In this document: one piece after another, positions 1 through 64,000 of the stretch
Numbering within the stretch: position 1 is the first letter of the stretch
How the letters are laid out: every line of letters starts with the position of its first letter
NCBI GenBank assembly: GCA_963556695.1
Contig: CAUWAG010000007.1
Location: 1,488,001-1,552,000 of the forward strand
DNA length: 64,000 nucleotides
Origin: Anthostomella pinea
Lineage: Eukaryota > Ascomycota > Sordariomycetes > Xylariales > Xylariaceae
Direction: 5' to 3'
Program-made: the position numbers and the translations under genes
The notes under the pieces: generated by a model
Database searches by the model: none
What the model was told of the DNA's origin: nothing
What the model saw: only the letters and a program-made list of their open reading frames with translations

Positions 1-246
1 TATACATCCTAGATCATATCAACCGCCTGATCGGCCCATTTTCTTAGCAACGAAGAATTGGCGTTCTCCTTACTCATTTATATGCTCAGTGTAATCGAGA
101 GACAGGTTGTTTGTACCACATGGCTTGCCGGTAGGTAAGGTTTGACTCGCACGCCGCAAAGCTTATAACTCCCTCCATCTGCATATGAGCGTCCTCGTAA
201 GAACAGACGCTCAAGATATATGAGCTTGTTAATAAGATGAATTATA
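1..246. other. Left-edge non-coding stretch
   Basis: No open frame with coding character is seen on either strand. The stretch leads into the first of three tRNA-like repeats and may belong to a larger repeat unit cut by the window edge. Confidence 0.4.
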
Positions 247-336
247 AGCCGGGTTGGTACGGCCTAGCGAAATACTCTTACAAGTATTCTTACAAGGTAT
301 TCTTAGGCACAGCGGTTCGATTCCTCTAGCGGCTGA
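247..336 (+). repeat. tRNA-like (SINE-like) repeat, copy 1
   Basis: This copy starts AGCCGGGTTGGTACGG and ends CTAGCGGCT. It contains a perfect Pol III B box (GGTTCGATTCC), 5-bp complementary ends (AGCCG/CGGCT), and an internal AATACT..AGTATT hairpin where an anticodon arm would sit. It is followed by a pyrimidine-rich tail. The same block recurs at 695 and 943. No canonical anticodon loop forms, so it is not a working tRNA gene. A tRNA-derived SINE is inferred; another Pol III-like repeat is possible. Confidence 0.5.
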
Positions 337-694
337 CATTCTTTTCCTTTCAGCCCTCCCCACCCGAGGACTGGAGGCCTTGGTACCCTCGCCCCTTATG
401 GAGGCATGAGTTGACTTCGGGAGCCATCATCATACATGTACGTAGCTAGCATACGTAGATAGATGTTGGACCGCTTGTCACGTCACATCGCTCCTGTGGC
501 CCAGCGGACTGTCTCGCAGCTTCGCAGTAGGCAGTAGACGTTAAAGACTGCAACCAACCAACCAACCTCTCCACTCTCCTCTTTTCGTATAGAGATCTGC
601 CACCTTGCGCACTTTTTGCCCATGTCCACCCTTTCCTTTTTGCAATGCCCATAGCCGTGTAGGGTATATAACTAAATTTAGCATGTAAATTTGG

Positions 695-780
695 TAGCCA
701 GGTTGGTACGGCCTAGCGAAGAGCGAAGTATTCTCACAAAGCATTCTTAGGCACAGCGGTTCGACTCCCCTAGCGGTTGA
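695..780 (+). repeat. tRNA-like (SINE-like) repeat, copy 2
   Basis: This is a second copy of the block at 247, with a near-identical 5' part (GGTTGGTACGGCCTAGCGAA), the shared GGCACAGCGGTTCGA core and a perfect B box (GGTTCGACTCC). A T-rich tail follows (about 781-802), then a GTCCTTCCCACAAGGAC hairpin. The roughly 100 bp upstream (TAGCATGTAAATTTGGTAGCC and before) is also shared with copy 3, so the repeat unit is longer than the tRNA-like core. Confidence 0.5.
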
Positions 781-942
781 AAATTTCTCTTTTTCTTTTT
801 GTCCTTCCCACAAGGACTGTCTCTCTCCTTTCTCTTTTCATATTGAGCTGAGCCACCTGGTACGGTAGCCCGTTGCCCTTTGACACATGTTCATCCGTTC
901 CTCCCTGCACATGGTATAGCTCTGTTTAGCATGTTAATCTGG

Positions 943-1024
943 TAGCCGGGTTGGTACGGTCTAGCAGCTTATATTTACACAGCGTTGATCATTCTAGGCA
1001 TAGAAAGTTTAATTCCTCGTTGAC
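943..1024 (+). repeat. tRNA-like (SINE-like) repeat, copy 3, diverged
   Basis: The 5' part GTAGCCGGGTTGGTACGG matches copies 1 and 2, but the B box is degraded (AGTTTAATTCC). The differences from copies 1 and 2 include several C-to-T and G-to-A changes. The upstream TTTAGCATGTTAATCTGG matches the upstream of copy 2, with a spacing of about 250 bp. Confidence 0.45.
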
Positions 1025-1631
1025 TACACAACTACTCTTGTTTGTTCCATTGTCTTTTTTTTCTTTTTTTGGCCACCATATGCCTGTCTGTCTGTGTTTG
1101 GGACCTTTGGGAAAATGAGTCTTGACCAACACAACACCCCTTCTATGAAAACTTCTATCGAGCTGCATGTAGTATGGGCCTACAGCTATGTGTTGGACTG
1201 CCACGTATTGAACTGACTACTGTGCAGTGGTATAAGCGTTGAAGTGACGGTGGTCTCGCCAACCTCGCCGGCACAGTTGCTAGAGGCAGAACGCTGTGTA
1301 ACTGCATGACCGTCAAGGCAGACCCGGCAGGCTACCTCCAGGTGGCAGAAGGAACAGGGAATGCAACATTTGTACTTCGCTGTATGGCGGCATGGACATC
1401 TCGTTGGCGGCGATCTTGAATTTGCGCGCGCGAGATTGATAGCAAGTGAAATGTGAAGTGACTTCTTGGACAGAAGTAGGCTTGGGTATCTGGTGAGATG
1501 ATATCGGGACACAAACTCATCCAAGTTTGCTGAGCCGAGTTGCTATGGAACCACCTCCTATGATAGTACAAGCTTGATCTCTACACCATCGTACACTTGA
1601 GATAAGGTAGTCATTCCCCTGGGTATTCCTT
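1025..1631. other. Intergenic stretch downstream of COQ3
   Basis: There is no gene I can support. A Cys-rich frame on the minus strand (1186-1524) lacks an ATG start and resembles no family I know; it is listed under rejected items. Confidence 0.3.
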
Positions 1632-2561
1632 TCAAGACTCAGCGACTCTCCTCACAGCAAAGAAGTAGTTGCCGAACTTCTCACTCCCGCTGACCTCCTT
1701 CCACCCGAAACCGGGGATGTAAATCACGCCCATGCACCGAGGCTCCGCCCACCCGGTCCGCTTCTGCAGGAAATGGCGTCGCATCTCCTCCTCGTTGATG
1801 TATTTGCGCCAGTCGTGCGTGCCCCTGGGTACTATGCGCAGCACATCCTCCGCCATGATATTTGTAGTCAACCAGCTCGTCCACGTCCGCGCAATGGTAC
1901 TGAGCACCAGCCAGCCGCCCGGCTTGACGAACGGCGTGCACCTATCCAGGAACTCGGCCGGATACGAGACGTGCTCGATGACCTCGAAGACGGACACTAC
2001 GTCGAACGTCTCCTGCGGCGTCTGCGGAAGCGGCAGTTGCTCAATCGACGTGTTCGCATAGCTCAGCTTCTCCGCGAGCGCGGGGTCCCGCCGCGCGTGG
2101 GCCTTGGCCACGGACAGCACCTCGGGACTCGGATCTATGGCCGTCACGGACGCGGTTGACGGCAGGCGCGCGGCCGACTCGGCGAATATCCCTCCTCCGC
2201 ACCCGACATCGAGGTACTTCAGGCCTGTCGAGGGAGGCGGTGGGTCATCGAGGACCGAGGCGCGACAGGAGCGGATGAAGTCGTGGCGGAGCGGGTTCAT
2301 GAGGTGGAGGATGCGGGACGGGCCTTGGGGGTCCCACCACGAGGATGCGAGGGCGTTGAAGTGGGATACCTCATCGGGTGAGACGGTGGTGAAGGCGGCG
2401 TCTGTTGGTTGCGAAGTTGGGGGAGGAGAGGCTCGTGTGGTCGATGTAGAGAAGCTCTTGTTTAGACTGGTAGCTGCGATTCGGGTGTTTTGGGCTGGAG
2501 ACGGTCTTCTGAGCAGTCGAGCCGATGATGCCAGGCTTCTTGAGCCATTCCGTGGTGGCAT
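1632..2561 (-). CDS. COQ3: COQ3, mitochondrial ubiquinone biosynthesis O-methyltransferase
   Basis: A single-exon gene of 309 aa. In the family, COQ3 uses S-adenosylmethionine to perform both O-methylations of coenzyme Q synthesis, as part of the CoQ synthome on the matrix face of the inner mitochondrial membrane. Residues 1-45 are rich in Arg, Ser and Ala with no acidic residue, as expected of a mitochondrial presequence. The family block HFNALASSWWDPQGP lies near 67-81, and SAM motif I (YLDVGCGGGIFAE) near 116-128. Length is normal and no intron is needed. It is transcribed divergently from RIB3, with 590 bp between the two start codons. The assignment is strong; close class I methyltransferases normally lack this N-terminal block. 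Confidence 0.93.
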   Translation of the reverse strand: MPPRNGSRSLASSARLLRRPSPAQNTRIAATSLNKSFSTSTTRASPPPTSQPTDAAFTTVSPDEVSHFNALASSWWDPQGPSRILHLMNPLRHDFIRSCRASVLDDPPPPSTGLKYLDVGCGGGIFAESAARLPSTASVTAIDPSPEVLSVAKAHARRDPALAEKLSYANTSIEQLPLPQTPQETFDVVSVFEVIEHVSYPAEFLDRCTPFVKPGGWLVLSTIARTWTSWLTTNIMAEDVLRIVPRGTHDWRKYINEEEMRRHFLQKRTGWAEPRCMGVIYIPGFGWKEVSGSEKFGNYFFAVRRVAES

Positions 2562-3151
2562 GTTGTGTGTGAGTCTTTAATCCTGCCGCCACCCAATTGG
2601 CCTGTGTGAAGCGATGATGCTGTTGATGTTGTCGCCGTGTTCGGTTAACACCACCTGCAAGCATGGAACGTAGAAAAGTTCCAGAAGGCCGGCCATTGGA
2701 ACTTGTCAGCCGCGGTCACCGGTGGACCTGCATGAGACCGACAGTCAGGGGTGTCCATGCAGCTGGCAGGCCGCTAAAGTCGGGTCCTTCGGGGGTTTGT
2801 CAGCCTCTGTCATCCCCGCCGCGCCGAGTGACAGCAGCAGCGTCGCGGGGCTGAAGGGTGGCATGTGGGCACCTAGGGACCACTGATGACTCAAATGATT
2901 CCAGTCGCATGTCTCATCGCAATTGCCTTCTGAGGTGCTTTCACGTCTTGGAAGACTCACACGTTTTGTGTCCTTGAAATAGTTGGAAGGTCGAAAGATT
3001 GCAACCCTATACCGCATCTACCCCTCGGCTCACGATCTGCATGTGCAGTGACGCAACCCTATAACCTTTGACCTCAGAATCTACGAAACCTCCATTTTAT
3101 ACCTCCCCGACTGGGTGAAGGACCTTTATCCTTTCAATTGCCTCGACAAAG
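2562..3151. promoter_or_regulatory. Divergent COQ3/RIB3 intergenic promoter region
   Basis: These 590 bp separate the start codons of two outward-facing housekeeping genes and must hold both promoters. No clear TATA box or long palindrome is seen. The end near RIB3 is pyrimidine-rich. The call rests on position only. Confidence 0.5.
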
Positions 3152-3943
3152 ATGCCCGCCTCGGCAATTGATCCCAACAAGTTCGACTCGATACCAGACA
3201 CTATCGCAGCCTTCCGTATGTGCCAAAATGGCCGATTTAATGTTCATCCTGTAGCCGAGGCTTCCGTCGGCTCCCATCGCAGCACTGACTAACACCGTCC
3301 GCGTCCAGGAAATGGCGAATTCATAGTCGTAATGGACGACCCGGGCCGGGAGAACGAGGGCGACCTAATCATCGCCGCCGACAGCATCACACCCGAGCAG
3401 ATGGCCTTCATGGTGCGGTACTCGTCGGGCCTGATCTGCGCCCCCATAACACCCGCCCTCACCGAGTCCCTCAAGCTGCCGCAGATGGTCCCCGACAACG
3501 AAGACCCGCGCGGCACCGCCTACACCGTATCCGTCGACTCGGCCGACCCCTCCGTCACCACCGGCATTGGCCCCCACGACCGCGCCCTGACCGTGCGGAC
3601 ACTTGCTGACCCGAGCGCGACGGCAGCCAGCTTCCGCCGCCCGGGGCACGTGTTCCCGCTGCGCGCGAGACCGGGCGGCGTCAGGGCGAGGAGGGGCCAT
3701 ACCGAGGCGGCCGTGGACTTCTGCCGTCTAGCGGGCAAGGTCGAGGCCGCTGCCATCTGCGAGATCGTCGATGACGGCGCCGAGGTCAATGGGCGGGCCA
3801 TCCGGGAGGGGCCCGGGATGATGAGGGGCGAGGGCTGCATCGCCTTTGCGCGGAAATGGGGGCTGAAGGCCTGCACCATCGAGGACCTGGTCACCTACCT
3901 GGAGAAGACCGAGGGCGAAGTCGGCGCGAATGGAAGTTCGTAA
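3152..3943 (+). CDS. RIB3: RIB3, 3,4-dihydroxy-2-butanone-4-phosphate synthase
   Basis: Riboflavin synthesis enzyme that converts ribulose 5-phosphate to 3,4-dihydroxy-2-butanone 4-phosphate plus formate. Two exons, 3152-3215 and 3309-3943, with a 93-nt intron, give 232 aa. The intron splits the codon of R22, and the join makes FRNGEFIVVMDDPGRENEGD, the conserved N-terminal Mg2+/substrate loop with its acidic residues. Downstream motifs are TGIGPHDRA, FRRPGHVFPLRA (about 130-141) and RGHTEA (about 150-155), all diagnostic. The ATG at 3152 is the only one that supplies the missing N-terminus. The length matches monofunctional fungal RIB3, with no fused GTP cyclohydrolase II domain. Confidence 0.93.
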
Positions 3944-3971
3944 ATTTAGTACCGCGGGAAAGTGCGGGTGT

Positions 3972-4004
3972 GAATGCTGATGCTGATGCCGATGCTGACG
4001 CTGA
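3972..4004 (+). repeat. GATGCT hexanucleotide microsatellite
   Basis: About five imperfect GATGCT/GATGCC/GACGCT units lie just after the RIB3 stop codon, probably in the 3' UTR. Confidence 0.7.
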
Positions 4005-4289
4005 GCGGCTTGCCGTCGCTGTCGCTACCCGGGTCTTCGGCAATGCGTATTCTGTCGGCCTGGTGACAATCTTTCTGAGGTGCATCTCACCTCACTTTGG
4101 TTGCATACGGACTAGGTGTAGAGAAAACGGGTCACATAGAAGAGTCGCCACGGCGGCTTGGGTAATCGATCGTGTCATGCCATATACCACTCAACATACT
4201 ATTACATATCACATGGCTTACCCTTATCATTGCTCTACCGACACTCTTCAGTCTGTGGGAACACTGACAGTACCGCTATATTCTTAGGC

Positions 4290-4610
4290 AACGGATCCCG
4301 CTCTCCACTACTGAACGAAGCGGACAGAATCGTCTCCCGTACGGAGAGGCTTGGCCTCAAGGCGGGTGATAATCCAGTCTTGTTATACTCCGCTGCTGGC
4401 TGCCGCCAGACGAGAGATGAGGAAGATCGAATATACGGCATCATGCAGGTCTTTGGGCTCCGGCTTGGAAAGGCCAGAGAGCCCGGAACCCACTTCACCC
4501 TCCGGTAGCTCGAGACGTAGTTTGTCATATCCCTCAGTGCGAGGTCCACCGTCAAGCAAGCGTAGTATCGCATCGCATCGTTCACTTGTGCAAGGAATTA
4601 TTAATGGCAG
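4290..4610 (+). pseudogene. HET-domain protein fragment, degenerate
   Basis: One frame reads a stretch I recognise from heterokaryon-incompatibility (HET) proteins: DRIVSRTERLGLKAGDNPV, then RQTRDEEDRIYGIMQVFGLR, then HFTLR, stop, LET, stop, FVISLSARSTVKQA, stop. The family normally has LETQF here, so the second stop looks like CAG to TAG, a C-to-T transition. At least three in-frame stops and no start codon make it non-functional. A splice-acceptor-like TTCTTAG precedes the homology, suggesting a former internal exon. HET proteins act in non-self recognition. The family assignment comes from remembered motifs and was not searched. Confidence 0.6.
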
Positions 4611-4879
4611 AACGGTGGTTAGAGGCTAACATGAACATTGAAACAGCCATAAACAATTCGCTAACTTACCATGGACCAAACTTAATTTTCAAACAGCTAC
4701 TCTTCGACAGTAGAGCAAGACATGCGCAATGAAACAAGAACAAATGTCATCGTCGAATCATCAAGAGCAGCTGCGAGTGTTAGTTTCTCACGGATTTGGG
4801 CTTCTCCCCGGTCGTATCTTTTTCTTTTTCTTTTTCCTCTTCAGGTTTGATCTTGCATCACTCAACTTACCTGTCTTCC

Positions 4880-5984
4880 TCAAGAGAACCCCTGCAGATT
4901 GCCTGTGATGGTCGTCTTGATGATCGTGTTGATGATCACACCCTGGGGCACATCGCTATCGCTAGACGACGAGGAGCCAGACGACTCAGCGTAAGTACGC
5001 TGGACCTTCTTGCCCAGACGTCTCGAACGGCGAACAGTGTCCTGGGTGCGGCGATCCTCCTCCACATCGCGACGCGTGGCTTTTGTCGGGCGGTAGTCCG
5101 CATCGGAAGAGGAAGAGGTCCGGCGACGCTTCGGCGGAGGAGGAGAGGGAATCGAGGATGAAGATGAAGATGGCGTGACGGGTCTCTCGGAGGGAGGCTG
5201 TTACGGTATTACATAATACCTCCACATATTTATGTACATATATACCTCTAGCTTCCCCCTTCTCTTCCGACCTTGCCTCTTCTTCCTTAGATATCGTTGA
5301 ATCTAGATATTTCATCCCATCAGCCCTGACCAGCGCAGCTGCAGGCCTGATTGTCACAGAGGCCCACGAACGACACCACCATAGTCCCCCCTGAAAGGCT
5401 AACGATGGACATCGCTAGAGATGGGCATGGGAAGCTCATCGTCGGAAAACTCATCATCGGAAGACTCATCGACGTCGGGCTCGTTGCGCCTCCGCTTAGT
5501 AGCGGTGCTAACGGGAGCTGGGTGGGGCGCAGCTTGGCCCCGACGTGGGTTCAGACGTGCGTTCCGACGTGCGTCCCGCTCATCCATCTCCTGCTGTGTG
5601 GCAGGGCGAGGACGAGCTCCGGGCGGCGTGGGGTTTCCACGTACGCGGCGGGTGGCGGGAACAGCGATAGCGCGTACCTGGGGACCGGGGATGGGAACCA
5701 TGGGGGCCGGTGCAGCGGCTCGAGGCACGGCCGGCACCAGAACGGGGTTCGGTGCTGGGGTGACATGGCGCCTAACAATGGGGATATCGACAGGGCGGAT
5801 ATCGACAGCGCGCCCAACCATGGGGATATCGACAGGGTGCCCAGCCATAGGCACGTCGACGGGGTTCGGTGCGTCTTCGACGGGGCGCAAAACCATAGGC
5901 ACGTCGTTACACGACGAAGAGTTTCGAAATGTATTGGTAATAATATCGGCAACGGTAAGACGACGGCGGAAAGTTTCGGCAACG
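4880..5984 (-). CDS. Hypothetical Arg/Ser-rich, largely disordered protein; 5' end missing
   Basis: Exons readable on the minus strand: about 5984-5413 (frame begins VAETFRRRLTVADIITN and ends ..DELPMPISSD), 5302-5246 (IQRYLRKKRQGRKRRGKLE) and 5197-4880 (106 codons to the stop). The 48-nt intron 5245-5198 joins in frame. The 5984 boundary follows a canonical intron (6047-5985) with a TACTAAT branch site, but the sequence 5' of that intron carries an in-frame stop, so the true start is not found. The protein has a repeated VDIPMVG/VDVPMAG motif, basic clusters (nuclear-localisation-like) and acidic DESSDDEFSDDE. No family is recognised. The A+T-rich upstream may mean the 5' end has decayed, so it could be a pseudogene. 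The donor near 5413 is uncertain. Confidence 0.5.
5776..5850. repeat. Short tandem repeat GGGGATATCGACAGG
   Basis: Three or four imperfect copies of a motif of about 15-25 bp encode the VDIPMVG-like repeats of the minus-strand protein. Confidence 0.6.
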
Positions 5985-6109
5985 CTATAAAACGACGGAG
6001 AAAAGTATTAGTATCGGTATCGGTATTAAATAATAGAAAGCACTTACCGGAACACTTATTAACTAAAAAGGTTTTAATTTATCAAATAAAAACAAGCCTA
6101 GTAGCGTAA

Positions 6110-7830
6110 CAGGTGTTTCATTTCAAAAGAGACAGTTATATACAGTTTAAACCTGGAGAAGTTCTCTTAAGAGCGAAGAAGACACCCCTTATATATACCG
6201 TTACCCCGCACTTCGGTTATAACCCCTTATTGCCGTATAACCCCTGAAAGTAGCTCTATGACACCGCTCAATGCTCGTAAAGGGGCTGCGAGACCGGCTG
6301 CCAGATGACCAAGATGACGAGTGCCATTCTTGTTGGCAGCTCTCATTGGGGGATCAAAAAAGTCATACAAGTCCAACATAGAAGAGGCACAATAAACACT
6401 GCCACTCATTGATTCAAGCCACTTTTGCCTCAGGGAAATCGCTGCGCTGCTGCGGGATGTATTCATTGCCCCTCTCTCTATTTATAGTGAGATATCTGAA
6501 GGCTATGCCACAGTGCTTGAGGCGATCACAGATTTACACCATGGCATGCGCAGCTTGCGATGGAGAGCGGTCAGTCGAGGGTGAGTTGCGTGCGACAGCC
6601 CGGGCCTTCAGAATACATACCGGTAAGCGCCGATGTGATCGTTGCCACTGGACACAGTGCAAGCTGGAGGCGTCAAGTGGCGAGAGCTACAAATCTTGAA
6701 TACATATATCTACACAACGGAGGGCTGGGGCGGTATTGTTTCCCCCTTTCTGGTGGCATGCCAGTGATGGTCAGATGTGTACCGAGCCGGGCGATCAGAT
6801 GTAAGAGCCGACGGACCACCCAAAGTCAGATCTTCAGTAAGCACGTATTTAACATTAAAGAAATGTACTGTGATATTGAAGACTCAGGTCTTTTACATGT
6901 GTGAACACTTGGGCTTTGGACAAACTTGCTAAATGACATAGGGTGGGTATTTCCACCGTCAGGGGCGGAGCCGCACACACCACGATGGTCGGGAATAGTT
7001 AGGGAAACCAATATATAGAATATCTTCTTCGTCGTTCAACAACTGTCACACTGGTTTAAATACAAGGAAATTCGTGACTAGCTACCACTTTCCACAGCTT
7101 GTTGGATTCTGGGCTACGTTAGCCCATCCATAGTCATCCTTCAGGATCACCATCCCCATCTGTGACTCTGTCACGTACGTGGCCACATAAGGCCACGTAT
7201 CCTTTCCTTTAGTATCTTGGATATATAGGGCCACTCTGGCCGCTCCAGAGTAGCTGGAATTCCTCTCCTTAATAGAACATTTTGAAATCTCACACAGCTA
7301 AGCAGTAGCATATTTATTCTCGCTTGCCCCATTGCAACTTCAAGACTTTGCCCCATGCGCCTACGCCCCAATCAGCCATCTAATGAACCAGCCCTGTACG
7401 ACAGTTTTGCACCAAAAACTGTCCATGTCCGATGAACTCTCTAAGGTCACTGCTGGACCTTGTCGCCACGCGTCTACAGTCTCGTGTCCTGGGATTCCGT
7501 GGAGGCCAAATGAGAAGTCAAAGTTGCCGGCGCATGTGTTCTACGTCCTCGATATTGCTTCATCTGGTTAAGATCAGGTGTTGGAGTGGTGGCTGAGGTG
7601 TCCACGGCGGTGCTATGAGCAACTAGAACTAGGAAGGCGGTTTTGATCATAGGAAACTATACAAAGGTCCTGGTTAGGGAGAACGCGGTGGCGCTTGTTG
7701 TTGGGTAGTTTGTGCTTTTACCGGTGAGGATATTTGTGGGATCCTCATGGGTTTTGATCAGCGTACAAACAAGTTATTGTTTCCTGCATGTTGGCTCATG
7801 TGTGAGTCTTAGACAGGAGACTTGCCTGAC
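6110..7830. other. A+T-rich gene-free stretch
   Basis: No convincing coding frame is seen on either strand; the open frames are short and lack family signatures. The composition is richer in A+T than neighbouring genes. It probably holds eroded repeats, since it leads directly into a solo LTR. Confidence 0.4.
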
Positions 7831-8352
7831 TGTGACGAGCCGTCTAACCTATAAGGCTAAAGGGTTCTATAGGGTTTATGTTCTGAGGTAAGTCAACACA
7901 AAGGACGATAGAGGCTTCTGTCAACTAGAAGACACTCAGATGCTGGGGCTTGGTCTGATCCAGGGGATCACTGAATAGTCGAGTCATTAGGAGATTTCTC
8001 TCACCTTAGGGTTGGCTAAGATGCTTAGATTGATCACTAAGGTAGAGACTATCTATCTGTCTAGCTAAGAAATAATTATCCTTATATATCCAATCTCTCC
8101 CTCACTAATGAGGCGTGCTCACTGTTGCTCGCGTGATCAGACGTGAGCAACCTTCCCTTGCTCACCATTGCTCGCGTGAGCAGACGTGAGCAACTCTAGT
8201 CACGTGATCCTGGCTCCCTGGATTACTGGATCACGTGCCTGGGTGCCCTGCGCTGTTTCGTGTTGTGCTCCGTTCTGATTGGGTTCCCTCGTAGGTCATC
8301 CTTTTCCTTTCAGGCCTGCCAACGGGCCTGTGGTATTTGTTGGTTCGTAACA
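7831..8352 (+). mobile_element. Solo LTR of a retrotransposon
   Basis: A 522-bp block starts TGTGACGAG and ends TTCGTAACA, an imperfect TG..CA terminal inverted repeat. It is flanked by CTGAC on the left (7826-7830) and CTGAT on the right (8353-8357), a 4/5 target-site duplication whose mismatch is a C/T transition. Inside are a TATA-like TTATATATCC near 8085 and hairpin-rich sequence. No gag-pol or second LTR is present, so it is what remains after LTR-LTR recombination. The superfamily (Gypsy versus Copia) is not resolvable here. Confidence 0.6.
8116..8194. repeat. Two hairpin-forming repeats inside the solo LTR
   Basis: Two 35-bp units, 8116-8150 and 8160-8194, each contain TTGCTCGCGTGA and ACGTGAGCAA, which pair as a hairpin. 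A perfect 10-bp inverted repeat follows (CACGTGATCC at 8201-8210, GGATCACGTG at 8228-8237). Confidence 0.7.
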
Positions 8353-9321
8353 CTGATTATAATAGAGAGCAGCTTAGTTCACTGGCCAGGTCACCCGCTT
8401 CCATGACAGCAGGGAATTCTGCCCACAACCGAGACACAATACAGAGAAACTATATAATCTTGGGGTATACATTGAATGTAAATTGGCTTGCCCGAGCATA
8501 GCCTGCCCAGTTAGATCATCTTGAGCATCTCTTCGACTCGGACGAAGATGAAGCCGAGAGAAACACTATCAGTTACCACAAGGCTTCGAACCTTGTATAG
8601 CTCGCAGGGGAGCGACCATGGACCTTGTGGCAGTTCACCATTGAAAGCTTTCAGTCGTCCGCGAAGCCCGTCAGAGCAATCTGAGTCAATCCGGGCTAAC
8701 TTTATGCGATGTGTGAAGTGCTGACGCTTGCTCCCCTATGACGGCCGGAGGTGAACAGGATGCTCACGCAAGCACAATGGCCGGGCACATCTCGGTAGGC
8801 TTGGGTGATGAATGTCAGAGTAGAGTCTTGTATGATTCACACATTGTTGAAGCCCACTGTTCAAGCCAATGTACCGCACAGGACGGATTGCACGGACTTT
8901 CTGGTATCGAAGAAGTTATTTTTTAGATACCTACCTTCCACCTTTCACCTTCTGCGACCTGCACCGAGTCACATTGTGATCCGAGCTTGAGGTCGCCTTT
9001 CTCACCTTTAACAAGTGCTCCATCTCAGATTGTCACCTTCTTTCTTACATCTCTGCCATCGCCAACCTTCATCTTTGCTCCCGTCATCTTGCATTACCAC
9101 CTTCTTGCATCTCTGCCTGCACCATCTTTCATCTTTACTGTCGCCATCTTACATATCTGCCTTCACCGTTCTTCATCTTCGCTATCGCCGCTACCATCTT
9201 GCATCGTCGTCTTGCATTGCTGCCGTCTTGCATTGCCGCCGTTCTGTTAGCAACATAATCGTGATACTTGACCACATTTCTTCCCAAAGAGCTCGTTCCC
9301 AACACCAACTCGAGCGGCAAC
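8353..9321. other. Upstream region of the BTB gene, pyrimidine-rich
   Basis: From about 8985 to 9250 the plus strand is C+T-rich, with repeated CACCTTCTTGCATCTCTGCC-like phrases, typical of a fungal promoter or 5' leader. No gene is supported. Confidence 0.4.
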
Positions 9322-10287
9322 ATGGATGCTCACAGCAAGCACGATGCAAGGTCAGTCCTGCCGTTTCCCATACGGCCTCTCCCTCCTTGCTCATTGACTG
9401 GACATTCAATGGAACAGGCTGCTCGAGTCTGAGTTCCTGGCAGTCGTCGTCGTAAAGTGCGAGGATCGCAAATGGAACCTACACAAAGTCATTCTCGTGT
9501 CCCGACCCGAATGGTTCAAGAAGGCGCTGTGTGGCGATTTCACGGTAAGCATCAAGCAACACAATCAGAGGTACCCTACTCGATCTATCTTCTGACAGGA
9601 GAGATACAGGAAGCAAAGACCAACGACATCGTACTCGTGGACCAGGATATCAACGCGGTAGACTGGATGATCCGCTGGATCAACACTTCAGGTGAGCTTG
9701 CTTGTGATGCATGGTTATCAACTACTAACATGCAGATAGCCCTAGACCCCTCAATCTTCGAAGCTGAAGACACCGCCTACGAGTCCTACGTCCTTCTAGC
9801 TCGTTGCGCGGACTTCTTTCTCCTGGACGACTTGCGACAACTCTGGCTGGACCGCCTTCGCAGCCGAATCCGCGAGAAGGCTACCTGGGCCCAAAAGGCT
9901 TTCAACACCTGCCCTGACCACCGGGACCAGGTACGGAAGAAAGACATCGTTGGACTACTGAAGGGCGCGGCCAAAGCCTATGAACTCAATTGCGATATCA
10001 CCAAAGAAGCCTTCCTGGAGTTTCTCAAGCTTGATCACTACTGCATCATGGTAGACCACCAGTTTGTGGAATCAGCAAAGGCAATCCCGGCCTTCTGGCA
10101 CGACGCCCTTGAAAGGGGACACGCAGTATTCATGGAATCGCCATTGAATTTCCTCCTGGCACCGTGGTTTTGCGTTAACTGTCAGGCGGAGCCGTTCGCG
10201 GAGGATGGCTTCTACTGGGCGACTGTGTGGTGCGAGGGAGCAGAGATACTGGCTACGTGTGGCAAATGCTTTGAGGCTGAAGCTTAA
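9322..10287 (+). CDS. BTB/POZ domain protein
   Basis: Four exons, 9322-9350, 9418-9544, 9604-9691 and 9740-10287, give 263 aa. BTB domains mediate dimerisation and, in many proteins, recruit substrates to cullin-3 ligases. Fungal genomes carry many short stand-alone BTB proteins of unknown client. The domain spans about residues 10-75: LAVVVVKCEDRKWNLHKVIL, RPEWFKKAL and the DIVLVDQDINAVDWMIRW strand-helix. The rest is an alpha-helical BACK-like region with a C-terminal CVNC and a CGKC pair. The last intron carries TACTAAC and is fixed by frame; the acceptor at 9603 was chosen because the nearer AG (9598) breaks the frame. No kelch or other partner domain is present. Confidence 0.8.
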
Positions 10288-11243
10288 GAATCCCTGAACG
10301 TTTGGCGAATGGCAAGTAAGGAGGATACAACTTCTGCTGAGCCATGGCACTGCCGGTTGGACTTTTCAGCATGGAAAAGAATGATCCTCGAGATGAGTTG
10401 ACCACGGTAATTGTCGCAGCATATCGTTGGCTCAAGTGCCCTTGGAAACGGGCGGAGTATGGGCGCAATATGGGTGATACCGCGGCAAAAGATGCCAAGC
10501 ATAGATTTTAGGAAGTTCACATCATAGGGCAAGAAATACCTAACGACGTCACCAGCCAGCGCGAATCTGCCCCGTGTTATGTCGCACGAGGTGATGGAAA
10601 AGGGGAGTGGACGACAATGTTGTGTGCTCCACTACCCCGGCCCAGGGGGCGCGTTGGGTTCCGATGGGCGGCCAATCACATAACACGGCTGCATTCATGC
10701 CCAATACGCCCCAACGCCCAACGTTGGGATGTCTCTCACCACATACTACCGCACGATGACATTTTCTTTCTTTGGGCTCCGTGGTTTCACAGTTTTGCGA
10801 CCCATCGGGCAGCGCCCCCCGCTATGATTGGATGCCCTCATGGTGACTCAGGTCCAGCAATCCCCCACAGCCGTGACACCCATGCCCCTGTCAGTCAAGC
10901 GATGCGCCAACGAGCTGGCGCAGCGTAGGTGATCTGCTACGTCTTTGGATGTGATATATTTCATTTTCTGTTTATCCCATCCCAACTCATTCGTCACGCC
11001 CGTCAGCCTCTTTCGTACTTCTGCATCTGACCTGCTCAAACGCCGCCTTGCTGTTGCACCTGAACCCGAACCGTTCGCCTTACACACTGTCTTACGTCAG
11101 AACAAACAAAACCAACGCCATGCTCAACTGCTACCACGTACTCCATCCTTCACACAAACAACTACCATCTTGCACAGAATCGCCATCACCTCAGATTGAC
11201 AGAAGACCACCAGATTTCGACAGACACCACTGAACCAGAAACC
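10288..11243. other. Intergenic region, no gene seen
   Basis: Only short frames without family character are present. The right half, leading to the coiled-coil gene, is C+T-rich and likely holds its promoter and leader. Confidence 0.45.
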
Positions 11244-13712
11244 ATGGAAGGTGCTTCACAACGGCCACGGGGCCGGGCGCCGACGATGCCAGGCGGATAC
11301 CCTCAATCTCGACCCAGCTCACGGCCAGCGGCATCAAGGGACTCTGAAGAGACCGACACCTCCTACAACCGGTCGTCATCACAGTCCAACCCCCCAAGAG
11401 GGATCCTCAAGAACTCATCTCCACGAGACAACCAGGATCACCTGGCGGCAAGGTTCTACCGGGTCCCGAGACCCGAGCACATGAAACAGACGTCTCCTCT
11501 GCAATCACCAACGTACTTCTCCGACAGTTCGTACCCCGGCTTCGAGCCCGAGACGGACTCTCAGTCGGGTTGCTCGGAACTTTCCATGAACACTCAAGCG
11601 ACAAGTGTCGTATCAGACACTACGGACGAGAAGCCGACAAGGCCCTCAACCCAGGTCAAACATGTGCGACATGTACCCTTGCCTGCCGTCGGTCGCGTCA
11701 AGGCGCGACCACGGAACCGGCCCCCTTCGGAGGTGACTAGGAGTCCCTCTCAAGGTGGGAAACGGACGGTCCACATACAGATCCTCCCACAGGCCGGGTC
11801 GAGCACCCAGGACTTGCAACTTGCAAGGCAGCCGGAACGAAATCTCCAGCACAAGATCGAACGCTTGGAGAACGACAACGACGACCTCCGATATGCTCAA
11901 AGCCAATTGAGCAGGGAGCTCGACGACACCTCCGAGCAGCTTTCCGCCAAGGTGCTTGAGAATAAGGAGCTTGGCAGGGCGCTGAGCCAGGAGCGCAATG
12001 CCAAGCAGCTCGTCCTTCGCGACCTCGAGGAGCAGCGGAAGCTCTTCGATGAGTTCAGGAGCAACTACCAGCTGCAGAAGGGCATGCTGCAGGAAGCGGA
12101 GAAGGACAGGGACAGCTTCCAACATGTGCGCGAACAGCTTGAGGAGCAACTCGTCAGCCTCGAGAAGGAAATGGCGCAACGCGATATTCAGAAGAAGGAG
12201 CAAGAAGAGCTGCTCAGACGCAACATCGCCAAGCTGGAGGTCGCGGCAGCTTCACTCGAGGAACGCGTTGGCTCGCGAGACCAGCAGGTGAAGGAGCTCA
12301 CCACAGAGCGAGAGACCCTGCGGAAGGAGTCCGAGAAATATCAAGCGCAGATCAGGACCCTGAAAGAGGGACAGAAGCCTTTCAAGGAGGAACGCAAGGC
12401 GTTGGAGGACGAAAAACAGAAGCTCCAAGCTCGCGTTAACGGCCTTGAGAAGGACAGCAAAGCGCTTCAAACCAAGATCGGCGTCCTCGAGAAAGAGACC
12501 GAGACACTGACGGCGGAGATCGCCGAACTGGAGACGAGCGACGCGCTGGTGGAGGAGCTGGAAGCCGAGAAGGCAATCGAGGATCTGGTGCAGCGACTCA
12601 AAGCCAAGGTGTCGGACAACAAGGAGCTCCAACAGCGGATTGAAGAGCTCCGACAGCGGATCGAAGCTGACAAGACGGCCAAGGAGGATCTTGAGAGGGA
12701 GTTCGAGGGAATCAGGGCAGATCTCCGGAAAGAGTTCGTCACGATCAAGGACAACCTCGAGAAGGAACTTGACGCTACGAAGGCCGTACTTGAACAGCAA
12801 ACAGAGTCCTTCGAGGCGGAGAGGAAGGAGACACAATCGAAGATCGACGGTCTGAACATAGAGCTCGCCGGGTCCGGAGATGCCAACATCTCTCTCGCGT
12901 CGCAGTGTCTGGAGCTGACCACCGAGCTGACGACCGTCCGAGCCAACCTCCTCACCGTCCAGACAGAGCTCAGCGAGCTCCATTCGCACAGCAAGGCCCT
13001 CGAGTCCGACAACGAGAAGCTGAAGGTCCAGACTGCTGACCTCACGCAGAAGAGCAAATACCTCGACAAGCTCCGCGACGACCACAGCGCCCTCGAGGAG
13101 AGGGCCAACGGCCTACAGTCCAACGTCGACAAGGCGCAAGACACACAGAAGACCCTCCAGGACAAGCTCACCATACTCTCGGCCCACGCGAGAGACCTCG
13201 AGAAAGGAACCGCCTTCAACAAACTCAACGACGAAAAGACCGCGCTCGAAACCAAGCTGCAAGCCCTACAGACCGAAACCTCCGCCCTAACACAATCCAA
13301 AACCGACCTCGAAGCCCTCACCGCAACCCTCCAAGCCGAAGCCTCCAAGATCCCCGCGCTCACACAGTCCAAAACCGACCTCGAGACGCAACTCCAAGGC
13401 CTCCAGACCGAAGCCGACAAAATACCAACCCTAACAGCCCAGCTCGCCACCACAACCCAGCAACTCGAACAAGCCCGCACAGCCGCCCAGACCGCCGCCG
13501 GTCAAGTGCGCGACCTACAGGCCATAGTAGGACGTCTACAAGCCGGAGGTGGGAGGTCGGCGTCGCGCAGCACATCGCGCGCGCCGACGAAGAGCGGGGG
13601 CCGGAGCAGGCAGGGCCGCTCGCCGTCGTCGGGGTTGGTGTTCGTGCGGAGTACGACGGATAAGGGGGGTGTTTATGTTACCACGCGGGACGCGCTGGCG
13701 AAAGGGGAGTAA
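11244..13712 (+). CDS. Long coiled-coil protein
   Basis: A single exon of 822 aa. The ATG at 11244 (AACCATGG context) is the first in frame; an upstream extension would need a non-ATG start. Residues 1-190 are Ser/Pro/Arg-rich and likely disordered. About 195-775 is a nearly continuous heptad pattern rich in Glu, Lys, Gln and Leu. Near the C-terminus come repeats of the LTQSKTDLE / LQTEA type, then a basic Ser/Gly/Arg linker, and a short ordered-looking tail ending VYVTTRDALAKGE. No motor, GRIP, PDZ or kinase domain is seen. A structural or tethering role is the natural guess, but no specific function can be assigned. Large minus-strand frames across it are shadows. Confidence 0.8.
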   Translation: MEGASQRPRGRAPTMPGGYPQSRPSSRPAASRDSEETDTSYNRSSSQSNPPRGILKNSSPRDNQDHLAARFYRVPRPEHMKQTSPLQSPTYFSDSSYPGFEPETDSQSGCSELSMNTQATSVVSDTTDEKPTRPSTQVKHVRHVPLPAVGRVKARPRNRPPSEVTRSPSQGGKRTVHIQILPQAGSSTQDLQLARQPERNLQHKIERLENDNDDLRYAQSQLSRELDDTSEQLSAKVLENKELGRALSQERNAKQLVLRDLEEQRKLFDEFRSNYQLQKGMLQEAEKDRDSFQHVREQLEEQLVSLEKEMAQRDIQKKEQEELLRRNIAKLEVAAASLEERVGSRDQQVKELTTERETLRKESEKYQAQIRTLKEGQKPFKEERKALEDEKQKLQARVNGLEKDSKALQTKIGVLEKETETLTAEIAELETSDALVEELEAEKAIEDLVQRLKAKVSDNKELQQRIEELRQRIEADKTAKEDLEREFEGIRADLRKEFVTIKDNLEKELDATKAVLEQQTESFEAERKETQSKIDGLNIELAGSGDANISLASQCLELTTELTTVRANLLTVQTELSELHSHSKALESDNEKLKVQTADLTQKSKYLDKLRDDHSALEERANGLQSNVDKAQDTQKTLQDKLTILSAHARDLEKGTAFNKLNDEKTALETKLQALQTETSALTQSKTDLEALTATLQAEASKIPALTQSKTDLETQLQGLQTEADKIPTLTAQLATTTQQLEQARTAAQTAAGQVRDLQAIVGRLQAGGGRSASRSTSRAPTKSGGRSRQGRSPSSGLVFVRSTTDKGGVYVTTRDALAKGE

Positions 13713-14154
13713 GGGAGCGCTAGTCGGGTGGGGGCGTTATGAGTGGGGACTTGGGTGGGGGTCGGGGGTTGGTCGATAGGGGGCGCCACGAGGTGTGGCT
13801 GAGGAATGTGGGTGACATGACGGATGATGATGATGATGATGATGATGACGATGACGACGTGACGGGTATGACGACGTGGATGACGATGGTGTTGTGCGTT
13901 ACGATGTACGAGGACGAGGGCGAACTCGTACGCTGGATGGCATGGTACTGGCCTGGGGTTGTACGCCAGCCGGTTGATGAGTGACGTTACTTCCCTTTCT
14001 TCGTTGGCTCGAAGGCCCATTCACAGATGGCGTCGCATGTTTTCCATATGTTATTTCAAGCTTTTCTTGTCTTAGAACTTCATCGAATACTCCTGTTCAA
14101 TTTCCTTGTGTCGCTAGTGTAGGAAAAGACTAGTCGCATCTTGTGGGTGGGTTG
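13713..14154. repeat. Intergenic region with (GAT)n microsatellite
   Basis: A GAT/GAC trinucleotide array occupies about 13823-13859. The rest of the interval is G-rich on the plus strand and holds no supported gene. The flanking genes converge here. Confidence 0.65.
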
Positions 14155-14409
14155 TTATGTAGGAGGCTTAGACTGTGAGCACAAGCTCGGACTGGCATGG
14201 GTATGGATATTGGGTTTTACTATCGGAAATCGAAATGGATAATAAAATATTACCTGGAAGGTCTCCCAACAATATCCTAGCGAACTGATGAGCCGGACTC
14301 CAGTCAGGTTTTCCGTTATAGATACATTGATGCTCCAAGTGACGTTCAACGGATCGTTTGGCGCCGCCACATAGCACACGCCCGCAGGCAGATATTCCAA
14401 ACATACTAG

Positions 14410-15404
14410 ATGAGAGTTATAGCCCTGATGCACCTCGCACCGTCATTGCTATTCGCTGCGGGTCTCGTGGAGAACAGTACGGGGGTCGTGCCGTTTGCCG
14501 GAAGGGGGAACCGCCAGATCTGGCCGCTGATGTTCTCGGGATCCGTACAGAAAGCCGTCGTCGCTGGCGTAGACGGCTCCCCACGCATTTTCCCCGGCGA
14601 TATTGCCAAAGTTGGTCAACTGCGTCCACACATGGGTCGTGCGGTCGAACCGCACGAGAATCGTGGCCGTATATTGCGGGGCGTAGGCGAGGGCGTAAAG
14701 CGCATCACCTCCGTTGGGTACGTACGCCCAGTCGATGAGATGATGGTGCCGGAGTTAGGTACCGTGACCGTACCGTTAGCCAGCGTCATGCCGTAGGTCG
14801 ACGATCCGGGCATCAGGTCAACTTGTACTGCCGGGTCTGCGTTAGTGTTTGCTCTCGATGACATCAGCAGGGATGGGGCAAGAGTAAGCTAGGTATGTGA
14901 CAACACACACAGACCACAATAGACGTTACTGGCTTTTAAGGTGCTCAAAAGAGATTGAAGAAACTTAGAAGAATGCTTACACCATTGACTGCCGCCTGCC
15001 GTGGCCCAGTACTGAGAGTTGCCGTCCACGTCGCCCGAGTTGACGGCGTAGGTTACATTCAGAGACCCGAGGATGTTGGAAGTGCCGTCAGCAGAGATGC
15101 GGATCAAATTTAAATTTGTTGTCGGTGCAGTGCCGATAGCCGCGTACAGGAAATTGTCGGCGATGTTGTAGCCCATGGCGTTTATGGTGCGAGTGCCGTC
15201 GCCAAGGCCGATCTTCACTAGGGTGGTGTTTTCGTTGGTGATATTGACCCTGTATAGGGACTTGGACTGAATCAGATATCCCGAGGGATCGCAATTCAAG
15301 GTTGCGAGCGGTGTCTGGACAATCACTGTCCCTGGCCTCGTCCCGCTGGGTGAAACCGTCGTTGTCGTCTTAACAGTGCCCGTATAGCCAGCTGTCGTCG
15401 TCAC
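14410..15404 (-). pseudogene. DUF6923-like domain with two compensating frameshifts
   Basis: This is the C-terminal domain of the disrupted surface protein. One frame covers YTGTVKTTTTVSPSGTRPG to SGDVDGNSQYWATAGGSQW. An intron follows, then the exon VQVDLMPGSSTYGMTLANG. At about 14745 the family reading moves to another frame (IDWAYVPNGGDALYALAY .. RFDRTTHVWTQLTNFGN .. DGFLYGS), and at about 14541 (GGATCCCGAG) an extra C returns it to the first frame (ENISGQIWRFPLPANG, then SNDGARC). The insertions of 2 nt and 1 nt sum to one codon. Either this is ongoing decay or two assembly errors; the first seems likelier given the other lesions. Confidence 0.6.
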
Positions 15405-16195
15405 ATAGCTTGCTGGGACTTGGACGATAACCGTGCGCGGTGCTGTGCCGCTAGGCGGTACAGTGGTTGTAGATGTTACATTACCGCTATATCTGTGGCC
15501 CTTGGAGTCAGCTTTGAAATATCAAGATCAAGCGAGACGACAATTCTATTTAGAGCAAGTATACGACATGGGACCGAGCGTGGGCCAAAATCGGGTTCCT
15601 CACTCTCAGGATGTCTGAAAGTGGTGTATTATGACTTACTGGCTTGTGATTGTGGTGTAGCTGGGTGCCGACGACGAACTGGTGAAGCTCGTGCTAGAAG
15701 GTCGACTCGATGTCGACGCTGGCGATGTGGACGCTGGCGATGTGGACGTTGGCGTCGTGCTAGCCGATGGTGCGGGACTCGCACTGGTGCTCGTGCTGAG
15801 GGGCCGACTGGACAACGACAAGCTGGGCGCTGACGTTCCCGTTGAGGATGCTGTACTAGTAGTCGTGCTCAAGCTTGGGCTGGCGGTTAGTGACGAAATG
15901 GAAGTGGTGGAACTTGAAGACGCACTCGATGTTGGGCTGGATGATGTAGCGATAGCTGGCGATACTGCACTCGTGCTACCACTTGTGCTTGGTGGTAGTG
16001 ACGATGTCGTAGGGGTACTTGAAGACGGACTCGGTGCTGGCGACACTGTAGTCATACTACTGCTTGAGCTTGGAAGTAATGATGAAGTGGATGTACCTAA
16101 AGACACACTTGGGGTTGACGTGGTGCTACTTGATAGCGCAATACCTGTGCTGCCCACTAAGCTAGTACTAGATGATGTCGAGCTGGAAGGCGAGC

Positions 16196-16560
16196 TAGGT
16201 AACGAACTAATAGGCGAGCTGAACGACGTGCTCGGAGCAGAGCTGGGAGGTGAGCTTGACGACGTGCTCGGAGCAGAGCTGAGAGGTGAGCTTGACGACG
16301 TGCTCGGAGAAGAGCTAGGAGATAAGCTTGACGAGCTGGGGGGTGAGCTTGACGACGGGCCAAGTAACGAGCTTGGGGGCGAGCTTAACAACGGGCTAGG
16401 TGACGAGCTAGGTGACGAGCTTGACGACAAGCTTGGAGAAGAGCTGGGTGACGAGCTGGGCAATGAGCTGGGTGACGACGAGCTGGGTAATGACGAGCCG
16501 GGGGACGGGCTTGGTGACGAGCTGGGGGAGGAGCTTGAAGTCGGAATGGAAATTGGCATT
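16196..16560. repeat. Low-complexity Ser/Pro-coding tandem repeats
   Basis: Minus-strand SSPS/SAPSTSSSSP-type coding repeats, including a 36-bp unit (GACGACGTGCTCGGAGCAGA on the plus strand) repeated near 16220, 16258 and 16296, then degenerate GAGCTGGGTGACGAGCT units. They form the stalk of the surface protein. Confidence 0.75.
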
Positions 16561-16728
16561 GAAGTCGGAGATGAAACCGACGATGACGTTAAGCTAATGG
16601 TGCTGGAGTCCGCGGACGAGATTGAGGATGATGTCGCGCCGACGGACGAACTTGCGGGCAACACCAAGCTAGACGTACTCGACCCCGTGTATGATATCTG
16701 GCTAGCTGCAGTAGATGAAAATGGGTTT

Positions 16729-16968
16729 GATGTGTTCGAGACTGTTGACGGTCCCTGGCTGATTCCTGTAGATAAAGTCAAGCTAGTAATGGTATCTGAC
16801 TAGGTAGTAAGAATCGTATTTGTACTGGACGAGCTAGTCGATGAGTTGGATGTGTTCGAGGCTGTTGACGGGCCCTGACTGGTTCCCGTAGATTAAACCA
16901 AACTACTTGTGATATCTGACGATGTAATAGGAGTCGTACTTGTACTGGACGTGCTAGGGGATGAGCTG
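16729..16968. repeat. 120-bp tandem duplication in the stalk
   Basis: Two units, about 16729-16848 and 16849-16968, begin GATGTGTTCGAGNCTGTTGACGG and share the order GTAGAT, CTGAC and GTACTTGTACTGGACG. Both in-frame stop codons of the stalk lie in this duplicated segment. Confidence 0.7.
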
Positions 16969-19336
16969 GAAGATATATCAGGTATAACACTAGATGTGCT
17001 TGACACCATGAACGATCCGAAGCTACTCTCAGTAGATTGGGTTGAGCTAGAGGTGATTGGAACCGTCGACGATGCCTGACTGGTTACAATAACTGACGTT
17101 GTACTAGACGGAGTCGACAATGTTGAAGATTCTCGGCCGACCTCCGTGGACGAAGTCAAGCTAGATGTGTCTGGCACTATTGACGATCCAAGGCTGTTTT
17201 CCGTAGATGAGGTAGAGCTAGATACGCTTGGGACTATCGACGTTTCCTGGCTGCTTACAGCAATGGATGCCGAGCTAGGCGTGCCCGAGACCGTCGATGA
17301 TGACTGGTTGTTATCAGTAGACGAGCTTGGCGCTGCTGACGATACCTGACTGGCTTCCCCAGATGAGCTTGAGATAGAGAGCGTCGAGACTGTCGACGAT
17401 GCTAGTCCTGGGTCTGTGGAACAAGCTGCCGGGTTACTGGACGCTGCCGATGCTCCTTGACCAGCCTCCACGGAGGAAGTCGTTCGGTCACTGGATGCCA
17501 CAAATGTTGCTTGGCTAGTGTCCGTGGAAGCCGTTGGGCCACTGGACGCTGCCGAAGATGCTGGACCTGGGTCTATGGAAGAAGTCGTTGGATTACTGGA
17601 CGCTGACGATGTTGCTTGGCTAGGATCCGTAGAAGAACTCGCTGGGGCACTGGAAGCTGCTGATGTCGCCTGGCCTATATCTATGGATGAACTTGCGCTA
17701 GATGAGAATGACGCCGTCGATGACACCGCGTTTGTATCCGTAGGCGAGCTGCTGCTTGTTACCAGACCGGATGCGCCCAGAGGTTCCGATGTAATTGCGG
17801 TGGACGAGAGCGCCGTGCTGTCTGTGGGGGATGAGGTTCCAGTGCTAGTCTGGGCTCCTGAAGTTTCAGTGCCCGAGTCCGTAGATGAACTGAAACCAGA
17901 ACTCATCGTCCCTATTGACGAAGAGGCAGCCAAAGAGGAAGTGGGACCACTTGTGATGGCTTCTGACGAGCTGCTGCTGGTTAGATCAGATAGGTTAGAG
18001 CTACTGTGCGCGGCCTCTGTCGACTCCATTGGAGGAGTAAGGCTAAGGCTTGCACCAGGTTGAATGCTATTCACATCAATCTCCGTAGAGATTGCACTGG
18101 CATCCGATGACGTGAAGGGCACAGCAGCTTCTGTCGTTGCAGAGGCTGAAGTGTCAGCAATATCGCTTGGAGCTGTTGAGCTTACAGCTTCCACGGAAGA
18201 GCTACTGGTTCCAATGGTAGTGGGTTCCGAGGTCGTCGAAGAAAGTCCATCAGTTCCAGTGGTAGCCGAACTACTAATGGAGTCAGTCGCAATCGAAGAT
18301 ATAGCTGGATCGGAGGTTGTGCTTGGCTCTCCAACGGTGGAGTCAGTGCTCGAGGGCTGGTCTGTCATCGAGCTAGTAGAGTCCGCGGCACTTGTTGTAG
18401 CTGCATTCGTAGCCTCCGTGCCCGTGACACCCGAAACTGTCGAGCTTGTTACCGTACCAGTGGTAGCGGTGTTTGTGGTAGTCGTATCCTCACCTGATAT
18501 GCTTCCACTAGCGGTATCTCCACTACTTGAAGACTCTGTTGGGCTACCAGCGGATTCCGTACTAGAGTCAGTACTTATAGATGTGTCCGTGGAGTAGCTA
18601 GCGGTGATGGCGCTACTTAGTTCAGCCAGGCTATTTAAAGTTCCTAGGGAGCTGGCCGTCACTCCATTGGGCGTGCCTGTGCTTGGTCCAGTGCTGGCCT
18701 CGGTGGTCTCAACTGCCTGCTGAGCGCTGCTCGAACTTGCACTTGTGTTGGGACCCGGGACGGAAGTAGTAGTTCCCGGTGGAGACGAGGGGCCAAATAT
18801 GGAAGTGCCTGTTATCTCGGAAGGTGGTACAGTGTCAGACGTAGTGGCGGAGCTCGCGTTAGTGGTGGCTGTGAAACTGGAATCTGAAGATACTGCACTG
18901 TCAGTTGTAAGAACAGAGCTCGTGTCAGTAGTAGTCGTAAAACTAGAAGATGATGAAGTCGAAGTGACCTCAGAGGTCGTCTGGTCTGATGTGCCTAAAT
19001 GTTCCAGTCTACCAGTGGATGAGGTTGCAGTGCCATCTTGTGTTGCAGAAGTCTGAGTGCCCGAATCTGTAGCTGAACTGTTGCTTGGTTCCAGACTGGA
19101 TGTGCCTGTAGATACTAGGTTACTGGTGGACGAGATCGCCGTGCTGTCCTGGGTCTCTGGAGCCTGAGTGCCCGAATCCGTAGCTGAGTTGTTGCTTGGT
19201 TCCAGACTGAATGTGCCTGTAGATATTAAGTCACTGGTGGATAAGGCCGCAGTGCTGCCCTGGGTTTCTGAAGCCTGAGTGCCCGAACCCTTAGCTGAAC
19301 TGCTGTTTTGTTCCAGACTGGATGTATTTATCGTCG

Positions 19337-19650
19337 TTTGTTGTTTGTTTGTTTGTTTTGTAATTAACGTGGGGGGTAGCTCCTCAGTAGTGCAGACCAC
19401 GCCTCCCAGAGCCGCTGCATCGCAGGGTTGTGGAGGTCTCAAGAAAATAAGTACAGTCAGTCCCGCTCACGGGCCCATCCCCGTTGTTGCGGCGGTATGA
19501 CCTTGGGGTCATCCATCTGGTCCTTCAAGAACAGCTATCTATCGGAGACAGATTGTTGAAAAGAACTTACTCTTCTCCACGAATTTTGCCCATTCTGTGC
19601 TCCTCTCCCCTAAGTATTGTAAACAGGCTGTCCTAGGCGAGTACCTAGGC
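19337..19650 (-). mobile_element. 5'-truncated Tad1-like LINE 3' end
   Basis: Starts GCCTAGGTACTCGCCTAGGACAGCC, runs through the last codons of ORF2 and the 3' UTR, and ends ACGTTAATTACAAAACAAAC plus CAAA repeats. At its first 25 bp it matches the left, decayed LINE (GTACTCGCCTAGGACAGCC) better than the right, intact LINE (GCATTCGCCTAGGGCAGCT), so it was copied from a relative of the left lineage. Confidence 0.85.
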
Positions 19651-19685
19651 ATTAATGGTACAGGATGAATTTAACATCCAATTGA

Positions 19686-19757
19686 TGGACTCGCGGGGAA
19701 TCGAACCCCGGACCACTCCCATGCTAAGGGAGTATTATACCACTAAACCACAAGCCC
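19686..19757 (-). tRNA. tRNA-Ala (AGC), retroposed copy
   Basis: A 72-nt cloverleaf. Acceptor GGGCTTG/CGAGTCC with discriminator A; A box TGGTTTAGTGGT; anticodon stem CTCCC/GGGAG with loop TTAGCAT (anticodon AGC, Ala); T arm CCGGG-TTCGATT-CCCCG with a perfect B box. No intron and no encoded CCA. One acceptor pair is T-G where C-G would be expected, as after a C-to-T change. No T-run terminator follows within 35 nt, so Pol III transcripts would run into the LINE tail. Whether it still makes mature tRNA is unknown; it lies inside the retroposed unit. Confidence 0.88.
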
Positions 19758-21576
19758 GTATATCTATCCAATGATTTTTATATTTATCGTCGAGGAGACC
19801 GATGCAAGGGATTCACTAGTGCTGCCGATATCTGCCGATTCAGCGGCGCTCGTGCCTGGGGAAGAGAAATCAGCTGAGGTTGTAGTGGTAGTATCCGGAG
19901 ATAGCTCTGCGCTGCTGCTTTCGGTAGAGGTTTGAGACTGAGCTGGAGTCGAGTTGGGAATCGAGCCAGAAGTCTCGCTGGTGGACTGGCCAGACTCCAC
20001 TGAACCACTGGAGACATAGACGGACTATTGGGTGACCCGCTCTCCGAGCCAGTGGTGCTGACAGTAGCAATATTGCTGATGCCGCTTGTCGAGGAGCCCT
20101 CGCTAGTATTACTGGGTGTCTCGGATTGTCCGGAGGTGGTGCCAACCAAGCCACTCCCCGTGGCAGTCGACGCTGTTGAGTCGCCGCTGGGGCCAGAGGT
20201 AACGCAAGAAGAACCACCCAGGCTCGAACTTGGTAGTGAATCATCTGTGCTGATCGTCGAGCTGGAACTAGACGTTGAGTCTAAGACACTGCTGATCGAG
20301 GTAGAGCTATCTGAGTTCTTAGTTGATGCTGGTGAACTACTCGCTGTGCCACCAGAGTCTGGAGGATCAGTCAATTGATCAAGTACAGTCGATGAAAAAG
20401 CGGTAGAACTGCCAGTCGAGGCGCTATCAGTGTAACAGCTTCATCTGACGTTGTGGTGCTAGTGTCCGAGGTGCTGCAAGATTGCTCCGTCGAACTTTGC
20501 GTGAATGTGGTGCTGGTTGTGACAGCAGCGTCAATGTTAACCCCATTTTTACATCGATTTACTTCGTTAACAAGCATTAGCGGCAGTCAGGAAGAACAAA
20601 GGATAAAAAGAAGGGAAATCATCGTTTCGACCAACTTACCGGTGTGAATGACCAAATCAATAGAAGTGCAATTAAAGGGACCGCCAGATTCAGTGAAGGT
20701 AGCATAAACCGCGCCGCTACCAACTTGGCAGAAACCAGCAGTGCCATTATAAAACGTTGCATTGCTCCAGATCAGTATGCCATCCGCAACCTCGAAGGTA
20801 GTGCTGATAGAGCCGGTCGTGAAGTTTGCGATGTCGATGTACGGCATTCCCGGGTCGACAGATAGGGGTCTCCCCACATTATGGAGTTGCCCGTTGCCTT
20901 TGACCTGTACCAATTTGAGTCAGCAACTGTCCTTCCAGTGATATCTTGGGGGGTACCACCGGTTTCGTAAGCCAACGCTCAGGAGTATAAAACCCCGCTG
21001 ACGACAACAATAGGGAAAGACACAAGTCAAGGGGGTACTAACGTATATATTGGCATTGGTACAGTTGTCTGGGTTCGGGTAGGTCGATTTTCCCACGAAG
21101 CCAGAACTGGAGTTCGAGGCAGGCGGCGGAGGGTCATCTAGAGCCCATAGCTCTAAATCGCGGCGACCGATCGTCGCGTTCCTGTCTACTCCGACTTCTA
21201 TGCTGAGTACAACAGATGACAGTGCTGGGGCAGTGGAGCTAGCAGACGATTCCGAGTTGGAAGGCGTGGCGGTTTCGGCAGCTGGTGACGGACTGCTAGG
21301 TGTGGGATCAAAACTTGTGCTGCTCGGCTCTGAACTGCTTACAGGCGATCCCGATTGTCTCGCTGTTGGAGACTGCGGACTAGACGTAATGCCCCCACAG
21401 GAGCCCGGTTCCGTCTGGGGTGGACTTGTAGAGCCGGTGATAAGCCCGGAATTGTTCACCGAGGGTGGTCCGGTATTCCCTTGAATTTGACTGCCAATTG
21501 ATTGTGGTGTCCCCGTGGTTCCCACACTTGGACCCGAAGCTGCGCCTGGGCCCGTACTTTCTAGAGCCGAAGTCCC

Positions 21577-21690
21577 TGTACCGGAAGCTGCTGTACCGGA
21601 AGCTGCTGGACCGGAACCTGCTGGGCCGGAACCTGCTGGGCCGGAACCTGCTGGATCGGAACCTGCTGGACCGGAACCTGCCCCTGATCC
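21577..21690. repeat. 15-bp minisatellite coding Gly/Ser/Pro/Ala repeats
   Basis: About seven units of CCGGAACCTGCTGGG encode the minus-strand repeat GSGPA/GSDPA in the N-terminal part of the surface protein. Confidence 0.8.
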
Positions 21691-22130
21691 TGATGCTGCC
21701 GCTATACCCGATGGCATGGTCGAAGTTTCGCCTTGGGAAACTAGTCTGATTTCACCGGATTGTACTGGAGTTCTGGTACCTGTCGTAACTCCCGTAGAAG
21801 GGAGACTGCCCGCCGGTTGTGGCTGCCCCGTTGTTACTGCTCCTGGAGTAGTGGACAAGCTCCCACCTTGAGAAGTCTGACTGTCTCCACCTGACTGTAT
21901 ACCACCAGGCTGCGAACCACCTTGTTGCGAACCACCTTGTTGTGTAGCGCCTGATCGAGTAATACTGGCTTGACTACCATCAGGCTGAGAACCAGAAGGT
22001 AGGATTCCACCTTTCTGCGGAATTCCAGACTGAGCAGTTCCCGACGGCGCACCGATCGACTGCGTACCATCTGGCTGACCCTTCCCGGACTGGGCTACCC
22101 CAGACTGAGTTTCCCCAGACTGCGTACCTC

Positions 22131-22193
22131 CTGGTTGAGTGCCTGCGGGTTGAGTACCTGCGGGTTGAGTGCATGCGGGTTGAGTGCCTACAG
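22131..22193. repeat. 15-bp minisatellite coding GTQPA repeats
   Basis: Four units of GTGCCTGCGGGTTGA encode TQPAG on the minus strand. Degenerate units continue leftwards to about 21900 as TQSG/SQPG. Confidence 0.75.
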
Positions 22194-22743
22194 CTGAAGT
22201 ACCCGGCAGCACATTTGCGGGCAGCGAGCTGTCAAGCTGGGTGTCACTGCTTTGCGGGACGCCGCCTTGTACGGGACTGGTCTGGGTGGGTCCGCCCGGC
22301 GTTCCGCCAGTTACCGGTCCCGGAGACCCGCCGGTCGAACTTGCGATCCCGCCGGGCGGATTCCAGGAACCATTCCCGGGTATGACATTACCCGGGCCCA
22401 TGGTCAGCGGCTCCTGTCCACCGTCATCGGGACCAGGGGTCCCATGGTCACCTGAAAGAAGTTTTAGCAGAGAAATCAAAGCATGCTTGGGTGCAACCCG
22501 ACCTTGATCGCTGATGCCACTGGGATTAGACTGTCCAAGTGTGCCCTCTCCGGCACCGCCATCGTCTATTGCTGCTATTGCGGTAACGGTGGTCATGTAT
22601 GTGTAGCATATTGTCTGACCTTGCAGGTCGGCCTCGTAACGCCGGGAGATATGTTCCACCTCAGACGTGGGGGGACCTGTGTCCGCATCTTGCCTATAGT
22701 ATGCATGAGCGAGGATAGCCAACACGGCGATGTACGGTAGCAT

Positions 22744-23278
22744 GACAGTGAGTCGTGCATTGAGTTGACCAGATCAGTATGAGCAGAGGAAGGCTGCAGG
22801 TGTGTCTTGGTGGCGTCACGAAGTTTAAGACCGCGGTGAAGGTGGCGAGTTTTGCATCGGCCCGCCGTCTTCTCCCCCAGTGAGGACCGACCTTCTTGAC
22901 AAGCTGTCAACATCGCTTGAAACATATCCCACGGATGTCATATCGCCGATGTGTCTCAAATGACCGGGGAAGATACAAGAATAGCTTGTGAGTCCAAACG
23001 CGGCCCCGGCTGAGACAACAGGACGTGCCGAGATCCGCGACATCTTCAAATTCCAGTGATATTTCGAGTACTGATGTTTCCGTCGAAACTTCAAGCCGGA
23101 ACGTCATCAGGGCTGGAAACAGCGACGAGGTGTAAAATGCCGGCACTGGTGGACAGCGTAATAATATGCGATGTAGGTCGAGGCGATGAGCCAAAGGCCT
23201 CTTATCTTTTCCTCGTCTCAAAGATGTGATCTGCAACATCAGCACCTGTACATACTCCTAGACACAGGCTAAGGGAAG
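22744..23278. promoter_or_regulatory. Divergent promoter between two surface-protein genes
   Basis: These 535 bp separate the start codons of the giant surface gene (-) and the Gln-rich secreted gene (+). No coding frame is supported inside. Shared control is plausible from position only. Confidence 0.45.
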
Positions 23279-24589
23279 ATGCGACCGCGAGACACATTCC
23301 GCCTGCTTGTACTAGTCCTGGGCTGCACTCACGTCCTGGGACAGCAAATAAGCTACAGCACATACGCCGTGACGGAGTGTTTTAGCAGAACCAAGCAGAG
23401 TTCACCTACATCGCAACCTGCAGGGAGTGCTTCTGATGGACAAGACGGCGGCGCCGGCGCCGGCGACGGAACGAACACGCAAGAGACGAACCCGCCGCAG
23501 GGGACCGTGACTTACAGTATACCGCCTTGCGTCGGGTGCAACTGTCCGACGTGCACGCTGACGAGCGTCTACACGACCTCTTATTCTTGCTTTGCGCCGA
23601 CAGAGCTTGGTACGTGCTCGTGAGCCCAGAAAATAGCACACATCACTCAGACCTATACCCAGTCAGCCTTGGGAAGATGGACTCCTCGTGAATGGATATC
23701 TTACACCCAAAAACAGTGCGCGAACCGTGAAGAAAGGATGTACTAACACTTGAACGGTATAGTTGACCAGCCGTACACGATCACGGAGACCTACGTGGGC
23801 ATGTCCACGCTGCCGACATTCGTGTACCCGACGCCCTACCCCTTCGGATTCACGACGAGCCTCGAGACGTGTACGGCTTGCGTATCCGCGCCCATCATCG
23901 CGACGATGATGTTCCCGAGTTCGGGGAGCCCGTATATAGGTCAGGGACCAGGTTCGAGCCAGGATCAAGAGCCGAATCAGGGGCAAGGTCCAGGTCAGAG
24001 TCAAGATCAAGGACAGAATCAAGGGCAGGGGCAAAACGAAGGAGAAGGAGAAGGCCAAGATCAGGATCAAACCCAAGGGCAAGATCAAAATGGACAAGAA
24101 GCAGCAGGCCAAAATCAAGATCAAGATGGACAAGGAACAACAGGACAAGGAGCAGCAGGCCAAGATCAAAGTCAAGGGGAAGGAGCAACACCCCCAGCCC
24201 CACCCCAAGAAACCGCAACACCACCTCCCAGCACCTTCCCAACAACACAACCGGAACCCTCCAACGCCTTCCCGGTCCCGAACGCCAGCCCCGCCGCCCC
24301 CAACGCGCCCATCACCACCACAACGACGACCACAACAACAGAGACCGAGGTCGAAGCCGGCGCGACGCGCACGCTGACCGCCCCAGTAGGGGGCTACTTC
24401 AACGACACGTATTCGACGTTTTCGACCGGCAGCGGTGGCGGGAGGAGGAACGGGACGGGGACGGGGGCTTTGTGCTGGTCGGCGCCGACGCGGACGGCGA
24501 TGACGACCATGTACACGGCCGGGGCGCGGGCGCTGGTGCGCGGGCCGAGGGGGTTGTTGGCTGTGCTGGGGTTGTTGGTTATGGGTTAA
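23279..24589 (+). CDS. Secreted, probably GPI-anchored Gln/Gly-rich protein
   Basis: Exons 23279-23609 and 23763-24589 give 385 aa. The 153-nt intron has a TACTAAC branch site, and its join completes a Val codon. Residues 1-21 (RLLVLVLGCTHVLG core) form a signal peptide ending before QQ. A Cys-rich N-terminal part (CVGCNCPTCTL, SYSCF, LETCTACVS) is followed by a GQ/DQ/NQ-rich repeat (about 150-245), Thr/Pro-rich sequence, and a hydrophobic C-terminus (GLLAVLGLLVMG) of GPI-signal type. It faces away from the giant surface gene, whose mature N-terminus also has Cys-Tyr motifs. A wall or secreted structural role is inferred. No family is named; the minus-strand frame across it is a shadow. Confidence 0.75.
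23940..24180 (+). repeat. CAAGATCAA-type repeats coding Gln/Gly/Asp
   Basis: Imperfect 6- to 15-bp units such as GGGCAAGATCAA and GGACAAGGAGCA encode the GQDQ/GQNQ tract of the secreted protein. Confidence 0.75.
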
Positions 24590-25784
24590 CACTTGTGGTT
24601 GGTTGGGTTGATTGCTGCCGCAAAACGTGAAAGTGACTAGTGTTAATAACGTCGATGAAGGGGTGGATGCGGAAGTGTCGTGTTGCTTGCTGGTCAGCAG
24701 TTGCAGGGGTAATATACATGCGAGGGTGATATACAAGCAAGGTTAATATATAAATCCTTGTTCATCTTGGAAATATCGAAGTCCCGGATATGCAGTGGAT
24801 GCAGTCAGTCACATGGAGCAACACACAAACAAACAACAAAGCAAGCGGGCCGAACCTCTCATGATTGCCTATCTGAACTATCTATGCGAAGCCTACTGCC
24901 GTACAGGTCTGGCTAGCAGGCGACGGGAGAACCTGTATAGCAACCGGTCTTCAGCGTCGATTACAGGGGCGGCCTTTTGGAACGGACGTCGACTTGCTGA
25001 CATGACCAGGATGTAAGGTTCGTCGTCTGTTTGGTGGAGTAGGATGAGGCAACATCACAAGATTGAGTACTTGGGCCCATTCTGGTCGGTAGACTGCCGT
25101 CCGAATGCTCGGAGAGTCGTTCCATGATGCCGAATTCCAAAGATGGCCCGGTTTGAGATTCTCGGAGATCAACGGCGTGACGGACTGCAACTGCCCAACA
25201 TCTTACTCAAGATGCCCGTCTCCCTAGGTGCGACCGGGAAAGCCTCTGCGACTAGTGGTATCCAACCAGTCACGAAAGACTAGCTGGTTGCGCATGCACG
25301 CTGCAGTGGGCCTTTCATCCATCATTCGTGTAACTAGCTCGCTGACAACAGTCAGTGAGCTGGGAGCCCAAAGCTTTGCGAGCAGTGCTCTCCTTGCCAG
25401 TGGCTGACGGGAAGAGCAGTAAGATGAGCAGAAGAGAAGCAATTGGGGTATATTCGTTTGTAAGCTTAGGATCAAGTAGCTATTAACACCTGGTTTCCAT
25501 CAAGAAATGCGATGATAGTTTCCTGACTAGTAACATGATACCGCAAAGGATTCCACCAAAGCACAACCGCAACTCATATACTCTACTTCCGCCATAGAGA
25601 GTAATGCGTCGATGCATGAGAGTGGATTGCTAGTGTGAAAGTGCAAGGCTGAGATGCCACTACTCCCAGCGGGGATGATGATCACAACAGATGTAAAACC
25701 GACAAAATCATAACATATGACTGTTTGGCGCCACGTGTACTCAAACAGGAATGACATTTCGATGGAAAGGGCATGCAGAAGCTT
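24590..25784. other. Intergenic region between convergent genes
   Basis: No supported gene is seen. A small near-perfect hairpin (GCTCGCTGAC..GTCAGTGAGC) lies at about 25340-25363. The interval contains the 3' ends of the secreted-protein gene and BYE1. Confidence 0.45.
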
Positions 25785-28646
25785 TTAAGCCTTGGGTTGG
25801 GGCGCTTGCGCCGGTGGATCTGGTATGCTGGCTGTAGCGGCCGCGAGCGTGGTTTGAACCACCCCAGATGGTGATGCTGCAATAGTCTGCGGTGGCTGAC
25901 CATTTTTACGGGCCTCGTTGCCATCCTCAGTCAACAGCTTGCTAAGAAGCTGAAGGTCTTCGCGGGCTCTGGGCTCTCGCTCAAGGCAACGACGAACAGC
26001 GTTCCACTCGCCTTCCTTCATACGGGCGGCGTGCGGGAGCAGGAAAATGACCGAGGAGCAGCCAAAGAGTGGGCCGAGAACTTGTCGGGCCTTCATTTCG
26101 CCCTCTGCCTGCGCTTCTCGCATGGCTCTCAGGCTGGGATCTTGGTTGCCGGGCACAGGAGGCATAGGACGACCCGCCGGAGTTGGAGTTGCCGATAGAG
26201 CCAGACGTGGCGGCATTGGTGGTGTTGGCTGGCCTGGAATCTTTGGAGGTGGTATGGGAGTTTGACTGTAATGCGGCTGCGGAAAGCCCGAGCTGGCGAA
26301 ACCACTCTGCGGCGTGGCAGGCGACCAAGCCGGGCCCGACATCGATGGATGTCTCGGGGGTGGCACCGGGGTAGCTTGTGCTTGCGTAGCAAGAGGAGTC
26401 TGTTGGATCTCGGACTTCAGCTGTTCTAGCGGTATCGGACTTCTTTTTTCATCTCGAACGACGAAAACAACAAGTAACATAGGCTCAGTTCTCTTCAGAG
26501 GAATCAAATGATCGCCAATGTTTTGCATCGGCTCTGGAATCGGGCCATCGCCTGCCGAAACGGGTACCAGATAGGTATCTCGCACATTACCAAGCCTTCT
26601 TTCGCCCACGACACCGTACCGCTTCTTGGATAAGAAGTAGTCTATCACGTCTGTGAATTGCTTCCGGTCATCTCCGTTGTCAGGGTGAGCCGGGGAAAGG
26701 CTGGTGATGACCAAGTCGATCTGGTTGTTATACCTCAGACCGCAAAGGTATGGCACTGCCTTCTCTTCCGGGATCCGACCCGCCACAGTGAGTAGAGGTG
26801 GAATGAGGTCTTTCCATGGGATGCCCCTCACCTTGCTAAGGTCGGCACCACCTACGTACTTTGCAACGGTGGGAATATCAGCTACATTAGTCATAGTCAA
26901 GGGGCCACGCCAAATGACATCTGGGTCGACATCGTCGGTCGGTGAGTAAGGGGGGGAGTCGTTGCCCTCGTCTTGGAGTAAACGATCGACATCAGCATCT
27001 TCCCCAGGGCCGACGGATCGGATTTGAGTCGAAGCACGTCGTTGATGTGACGCGGATGGTGACCGCACGCTGGAGAAGACCTTGCCAATATCGAAATCGG
27101 ATGGTTTTGGGGACTGCTGAGGTTGAGTGTCGACCCGTAGAGGTCCCGTGGAGGTCCGCCGAGCATTCTCAGTCGCCGATTTATCGCCATCGCGTGACGA
27201 TGGACTGGCTTCTTTGGCAAGACCTGGACGAGCATCGGCCGTCCTAACACTCTGTTGTTCACTGTGTGAGGGTACGTTGTCCCTAGCAACATCATAGTCC
27301 TCACCCCCAACAACCTCCTCTCCTTTGTGCGTCTTCCTTACTCTAGGACCATCCTCGTTAACCAAGATGGACTGTTTCTCGGCACGAGCCTTCATCTCGG
27401 CATTTTCGCGCTGCAATTCCTTAGTCGCCAGCGCGTCACCGGTCATGACTACGAAGTCTGGAGGCGCGAGAGATCGGTCCAGGACGCGACAAGCAAGCTC
27501 CGTATTGTTCTTGAGACTGAATATTAGCGTACGAAGTTGGGCAGCGCTCTGTGAAGGTATTGGATGACTGTCGTAGAAGGCACGCTCAAGCTCCAGAGCA
27601 ACACGCTCACAAAAGCCAACCACGTCGCTGGTCGGGGATACAGGGGGTGTCATGCCCTTCTTGTTAGCTTGCTCGGTAGCAGTCACAAGTGATTTCTTGA
27701 GGGCAAACACTGCCTGCTTTCGTGGCCCCTCCTCCATGTCCTTTGCATATGCTGGGATATCGTCGGGCGCAGTGTATGTCGACACTTTCTGCTTTGCTTT
27801 CTTTGGCGTGGGCGTTGCCACAACTGCTTGTTTCTCGGTGACCTTGCGAAGCTTGCTAGGCGGACCCTGTGACTGGTCTTGAGATTTGCGCTTCCCTTTG
27901 GCTGGTGTTTCGATCCCGGCTTCTTCTTTCTTCAGGTCCGGGGTAGGCGATGGTTTCGCCTTGGTACTTGATGCGGCTGGCGATGCGCGCTCCTTCTGGT
28001 CGCTGGGGCGTTTTCCTTTTCCCTTCTTGCCCCCCTTCTTACGCTTTTTGTCTTCCTCGTACTTGTGTCGTCGATCCTCCCATGGCCTCTCGCCCCTTTT
28101 CATGGCCTCCAAGGTCTGTTTGTGGTCTTCGGGGGCGCATTGTTCACAGAAGTAATCCTTAGTTAAATCCTCTGTGAAAACGCTCATGCCGACACAGACG
28201 TTGTGCTGCCAAGCGCCACATTTGTCGCAAGCAATCCACGGCTCGTTGGCATCGTCGTCATCTTGGGTTGTTGCGCCGCAGATACAGCGGATGATCTCCT
28301 CGTCATCCTCTTGCTTATCCTCTGGCTTCTCCTCTTTCTCGGTCGCTTTCTTTCCTCCCTTCTTGCTTTGGCGTCGTTTCGAGGGTTCGGGGCCATTCTC
28401 AAGCTGATCAAAGGCTTTCGTGTGCTGGCCCTTGGTGGCGCGCACAGATCGGCGGGGTTCAGGTTCACCTATAGGGGCGGAAGATGGGTCAGAGTTTGTT
28501 CAAAAGCTTTTGGTGGTGATCCGTAGGGGAGATTGGGGGTGCTTCGCGAATAAGAAAAGAGCCAGGCAGTATCAAAGATGCTATCCTCGATTCCGTCGCG
28601 GATGGGCCTGTCGCAGACTTTCTGCAGAGGGTTGCTTACCAGACAT
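25785..28646 (-). CDS. BYE1: BYE1-like transcription elongation regulator (PHD, TFIIS-middle, SPOC)
   Basis: A 7-nt first exon (28646-28640, ATGTCTG) is spliced over a 171-nt intron to 28468-25785, giving 896 aa that begin MSGEPEPRRSVRATKGQHTK. The PHD finger is at about 61-113 with CICG, CDKC, H and CEQC zinc ligands. The TFIIS central domain lies roughly at 230-370 (RKQAVFALKKSL, LIFSLKNN), lacking the catalytic zinc ribbon of TFIIS. SPOC lies roughly at 530-690 (VIWRGPLTMTNVADI .. VPYLCGLRYN). In yeast, Bye1 binds Pol II through the TFIIS-like domain and H3K4me3 through PHD. The C-terminus is Pro-rich. The tiny first exon was chosen because it is the only in-frame ATG and restores the family N-terminus. 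Confidence 0.88.
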
Positions 28647-29833
28647 GATGATGGGCACTGCTGCTTGGACACGCGCGCAACGAGAACCAGTGTACGTGTT
28701 CGGTGGGCGCGTAAGTGCTGTATGATACGCGGAGCCGGAGTCTACAAGGCGAAGTTTTGGGTTGGGGCAGTAATGCTTCAGACACTCATGGCTTCTACGG
28801 AGCTCGATTGAACTATGACCTGGAGGGCGATTGAAGCAAAGGAGGAGGCACCATCAATCAAATAGCAACTCAAGCAGCTCCACAAACACCTCAAGGCACA
28901 CTCTGCCTGCTTTGCGACGCGTGGTTTTGGTGAAGCGCAGATATCCAGGCTGTTATCTCCTCCCACGGGTTCGCGAACTTTGGAAGGCGCGACTCCGGTG
29001 ATAGCTGGGCAGATGCGTGCGGCGTGTGCTGTTGTCGGGCGCAATGTAACCAATTCGAGTGCTTCTGTGTACTCGCTTGACGGGGGCGACACGAGTTTCC
29101 GGCGGTCGGGACGTGTATGTAGTTTGTGGCGGCTTGGTGCGCGATGGCAATCGTGAGAAAACGCCGTGGTTTTGGGAGTGTTTTGCTGTTAGAACCGGGT
29201 CGGTGGAAGAGAGAAAGTGGAGGTGTCGGTATCGGGTCGGGGTTGAAGGGAAAATACCAAGTTCGTGAGGGGGATTGGCGAATGCACGGACCAGGGGAAA
29301 CAGCAACTGTTACGAACCTACGTGTACCTGCCTGCCTGCACCTGCCTGCCTGCACGTGCCTGGGGCCTTCTATCACATTTATCGTCTTTATACCTGAAAT
29401 AGACGCTCTCGAAATGCCAGGTCGACAAATCTCCCCAATAACCTAAGCCTTTGGCAGTAATCAAGGTAGCTGAGGAGGTTGGTAGTGCAGGTAAAGTCGG
29501 GTGGTGAAGATCGGGCGTCGGCTATTATTGACTAGGATGAAGTAAGCAGAGATGTGGCTTATCAATATACCACTAGACATCAGCCACAAAACCTTGAAGC
29601 TCGGGCCTCACCAAGCTGCATGTTGCATGTACGCGTCTGAAGCTCTTGCCTAGCTGCATCTGCTTGCTGCTGGCCTCGTTCCTGTTGACAGCCTTCCCTG
29701 AACCACTTCGCAACACTGCAACATCCAGCCAGCGCACATCAGCGAACCACACGGCGAACCACACAGCGATTCGAGAAACCCTGATTCCCAACTCGCCTGC
29801 TCATCGACCTCGTTCTACGGCAAAGTCGCCATC
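28647..29833. other. Divergent BYE1/PRE9 intergenic region
   Basis: About 1.2 kb lies between outward-facing genes. It contains a duplicated CTGCCTGCCTGCA tetranucleotide tract (about 29320-29355). Long but featureless frames cross 28890-29450 on both strands and are not supported as genes. Confidence 0.45.
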
Positions 29834-30774
29834 ATGTCTCGCCGTTACGACTCCCGGGTAAGCTTGAAGAGCTAGGCCACAGCTGTTTGTGGATTGAAGC
29901 TCACATACCTACCAGACTACCATCTTCTCGCCCGAAGGCCGCCTGTACCAGGTTGAGTATGCATTGGAGGCTATATCCCACGCTGGTACTGCCATCGGAA
30001 TCCTGGCAAAAGATGGCATCGTCCTAGCCGCAGAGCGCAAGGTGACGTCGAAGCTGTTGGAGCAGGATACCTCGGCCGAGAAGCTCTACATCCTCAACGA
30101 GTGTGTACCAAGCCAGAAATATTACTACTTGTAGCGGCTGCCGACTAACCGACTCTAGCAATATGATCTGCGCCGTTGCCGGAATGACGTCCGACGCCAA
30201 CATCCTCATCAACTACGCCCGACAAGCCGCCCAACGATACCTCCTCACCTACAATGAAGACATCCCCTGCGAGCAGCTGGTGCGAAGACTGTGTGATCTG
30301 AAGCAAGGGTACACCCAACACGGTGGTCTACGGCCGTTCGGTGTGTCCTTTATCTACGCAGGATGGGACCCCCAGAGACAGTTCCAGCTGTACCTGAGCA
30401 ACCCATCGGGCAACTATGGCGGTTGGAAGGCGACGAGTGCAGGCGCAAACAATGCTAGTGCGTCCAGTCTGTTGAAGCAGGACTACAAGGAGGACTGCAC
30501 GTTGAAGGAAGCTTGCGCAATGGCCGTGAAGGTACTAAGCAAGACAATGGACTCGACCAAGCTGAGCAGTGAGAAGAGTAAGTTGACTGGCTAAGCCGCA
30601 CGCCTATTCTTCAGCCCTTGCTGTGTGATACTAATATTTTCTCTAGTTGAGTTTGCGACTGTGGGGCAGACCAAGGATGGCAAGATCTACCACCGGCTTT
30701 GGAGCGCGGATGAGATCACGACTTTGTTGAAGGAGCAGGACCTGGCAAAGGATGAGAGTGCTGAGGATAAATGA
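29834..30774 (+). CDS. PRE9: 20S proteasome alpha-3 subunit (PRE9 / human PSMA4 orthologue)
   Basis: Four exons, 29834-29857, 29916-30100, 30159-30577 and 30647-30774, give 251 aa. It is an alpha-ring subunit that gates the 20S core. The N-terminus [20 protein letters not shown] carries the YDxR and proteasome A signatures, followed by [16 protein letters not shown]. The blocks [20 protein letters not shown] and [18 protein letters not shown] distinguish alpha-3 from other alpha subunits. Every intron join restores codons (GA|C, A|TT). The acidic C-terminal tail (KDESAEDK) is usual. Length is normal. Confidence 0.95.
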
Positions 30775-31432
30775 GCTGGGTTCTTTCTGCATCGCACATC
30801 AAGGTGGTTCATGACATTAGAGACAGATGAACCCATTGTACCAATACAAGTCTTCTAAGGACAGAATTTAAGATCATGTCCGCAGGCTTAGTCCCTTTGC
30901 TGGATACCTTGTTGGCCATACCGAGGCAGGACATGGTGTACCCCTAGTTCTTGCTGGCTCATCGTGTCGCATGCAGGAGACCCTCCTCGTGAAGGCATAT
31001 CGTAAAGGGCATATTGTAATAGCCCATTGTTCACTGGGTCCATTCACTATGACGGTCTTGCTGGGAGATAATTCCTGCGCTCTGAAGCTGCAGGTTATTG
31101 TGCATAAGCTGTGCTATACCCGGTGGAACCAATCAGAGGCCGTGCCTACTTGGTGCTATGCACATGTCTGATGCAGGTTATGATCTATCGCTGCCCCGCG
31201 GCCCACTCACAGCCTTGCATAATGATCCCTGATGGAATCGCTGGTCCAGGGGACTTTACTGGACGCCGTCACGCTGGCACCCACCGACTGTCAACCTTCT
31301 GCCCCTCCACCATTCATGTTGACAGTTCAAGGGATACGAGTAATTATTTGTTGACCAGATATCCTTTGCAATTGCACCTCAACTGCCCGCCATACCAGCA
31401 CACCCACCGATCGTACCTACAGACCATTCACC
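30775..31432. other. Intergenic region upstream of the GMPPA-like gene
   Basis: No gene is seen. The 100 bp before the start codon are C+A-rich, without a clear TATA element. Confidence 0.45.
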
Positions 31433-32972
31433 ATGCTTCAGGTACCCGTCCGCGAGAAGTCCAATGGCGCTGGCAAGGCCACTAAAGCTGTCATCCTGGT
31501 GCGTATCCAATCCCACTTCTCTTTAGCATCGAGCTCGAGAGGACCCCACAGGCCACCGGAACTGACCCCATTTCGCATTCTGCAGGTTGGCGGCCCTTCG
31601 CGAGGAACCAGATTTCGGCCTCTGTCCCTCGATGCCCCCAAGGTAAGCTGCAAGCTGCAACGTGTTCGCCCTTCGCTGAAGTCTCCAAAACTCACTTCAT
31701 GTCCCACAGCCGCTGTTCGATGTCGCCGGTCACCCCATCGTCTGGCACTGCCTGACCGCCATTGCGAAGGTGCCCTCCATTCAGGAGGTATGCATGATCG
31801 GCTACTACGACGAAACTGTGTTCAAAGACTTCATCAAGGAAGCCGCCTCCGAGTTCCCGAACCTCCCCATCAAGTACCTACGAGAATACCAAGCCCTCGG
31901 CACCGCAGGTGGCCTGTACCACTTCCGAGATGCCATCCTCAAGGGCCGGCCCGAGCGCATCTTCGTCCTCAATTCCGACGTATGCTGCTCCTTCCCACTG
32001 AACGACATGGCGAAGCTGTTCGACGACAGAGATGCCGAGGCTGTCATTCTGGGTACACGGGTGTCCGAGGATGCAGCCACCAACTTCGGCTGCATTGTGT
32101 CGGATCAGCACTCCCGCCGTGTGCTACACTACGTCGAGAAGCCCGAGAGCCACATCTCGAACCTGATCAACTGTGGAGTTTACCTCTTCAGCGTCGACGC
32201 AATCTTCCCTAGTATCAAGAGCGCCATCAAGCGAAGAGCGGATCGCCCTCGCCTGGTGTCCTACCCCTCATCCGACAACCTCGAGTCCAGCTTCATCGCC
32301 GACAATGACGACGACGAGCGCAAGAACGAGATCATTCGTCTCGAGCAGGATATCCTGAGTGACCTGGCAGACAGCAAGCAATTCTTCGTCCACGAGACGA
32401 AGGACTTCTGGCGCCAGATCAAGACTGCTGGTTCTGCCGTCCCCGCCAACGCCCTGTACCTGCAGAAGGCATTACAGACTGGATCCAAGGAGCTTGCTCA
32501 GCCATCAGCAAACATCCTTCCGCCGGTTTTCATTCACCCGTCCGCGCATGTCGACCCTACTGCCAAGCTAGGACCCAACGTCTCAATCGGTCCCCGAGCA
32601 ACTATCGGAGCTGGCGCCCGTGTGAAGGAGTCTATCGTACTGGAGGATGCAGAGATCAAGCACGATGCGTGTGTACTCTACTCCATTGTTGGGTGGAACA
32701 GCCGTGTCGGTGCTTGGGCTCGTGTTGAGGGTACACCCACCCCCGTCACGAGCCATACCACCAGCATTGTCAAGAACGGCGTCAAGGTGCAAAGCATCAC
32801 CATCCTGGGCAAGGAGGTCGGAGTTGGAGATGAGGTTCGCGTACAGAACTGTGTTTGTCTGCCTTATAAGGAGTTGAAGAGAGTGAGTCTTACCACATTT
32901 GGCACCCCATATATCCCTGAGTAACTTGACTGACATGACTCCCAGGATGTCGCCAACGAGGTCATCATGTGA
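31433..32972 (+). CDS. Mannose-1-phosphate guanylyltransferase alpha-like (GMPPA type)
   Basis: Exons 31433-31498, 31586-31642, 31710-32882 and 32946-32972 give 440 aa. The N-terminal nucleotidyltransferase fold has the signature VGGPSRGTRFRPLS, then DAPKPLFDVAG, and a LNSDVCCSFPL metal-site region. The C-terminal left-handed beta-helix has hexapeptide repeats (HVDPTAKLGPNVSIGPRATI). At about 440 aa with a long inserted middle part it matches the GMPPA branch, which in animals is the regulatory partner of catalytic GMPPB in GDP-mannose synthesis, rather than the roughly 364-aa yeast PSA1 type. GDP-mannose feeds glycosylation and wall mannan. The last exon adds only DVANEVIM. Confidence 0.9.
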
Positions 32973-33942
32973 AGCGCCATCGGGTTGCACGTGGGACAAT
33001 AACTGCGTTTCTCTACTTCATCTTTCGCTCTCGAGCTTTATATGTTGAAGGTAAAATCGGATTCATCTTTGGTAATAATGGCACCTAAAATGGCGAGAAC
33101 TTCCGGCTGCGTTCTAGACAGATACCTGAATCACAAGCGTTAAATTTGCTAATGCCCGACTGTCCCACTTTGAAGTATTTCTCATGAGTGGATGCATAGA
33201 ATTGGTATGACCACTCGAGCCAACGTAGGCATCATCCAGGTTGTGTGTTGAAACGTCAACTGCCTGGTGATATGTGGAAGTGCTATACATGAAACTTCCT
33301 CCCCAGCTGCAGCATTGTGCAAGGAGCGCCAGAACAAAGGCTATAGTCTTCAACACTGAGTTTTTGGACACGGCAGCCGATCGCGAAGTGCAAATCCACG
33401 TGGGACGTATATCACAGCAGCACGTAAACATTGACGGTTCCCATTTTCGCCGTGCTGCGCTCAATCAAAGCATTCAGGGTGTCTCTCGCCGCCATGCCTT
33501 CCCGATGGTCGTCATTCATTCCTGTTCTGCAGCTTGCCGTGCGCAGAATCGCGCCCCTGGTTAGAGTACTCACCCTAAGGTACCCAGCAATTCCCGTGTC
33601 GTACAGTCGACACTTGTGTGAAACAGTCATCGAGGCCTAATCCTTCCCTCCATTTCGATATTAGCGGAATTTGACTATTTCGGCTCAAAACAACTTAACG
33701 GTAACGGGTCATGACATAGACTGAGCAGTTCTCGGATTAAGATGAGGCACCTTGGTGCTGTATAAGAAGTCGGAGGCCCATATACTACGGTTGGGAGGAG
33801 CAGGCAACTGCGAGTGTGGCAGTAGATGACTCCCAGGAGCAGCTTCGGCCGGGCACCAGAGGGGTCTCTCGCGGGTCGTGTCAAGTTCTTTCCTGATAAA
33901 GCTCTCGATCGCCCAGCGCCAGTGTGCAGGTACGTGGGTTTG
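32973..33942. other. Intergenic region between convergent genes
   Basis: No supported coding frame. Two genes end here from opposite sides. Confidence 0.45.
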
Positions 33943-34875
33943 TTAACGTCTCACTCTGCGGTCCAGCTGGGATGGAACGAGGTTCCAGTCCCATAAATTG
34001 TCCGCCATATCAGGCCATTCCTCCAAGATGGCCCTGAACCCCTCCAGACCTGCGGTATAGGTCTGGTTTCGCTGGAAGAATAGCACTATCTTCCAGAGAA
34101 CTGGCTCGCGGACCGTGGCGTTCACGGCAAGTAAAGCCAATGCTACGTCCGAAACCACTGCCGCTTGACGTTGGAACAGCTTGATGTTGGATGCCTGGCC
34201 TTTTCGTTTCTTGAGTAGTCCTCCTAGGGGCTTGAAGTAGTTCTCGAGGAATCGGAGAATGTCGTCGACGAGATCGTGCATCAACAGATAATCAGCAACC
34301 TGGTAGGCCTTGGTAAGGTCCTCCATCAACACCAGATTCAAGGGCTTTTGGAAGCCCCGGCTTGCGCTGACGGCCCCGGCCCCTGGGCACGTTAGACATT
34401 TGTTCAGGCCCAAGGGAGTATTCATAAAGTTGTACTCACAGCCACCATGTGCGTAGGCGATACAATAGCGCACAGCTGAGTCATCGAAGTCCTCGAGGTA
34501 CACAACACCACTTCGTGATTCCTGAAGCGGCAGAGGGGAGTCAGTACTCTGGACAGGTCGCGGGACGAGGCCGGAATAAATGTTGCATCTAATGACTCAC
34601 CACGAAGCCACCACGAAAGTCGCCTCGAAAATAGAGCGAAGCTCGGCGCAGGTCCTCTTTATGGCAGTGGTAGATCGTGACATCAGTCACAATGGTAGCG
34701 TTGCTAGTATGTTCAGTTAATGGCTGCGAGCTGATTCACCAATATTTGCTTACCAGTTCTCACTGTGACTCTCGTCAGGGCTTGCATAGTGTGCACTCAG
34801 GGTCGTGTCGTTCGCCTTGTCCATCTCATGATTAGCAAGGTTGCCCATCACGGTATGGGTAGCTTCATCCGCCAT
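33943..34875 (-). CDS. BTB/POZ domain protein
   Basis: Three exons, 34875-34754, 34703-34601 and 34521-33943, give 267 aa. The ATG at 34875 starts MADEATHTVMGN. The exon 1 to 2 join makes a Cys codon (TG|C), and exons 2 and 3 join in phase 0. The BTB core is about 43-100: NATIVTDVTIYHCHKED, LYFRGDFRGGFVESRSGVVY and LEDFDDSAVRYCIAYAHG. A helical C-terminal half follows (EDLTKAYQVADYLLMHDLVD, then DNLWDWNLVPSQLDRR). It is unlike the BTB protein at 9322 beyond the domain. The role is unknown; many fungal BTB proteins stand alone like this. A further upstream start in the same frame cannot be excluded. Confidence 0.8.
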
Positions 34876-37211
34876 CCTGTTCTTGGGTTGACGTCTGCGA
34901 AGTCTTCGTTGATGACAACGTGTTTGGTCTCGTCGTTGCTAGTGCCGTCGTCATTAGCTGTGGAAAGGAAATCGCTGGAGAATGGGACAGCCGTATTGCA
35001 GAGGCAGCGAGCAACTTACTGGGTGAGAAGAAGATACTGGGTCTCGGAAATGAAGATTGCAATGCCCACACAGACTTGCGGGTAGGTGAACAGGCCGTAA
35101 ACAACAGGCGATGCAGCAAGGCTTGGATCGGTGAGTTTGTAAAGAAAATTGAGAGTGAACACTGAAGTTTGAAGATTGGTCCGGTCGGGCCAGTGGTCAG
35201 GTGTTTCGTAGGTGGTAAGGTGCTGAGTGCGGATGGGGAGCACATCTGCAGATGTGTTTGCTAGTATGGGTGGGTGCAGGCACATATGGTCTGGGTGCCT
35301 AGGTGACCAGCTTCAGGCACTAAAGGCAATAAATTCAGATTCACCGTAATGCTTGCGACGTGACACTGTCAAAGCCTGTCTCCTCCCAGGCGATGGAAAA
35401 GCGGACCTTCGACGTGGCCTGTCCTGTTAGAGACACCGCCGCCGCCGCTCTATCCCATTTTCATGATAGTATTACGTCTTAGTCGAGGTCATGATATGGC
35501 CCAGTAAGGTCCAAATCAGAGTAGTAACAAGGTTTTATTTGAAAAACTTTTCCATATATTACTCCATAGGAAACGGACGACATATAAACTCTATAAATGA
35601 ACTTTTCGGACTATGTACACCAGGATAAGAGATTGCAGTATGGTAAGGGTACCGGTAAAAGAAAAAGAAACGTGAGTAGTGAAGTATAAGCACTAACAAT
35701 ACTTTACCGTTTCGTCAGGCACCAATGGCTACGCGAGATTTACGGCAAACTGCTGTTCATGGGCAAGATACCTCTCACCACATCTTCGCCGATAAAAAGT
35801 GCGATAGGAAACCAGAACACAGAAAGAGACTTCAGCATGAGGTCTCGGTACAAAAGCAGCAAGCTCTTTATTAGTGAACAGATCTACCAAGAATAAAATT
35901 TTAAGCGGCGAATGGTTTTGAGCATGCGTGCCAGTATTCCCATGAATATCCAGTACAATTGGAAAGTTGTGTTGAAATCACGTAGTCGTACTCTACGACA
36001 TCGTCCTACTGAGAGGTTTGATTCGACGCAAAGAGATAACCTATCGGACGGGGTGAAATGATACCTAGCAGGTGCTTCAAACAGCACGGGTGAGACTGAA
36101 GAATGGATCGTAATGTCCAGTTGTACTCTTCATTCATAAGATGGGCCCCAAGCAGAATAGGCTTGTGGGTGCTCCTTCTGACCAACATGGCAAAATATCA
36201 AACATATACGAAGGAGGTCAAGTCAGGAAGCTATGGACACCGGAGGAGGAAACATGGCTTTGAATGTACACCCCCGTCAACGTAATAGCTGACATGTGGC
36301 TTGATGCCTTGAAAGAACTCCGTACAATTAACTGGAGCCTCTTGATGCCGATGTTTGGGTCACCCTCGTAGCTTCGAATCTCTTGACTGAAGTCTTATGA
36401 GGAGCGTATGAAGCGTATATTCTTCATTGTTCATGCAGTCCTCGGCTCTCGGGAGAAGAAGAAGAGACGGGGGAAGGCGTCCCCAAACGGAAATGGGAAG
36501 GCCCTCCACAGCCTGTTGCATGGCCTCCAGTGTTAGGTGGGCCAGCCACCACCTTCACTCATCTAGGCTAGGGAAGGGGGATCGCGAGACTGACTTTATC
36601 CCCAGAGCACGTCAAAGTCGAGATATGGTCCATCACAAAATCCGAGGACATCATACAAGGCTGCCCGCGTCAGCGGAGACGAGTACAGCGTGCGGCACAG
36701 GGTGTGGTGTAGTGGTGACCAGGAGCTGTATGACTTGGTCAAGGAGCCCTAAAAGGTGGGTAACCTCCACGATGAAAGTCCTAACGAGCTCTTCAGCATG
36801 CTCCGCCGCACTTGACTTCCTAGAACACTGCTATGGGTGATAGTGGAGAGATCTTGATGACCTTCCCCAACCTGTCACCCCGCCTGGAGTCTTTGTTCCT
36901 TGTACCCCGAATTCGATGATCACTATAGCTCGACGCCCGAAGATGCTTACGATAAATGCGAGGCTGGGTGTATCAGAGAATGAGGGCGTCATGTGGATGG
37001 CACCCGGGATTCGGTAAGCATGTGGTGTGAACTGGAGGTTAGTGAATGGCTCCCGTGGGGCGACTCTGCTTTGAAGGGTACAGGCATGAGACGAGAATGC
37101 GTCATGGTGATTGTGCTAGTGTTCTTCTCCCATAATGAGAAGCTGGCATCCAGTTACTTACAGACCATATACCAGGATTTTATGACTATTCCACCGTCAA
37201 AGACCAACTCA
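34876..37211. other. 2.3-kb gene-poor stretch
   Basis: The part 35300-36420 is A+T-rich with no coding character. On the minus strand about 36840-36660 shows a short fragment reading ELVRTFIVEVTHLLGLLDQV before a stop, which might be a relic of a gene, but I recognise no family. No terminal repeats were found. Confidence 0.35.
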
Positions 37212-38297
37212 TCAGCTTCCAAGCTGCAGAAACACCATGAGTACAGCAGCATATCTGCAATGATTCAGCCTTCATTCGTGCTCAGATACGTTTGCCAAAC
37301 TTACGCTGCCGTAGCCCCCAAAGCCTCGAAAGGCTTAGCAACCATGGCGAACGAGAGTACCATGAGAAACAGCAGCACAAAAGTAGTGATCACCGCCAGT
37401 TTCATGACCGGGTTCGCGAGGGCTTGAAGCACCCAGATCGGCGTGACGAGCATCGTAGCACCAATGAAGAAGATGGTGCCCGAAGCGAATGCGTCCATGC
37501 GCTTGTCGGAGTAGTATGCAACGTACGGAGCGTCGTACCCTGGCACATCCCTTGCCCTATGTTGCCATAGAGGAAGCGTTCTCATTCGAGGCGAACTATC
37601 AATCAAGCGTCCTAGCGGAGTCTTGTTCTTGTTGACCAAGCATACGAGGTCTTCCTCTTGATCTAGGTATCGGAGCTCGTTGGCGTTGATGGCACGATCG
37701 TCATGGTTTCGGTGCCAGGCTTGAATATTGCTGATGTCTCTGTGTGGTGCGCGGGGGAATCTCATTACGGCTTCCTGTTGGATTAGAAATTTATCTATTG
37801 CCAGATCAGCTTATCCCAGTGGCCGTACACAGGCGGTCTTCAGGTCTGAGGAATTGGATATTCAAAGCCTGCTGCTGATATAGGACGATGACGGCCTTTC
37901 ACTCACTATATCGATACAAGCTGTTGTTTATTTCAGCCAACAAACTGGTGCGGTCCTCCATATCGTCTCGCAGAGTCCCATTGTTGACGGGCGCGTGCCC
38001 TTTAGCACTATACAGCTCATCCAGAGCGGCGAGCTTCTCTTCTAATGCGGACACTTTGTCCTGGAGTGCCAAGGCCACCCGAGCATTGAGTGACTTGAAG
38101 CGCTTAAGAACGAGCAGATCGTCGTCGGATGATACGAATTGCGCATATCCCTTATACCCGACGTACTTCCAAGGCATCAACTGAACATCGAGATCTGATG
38201 GCCCAATACTGGGTCCATTCCGGTAAAAGTTGCTGGACGGTTGTGTCGGGGTACCAGTCGACGTACCAGTGGCCGCGGTTGGCCTTGAGAAGAACAT
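37212..38297 (-). CDS. DUF6594 membrane protein
   Basis: Exons 38297-37907, 37770-37305 and 37254-37212 give 299 aa. The family block MPWKYVGYKGYAQFVSSDDD (about 41-60) is followed by LNARVALALQDKVSALEEKL, a predicted coiled coil, and the second half has AYYSDKRMDAFASGTIFFIG. Three C-terminal hydrophobic segments follow, the last finished by the 43-nt exon 3 (YAAVLMVFLQLGS), which restores the family C-terminus; without it the frame stops at TAA. The last intron uses GTAAGT and GCAG. The acceptor at 37771 was chosen for frame. DUF6594 proteins are abundant in filamentous ascomycetes and have no established function. Confidence 0.85.
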
Positions 38298-38798
38298 TAA
38301 CTGGTCTAAAATTGTCTATAGCATTTGCTGGAGCCTGAACAGCCGTGCTGTACTCACAGTGGATGTAGCTCTACGCCCTGGTGCCCATTCATGGCAACGC
38401 CTTGGATCGTATGTATGGCATGGGACAGTAAGTTCAAAGATGACATGGCAAGGCTCGCGTTATCAACCTCGCCAGAAAACCGGCATCGCGCCGTATTGTC
38501 GATCTGCAGGTCCCTTTGGTAGGTAGATACTTCAGCCTGCAGGACAGTGAAGCAGTCCCAGCCACTACTCCGCCCCGGCACTGCCACTGATTCGGAGGCC
38601 TGATTTGACAGACATTGCCGCCTCTTTAGAGATCGATTCAGTGGTTGCCTGTCGTGTGAGTCGTCTAACTGTGTCCAATATCCCAACCTCCCAATATATG
38701 TTTTTTTCACGTCCTCTATATATGGTAAAGACACAGTATAGCAACATTATACCAACGTGTAGTATACCTTTTACTATTTCTGCCTCTAGGTTGACCAT
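38298..38798. other. Intergenic region between divergent genes
   Basis: No supported gene. The 100 bp before 38799 are T-rich, with TATA-like TCCTCTATATATGG near 38712. Confidence 0.4.
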
Positions 38799-39092
38799 AT
38801 GGACCCGAACAATCCCGACTCACCCCCGCCGGGCAGTAGTTCCAACTCGGTCAACGTCACAGAGAGAACAGACCGACAAGTGGGCGCGCTGGCACCTCCC
38901 AAGAACACATCTGGAGGGGCTTCGTCGTCGCAGAACAGTTCATCTAACGCTCCCATGAACCCTGGAGGTGACTCCAATGACGACGGCTCTAGTGGCGGTG
39001 GCTCCGACGGTCGCGGGCCTCCGAGTTACAAGTCCGCGGCCGGGCCGGAACACTGGCGATGGAGTTGTGTAAGCAGCACCTACAAGCCTTTA

Positions 39093-41046
39093 ACATCTCC
39101 CACCCCCCTGCGGACCACCCCCCCGCGGACCAGCGCGTTCTGACCCACAAACGCGTAATTCACCAACCACCAGGATTATGGTGATCCACCAGGATTATGG
39201 TGATCCACCATCTACACCATCACTTTTGCATCTTTTTTTTCACGAAGCACACTATTTGAATCCTTATCCACTGCTGAATCTCATGATGTCATTTTATGAC
39301 CGTCAAATAAAAGCTGAAGCCGCCATTTTGGCCATCCAACGCGGAGCTCCAGTCCGCTCGTCAGCCCTCGAATGGCAAATCAGTCGCTCGTACGTCAACC
39401 GACGAATCTCTGGCACCCCAACGCGGAATGAGACCAGCGCTCTCCAACAGGCTCTCTCACTGTATCTCGAACATAAGCTGGCAAGCTGGGCCCTGGGGCA
39501 AGCACGGCTAGGGTATTCTCCGGCAGTCTCTAAGTTCCGTCTCATGGCCCAGCGGATGCTCCATGCCACCGGGGATGCTCAAGAATTAGAGAAAAATTGG
39601 GCATCCAAGTTCCTGTCTCGAAACCCGGAAGTCAAGATAATGAAGTCTCGTGTTATCGACTACAACCGAGTGAATGGTGCTACAGCGGCAAATATCAACA
39701 TTTTTTTCGATCGGTGTGACGCCCCTGACGTGGTTAACCTCATGCCAGCACGCTGGTACAACGTCGACGAAATGGGAATCGCCCAGGGGGTTGGGGACTC
39801 CCATTGGGTGGTCTCCGAGGCCTCCGGCCACGTGGCTATGAAGAAAGGGGTCAAGAAGGGTGAATGGATAACTGCCCTAGAGTGTGTGAGCGGATCTGGT
39901 GAGACCTTGCCGCCGCTGGTGATTCTCAAGGGGGTTAACGTACAAGCCCAGTGGTTTAGCAACCAAAACGAGGGCAAATTCACCGACTAGAGGTTTATTA
40001 CGTTGCCCAATGGATGGACCTTGAATCCCATTGCGTTAGAATGGCTTCAACGTATCTTTATTCCTCACATTCGGGAGGTCCACGGCAATACATGGGTGGT
40101 TTTGGTGTGTGATGGCCACGACTCCCACACGAATGACGAGTTCCTAGCCACCTGCTTGAGAAACAAAGTATGGTTGATCTTTTATGAACCTTACTGCTCC
40201 CATGTAGTCCAGGTGTTAGATGTGGGAGTCTTCAATTTGGTGAAGAAGAGGTTGAAGACCTTACTCCAGGAGACGCCCAGCGGCCGTCTAGGACTCAGGC
40301 CATCTAAGGAGGAGGTTTTGGAGTGCTATGAGCAGGCCCGGAAGGACACAATGACGCTCCTCAATATCAGAATTGCCTGGAAAAAGACTGGGATTGTTCC
40401 TCGCAACAGAACGGAGGCATTAAAGTCGAAATATGTGATTCTGGAGGACAAGGGGGTGGCCAGGGCACGCCAGAGGGACCCTAAGGCTTCCGAGCGAGCC
40501 ACAACACCAGATTTTCTCGAGATGGTAGCTAAAACCATTGTCACAACACCCTCTAGAAGCCGGGCTTTGTGGGAGAGTGCTCGAAAGCTCGAAAGAAAGG
40601 ACCCTTCCTTTGGGGGGCCCTCTGAGCGCTTGTTGGTGCGGAAGGCTGGCAAGGCCATGGATGTTCAGGCTGCTACCATTGCAAATCTACAGGCCAAATG
40701 TGAGCTGCTTGAGGCTCAAGTGGCTAAAAAGGCTAATACCACTCGAAAAGCAGTCAAACCAACACCAGGGGAACGATTCGTCACAATGGCTAACATAAGG
40801 GAGGCCAAAATGGAGCTGAGGAACAGGAGGGTCTATAGGGACTCCGCTGCAGGCGAAGAGGTCCCACAAGAGGTCCCTAGTGAAGATTTAGGGTCGGAAT
40901 CGGATTCTGGGAGCTGTATTATGGTTAGAACACCACGACCTTAGTGTATTTAGCAACTGTGGTGGTTGTAGATGGCTTCATCTGAATGAGAGTGGTGTGG
41001 TGTGGAGTGGTCCGTGGGGGGGTGGTCCGCAGGGGGGGTGAGATGT
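39093..41046 (+). mobile_element. Fot1/pogo-type (Tc1-mariner) DNA transposon, 1954 bp
   Basis: Terminal inverted repeats of about 40 bp: the left end starts ACATCTCCCACCCCCCTGCG, and the right end, read from the minus strand, starts ACATCTCACCCCCCCTGCGG. TA dinucleotides at 39091-39092 and 41047-41048 form the target-site duplication. It encodes one transposase on the plus strand and sits inside the intron of a small Cys-rich gene. Good TIR agreement suggests a fairly young insertion. Confidence 0.88.
39178..40944 (+). pseudogene. Pogo/Fot1 transposase with one in-frame stop
   Basis: One frame of 589 codons is interrupted only by TAG at 39988-39990, between GKFTD and RFITLPNGWT; related transposases usually have Trp there, so TGG to TAG (a G-to-A transition) is likely. 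The N-terminal helix-turn-helix (ILAIQRG..SSALEWQISRS) is followed by a CENP-B-like region and the DDE/D catalytic core: D at about 197 (YNVDEMG), 312 (LVCDGHDSH) and 348 (VVQVLDVGV), giving DD35D. The start may be this ATG or a later Met at about 39284. Unless the stop is read through, only the first aspartate is made and the protein is inactive. Confidence 0.85.
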
Positions 41047-41543
41047 TATCTCTGTGCCCATCGCTGATATCCATAGTGTGGTTGTCGGAATGGCGATCTT
41101 TCATGAATTTACAATACAGCATGCACAGAATGTTTGCACAACCGTTGCCACGAGTGCATCGCGCATGCGGCCGATGTAATAGTCTGAAAGAGAAGTCGCG
41201 GGCCTGACCTCTCGTATCTTCTTCCGCAAAGACAGCTTCGCTTAAACCGGGAAAGGGGGGAGGGGGGGTGTTTCATCAGATCATCAACGCCTGGGTCGGA
41301 CCTGGAGCGTAGCCTTGGTTATTGCAGAATCTTATCAAGCTCTGGGAAGACACCTATATCAATTCAGGCTCTGCCGCAACCTTGAGGAACCAATTAACGG
41401 TTTTTGTTGGGTGGCTTATGGCTGAACTCTGTTCGTCTCCATCAACCTCAAGGTCCTCAACGCCATATGGCTTTAAGACGAATCCTCGCACGGGAATCTC
41501 ACGGAGACTTTCTCTACGAACCACACGCAATCACACAACTCAA

Positions 41544-42073
41544 ATGGCTCCTACCATACGCAGCGACGTGACCCGGCAGCTGCCGGGCCACGAAAACGTC
41601 ACAGAAAGAACAGACCGGCAAGTGGCCGTGCTGGCCCCTCCCAAGGACACGTCTGGAGGGGCTTCGTCGCCGCCGTCGCAGAACAGTTCATCTGACTCTG
41701 GCTTGAATAATGGCGGTGACTCCAAGGACGACGGTTCCAGAATGACGGCCCCAAGGACGACGGCCCCAAGGACGACGGCCCCAAGGACGACGGCTCCAAT
41801 GGTGGTGGCTCCAATGGCGGTGGCTCTAGCCGTCGCGGCCAGATGCGTCTGACTGCCATCCGCGTGCGATGGCATTGTGTAAGCATCACCCGCGAACATT
41901 CATCCATGTGCGCTCATCGCTGATTTCCCAAGTGTGAATGTGGATTTCGCAATCTTTCATACGTTTACAATCCAACGTGTCTGAATTGTTTGCGCTACCG
42001 TTGTCGCGAGTGCCGTCTTCAGGCTATAAAGGATGGTACTGAGCTGGCAAGACAGCATGTTTGTAATACCTGA
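41544..42073 (+). pseudogene. Small Cys-rich protein gene, duplicate 2, probable 1-nt frameshift
   Basis: Exon 1 is 41544-41878 and exon 2 is 41933-42073, with a 54-nt intron (GTAAGC..CCAAG). The N-terminal half matches duplicate 1 (ENVTERTDRQVAVLAPPKDT). At about 41741 (TCCAGAATGAC) the family frame changes: the open frame runs to a Thr/Ala/Pro tail and stops at 41852, whereas the frame shifted by one gives SNDGPKDDGPKDDG.. then VRWHC|CECGFRNLSYVYNP and CLNCLRYRCREC, the Cys array of duplicate 1. One missing base near a 15-bp repeat is the simplest reading. If the annotated frame is used as is, the Cys domain is lost. Confidence 0.5.
41747..41800 (+). repeat. 15-bp tandem repeat CCCCAAGGACGACGG
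   Basis: Three perfect units plus partial units lie in exon 1 of duplicate 2. They encode GPKDD in the domain-restoring frame. Confidence 0.8.
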
Positions 42074-42788
42074 GTCGGGTTAACGCTTATTTCCACTGGA
42101 ATAATGCCTTTGAGAAGGGTGTCATCCATGTTGTGGATCAGTCAGTCATCCCATATTGCCCTGCCCCTATGGGTGGTCAATCTCTAATTTGCTCCAGGGT
42201 GCTCAACCCCGAGAACGACGCGGCCACTTCCGATGCCACCGCAACAACGACCAGACCTTCTGTCACCGGCGGGCCTGACCTCTCATTCCCCTTCCCCAGA
42301 GACAGCTTCACCCAAGCCCCGAAGAGTCTCACCATATCACCAACCTCTGGGTCGCCGCCATTCAGGTGTGTCGATCCGGTTGCAGCTGTGACATCGACCC
42401 GGGGGTGCCGCGCGCTGTGAATGTCATGTAAGCTTCTGGCGACCAATCAGGGTTCATCGAATGTCACGTACCCCTCGCACCCGGACCTGAGCCTTGATCA
42501 TCACTAAATCCTATCAAGCTCTGATATTTCAATTACATCGACATAGAAGCTGGATTGGCCTGCTCGTGGCGTAGGCTCGTGGTTGATGCCGGAGCATCAA
42601 CTCTCTGAGACAAAGATTCCACAAATGATGGGTTGAAGCAATGCTGGAAAACGTGGTTCGGGCCCCTTTGATACGACGACTCTTCTCAGCACAGCAGGTG
42701 GTAAGACAACCAAATAAATCACTGAATGTCGTATATGAAGCCTGTCGTCATGGAAGGTCCCCTCAAAATACCTGCATGTCCAGTAACA
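42074..42788. other. Downstream part of the tandem duplication
   Basis: Blocks here match sequence after duplicate 1: GCGGGCCTGACCTCTC (about 42270 versus 41198), GACAGCTTC (42300 versus 41230) and ATCNTATCAAGCTCTG (42509 versus 41330). The duplicated unit is therefore about 1.1 kb, once the transposon is removed. No separate gene is supported. Confidence 0.55.
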
Positions 42789-43994
42789 TCAGCGGTATTG
42801 AGCTTCTTCCTTCGCCCTTGCCCTCTCTTCATCAAGCCTGTACCAGTTCTTTGAATGTCGTCTATGTATCCTCCAGCGCTCGGCCTCTGACTCGATGTTC
42901 TTGATGAGGTCTTCTCTCCACCCACCGGACATATCTGTTCGCCAAGGCGACTCTCCCCCCAAAGCCCACGAAATGAGTCCTTCCGCCCTAGCACCTCCAG
43001 GAACATCCAGCAGACCGACGGCAATATCAACAATCTCGGGCCGGCGACCCGCCGCATAGAACACGCACGCAGAGCAACGACTGCAGAAATATCGCTGCAC
43101 GTCCGGGGAGCTCTCGTAGTATGTGAGGGTGCCCCACCTTGGATCACGACCTTCTTTCGCCGACACAGCAGCTTTGAGTTGAGGTGTCGATCGCGGAAAC
43201 TCCGAGTGTCCTCCCTCGGTCGCCCCCGCGAACCCAAGATGGAGGAGCAGCGCAAAAGTCCAGTGGAAGACATCGGCGCCCGACGACAAACGACAAGAGT
43301 CGCACGCGTCGAAGTTGCCCAGAAGCTTGTGCGTCACCGGATCCACGAACCAAGGCAGCTCCGACCGTGGCTTCCCCGCGAACGCCGTGTGAGGACTGTG
43401 GAGGACAAGGTCAACCCCCTTGCATCGGCAGCGGATCGGGATCTTGTCCAGGTCCAGTTCTGCTGCGGCATCGGGGAGCGAGTCCACGGGCGGCCACTCT
43501 TGGCTCAGCTCCTCGCTGTTCCGAGTCTGTCCCGCCCACAATCGCGGTCTGGCGCCGTCCTTGCCTGCGCTGCGCAGCCACGGAGAGGCGCCGCCGTCGA
43601 TCGTGTCTCCCAGGAATTTGTGTTCGGTGAACAGCACGAGATCGGGCACGTCGATGTTGGCCAACGCACCGGTGAAGACGCTATGGGTGGGTGGCTTGCT
43701 CTCGGTGCTCTTCTCCCAGAACATCATGCTGCTGCAAGTGCCGCAGGAGAGTGTCGTGAGGGTTTCACCGAACACGTATTTGCTCAGTGACGATTCTTGG
43801 ACTGCATCGCTGTCACCGGGCCACAGCGTCGCGGTGCCGTACATGGCGCCGGTGACATGGCGGCAGGAGTTGCAGTGACAAGCGGAGGCCTTGAGGGGCA
43901 GCGAAGATTGTGGGACTTTGGCGGTGAATGTGTGCTTCTTGCACAGGCATTGCGCCGTGAGCTCGACAGTGGCATTCTCGCTTTCCGGCATCAT
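42789..43994 (-). CDS. Protein with two GFA/CENP-V zinc-binding domains
   Basis: A single exon of 401 aa. GFA-fold proteins bind zinc through conserved Cys residues; the founding member acts on the S-hydroxymethylglutathione route, but most fungal paralogues have no tested substrate. Domain 1: C16-x-C18, C39-x-C41-x2-C44 (CHCNSCRHVTGA) and TLSCGTCSSMMFW. Domain 2: IRCRCKGVDLVLHSPH, FDACDSCRLSSGADV and YFCSRCSACVFYAAG. So both halves keep the Cys sets. The start is the first of two Met codons (MMPES). It is divergent from the mpaB-like gene, with a 657-bp intergenic region that holds a perfect palindrome. An exact reaction cannot be assigned. Confidence 0.85.
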   Translation of the reverse strand: MMPESENATVELTAQCLCKKHTFTAKVPQSSLPLKASACHCNSCRHVTGAMYGTATLWPGDSDAVQESSLSKYVFGETLTTLSCGTCSSMMFWEKSTESKPPTHSVFTGALANIDVPDLVLFTEHKFLGDTIDGGASPWLRSAGKDGARPRLWAGQTRNSEELSQEWPPVDSLPDAAAELDLDKIPIRCRCKGVDLVLHSPHTAFAGKPRSELPWFVDPVTHKLLGNFDACDSCRLSSGADVFHWTFALLLHLGFAGATEGGHSEFPRSTPQLKAAVSAKEGRDPRWGTLTYYESSPDVQRYFCSRCSACVFYAAGRRPEIVDIAVGLLDVPGGARAEGLISWALGGESPWRTDMSGGWREDLIKNIESEAERWRIHRRHSKNWYRLDEERARAKEEAQYR

Positions 43995-44651
43995 AGCATC
44001 CTTTGTACCTTTAACGAGTTGTCAATGTTGCTGTCAGGCTCGACGCTAGAGGCGCCAACGAATTCCATATTCACCCCCGGGACATTCCGTTCATAACCAC
44101 CCCACTTCTACTCTCAATGTTACATAGGGGCGGCTCGACGACGGTTACCTAGATATACGGCCCCCAGATTGCAGATATGAAAGCGTTCGCCGGAGACGCG
44201 ACGAGTACTCTGGAACTCCGTAGAAGGCTCAACAGCCATGAATTGAATGTGTTCATGATGGTTCATAAAGTTCACATGCAGGGCTGGTGAGTGCGCCCAA
44301 AGTAAAAGCTTGGATGGGTACCAGACTGCCAGTCAATCGATATAGAATACGGGCGGACAAATATGAAATGCGAGGCCCCGAGGCTGGCCTTCAAAATACC
44401 GGTTTCAAGTGCCCGACACCCCGAATGACGGCGGGTCTGTAAAGTAAGGGCACCCAGGGTTCATCAGCTTTGATATACGGCCACTTCCCGTAGTCTACGG
44501 GAAGTGGCGGCTCAGTGGACGCCCCCAGGCACTGACTCCATCTTCAGAACGCAGGAAATCCGAAGCAGTATTTCACGAAATTCTCACTGCTTCCGGAAGG
44601 CCTCCCTCCTAGACTGATATACAACGACCAACCCTCAGCCAAGACCTCACG
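43995..44651. promoter_or_regulatory. Divergent promoter between GFA-type and mpaB-like genes
   Basis: 657 bp separate the two start codons. The region has no supported gene and contains the 29-bp palindrome at 44480-44508. Confidence 0.5.
44480..44508. promoter_or_regulatory. Perfect 29-bp palindrome, putative regulator site or hairpin
   Basis: Arms GCCACTTCCCGTAG (44480-44493) and CTACGGGAAGTGGC (44495-44508) are exact reverse complements around a single T. It lies 144 bp upstream of the mpaB-like start. A dimeric transcription-factor site is inferred from symmetry and position; no known consensus is claimed. Confidence 0.5.
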
Positions 44652-45662
44652 ATGACTACTGATACCTCGAAAAACCCATACAAATGGATCCAGAAAGAGC
44701 TTGAGACGTTAGACCCTTACGTCGACTACGAGAACATCTACCGCCTAGTGACCTGCTACGGCACCAACGACTTTATCAACAACCTAATCTACACGCTCAT
44801 CTTCCCGAACTTCGTCGTGTGGGAATGGGGCGCTCGGGTTGTCTGGCGCGAAGACGGCGGCAAAGTATTCGGCTCAGCAACAGCACGCGTAGAGGAGACG
44901 CAAACGAAAAATGACACCTGGTGGTGGCACGGCCCCAGCGACCCGCGCACGCAGAAGTCGGTCGAGATCATCAACCAGCGGCACGCGTACTGGAACAAGA
45001 GATACCCCGGCGACTTCGCCCACAACGAGGACTACGTCTACACGCTTGCCTTCAGCGCCGTCTTCATGCACCGGCTCCGGCTGCGGCCCGGCCTCTCCGG
45101 CGTCCCCGAGAAGGTCAAGATTGCCAACTACCTGTTCATGACGGACATGGGCAAGCTCTTCTACAGCCTCACGCCCGACGGTAGCCACGTTCCCCTCAAA
45201 GACTGGCCCGTTGACTTCGACGGCCTCATCGCTTACTGCGAGATAGTTGAGAATGCGGACAAGCCCGGCTCCGACCAGGGCCACATGATCGCCTCTGCCA
45301 TCTACGAGCATTTCGCGTTCCGCTGGTTCTCGCCGCCTTTCCGTTGGCTTGGGCGCGCGATTTCGAAATCGCTATCTCTTCCTAGCACGTTGGCGACGCA
45401 TCGTATTCAGCCGCCGAACCCGATCTTGAAGTGGCTTATCCTGACCGTGTCTGGCTGGCTCTTGTGGTTGATGGAGATGTTCGGCCCGGATCCGACTGTG
45501 GCTTTTTTGCCAGAGTGGGAACAGATGCCGAAGGATAAGATGGCGGAGCGCAAGAAGGAGCAGAATGGGATTGATCGTCGGTTCTCTGAGTATTTTGCGG
45601 CAATGCCGCAGAATCAGGGCATGGGTTGCCCGTTTCAGATGACCATGAAGATGAAGAACTGA
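44652..45662 (+). CDS. mpaB-like ER-bound oxygenase (DUF2236 / rubber oxygenase-like domain)
   Basis: A single exon of 336 aa. The family is haem-type oxygenases related to latex-clearing protein; the fungal member MpaB cleaves a prenyl chain oxidatively in mycophenolic acid synthesis at the ER. Recognisable blocks are DTWWWHGPSDPRTQKSVEI (about 88-106), AYWNKRYPG, YTLAFSAVFMHRLRLRPGL (about 130-148, with conserved His and Arg) and RWFSPPFRWLGRA. A hydrophobic stretch (ILKWLILTVSGWLLWLMEMF, about 267-286) could anchor it. Neighbours are a flavin monooxygenase and a UbiA-type enzyme, which fits prenylated or terpenoid metabolism. The substrate is unknown. Confidence 0.82.
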   Translation: MTTDTSKNPYKWIQKELETLDPYVDYENIYRLVTCYGTNDFINNLIYTLIFPNFVVWEWGARVVWREDGGKVFGSATARVEETQTKNDTWWWHGPSDPRTQKSVEIINQRHAYWNKRYPGDFAHNEDYVYTLAFSAVFMHRLRLRPGLSGVPEKVKIANYLFMTDMGKLFYSLTPDGSHVPLKDWPVDFDGLIAYCEIVENADKPGSDQGHMIASAIYEHFAFRWFSPPFRWLGRAISKSLSLPSTLATHRIQPPNPILKWLILTVSGWLLWLMEMFGPDPTVAFLPEWEQMPKDKMAERKKEQNGIDRRFSEYFAAMPQNQGMGCPFQMTMKMKN

Positions 45663-46391
45663 ATCCAGGTCAGGCTTTATCACGTGATGCAAAGCCGGCT
45701 TATGCACGTGGTCTGTGCGTCATGTTGGTTTTGCCAATATTCGTGAATACAAAAAACCTTCTGTATGAGGCTCCGATCAATGCTCGTATATCGTTTTTCA
45801 CCGCAAGCATGATGAATTCTCTTCTGTGAATGCAGAGGCAAGTGCCATGCTCTTATCAAACCCAAAGATGATCTGCATCCATGATTCCGCCTTCACTTTG
45901 CAGGTCGGAATCTCAACCGAGCCGCCGAGGCGCCCCATGGGGAGTACGGAAAGCTGCTACCCGCACCAGTACGATCTCGGCATCGAGCCGTTCTAAATCC
46001 AACGTGCAGACGGCGGGTCTAACCAATCATGACAACGTAAAGGGCACACTATCACGTCGGGACTGTCGGCGGCGTCGATCCAAGGCGGGGTTGAACCTCG
46101 GTATGATGCTATCCATGTCTGCTGGTGGCGTTAGGGAATGATGATGAGCGATGGCATGCAAGGAGTGTGTCCAGTGCTTCATCTATGAGATGCATTGAAT
46201 GCATGCCTGTGCTACGTGCGTCATGGAATGATTATTGGTGCTCCCAAGCTCTCAAGAGTCAAAAACATTGTGCCACTCCCCCGGGACCCGCGGGACCCCC
46301 GTTCGCCTTACTACCCTCCATTCGCCACAACTTTGAATCTGTAGAAAGAAGCCCGGAGCCTCCGTGAAAAAACAGTCGAACAACATTCGCG
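45663..46391. other. Intergenic region upstream of the monooxygenase gene
   Basis: No supported gene; only short frames without family character. Confidence 0.45.
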
Positions 46392-48061
46392 ATGGCAAAG
46401 GCAATGAAAGACGAATGTGACGTGCTCGAGACCTTTGACGTCGTCATTATTGGTGCTGGCATATCTGGAATCAACTGTGCCTATCGAATCCAGAGCCAAC
46501 TGCCCGGGGCCACCTTCACAGTTCTTGAGAATCGAGATGACCTTGGTGGGACTGTGAGTAGCATCATTTTATTCTGAACCCTACTCCCGAGCTACACGCG
46601 CCACCAAAGAACCCGCCTGGAAGAAGTCATCACTGACCATCTGTGATACAGTGGGATCTCTTCAAATACCCCGGAGTCCGTTCCGACTCGAATCTTCGCC
46701 ACTATTCCTTCGCCTGGCACCCTTGGCCATATCAAAACCCCCCTATTGCAGACGGCCCACTCATCAAGCAGTACTTGAAAGACAGCGTCTCGCAGCATGG
46801 GATTGACCGCTATCTTCGTTTCGGTCACAAAGTAGTGTCCACAGCGTGGTCGTCGAAATCTCAGCAGTGGAAGGTCAAGGCGATTCACGATGGCGTCGCG
46901 AAGGAATTCAGAGCACAATTTCTCGTTCTCGGGACAGGGTACTACGACTACCAGACGCCACGCCAGACTGTGATACCCGGGTTAGAGGACTTCAAGGGAG
47001 AGGTCGTCCATCCGCAATTCTGGCCCGAAGACTTCGACTACACAGGCAAAAAATTGGCTGTGATCGGTTCTGGGGCCACTACAGTCACTCTATTACCCAA
47101 CTTGGCAAAGAAGGCTGCCCAGGCCGTTATGGTGCAGCGGTCGCCCACCTACATCGCCGCGATGAACAACCGCGTCCCAAAAGCCCCATGGATGCAGAAT
47201 TACCTGCCTGCATCTACTGTCAAGACGTGGACTCGCCTTTCCTACATGGTCAAAGACTACCTAACGACTGTATACTGCCACTACTTCCCCAAGCAAGCAA
47301 GAGCACTGTTCCGCAAGATGACCATCGCAAAGCTCCCCCAGCGGATCGACTACGATCGTCACTTTACCCCGCGATACAATCCGTGGGAGCAACGAGTGTG
47401 TCTGTCGCCCGATGGGGACTTCTTCCAGGCATTCCACAACCCGAACACCGATATCGTCACGGGTAAAATTGAGACAGTCACCAAAGATGGGATCCAGATG
47501 GAAGACGGTACGATCATCCCGGCCGATTGCATCGTGACGGCTACGGGGCTGACCATGGTACTTGGTGGCGGCATCGACATATCAGTCGACGGGCAGAAGC
47601 TGGACTGGGGTGACCGGTTCATGTGGAACGGTGCGATGGTTGAGGAGGTGCCTAATATGGTCTACATGATGGGATATGTCAACCACTCATGGACCCTGGG
47701 CGCCGATGACACCGCGCATATTCTCATACGCGTTATGAAGAACATGCAGCGCAACGGGGTGAGAGCCGCTGTGCCGCGAGTCCCGGAAGGCGCGGTCACT
47801 GATACTCGGCGCACCTGGAAGTTGTCTAGCACTGTGAGTCAATCTTTTTGTTCTTTCCTGCCTCATGTGAGAAGTGCGGCTCATGGGCCGAATCAGAAGA
47901 GCCATTGCTGATTATACATGGCATAGTATTCACAAGAAGCGGAAAGCCGTCTGCCGAGGTCCGGGTCTCACGGACCATGGAGACCCAAGGGCCATGTACC
48001 GCTGGACTATTTGCATGCTCGGTGGGGAGATGTGACGACCGGGCTGCACTATTCAGCTTGA
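46392..48061 (+). CDS. Flavin-containing Baeyer-Villiger-type monooxygenase
   Basis: Exons 46392-46553, 46652-47833 and 47927-48061 give 492 aa. These FAD/NADPH enzymes insert oxygen next to a ketone or hydroxylate. The FAD Rossmann motif is VVIIGAGISG (21-26 for GAGISG), the second, NADPH-binding motif VIGSGATTV (about 193-198), and FKGEVVHPQFWP (168-179) fits the Baeyer-Villiger fingerprint FxGxxxHxxxW. TATGL near the C-terminal third is the usual third motif. The first intron falls exactly between GGT and WDLFKYPGVRSDS, giving the GGTWDLFKYPG block expected of the family. Reading through the last intron gives a wrong tail; splicing adds a 44-aa C-terminus. Likely partner of the adjacent mpaB-like oxygenase. 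Confidence 0.88.
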
Positions 48062-48441
48062 TATTATCGGGCGTTCGATCAAAGACCGCAAAGAGCATAG
48101 AGATGGGAATAATGCACGGATTCAGCCCGCTGTCATATCGGAGCGTGTACACTAGTCAGGGGGAGCATCCCGCCATTGTGTACGCGAAGAGAATGAAAGT
48201 TAAATTGTTCTTGTGTCCCAGATGAATAATGTCTTTAGGGACGAGTCACTACTTGATGATCACACAATCGGTGCAGAGGATTTATTCAGGGGTATGACGT
48301 CTTGCCACCATGGTCCACCGATGGCAAAGCTGTGTACTATACCTACAGCCGTTTCGCCGCGTCCACGCACCTATTGAAACATCTACCCAATGATCCGGGC
48401 CACCGCAAAGAACGTCAAGTAAGCTGTCCAAAGGGCGCTTC
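48062..48441. other. Short intergenic stretch
   Basis: No coding signal. It separates the convergent monooxygenase gene and sulfotransferase-like pseudogene. Confidence 0.4.
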
Positions 48442-49295
48442 TCACAGATAGCTCCACACAGCACCGCCTACAGTCGCTCCAATGCCAACGACCAGCGCAA
48501 AGATGACCAACGAATGCCTAACTGCCTTTCCAGCCACAACATGAAAGCCCGAATGCCAGCGTCTTCGCATCATTGCGGTTCGGAAACGGCACGTCCGGGA
48601 CAGGCTTGCCCAAGAACTTGCACAAAAGCTCCCAACCACTGCCGAGATCATACTCCAGCAACCGCTCCTCCGGCACCGTAGCTCGTATCTCTGCATAGCT
48701 TCCGGTACGCAGCCCGCGCGTTCGCCCTGGCTTGCTGGAGATCGGTGCTGCCCGTGAAGCCTTCGATCCACAACATGCCGACGTTGACGATGCGGCCCAG
48801 CCAAAACGGGTCCGTGAAGCGCAAGACGCAGACCAAGAACGGGTCGAGCACGCCCTCGAGCACGCCTTCGAAAGACTTGTACCATCTGTCCTCGTCCCGC
48901 TCGACAAGCACGACTTTGGCCTCCGGGTACGCCTCCGTCAGCTCCCGCCGAAAACAGACCGCCGGGGCGTCGGTGACGGCTCCGCAGTGACCGAGCAGCT
49001 GGTCGAACTCCCTGCGACCGAAGGGCTTCCCGAGGCCCCGCTACTTGGCCTTGAGCGCTTCCTGCTACATGTCCGGGTCCTTGATGTTGGCGAAGATGCT
49101 GGAGTAGTGGTAGGGGTCCGGGTAGCCGAGGAAGCTGAAGGCTTCTTGCATGCTGAGTGTAGCTGTGCGGGAGAAGCCGAGGGATAGCACTTCCATTGGT
49201 ATTGTGCGCGTGCATTTGTGCCGGTCGATGCCGGCGTCTGGGTTTAGCATCACGGCCCAGCCGCCTAGGCGGTCGTAGTCGGCTTGTGTTGTCAT
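48442..49295 (-). pseudogene. Sulfotransferase-like P-loop protein, broken
   Basis: The ATG at 49295 starts MTTQADYDRLGG, and the family N-terminus follows (IPMEVLSLGFSRTATLSMQE, a P-loop-like segment, then FLGYPDPYHYSS). TAG stops occur at about 49063 (after KDPDM) and about 49037 (after QEALKAK), where the family has Trp and Tyr. The same frame continues GLGKPFGRREFDQLLGHCGA .. AYPEAKVVLVERDEDRWYKS. A frame change near 48705 leads to EIRATVPEERLLEYDLGSGW and FLGKPVPDVPFPN, and another near 48545 to a hydrophobic C-terminal anchor (SLVIFALVVGIGATVGGAVW). Two stops and two frameshifts rule out a full product. Fungal members of this family have no firm substrate. Confidence 0.8.
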
Positions 49296-50337
49296 ATTCT
49301 CCTGATGGTTCCGCTGGGTATAGAATATGTGTGCGAGAGCATGAGGCGAAACTTGAAGACTGCAAGAGACTGAGGAACGGGATTGAGGAACGGGACTGAT
49401 GAGGCACTGATCTGCAACGGAAACGATGCCTTTATTATACGACACCCCCTTATGACGACTTGATACATTCGGGGCGTCACGCTTAGAGATGGCCAGCATC
49501 GGATATGGCAGTGTGAATGACAGGCTAAGGGGTCTTGAGAGGTAGTTCCCCTATTGGTTTGTATGCAACGATACCTGTAGAGATATAAAACATAACATTT
49601 TTACGAAGCGAACCCATGATCGGCGGTATATTCCCACTGGATCTGGTAGAGAGTATATATTACCTCCACGTAGCTGACCTGTAGCCTGTAAGAACTTTTA
49701 TAATCTTAAAAAATAGTGTGGGGAAGTGGATATCCAGCTGATGCCTTCTGTCGAGGATTGCCATGCTTTAATCGACACCTCGCATCAACGCTGCCGATGA
49801 AGTTCCTGGAAAGTGGGTGTCCGTTGTGGAAGCCGAAGTTTGTCGGGGCGAGCGCTCTTAGATCCGGGTGATGTTCGCGCGCCGTAATTCCGGCCGGGGA
49901 CTATGCTTGTGCTCGGTATCAACCCTGCAGCCCTGGAGATAAGTCATTCGTGAACGCGACATGTTCAGCAGGCAGCTGTCAAACAGTGCGTAGATGTTCC
50001 ATGTGGTGTATATTCGTGTATTCTGTGCTGATTGTGTTGTTCTGCAGGTCTGTTGCTGTGCCCGATTTGGTGCAAATGCCCTAATGGCTCCTGTACAGTG
50101 AGGGCACTGCCACCTCCCTGGCGCCACGGTGGCTTGCGTGCCATTCGACAGGAGACATAGCCAGACGCGTCGATACCAAGGCGACCTCGATAGGTTCAGA
50201 GACTAATGCTGCTATACATAGAGTCCCTGAACCTTTCACAGTCTGGTATCTTCGACGCGCAAAGTCATCTTGCTTGCCGAGACGGCCCGCCGCCCGCGTT
50301 CTGCCTCGTTTCTTTATCTTGAAACCTCAACATCGCA
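49296..50337. other. Gene-free stretch with a hairpin element
   Basis: No supported gene. It includes the approximately 98-bp imperfect inverted repeat at 50165-50262. Confidence 0.45.
50165..50262. repeat. Imperfect inverted repeat, hairpin-forming
   Basis: The left side reads GCGTCGATACCA .. AGGTTCAGAGACT (50192-50204). The right side, reverse-complemented, reads GCGTCGAAGATACCA .. AGGTTCAGGGACT (from 50234-50222). Arms are about 40 nt with a 17-nt loop. It may be a small MITE-like remnant or an RNA hairpin; no TA duplication was established. Confidence 0.5.
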
Positions 50338-51282
50338 TCAGATTCCCATGAGGCTCACCACTGGCAGTAGGTAGAGTGTTACCGTCCAAAAGCACCACCA
50401 CTTCCATGTATCAGAGTCCTCAGCTGGCGTGCGCTTCAGCAGTACCCTTGCCGCCACCACAGCGCCCGACGCGACCGGCAACACGTATGCCCATATATCC
50501 AGGCACCAGAAATAAGGGCATACCAAAGACCAAAAACAAACGAAGACAGCAATGGAGACCCGAGACACTTGCTCTCCCAGGAAAAGGGCTACAGTCTTGC
50601 GTCCTCGGCTGGAGTCCCCTGCTTGGTCTTTCAGATCTTGTACTTGCATCGTTGTCAAAATCACTCCACTAATGACAGAAACCCAAACGATACCGCTCTG
50701 GCTGATGGACTCCTGGCAGCCAGTAGCAAGTTCCAGAGAGCCGCTGTTGAACATGCCGTAGGCGACAGCGATGATCAGGTCGCGAATCACTTCGTCGCCT
50801 CCCCTAAGATCGTTGTACAGCCAGGTCAGGAGCTGAATGATTATTCCCTGTCTCCAAACACCGAGGATGTAATTCAGCGTTAATGTCATTGGAACTGCGA
50901 CAAGCATCGCCCGGCGGGTCTGGTCCGCGGTGATTTTTCCAGCGGGTATCGGTCGCCATGGTTTATTGAGGATGTCTTCTTGCACGGATTCGGGGTATCT
51001 CTGGTTGGCGAGGTCGAAAATCAAGACGTTACACCAGTTGAACAAGATGACAGTCGGAAGACGCTGAAGGATATCCTGGGGTGAAGGCTGCCGAGGAAGG
51101 CCCTCGATGAGTATTTCTGCTGCGAATCCGCCCAGGATGCCAAATGCAGTGTTGGGAACAACGAAGGTACCGAAGTTGCTCTCCGTGAAGTCCCATATCA
51201 GGCCAATGGCCCGGCACGCTCGTTTGGCAATGCTCGGAATTGATTTGGGTGCCATTTCTGCACGAGGCTTGTTTGGAACCAT
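50338..51282 (-). CDS. UbiA-family membrane prenyltransferase / UbiA-type terpene cyclase
   Basis: A single exon of 314 aa with about seven to nine hydrophobic segments. UbiA enzymes bind prenyl diphosphates through two Asp-rich sites. Here site 1 is IFDLANQRYPESVQED (D90, N93, E102, D103) followed by NKPWRPIPAGKI, and site 2 is VQDLKDQAGD (D216, D219, D223) followed by SRGRKT. This variant of the first site (FDLANQ..EDxxNKPxRP) is the form I associate with a fungal subgroup that includes UbiA-type sesquiterpene cyclases, such as the fumagillin pathway enzyme, so cyclase activity is possible instead of aromatic prenyl transfer. The start could be the first Met or M10. It is the best candidate for the scaffold-forming enzyme of the 42.8-51.3 kb group. 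Confidence 0.85.
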   Translation of the reverse strand: MVPNKPRAEMAPKSIPSIAKRACRAIGLIWDFTESNFGTFVVPNTAFGILGGFAAEILIEGLPRQPSPQDILQRLPTVILFNWCNVLIFDLANQRYPESVQEDILNKPWRPIPAGKITADQTRRAMLVAVPMTLTLNYILGVWRQGIIIQLLTWLYNDLRGGDEVIRDLIIAVAYGMFNSGSLELATGCQESISQSGIVWVSVISGVILTTMQVQDLKDQAGDSSRGRKTVALFLGEQVSRVSIAVFVCFWSLVCPYFWCLDIWAYVLPVASGAVVAARVLLKRTPAEDSDTWKWWCFWTVTLYLLPVVSLMGI

Positions 51283-51775
51283 CGGGATTCAAGATTCGTA
51301 GGTTTGGTAAGCGGTCGTGCGATTCGTGTATGGTGTTGGATGTACGAGCTTGAGGCAGGGGTGGCTATCATAGGTTGAGAATGGCAGGACTCAATAAGAT
51401 CACCGTGAGTATCAGGTACCCATTACGCGCATTTGTGTACGCTAGAAACATGTCTCGCAATGGTGCTCTAATGCTATTTATTACGGAACCCTGCTCTCGT
51501 TGGTGCTCTTGTACCAAGGGGTTGCGCCATATGCCTGCCAAATACCTTTTGAGCCTCATGGAAATACCTCTTGGTGTCTGTGTCTAAAGGCGATACAAGG
51601 ATGACAAAAAACCTACAGTGTGATAGGGTGGCATGTAAAGCAGAGTCAGCACCTGTTACGGTACCAATTTCCATACTAGGCTTCCGCGTGGGGTGCCATT
51701 GCATTACTGCCCAAGAACGGCACAAGATCTTAAAATAAATGTAACACTCCAGATAAGGAACACAGCGGCCTGAGG
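51283..51775. other. Intergenic stretch before the LINE pair
   Basis: No supported gene. The right end abuts the target-site duplication of the left LINE. Confidence 0.4.
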
Positions 51776-52347
51776 CGCGGATTGGGTATTGTTTGTTGTT
51801 TGTTTGTTTGTTTTGTATTTAACGTGGGGGGTAGCTCCTCAGTAGTGCAGACCACGCCTCCCAGAGCCTCTGCATCGCAGGGTTGTGGAGGTCTCAAGAA
51901 AATAAGTACAGTCAGTCCCGCTCACGGGCCCATCCCTGTTGTTGCGGCGGTATGACCTTGGGGTCATCCATCTGGTCCTTCAAGAATAGCTATCTATCGG
52001 AGACAGATTGTTGAAAAGAACTTGCTCTTCTCTACGAATTTTGCCCATTCTGTGCTCTTCTCCCCTAAGTATTGGAAACAGGCTGTCCTAGGCGAGTACC
52101 TAGGCAACAACCGATTTTTTCCTAGTCTCTTACAAAAGAAAATATGTTGTGGTGTTTTCTTTTCACCACAGCTGCAGTGGTTGTTCGAGTCTGTATGCCC
52201 AAAGCGTTCGTGGTATCTGGCAAAGTCGCCATGTCCAGATCTGGCCGCTAGAAGTCTGTGTAGAGTGCTCCTCTTAAAGGATATAAGGCCTCTTTTAGTT
52301 ACTGCATGTGAGTATACTTCTTGATACCTAGGTTCTGATTGGTCTTT

Positions 52348-55300
52348 TTACCATTGGTTGAACTCTTTCTTGCCCTTTCTCTTGAGATCTCTCTTAACCC
52401 AAGAGATTATAGGAAGGTTTGTCGTGTCTGTTTCTAGCATAGTACCTTCTTTTATTAATATATCGGCAGCTTCGTTACCATCAATATCTCTGTGTCCAGG
52501 AATCCACTTGACGGTCACTCCAGGAGTGTGTGCTGTGGCGAGTTCTTGGAATCGCAGAAAAATTTTCTGTGATGTCTCAGGTGGAGTCCCATTGAGCCCA
52601 TCCACCACTGATGTGTTGTCCAGACAGACATATAGCTGTTTTCCGTGTCCAATTGCCCTGGCTGCTGCAAGACCTTGGAGAGCACCATGGACTTCAGCAT
52701 CTACTACTTCTGCTTGTAGAAGTCTGCCCCTTCCCCGGTATACTTCTTGTGTAGTGCCGCCTTTCTTGATGGTATAGCCCCATCCAGTGCGGGTTGTGCC
52801 TTGGTCGTCCAATTGTGATCCATCTGAATAGATGACAAGGTCAGTGTTCGCATTTCTTTCCTGTAGCCATTGCTTGAAGAGCTCTATTTCTTTGTCTTTG
52901 TCTTTACAGACTGGGGGCTTTTTCTATAATGGCTTGGTGAGTATTGGTCTCTGGAAGTCAGGGACTAGTTGGAAGCTCCTTTGTAACCTTGTTGGTTCTT
53001 TGCGAGCTTGTATTTGGAGCCTGCCAACAAGAGGGTGTCTCTGATCTACTCGTCCGAGTCGGAGGCCGTGATGTCTTCTTATTGACTCTGCAAGAATTCT
53101 TGCTGGAGGAATCTGTGATTCAAAGTGTAGGATATGTCCAGGGTGTGTTTTCCAGACTGGCAAGATAGCTCTGATTGCCGTTCATAGTACAGCATCTATC
53201 GTTCTAAGAAGCCCTTTAATGCGACATGCTGATGTCCCACCTAAGCTCCTAATTTTTTTTATTCCTGGGTACCAGGCCTCCAGGCCATGTGTAAGAATAG
53301 GAATAACACAAGTTTTTACAGCCCTCTTGGTTGACTTTACTGGAAGTCCTTTGACTATGTTGCATAGTCCTTAAAGGTGGTTTGCTACCCTACTAACTTT
53401 CTTGGCCCAATAAGAAACGTGATCTTTGAAGTTCAGTTTTCTATCCAGGAAGACACCCAGCCATCGCATGGAGTTCTTTGCTGTTCTGTTTATTGTCCCG
53501 TGGCGGACCGGAGGATTGTCTGAATTCTTTTTCCGTGAGAAGTGCATGATCTCGGTTTTGTTGGGGTCAAACTCAATAACATTATTGTGTCCCTATTAGT
53601 TAAATAAATAAAGGTTTTCAGAAGCCTCTGTAGCTGTTTCCTTAAGGTTCTTTCCAATACAGAGAGTCGCTAAGTCGTCTGCATATCTAAAGCGTCTCCT
53701 TTTCATACCGAGTCGGGCACAGATTGGCTCTGTATACAGCATGTAAAGGATTGGAGAAGCTGGTGAGCCTTGTGGTAGCCCACAAGTGAGAGCTTTTATG
53801 TCGGTCACAATACCTTTAAACCGAACTCTTGCGGACCGTTCAGACATGAATGACTGGACCCATCTTATGAGAGAGTCTGGCCAGCCCTGTTCTCTCATGC
53901 GAACCACCAGCCGTCCCATTAGGGCAGCGTCGAAGGCCCCTGTCACATCTGCTGTGACTACCGTTGCAACAAGGCCTTGGTCAAGGGCCTGCTCAATATC
54001 GTGTATGAGTGCAGCTACCAAGTCGGCGGCAAAGCGCTTTGGCAGAGCTCCAAAATGTTGTGGAGCTAGAATTCTGAGTTTGATGACAAACCAGGCAATT
54101 CTTTTTGTGATGAGTCGTTCTAGGCCTTTGCCAAGACATGATAATAGCGATATTGGTCTGTAGGCCCTGGGGTTAGAGTAGTCTTTCTTGCCTGGCTTTG
54201 GGATCATCACTACCTCAGCTACTTTGAATGGTTTAGGGTGGTGTCCAATCTGTAGACAGGTCTGGAAAAGGGCTCTGATATGCTCCCCAATGACTGGCCA
54301 GCAAGCTTTCAGAATCCGTACTGTGAGGGTGTCTACTCCTGGGGAGTTGCTCTTGGTCCCTATAGTGCACCCTTCAGCCTCTTCTAGTCCGACATGGTAT
54401 TCAAGGGGGATGTGTGGCTTGGCTTGTGTGATCTGAGCAGACCAGGGGTCGATGATATCGTTGTCTGGGGTACTTCGTTTAAGCATGGCTAAGCGTAGTG
54501 CATTTGCCTTGCTCTTTTGTGACTCAAAGATTTGGTCCCCTATGATGATTGGGGGGGAACGCAATCCTGTTGACAGCTTGTGCCAGGAAACAATTCTGTA
54601 CAGGTCTTTTGGTTCAGTCGCTGAATCAATTAGAGTCTGTCAGTACTCTCTCTTAGCTTTTCGGACCACACAGCAAAATTCCCGTCGGGCTGAATTTCGC
54701 CCTTCTTGGCTTGTGGTCTGTTTAGAAAGGGCCCTGTATGTCTGAACAGCTGCTTTGCAGTCATCATTCCACCAAGCAGTGGGCCTAGATTGACGGGGCT
54801 TCTTGCCCACTGTCCTGATACAGCCTTGGATCATGTTGATCAAGCTTTGTGTAAAGGCATCCACCTGGCCAGGGGATACACCCAGCCGGGGGAGTTCATG
54901 AATCCTGGTTTGGACATTGTCTGCCAGCTCTTGTAGTTTATCGTCCGGTACTATCCAATGATTGGCCTTAGGAACTCGGTCCCGATCTCCCTGAATTGGA
55001 ATGACTATTCGTAATGTCTCATAATCTGAGGTGCACTGAAGTGCATCATTGACTGAGGCTTCAGCCATGGGGACATCTGAGAACACCAGATCCAGTACAT
55101 TTCCATCGTCATGTGTTGGGACATCTGGTTCAGAAATCAGATCCAGTCCGTGGTCTGCCATAGTCTGTGCCAGTATGACGCCACCGTGATATCCTGGATT
55201 GCTCGAGTCCCAGGATATGTCGCCAGCATTAAAATCTCCAGCTATAACACAGCCAAAAGGTGGAGTCCATACTTCCAGAATATCATCCACTTCCTGTGGG

Positions 55301-55686
55301 TTGTCACATGGCCGGTAGACACTGGCAAATGTGATGCCATGTACCTTGACCCAGGTGATGTCTCGTGTAGCATAGGGCCGAAGTTGATCCGTTTGAAGGT
55401 GTTTTCTCACATAGATGAGAGATCTGGGCCGTGTACTGTCGCTGTCCCAGGAATCCACTGGGGAGTATATATTGTAATTGGGGTGTGTCTTTACTCCCAT
55501 TCTCCTGCCTGGTGGTATGCCAACCCAGGGCTCTTGTATCAGAATGATGTCTGCTTGTTCTCCTTTGTAGTCAGCCAGGTTGATGGCTAACTCTGTAGGG
55601 CCTGCACTCTTTTGTCCTCCTGCTGTATTCATAGAATGGATGACTAGATGCCTGTGTCGATGTGTTTCGTTTGATGTACCTAACAT
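52348..55686 (-). pseudogene. LINE ORF2 (EEP endonuclease, RT, RNase H), decayed
   Basis: Endonuclease start MLGTSNETHRHRHLVIHSMN with ADIILIQEPWVG; RT with PKPGKKDYSNPRAYRPISLL and the catalytic YADD (RFRYADDLATLC); RNase H with GWGYTI, CLDNTSVVDGL and GHRDIDGNEAAD. The frame is interrupted near 54639, 53595, 53390-53160, 52920 and 52330. The copy cannot encode a working protein. Confidence 0.88.
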
Positions 55687-57315
55687 TGACTGACAACAAT
55701 GGTATCGGCATCTCTGGGATGAGTTGTATCTGTTGTGTCGATTTGCATTGTGGTGTCTTTGTTATTGTTGTTGGGTGTTGACCCAGCTTGGTTTCTGCCT
55801 GTTTCATTAAAGGCCTTGGATCTGGCTCTTTCCCCGGCTAGCCTTATTTCCTGGATTTGCTCCCATGTGTGCTTATGGATGGTACCTTTCACAACCTTGG
55901 GGCGGGCAGGGCATTTATTGAAATTGGCAGCATGAGGTCCTTTGCAGTTGACACACTTTGGGATTGGTTTTTCGCACTCTCCCTAGTGTACTGTGTTGGC
56001 GCAGTGTGCACATACTTGCTTTTCGCATTAGTAATTCCTACCATGGTATCTGAAGCAGCTTGCACACTGGTGAACCTTGGGGGTGTGTTGAATATGCCTT
56101 GAGGTCATTGAGTGAGCAAAAAGCGTGAATGGTTTCCTTGCTGCACTGGGCAGAGAGATTATCCACGTGGTTTCTGGATCAGAATCAGTCGTGTTCTTTG
56201 AGAGTATGCACCTCAGAGGTCTGTCGTCTGTTTGGGCTTCAACTTCATCGGCAACAACAGTGTCGGTAATATTGATTGTGAACCCTTCTGCACTGATGAC
56301 CTTTCTTGGGCATCCATCGACCTTGTAATGATGCCAGACTGTGTGGGTCTAAATCTTTTGTGCCTTGAGAATGTCAGCAATTTCTTCTTGGAAAGCCAGA
56401 AGCTTAGTCTGAATTGGCTTATCCCTTGGGTGTAAGGTAAATCCAGAAGGACACCGTGTCACTTCTCTAAGCTCCTGAGGATGGAGCTTAAGTCTTCTGT
56501 TTAGTATAGACTTGATTCCATAAGGCTCAAGGTGGCTATTATCCATGCGGACAAAGACCCAGAGATCATCCTGCTTCCTCTTTAATTGGTTGATAGTGAT
56601 AAGGGCACTAGGCTGTGTTTTTTTTCATGGTAGTGTTGACTATCCATGGATGCTGTCGTTGGCCAGAGGAGACAGCTTGGGCGAGGGTCATGGTGGGCTT
56701 CCCTATTTCTATCCCCCCAGAAGTGGCCTTTCTTGTGGTCAGATCTCGGGTTTCCAGCCACTCATTCAGACATTTGGAGAAGAAAGCGCTGAACTCCTTG
56801 GCATGAGAATATAGTTCGGTTCCAGCTTTCTCAAGTGTCTTATCGACTGCTGTAACACACTCCTGAAACATTGTCATCCTGGCTTCATAGAGATGCTTGT
56901 CTTTAGCCAGTATTTTGGCAACTTGGTCCTGGCACTCTGAAGAGGAGACTTTGTTCCCTGTATCACCTCCAATGGCTTGGTCTGTAGGGATTTCGCTTGA
57001 CTAAGGTAGTTCCATATCAATGGTGCTGCTATTAATGATATTTCGGGATTTTCCTTTCAGAGGGGAAACAGTGGTGAAGTCAGCCTCAGAGACCTGTGAC
57101 GGGCTGCTGTTGATGTCGTCGAGCAGTGCCTGGCGGAGCCTGCTTGGGGTTGCCGGGTCATGTGTTCTTTTAGGGACTGGGGATTTGAACACGCCGCCAG
57201 TAGTCGTCTTTGGGACGGCCACTGGCGTGTTTGGGGGCCTGTCGTGAAAGGGTGCCATCCAGCTTGTGAGAAAAAATTTCTGCGCCTTGGCAAGGATAGT
57301 CAGGTACTGAGACAA
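55680..57315 (-). pseudogene. LINE ORF1, decayed
   Basis: Fragments of the ORF1 protein: N-terminal APFHDRPPNTPVAVPKTTTG, the middle part with KFSAFF-type helix remnants at 56608-56877, HPQELREVTRCPSGFTLHPR at 56349-56546, and the zinc-knuckle region (about 55930-56080) with stops. Frames are broken at several points compared with the intact copy at 57570. Confidence 0.82.
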
Positions 57316-57569
57316 ATGCCTGCTTTAGTGCAGATATAGAGGTTGCGCCCTAACAGCGGGGCGCCAAGAAAAATAGTTGTTTTTGGCAAGAGTGTGTTAC
57401 GCGGATTGGGTATTCATTACCTTTTGTAGCACACACTCTTACCAAAAACAACTATTTTTCTTGGCGCCCCGCTGTTAGGGCGCAACCTCTATATCTGCAC
57501 TAAAACAGGCATTTATTTCAGTACCTGACTATCCTTGCCAAGGCGCAGAAAATTTTTCTCACAAGCTGG

Positions 57570-59147
57570 ATGGCACCCCTTCACGATAGGCCCCCAAATA
57601 CGCCAGTGGCCGTCCCAAAGACGACTACTGGCGGCGTGCTCAAATCCCCGGTCCCTAAAAGAACATATGGCCCGGCAACCCCAAGCAAGCTCCGCCAGGC
57701 ACTGCTCGACGACATCAACAGCAGCCCGTCACAAGTCTCTGAGGCTGACTTCACCATTGTTTCCCCTCTGAAAGGAAAATCCCGAAATATTAATACTAGC
57801 AGCATCATTGATATGGAAGTACCTCAATCAAACGAAATCTCTACAGACCAAGCCATTGGAGGCGATACAGGGAACAAGGTCTCTTCCTCAAAGTGCCAGG
57901 ACCAAGTAGCCAAAATACTGGCTAAAGACAAGCATCTCTATGAAGCCAGGATGACAATGTTTCAAGAGTGTGCTGCAGCAGTCGATAAGACACTGGAAAA
58001 AGCTGGAACCGAACTATACTCTCATGCCAAGGAGTTCAGCGCTTTCTTCTCCAAATGCCTGAACGAGTGGCTGGAAACCCGAGATCTGTCCAAAAGAAAG
58101 ACCACTCCTGGCGGGATAGGGATAGGGAAGCCCACCATGACCTTCGCCCAAGCTGTCTCCTCTGGCCAACGACAGCATCCATGGACAGTCAACACTACCA
58201 TGAAGAAAACACAGCCTGGCGCCCTCATCACTGCCAACCAACTGAAGAAGAAGCAGGATGATCTCCGGGTCTTTGTCCGCATGGATAATAGCCACCTAGA
58301 GCCTTATGGAATCAAGTCTACACTGAACAGAAGACTTAAGCTCCACCCTCAGGAGCTTAGAGAAGTGACACGATGTCCTTCTGGTTTTACCTTACACCCA
58401 AGGGACAAGCCAACTCAGGCTAAGCTTCTGGCTTTCCAAGAAGAAATTGCCGACATTCTCAAGGCACAAAAGATTGAGACCCACACAGTCTGGCATCATT
58501 ACAAGGTCAATGGATGCCCAAGAAAGGTCATCAGTGCAGAAGGGTTCACAATCGATATTACTGACACTGTTGTTGCCGATGAAGTTGAAGCCCAAACAGG
58601 CGACAGACCTCTGAGGTGCATACTCTCAAAGAACACGATTGATTCTGATCCAGAAACTACATGGATAATCTCTCTGCCCAGTGCAGCAAGGAAACCATTC
58701 ACGCTTTTTGCCCACTCAATGACCTCAAGGCATATTCAACACACCCCCAAGGTTCACCAGTGTGCAAGCTGCTTCAGATACCATGGTAGGAATTACCGAT
58801 GCGAAAAGCAAGTATGTGCACACTGCGCCAACACAGTACACCAGGGAGAGTGCGAAAAACCAATCCCAAAGTGTGTCAACTGCAAAGGACCTCATGCTGC
58901 CAACTTCGACAAATGCCCTGCCCGCCCCAAGGTTGTGAAAGGTACCATCCATAAGCACACATGGGAGCAAATCCAGGAAATAAGGCTAGCCGGAGAAAGA
59001 GCCAGATCCAAGGCCTTCAACGAAGCAGGCAGAAACCAAGCTGGGTCAACACCTAACAATAATAACAAAGACACCACAATGCAAATCGACACAACAGATA
59101 CAACTCATCCCAGAGATGCCGATACCATTGTTGTCAGTCAATGTTAG
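57570..59147 (+). CDS. LINE ORF1, nucleic-acid-binding protein with zinc knuckles
   Basis: 525 aa, with ATG at 57570 opening MAPLHDRPPNTPVAV. Such proteins coat the LINE RNA and form the ribonucleoprotein. About residues 397-451 hold three Cys-rich knuckles: CASCFRYHGRNYRC, CAHCANTVHQGEC and CVNCKGPHAANFDKC. The N-terminal half is Ser/Thr-rich with a helix (LYSHAKEFSAFFSKCLNEWL) that may mediate oligomerisation. The stop codon lies inside the start of ORF2 (ATGTTAG), the arrangement expected for stop-start reinitiation. Confidence 0.92.
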   Translation: MAPLHDRPPNTPVAVPKTTTGGVLKSPVPKRTYGPATPSKLRQALLDDINSSPSQVSEADFTIVSPLKGKSRNINTSSIIDMEVPQSNEISTDQAIGGDTGNKVSSSKCQDQVAKILAKDKHLYEARMTMFQECAAAVDKTLEKAGTELYSHAKEFSAFFSKCLNEWLETRDLSKRKTTPGGIGIGKPTMTFAQAVSSGQRQHPWTVNTTMKKTQPGALITANQLKKKQDDLRVFVRMDNSHLEPYGIKSTLNRRLKLHPQELREVTRCPSGFTLHPRDKPTQAKLLAFQEEIADILKAQKIETHTVWHHYKVNGCPRKVISAEGFTIDITDTVVADEVEAQTGDRPLRCILSKNTIDSDPETTWIISLPSAARKPFTLFAHSMTSRHIQHTPKVHQCASCFRYHGRNYRCEKQVCAHCANTVHQGECEKPIPKCVNCKGPHAANFDKCPARPKVVKGTIHKHTWEQIQEIRLAGERARSKAFNEAGRNQAGSTPNNNNKDTTMQIDTTDTTHPRDADTIVVSQC

Positions 59148-62100
59148 GTACATCAAACGAAACACATCGACACGGGCATCTAGTCATCCATTCTGTGAAT
59201 ACAGCAGGGGGACAAAAGAGTGCAGGCCCTACAGAGTTAGCCATCAACCTGGCTGACTATAAAGGAGAACAAGCAGACATCATTCTGATGCAAGAGCCCT
59301 GGGTTGGCATACCACCAGGCAGGAGAATGGGAGTAAAGACACACCCCAATTACGATATATACTCCCCAGTGGATTCCTGGGACAGCGACAGTACACGGCC
59401 CAGATCTCTCATCTATGTGAGAAAATACCTTCAAGCGGATCAACTTCGGCCCTATGCTACACGAGACATCACCTGGGTCAAGGTACAAGGCATTACATTT
59501 GCCAGTGTCTACCGGCCATGTGACAACCCACAGGAAGTGGATGACATTCTGGAAGTATGGACTCCACCTTTTGGCTGCGTTATAGCTGGAGATTTCAATG
59601 CTGGCGACACATCCTGGGACTCAAGCAATCCAGGATATCATGGTGGTACTATACTTGCACAAACTATGGCAGACCACGGACTGGATCTGATTTCTGAACC
59701 AGATGTCCCGACACATGATGACGGAAATGTACTAGATCTGGTGTTCTCTGATGTCCCCATGGCTGAAGCCTCAGTCAATGATGCACTTCAGTGCACCTCA
59801 GATCATGAGACATTACGAATAGTCATTCCAATCCAGGGAGATCTGGACCGAGTACCCAAGGCCAATCATTGGATAGTACCGGACGATAAACTACAGGAGC
59901 TGGCAGATAATGTCCAAACCAGGATTCATGAACTCCCCCGGCTGGGTGTATCCCCTGGCCAGGTGGACACCTTTACACAAAGCCTGATCAACATGATCCA
60001 AGGCTGTATCAGGACAGTGGGCAAGAGGCCCCGTCAATCTAGGCCCACTGCTTGGTGGAATGATGACTGCAAAGCAGCTGTTCAGACATACAGGGCCCTT
60101 TCCAAACAGACTACAAGCCAAGAAGGACGGAATTCAGCCCGACGAGAATTTCGCGGCGTGGTTCGGAAAGCTAGGAGAGAGTACTGGCAGACTCTAATCA
60201 ATTCAGCAACTGAGCCAAAGGACCTATACAGAATCGTCTCTTGGCACAAGTTATCAGCAGGATTGCGTTCCCCTCCAATCATCATAGGAGACCAAATATT
60301 CGAGTCACAAGAGAGCAAGGCAAATGCATTACGCTCAGCCACGCTTGAACGAAGTACCTCAGACAACGATATCATCGACCCCTGGTCCGCTCAGATCGTA
60401 CAACCCAAGCCACACATCCCCCTTGAATACCACGTCGGACTGGAAGAGGCTGAAGGGTGCACTTTAGGAACCAAGAGCAACTCCCCGGGAGTAGATACCC
60501 TCACAGTACGGATTCTGAAAGCTTGCTGGCCAGTCATTGGTGAACATATCAGAGCCCTTTTCCAGACCTGCCTACTGATTGGACACCACCCTAAACCATT
60601 CAAAGTAGCTGAGGTGGTGATGATCCCAAAACCAGGAAAGAAAGACTACTCCAATCCCAGGGCCTACAGACCAATATCGCTACTGTCATGTCTTGGCAAG
60701 GGCCTAGAACGACTCATTGCGAAAAGAATTACCTGGTTTGTTGTCAAACTTGGAATTCTAGCCCCACAACATTTTGGAGCTCTACCAAAGCGCTCTGCCA
60801 CTGACCTGGTAGCTGCACTCATACACGATATTGAGCAGGCCCTTGACCAAGGCCTCGTTGCAACGGTAGTCACATCAGATGTGAAAGGGGCCTTTGATGC
60901 TGCCCTAATGGGACGGCTGGTGGTTCGCATGAGAGAACAGGGCTGGCCAGGCTTTCTCATAAGATGGGTCCAGTCGTTCATGTCCGAGCGGTCCGCAAGA
61001 GTTCGGTTTGAAGGTACTGTGACCGATATAAAAGCTCTCACTTGTGGGCTCCCACAAGGCTCACCAGTCTCTCCAATCCTCTACATGCTGTATACAGAGC
61101 CAATCTGTGCCCGACTTGGCATGAAAAGAAGACGCTTTGGATATGCAGATGATCTAGCAACACTCTGCATTGGAAAGAACCTTAAAGAAACAGCTGCAGA
61201 GGCTTCTGAAAACCTTCATTTGCTCAACCAATGGGGACATAACAATGCTATTGAATTTGATCCCGACAAAACCGAGATCATGCACTTCTCACGGAAAAAG
61301 AACTCAGACAATCCCCCAGTTTGCCACGGAACAATAAACAAAACAGCTAAGCATTCCATGCGATGGCTAGGTGTCCTTCTGGATAGGAAACTAAACTTCA
61401 AAGACCATGTTTCTCACTGGGCCAAGAAAGCTAGTAGGGTAGCAAATCACCTTCGAGGACTATGCAACACAGTCAAAGGACTTCCAGTAAAGTCAACCAA
61501 GAGGGCTGTGAAAGCTTGTGTTATTCCTATTCTCACACATGGCCTGGAGGCCTGGTACCCAGGAATCGAGAAAACTGGGAGCTTAGGTGAGACATCAGCA
61601 TGTCGCATTAAGGGGCTTCTTGGAACAATAGATGCCGTACTACGAACGGCGATCAGGGCTATCTTGCCAGTCTGGAAAACACACCCTGGACATATCTTAC
61701 ACTTTGAATCGCAGATTCCCCCAGCAGGAGTTCTTGCAGAGTCAATAAGACGACGTCACGGCCTCCGACTAGGACGAATAGATCAGAGACACCCTCTGGT
61801 TGGCAGGCTCCAAATACAAGCTCGCAAGGATCCAACAAGGCTACAAAGAAGCTTCCAGCTAGTCCCTGACTTCCAGAGACCAATACTTACCAGGCCATCA
61901 TGGAGGAAGCGCCCAATCCGCAAAAACAAAGACAAAGAAACAGAGCTCTTCAAGCAATGGTTACAAGAGAGAAACGTGAACACTGACCTTGTCATCTACT
62001 CAGATGGATCACAGTTGGATGACCAAGGCACAATCCGCACTGGATGGGGTTATACCATCAGGAAAGGCGGCACTACACAAGAAGTATACCGGGGAAGGGG

Positions 62101-62833
62101 CAGACTTCTACAAGCAGAAGTAGTAGATGCTGAAGTCCATGGTGCTCTCCAAGGTCTTGCAGCAGCCAGGGCAATTGGACACGGAAAACAGCTATATGTC
62201 TGCCTGGACAACACGTCAGTGGTAGATGGGCTCAATGGGACTCCACCCGAGACATCACAAAACATTTTTCTACGATTTCAAGAACTTGCCACAGCACACA
62301 CTCCTGGAGTGACCGTCAAATGGATTCCTGGACACAGAGATATTGATGGCAACGAAGCTGCCGACACACTAGCAAAAGAGGGTGCCATGCTGGAAACAGA
62401 CACAACAAATCTTCCTACAATCTCTTGGGTCAAGAGAGATCTCAAAAGACAGGGCAAGAAAGAGTTCAACCAATGGTGGAAAGACCAATCAGAATCTAGG
62501 TATCAAGAAGTATACTCACATGCAGTAACTAAAAGAGACCTTATATCTTTTAAGAGGAGTACTTTACACAGACTTCTAGCGGCCAGATCTGGACATGGCG
62601 ACTTTGCCAGATACCATGAACGCTTTGGGCACACAGATTCAAATGATCACTGCAGCTGTGGTGAGAAGAAAACACCACAACACATTTTCTTTTGTAAGAG
62701 GCTGGGGAAAAATCGGCTACTGCCTAGGCATTCGCCTAGGGCAGCTTGTTTACAATACTTAGGGGAGAGGAGCACAGAATGGGCAAAATTCGTGGAGAAG
62801 AGCAAGTTCTTTTCAACAATCTGCCCCCGATAG
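59141..62833 (+). CDS. LINE ORF2, endonuclease / reverse transcriptase / RNase H
   Basis: 1230 aa. The N-terminal EEP (APE-type) endonuclease, about 10-230, includes ADIILMQEPWVG, GDFNAGDTSWDS and the SDHETLR His site. The reverse transcriptase, about 480-740, has MIPKPGKKDYSNPRAYRPIS, GLPQGSPVSPILY and the catalytic FGYADDLA near 667. RNase H, about 945-1080, has IYSDGSQLDDQG, DNTSVVDG and PGHRDIDGNEAAD with its acidic residues. The C-terminal CxC..H..C motif (CSCGEKKTPQHIFFCKRL, about 1170-1187) is typical of non-LTR elements. It performs target-primed reverse transcription and is the probable helper of the chimeric retroposon at 19325. All key residues are present. Confidence 0.95.
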   Translation: MLGTSNETHRHGHLVIHSVNTAGGQKSAGPTELAINLADYKGEQADIILMQEPWVGIPPGRRMGVKTHPNYDIYSPVDSWDSDSTRPRSLIYVRKYLQADQLRPYATRDITWVKVQGITFASVYRPCDNPQEVDDILEVWTPPFGCVIAGDFNAGDTSWDSSNPGYHGGTILAQTMADHGLDLISEPDVPTHDDGNVLDLVFSDVPMAEASVNDALQCTSDHETLRIVIPIQGDLDRVPKANHWIVPDDKLQELADNVQTRIHELPRLGVSPGQVDTFTQSLINMIQGCIRTVGKRPRQSRPTAWWNDDCKAAVQTYRALSKQTTSQEGRNSARREFRGVVRKARREYWQTLINSATEPKDLYRIVSWHKLSAGLRSPPIIIGDQIFESQESKANALRSATLERSTSDNDIIDPWSAQIVQPKPHIPLEYHVGLEEAEGCTLGTKSNSPGVDTLTVRILKACWPVIGEHIRALFQTCLLIGHHPKPFKVAEVVMIPKPGKKDYSNPRAYRPISLLSCLGKGLERLIAKRITWFVVKLGILAPQHFGALPKRSATDLVAALIHDIEQALDQGLVATVVTSDVKGAFDAALMGRLVVRMREQGWPGFLIRWVQSFMSERSARVRFEGTVTDIKALTCGLPQGSPVSPILYMLYTEPICARLGMKRRRFGYADDLATLCIGKNLKETAAEASENLHLLNQWGHNNAIEFDPDKTEIMHFSRKKNSDNPPVCHGTINKTAKHSMRWLGVLLDRKLNFKDHVSHWAKKASRVANHLRGLCNTVKGLPVKSTKRAVKACVIPILTHGLEAWYPGIEKTGSLGETSACRIKGLLGTIDAVLRTAIRAILPVWKTHPGHILHFESQIPPAGVLAESIRRRHGLRLGRIDQRHPLVGRLQIQARKDPTRLQRSFQLVPDFQRPILTRPSWRKRPIRKNKDKETELFKQWLQERNVNTDLVIYSDGSQLDDQGTIRTGWGYTIRKGGTTQEVYRGRGRLLQAEVVDAEVHGALQGLAAARAIGHGKQLYVCLDNTSVVDGLNGTPPETSQNIFLRFQELATAHTPGVTVKWIPGHRDIDGNEAADTLAKEGAMLETDTTNLPTISWVKRDLKRQGKKEFNQWWKDQSESRYQEVYSHAVTKRDLISFKRSTLHRLLAARSGHGDFARYHERFGHTDSNDHCSCGEKKTPQHIFFCKRLGKNRLLPRHSPRAACLQYLGERSTEWAKFVEKSKFFSTICPR

Positions 62834-63036
62834 ATAGCCTTCCTTGAAGGACCAGATGGATGACCCCAAGGTCATACCGCCGCAACAACGGGGATGGGCC
62901 CGTGAGCGGGACTGACTGTACTTATTATCTTGAGACCTCCACAACCCTGCGATGCAGAGGCTCTGGGAGGCGTGGTTTGCACTACTGAGGAGCTACCCCC
63001 ACGTTAAATACAAAACAAACATTACCTTTTGTAGCA

Positions 63037-63480
63037 GTCTGTCGTACTCGTCGTACTCGCACACCACTCAGCCCCCGTCAACTCCGCATAAATGCGACTC
63101 TGCGCCCTAGTAGTGCACATGCAGTCAGCTGTGACATGAGGACATATCTGACCGAACTAGGTCCGCCTTCACCTGCTGGGGATGGGGAAAGCTCCTGGAC
63201 GGGTGCTGACTTCACCACTCCACTTGACCACACCCCTCTTCCAGCTAGATGCACTCTACCGATGAGGATTGTTGGGAATCCCTATGCTGGACCATTGCTT
63301 TCGGACCGTTGCGTTCCCGTCAAAGGATAGCCCCTGGATTGCTGAAGATTTCGCCTGTTCAAATGCGCTGATTCGGGACGCCTTGTCAGCAAGATCTCTC
63401 AATCATCAGCTTCAATCACGCTGCTCTGTTCTTTCCGTACCTATTCTTCTCACTACCACCCTCAAGGCTGTGCTACATCC
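63037..63480. other. Intergenic, upstream of the rhodopsin-fold gene
   Basis: No supported gene. In the empty site this sequence would directly follow the left flank of the LINE pair (51775). Confidence 0.45.
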
Positions 63481-64000
63481 ATGATGGCCGGTCTGCGTTC
63501 TCTCAGTTCCAGCGGGGCTCTCCTTTTCGTTTTCATCGTTATTTTTACGGTAATATGTGCTACGGTTCTGGGGCTGCGCTTCTGGGCAGCTAGAATATCT
63601 CGAAGGAGTTTTTATCCGGACGATGCTTTCATAGGCCTCTCCTTTGTAAGTGGCCATCAATCGCAGATGCTTGTTGCGTCAGAATCTGACGAGTTGCTTG
63701 TAGACGAGTACATGTGTGTTGGAAGGTGTGGTCATTTGGGCCATCGTCAACGGCTGTGGGAAGCAGGCGGCAGAGCTCAACGCCTACGAGTTGGCCGTTC
63801 AGGGCAAGGTATACACAAACCACATAGTGTTCCACGTAACCAACTAATTCTGATCATAGCTATATTTCCTGAGCGGGATATTCTGGCTACTTGGCTCCGT
63901 CTTCGTTAAGCTGGCTGTCCTTTGGCTCTACAGCCGAATATTCGTAACAGACCAGTTCAGGCGGTGGGCATACGGTCTTATGGGGATAGTAGTCTGCTAT
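63481..64000 (+). CDS. Rhodopsin-fold (SAT4/PTH11-like) integral membrane protein, 5' part
   Basis: Exons 63481-63645, 63704-63808 and 63860-64000 (runs off the window) give the first 137 residues. ATG-ATG opens MMAGLRSLSSSGALLFVFIV; TM1 is about 10-32. Then come RFWAARISRRSFYPDDAFIG (the family's R-x-x-x-R..DD loop), EGVVIWAIVNGCGKQAAELN, and YFLSGIFWLLGSVFVKLAVL with LWLYSRIF and FRRWAYG, the hallmark TM3-TM4 region of fungal rhodopsin-domain (formerly DUF3468-like/SAT4) proteins. All introns are in phase 0. Members are plasma-membrane proteins, some PTH11-like receptors. The 3' end lies outside the window, so no more can be said. Confidence 0.8.

Follow-up and report, generated by a model that had tools for sequence, protein, structure and literature searches.

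In Magnaporthe, 33 bipartite LINE chimeras and one tripartite chimera have been attributed to template switching, and their switch sites are reported to have a GCC*A/U motif, hairpins upstream and no microhomology (PMC2104539). In mammals, 21 tRNA/LINE-1 chimeras, which mostly contain antisense tRNA halves, have been attributed to twin priming (PMC13174262), and human pre-tRNA retropseudogenes made by L1 have also been described (Schmitz et al. 2004, via PMC4476161). That SINEs gain their LINE 3' ends when copying switches from LINE RNA to tRNA is a proposal of long standing (Gilbert and Labuda 1999 and Ohshima and Okada 2005, via PMC4476161), and a switch to tRNA-Asp has been invoked for the origin of PittSINE, where the lack of a genome assembly was said to make the alternatives untestable (PMC5729268). 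Fungal SINE/LINE pairs include Mg-SINE/MgL and SINE2-1_BG/Tad1-24_BG (PMC3747384), and AfuSINE2-1a is a tRNA-headed fungal SINE with a LINE-like tail (PMC5063351).

The unit described here lies in a 64,000-nucleotide stretch of the genome of Anthostomella pinea, a pine-dwelling fungus, and this whole stretch is referred to as the window; a BYE1-like protein encoded in it is 100% identical to a protein of this species. The unit is very probably a chimeric retrocopy that arose from a single insertion, in which a LINE reverse transcriptase switched from LINE RNA to a pre-tRNA. It is similar to the Magnaporthe MINE (WEIRD RNA joined to 3' parts of the MGL LINE) in that the host is a fungus, a non-coding RNA forms the 5' part, a 5'-truncated LINE forms the 3' part and both have the same orientation (PMC2104539). 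MINE, which is explained by template switching, has duplications of 10–20 bp, compared with 12 bp for the unit, and Mg-SINE, a SINE of the Magnaporthe host, resembles MGL at its 3' end (PMC2104539). In contrast, the MINE partner is a 1.1-kb RNA of unknown function, for which reportedly no solo gene was found, whereas the partner in the unit is a pre-tRNA with a located donor; moreover, MINE has 31 copies and A. pinea has one unit (PMC2104539).

The mammalian tRNA/LINE-1 chimeras share with the unit the joint insertion of tRNA and LINE, with duplications of 9–19 bp in eight checked cases, but the unit differs from them in carrying a full-length sense pre-tRNA with leader and trailer (PMC13174262). 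The PittSINE model likewise places a tRNA head on a LINE-type tail by a switch onto tRNA during target-primed reverse transcription; there, however, the switch was from SINE RNA and was deduced for an established family, whereas here it would be from LINE RNA in a single insertion with a located donor (PMC5729268). The tRNA-headed fungal SINEs have the same layout as both the unit and the SINE family of A. pinea, but are repeated families, whereas the unit is single-copy with an undiverged tRNA (PMC3747384, PMC5063351). The unit extends the known chimeras by a single insertion in which the pre-tRNA is full-length and in sense and has a located donor gene; no such pre-tRNA/LINE chimera in a fungus was found in the literature searched, which was mostly papers available without subscription. 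The proposed switch is the kind of step long suggested for the birth of SINEs, and because a single assembly contains the candidate founding product, intact-looking LINEs, the donor gene together with the limits of its transcript, and an established SINE whose 3' end is similar, the SINE-origin model is open to stepwise testing.

Anatomy and boundaries of the insertion

The unit spans 444 bp (19337-19780) on the minus strand and is enclosed by one pair of exact 12-bp direct repeats, with TATTTATCGTCG present at both 19325-19336 and 19781-19792. A reading of the window from its letters (hereafter the sequence-only reading) had placed the repeat and the unit at these same positions. Read 5' to 3', the unit consists of TAA, a 20-nt leader, tRNA-Ala(AGC), a 33-nt trailer, one odd base and a 315-bp LINE 3' end with a CAAA-type tail:

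19781..19792, minus strand: 5' target-site duplication, CGACGATAAATA on the minus strand, 12/12 identical to the repeat at 19325-19336
19778..19780, minus strand: three extra nucleotides, TAA, between the 5' duplication and the donor-matching leader
19758..19777, minus strand: 20-nt leader that forms the 5' end of the copied pre-tRNA and agrees at every base with the sequence directly upstream of the likely donor tRNA gene
19686..19757, minus strand: intact tRNA-Ala(AGC), 72 nt, intronless (ARAGORN; Rfam RF00005, 59.4 bits)
19653..19685, minus strand: 33-nt trailer at the 3' end of the copied pre-tRNA, with a T-arm-like hairpin, identical to the trailer of the likely donor
19652..19655, minus strand: junction, with TTA (19653-19655) common to both partners and A (19652) fitting neither
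19337..19651, minus strand: last 315 bp of a LINE, 5'-truncated, with the CAAA-type tail at 19337-19360
19325..19336, minus strand: 3' target-site duplication, 12/12 identical to the repeat at 19781-19792

Direct 12-mer repeats 456 ± 3 bases apart were seen at 3 of 200,000 random positions of the window, and among 12 plain truncated LINEs of this genome, of which one (L085) is doubtful because its repeat is CAAA-like, the duplications measure 12 to 17 bp, a span that includes the 12 bp of the unit. Within this single pair, which encloses the whole chimera, the copy of a cellular RNA is joined directly to a LINE 3' part, both parts are in sense orientation on the minus strand and the CAAA-type tail precedes the 3' duplication. 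This agrees with the earlier proposal that tRNA and LINE tail were inserted jointly. Insertion of a truncated LINE beside an old tRNA gene would account for tRNA and LINE being separate parts, but the probability of such a history is practically negligible, since both parts lie inside one duplication pair and the homology to the donor is bounded near the transcript ends, inside the duplications and between unrelated flanks. A plain tRNA retropseudogene, with its own tail and no LINE part, was ruled out by the 315 bp of LINE downstream of the tRNA copy.

Several segments delimited by the sequence-only reading could be resolved further. The leader it gave as 23 nt is present but comprises 20 nt of donor leader and the extra TAA, which is probably untemplated; the donor match starts at unit position 16 (counted from 19792), with GCAC in the donor against ATAA in the unit. 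Its 35-nt spacer exists as a stretch but is made up of 33 nt of pre-tRNA trailer and one extra nucleotide, and its 314-bp LINE match is indeed a LINE 3' end, although the LINE part proper starts at 19651 and extends over 315 bp. A protein search for the empty site found no homologue of the open frame at the insertion site among 7976 scored candidates, and the reading frames on either side of the insertion are out of phase, so that a clean interrupted gene cannot be claimed.

The copied pre-tRNA and its likely donor

The tRNA-Ala(AGC) at 19757-19686(-) is the sole ARAGORN hit in the window and also its sole Rfam hit at gathering score, where its 59.4 bits equal the scores of the donor and of three other Ala genes. 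It contains no intron and no added CCA, and both programs support the earlier description of a complete tRNA-Ala. The call is based on ARAGORN and Rfam rather than on the fold of leader, tRNA and trailer, for which the predicted minimum is a non-cloverleaf.

The likely donor of the head is the tRNA-Ala gene at C2:8851750-8851821, where the matching segment (C2:8851730-8851854) is identical to the unit at 125/125 bases, comprising 20 of leader, 72 of tRNA and 33 of trailer. Directly after this segment the donor continues with C and then TTTTT, such that the match stops 1 nt before the T5 terminator. The donor gene has no LINE tail at its own locus, and the flanks of donor and unit are unrelated, with the limits of homology falling inside the duplications and near the transcript ends. 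A search of the genome with the head, in which 6/6 candidates were scored, returned six matches. Four other tRNA-Ala(AGC) genes match at 91–93% in the tRNA-plus-trailer region but have different leaders, and no other place in this search matched beyond that region of the other Ala genes. The trailers of the other Ala genes are partly like that of the donor (mean column identity 79%), and a 26-mer of the donor trailer has two places in the genome at ≤3 mismatches, namely the donor and the window.

Because leader and trailer are identical to those of the donor gene, the spacer corresponds to a pre-tRNA 3' trailer, and the unit copies a Pol III transcript that was unprocessed and nearly complete. 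Since leader and trailer were both kept, the acceptor of the proposed switch was evidently a precursor tRNA. According to yeast rules, the Pol III start site is CA|AA, and we infer that the 5' limit of the donor match coincides with the start of transcription. A transfer at the DNA level, with the donor gene carried into the end of a LINE by gene conversion or segmental duplication, is compatible with the sequence identity, but is very improbable: at one end the copied segment falls 1 nt short of the terminator, at the other it reaches roughly the expected start of the transcript, and the duplications lie outside both parts. Rather, the single duplication pair around both parts, their sense orientation and the limits of homology near the transcript ends argue for one target-primed insertion with a change of template.

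The LINE partner and the junction

The LINE part of the unit resembles at least 40 other places in the genome, at 95–99% over about 310 bp (40 of 849 candidates scored), and a pattern for the LINE 3' end has 642 matches genome-wide at ≤2 mismatches, compared with one for the reversed control. It also matches both full-length LINEs of the window:

51791..57397, minus strand: full-length LINE, 93% identical to the second LINE over its length, with direct repeats GCGGATTGGGTATT at both ends
57431..63021, plus strand: full-length LINE with a 525-aa ORF (57570-59147), a 1230-aa ORF (59141-62833) and direct repeats ATTACCTTTTGTAGCA

The GCGGATTGGGTATT and ATTACCTTTTGTAGCA repeats were taken from the sequence flanking the LINEs, which are characterised here by their domain content (endonuclease, RVT_1 and RNase H), the label Tad1-like stemming from the sequence-only reading; in the 1230-aa ORF, the domains are endonuclease/exonuclease/phosphatase, RVT_1 and RNase H. 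The LINE at 51791-57397, to which the LINE part is 97.5% identical, represents the family that supplies the tail type and is not necessarily the template copy; the closest fetched copy is 99.0% identical to the unit tail over 305 bp. Compared with 55 tail alignments from fetched loci, the unit has three private substitutions in 305 bp of its LINE part, and there are none in the 125 bases of the tRNA part. So few private substitutions mean either that the insertion is young or that the LINE template already had these changes, and on this count the event is likely to be recent. Single-strand folds of the tail were not clearly better than those of shuffled sequences (z of -0.72 and -1.29), as examined for a conserved 3' RNA structure.

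At the joint, TTA is common to the donor trailer and to the 'GGTTATTGCC' type of LINE copy, and the A at 19652, directly after TTA, matches neither donor nor LINE. A three-nucleotide match could arise by chance. GCC is located just 3' of the junction, within the retained LINE part, where it does not form the GCC*A/U switch motif; this motif is a feature of Magnaporthe and was not taken as defining for the class of chimera. We noticed post hoc that a LINE RNA hairpin, CCTAGG-TACTCG-CCTAGG (-11.3 kcal/mol), has its 5' foot at the junction; this hairpin is among the best 0.16% of 5583 24-nt windows of the LINE and is located on the already copied side. Compared with the switch sites described for Magnaporthe, the unit thus has the GCC inside the retained LINE, the hairpin on the copied side and a 3-nt match (PMC2104539). 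These differences in junction, hairpin and motif have no bearing on the main anatomy.

In the proposed mechanism, which begins with target-primed reverse transcription, the LINE reverse transcriptase would start to copy its own RNA at the CAAA tail, proceed for about 315 nt and then leave the template. Copying would resume on nuclear, unprocessed pre-tRNA-Ala(AGC), with entry one base before its U5 end, and would continue to about the 5' end of the pre-tRNA, after which the joint product would be inserted with a 12-bp target-site duplication. The presence in the window of a LINE ORF2 with endonuclease and reverse transcriptase domains is consistent with such a switch. The main rival is an RNA ligation that precedes copying, whereby the 3' end of the pre-tRNA is joined to a LINE RNA fragment and the hybrid is then reverse transcribed from the LINE tail. 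tRNA ligase is present in fungi, and ligation would yield an identical sense–sense structure with a single target-site duplication; ligation has also been named among the possible origins of U6/L1 chimeras (PMC13174262). Nevertheless, we consider ligation improbable here, as the LINE fragment would need to have been cut exactly at the joint, and the TTA match and the odd base arise more easily from a jump during copying. We therefore infer that the parts were joined during reverse transcription and not earlier at the RNA level.

Copy number and the resident SINE family

Whether the query was the entire unit, its head or its trailer, one copy of the tRNA head and junction was found in the A. 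pinea genome. With the entire unit as query, 40 other LINE tails were scored out of 849 candidates, and none of the 40 matches extended into the tRNA part, which alone is no proof of a single copy; in the head search, all six of six candidates were scored. The sequence-only reading had offered as its two alternatives a young SINE family and a one-time change of template, with copying passing from LINE RNA to a pre-tRNA, and had held that a single genomic copy would favour the switch. One copy is what the genome search returned, and of the two the template switch is the best fit.

Membership of a young SINE family would explain the tRNA head, the LINE tail, the simple-repeat tail, the target-site duplications and the intact tRNA, and a SINE family whose tail is similar is in fact present in the genome. 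That family has a different tRNA-like head, however, and the head and junction of the unit were found once, the complete leader–tRNA–trailer occurring elsewhere only at the donor gene, which has no LINE tail; the unit is therefore most improbably one copy among many. As a member of a repeated SINE family, with a shared head–tail joint and copies bearing their own duplications, the unit was rejected on the single copy found.

Further chimeras were sought in a sample of 60 LINE-tail loci, consisting of the best unit matches (L001-L030) and the first 30 exact tail matches (L067-L096), all of the latter on C2, so that the survey is not random among the 642 tail matches. The sample comprised 32 loci that run past the fetched stretch, 12 plain truncated LINEs, six SINEs, two loci flagged for an insert and eight unassigned. 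The two flagged loci are the unit itself and L022, a truncated LINE with a nested SINE, and no second chimera with a cellular RNA was found in the 60, of which the 12 plain LINEs, the six SINEs and the two flagged loci could be judged. In 20 of the surveyed tail loci, Rfam had no hit at gathering score; diverged heads, such as the SINE head of L022, escape this search. A search for U6 gave at least one match above the cut-off and at least three weaker ones, with 47 of 2591 candidates scored.

The separate SINE family is about 560 bp long and consists of a tRNA-like head, which differs from the tRNA-Ala head of the unit, a body, a LINE-like 3' part (85% identical to the LINE over 149 bp) and a CAAA tail. 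Copies with their own 12–15 bp duplications are present at L022, L069, L083, L092 and L093, with truncated copies at L086 and L075; in L022 the SINE is nested in a LINE, with a 12-bp repeat of LINE sequence on both sides. The head pattern has 264 matches at ≤3 mismatches (reversed control, 0) and the 3'-part pattern 208. ARAGORN assigns the head to tRNA-His(gtg), 94–95 nt in length, with one variant copy at L069 lacking a full anticodon. Among four loci searched, Rfam supports the head only in the L069 variant copy (30.7 bits), and the head is diverged, as this limited support shows. The resemblance of the SINE 3' end to the LINE suggests that this LINE type serves SINEs in this genome.

With its tRNA head, predicted internal Pol III promoter and LINE-like tail, the unit is an intact-looking tRNA gene joined to a LINE 3' end, the structure expected of a SINE founder, in the one copy found. 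That it is a working founder just after birth, with a nearly complete, functional-looking pre-tRNA gene and a LINE 3' recognition end, appears rather doubtful; if true, the Pol III transcript of the founder could enter the LINE machinery that the resident SINE family, with a few hundred copies, already uses. The sequence-only reading correctly saw no T-run between tRNA and tail, yet the LINE part itself contains a T4 run twice, at positions 231 and 346 of the unit (from 19792). In one tRNA-Ala gene, T4 is the first T-run. The resident SINE family, however, has multiplied despite an internal T5, so that T4 runs alone do not exclude activity of the unit.

SINE family of the A. pinea genome

The A. 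pinea genome carries a repeated SINE family of ~560 bp that combines a tRNA-like head, differing from that of the chimeric insertion, with a 3' part resembling the LINE of that insertion. Genome-wide, the head pattern of this family has 264 matches, and the following copies are distinguished by the loci in which they lie.

Whole copies: L022, L069, L083, L092, L093
Truncated copies: L075, L086

In the publication describing this genome (PMC10763133), none of the terms SINE, LINE, transposable and retrotransposon occurs as a whole word in the main text. The second element in L069 is a longer variant, spanning 751 bp including both 18-bp duplications (TTGTGTGTTTCTGTTGGC), with an additional stretch in its body and a differing tail that ends in an AATC-type repeat. 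A similar tail is found in one LINE, at locus L077.

LINE arrangements and the open frame beside the insertion

The two full-length LINEs of the window lie head to head across a gap of 33 bp, each with its own direct repeats of 14-16 bp.

51791-57397 (-): full-length LINE
57431-63021 (+): full-length LINE

Apparently, one of the two inserted next to the 5' end of the other. At L006 and L084/L085, a second truncated LINE follows almost immediately after a LINE 3' end. Such an arrangement would arise if one LINE inserted into a CAAA tail, or if the reverse transcriptase jumped from template to template end to end.

16896-19466 (-): open frame of 857 aa, adjoining the chimeric insertion

This frame contains tandem repeats of 111 bp and 105 bp and extends into the LINE part of the insertion; no homologue was found among 7976 scored candidates. 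The opposite flank of the insertion is also open, in a different phase.

Trailers of tRNA-Ala(AGC) genes

A T-arm-like hairpin, for example AGAGG-TTCAATT-CCTCT, is present 5' of the T4-T5 terminator in all five tRNA-Ala(AGC) gene trailers (L032-L036). Across these genes, changes on both sides of the stem occur at two pairs, a level equalled in 64 of 500 shuffles, and pairs are broken in two of the five. The hairpin may be the remnant of another tRNA or a second B box.

Probable mitochondrial sequence on large contigs

Clusters of tRNA matches on contig C1 (32,605 bases), probably the mitochondrial contig, reappear with equal or similar scores on the large contigs C2, C9, C13, C15 and C16, where they probably represent nuclear copies of mitochondrial DNA.
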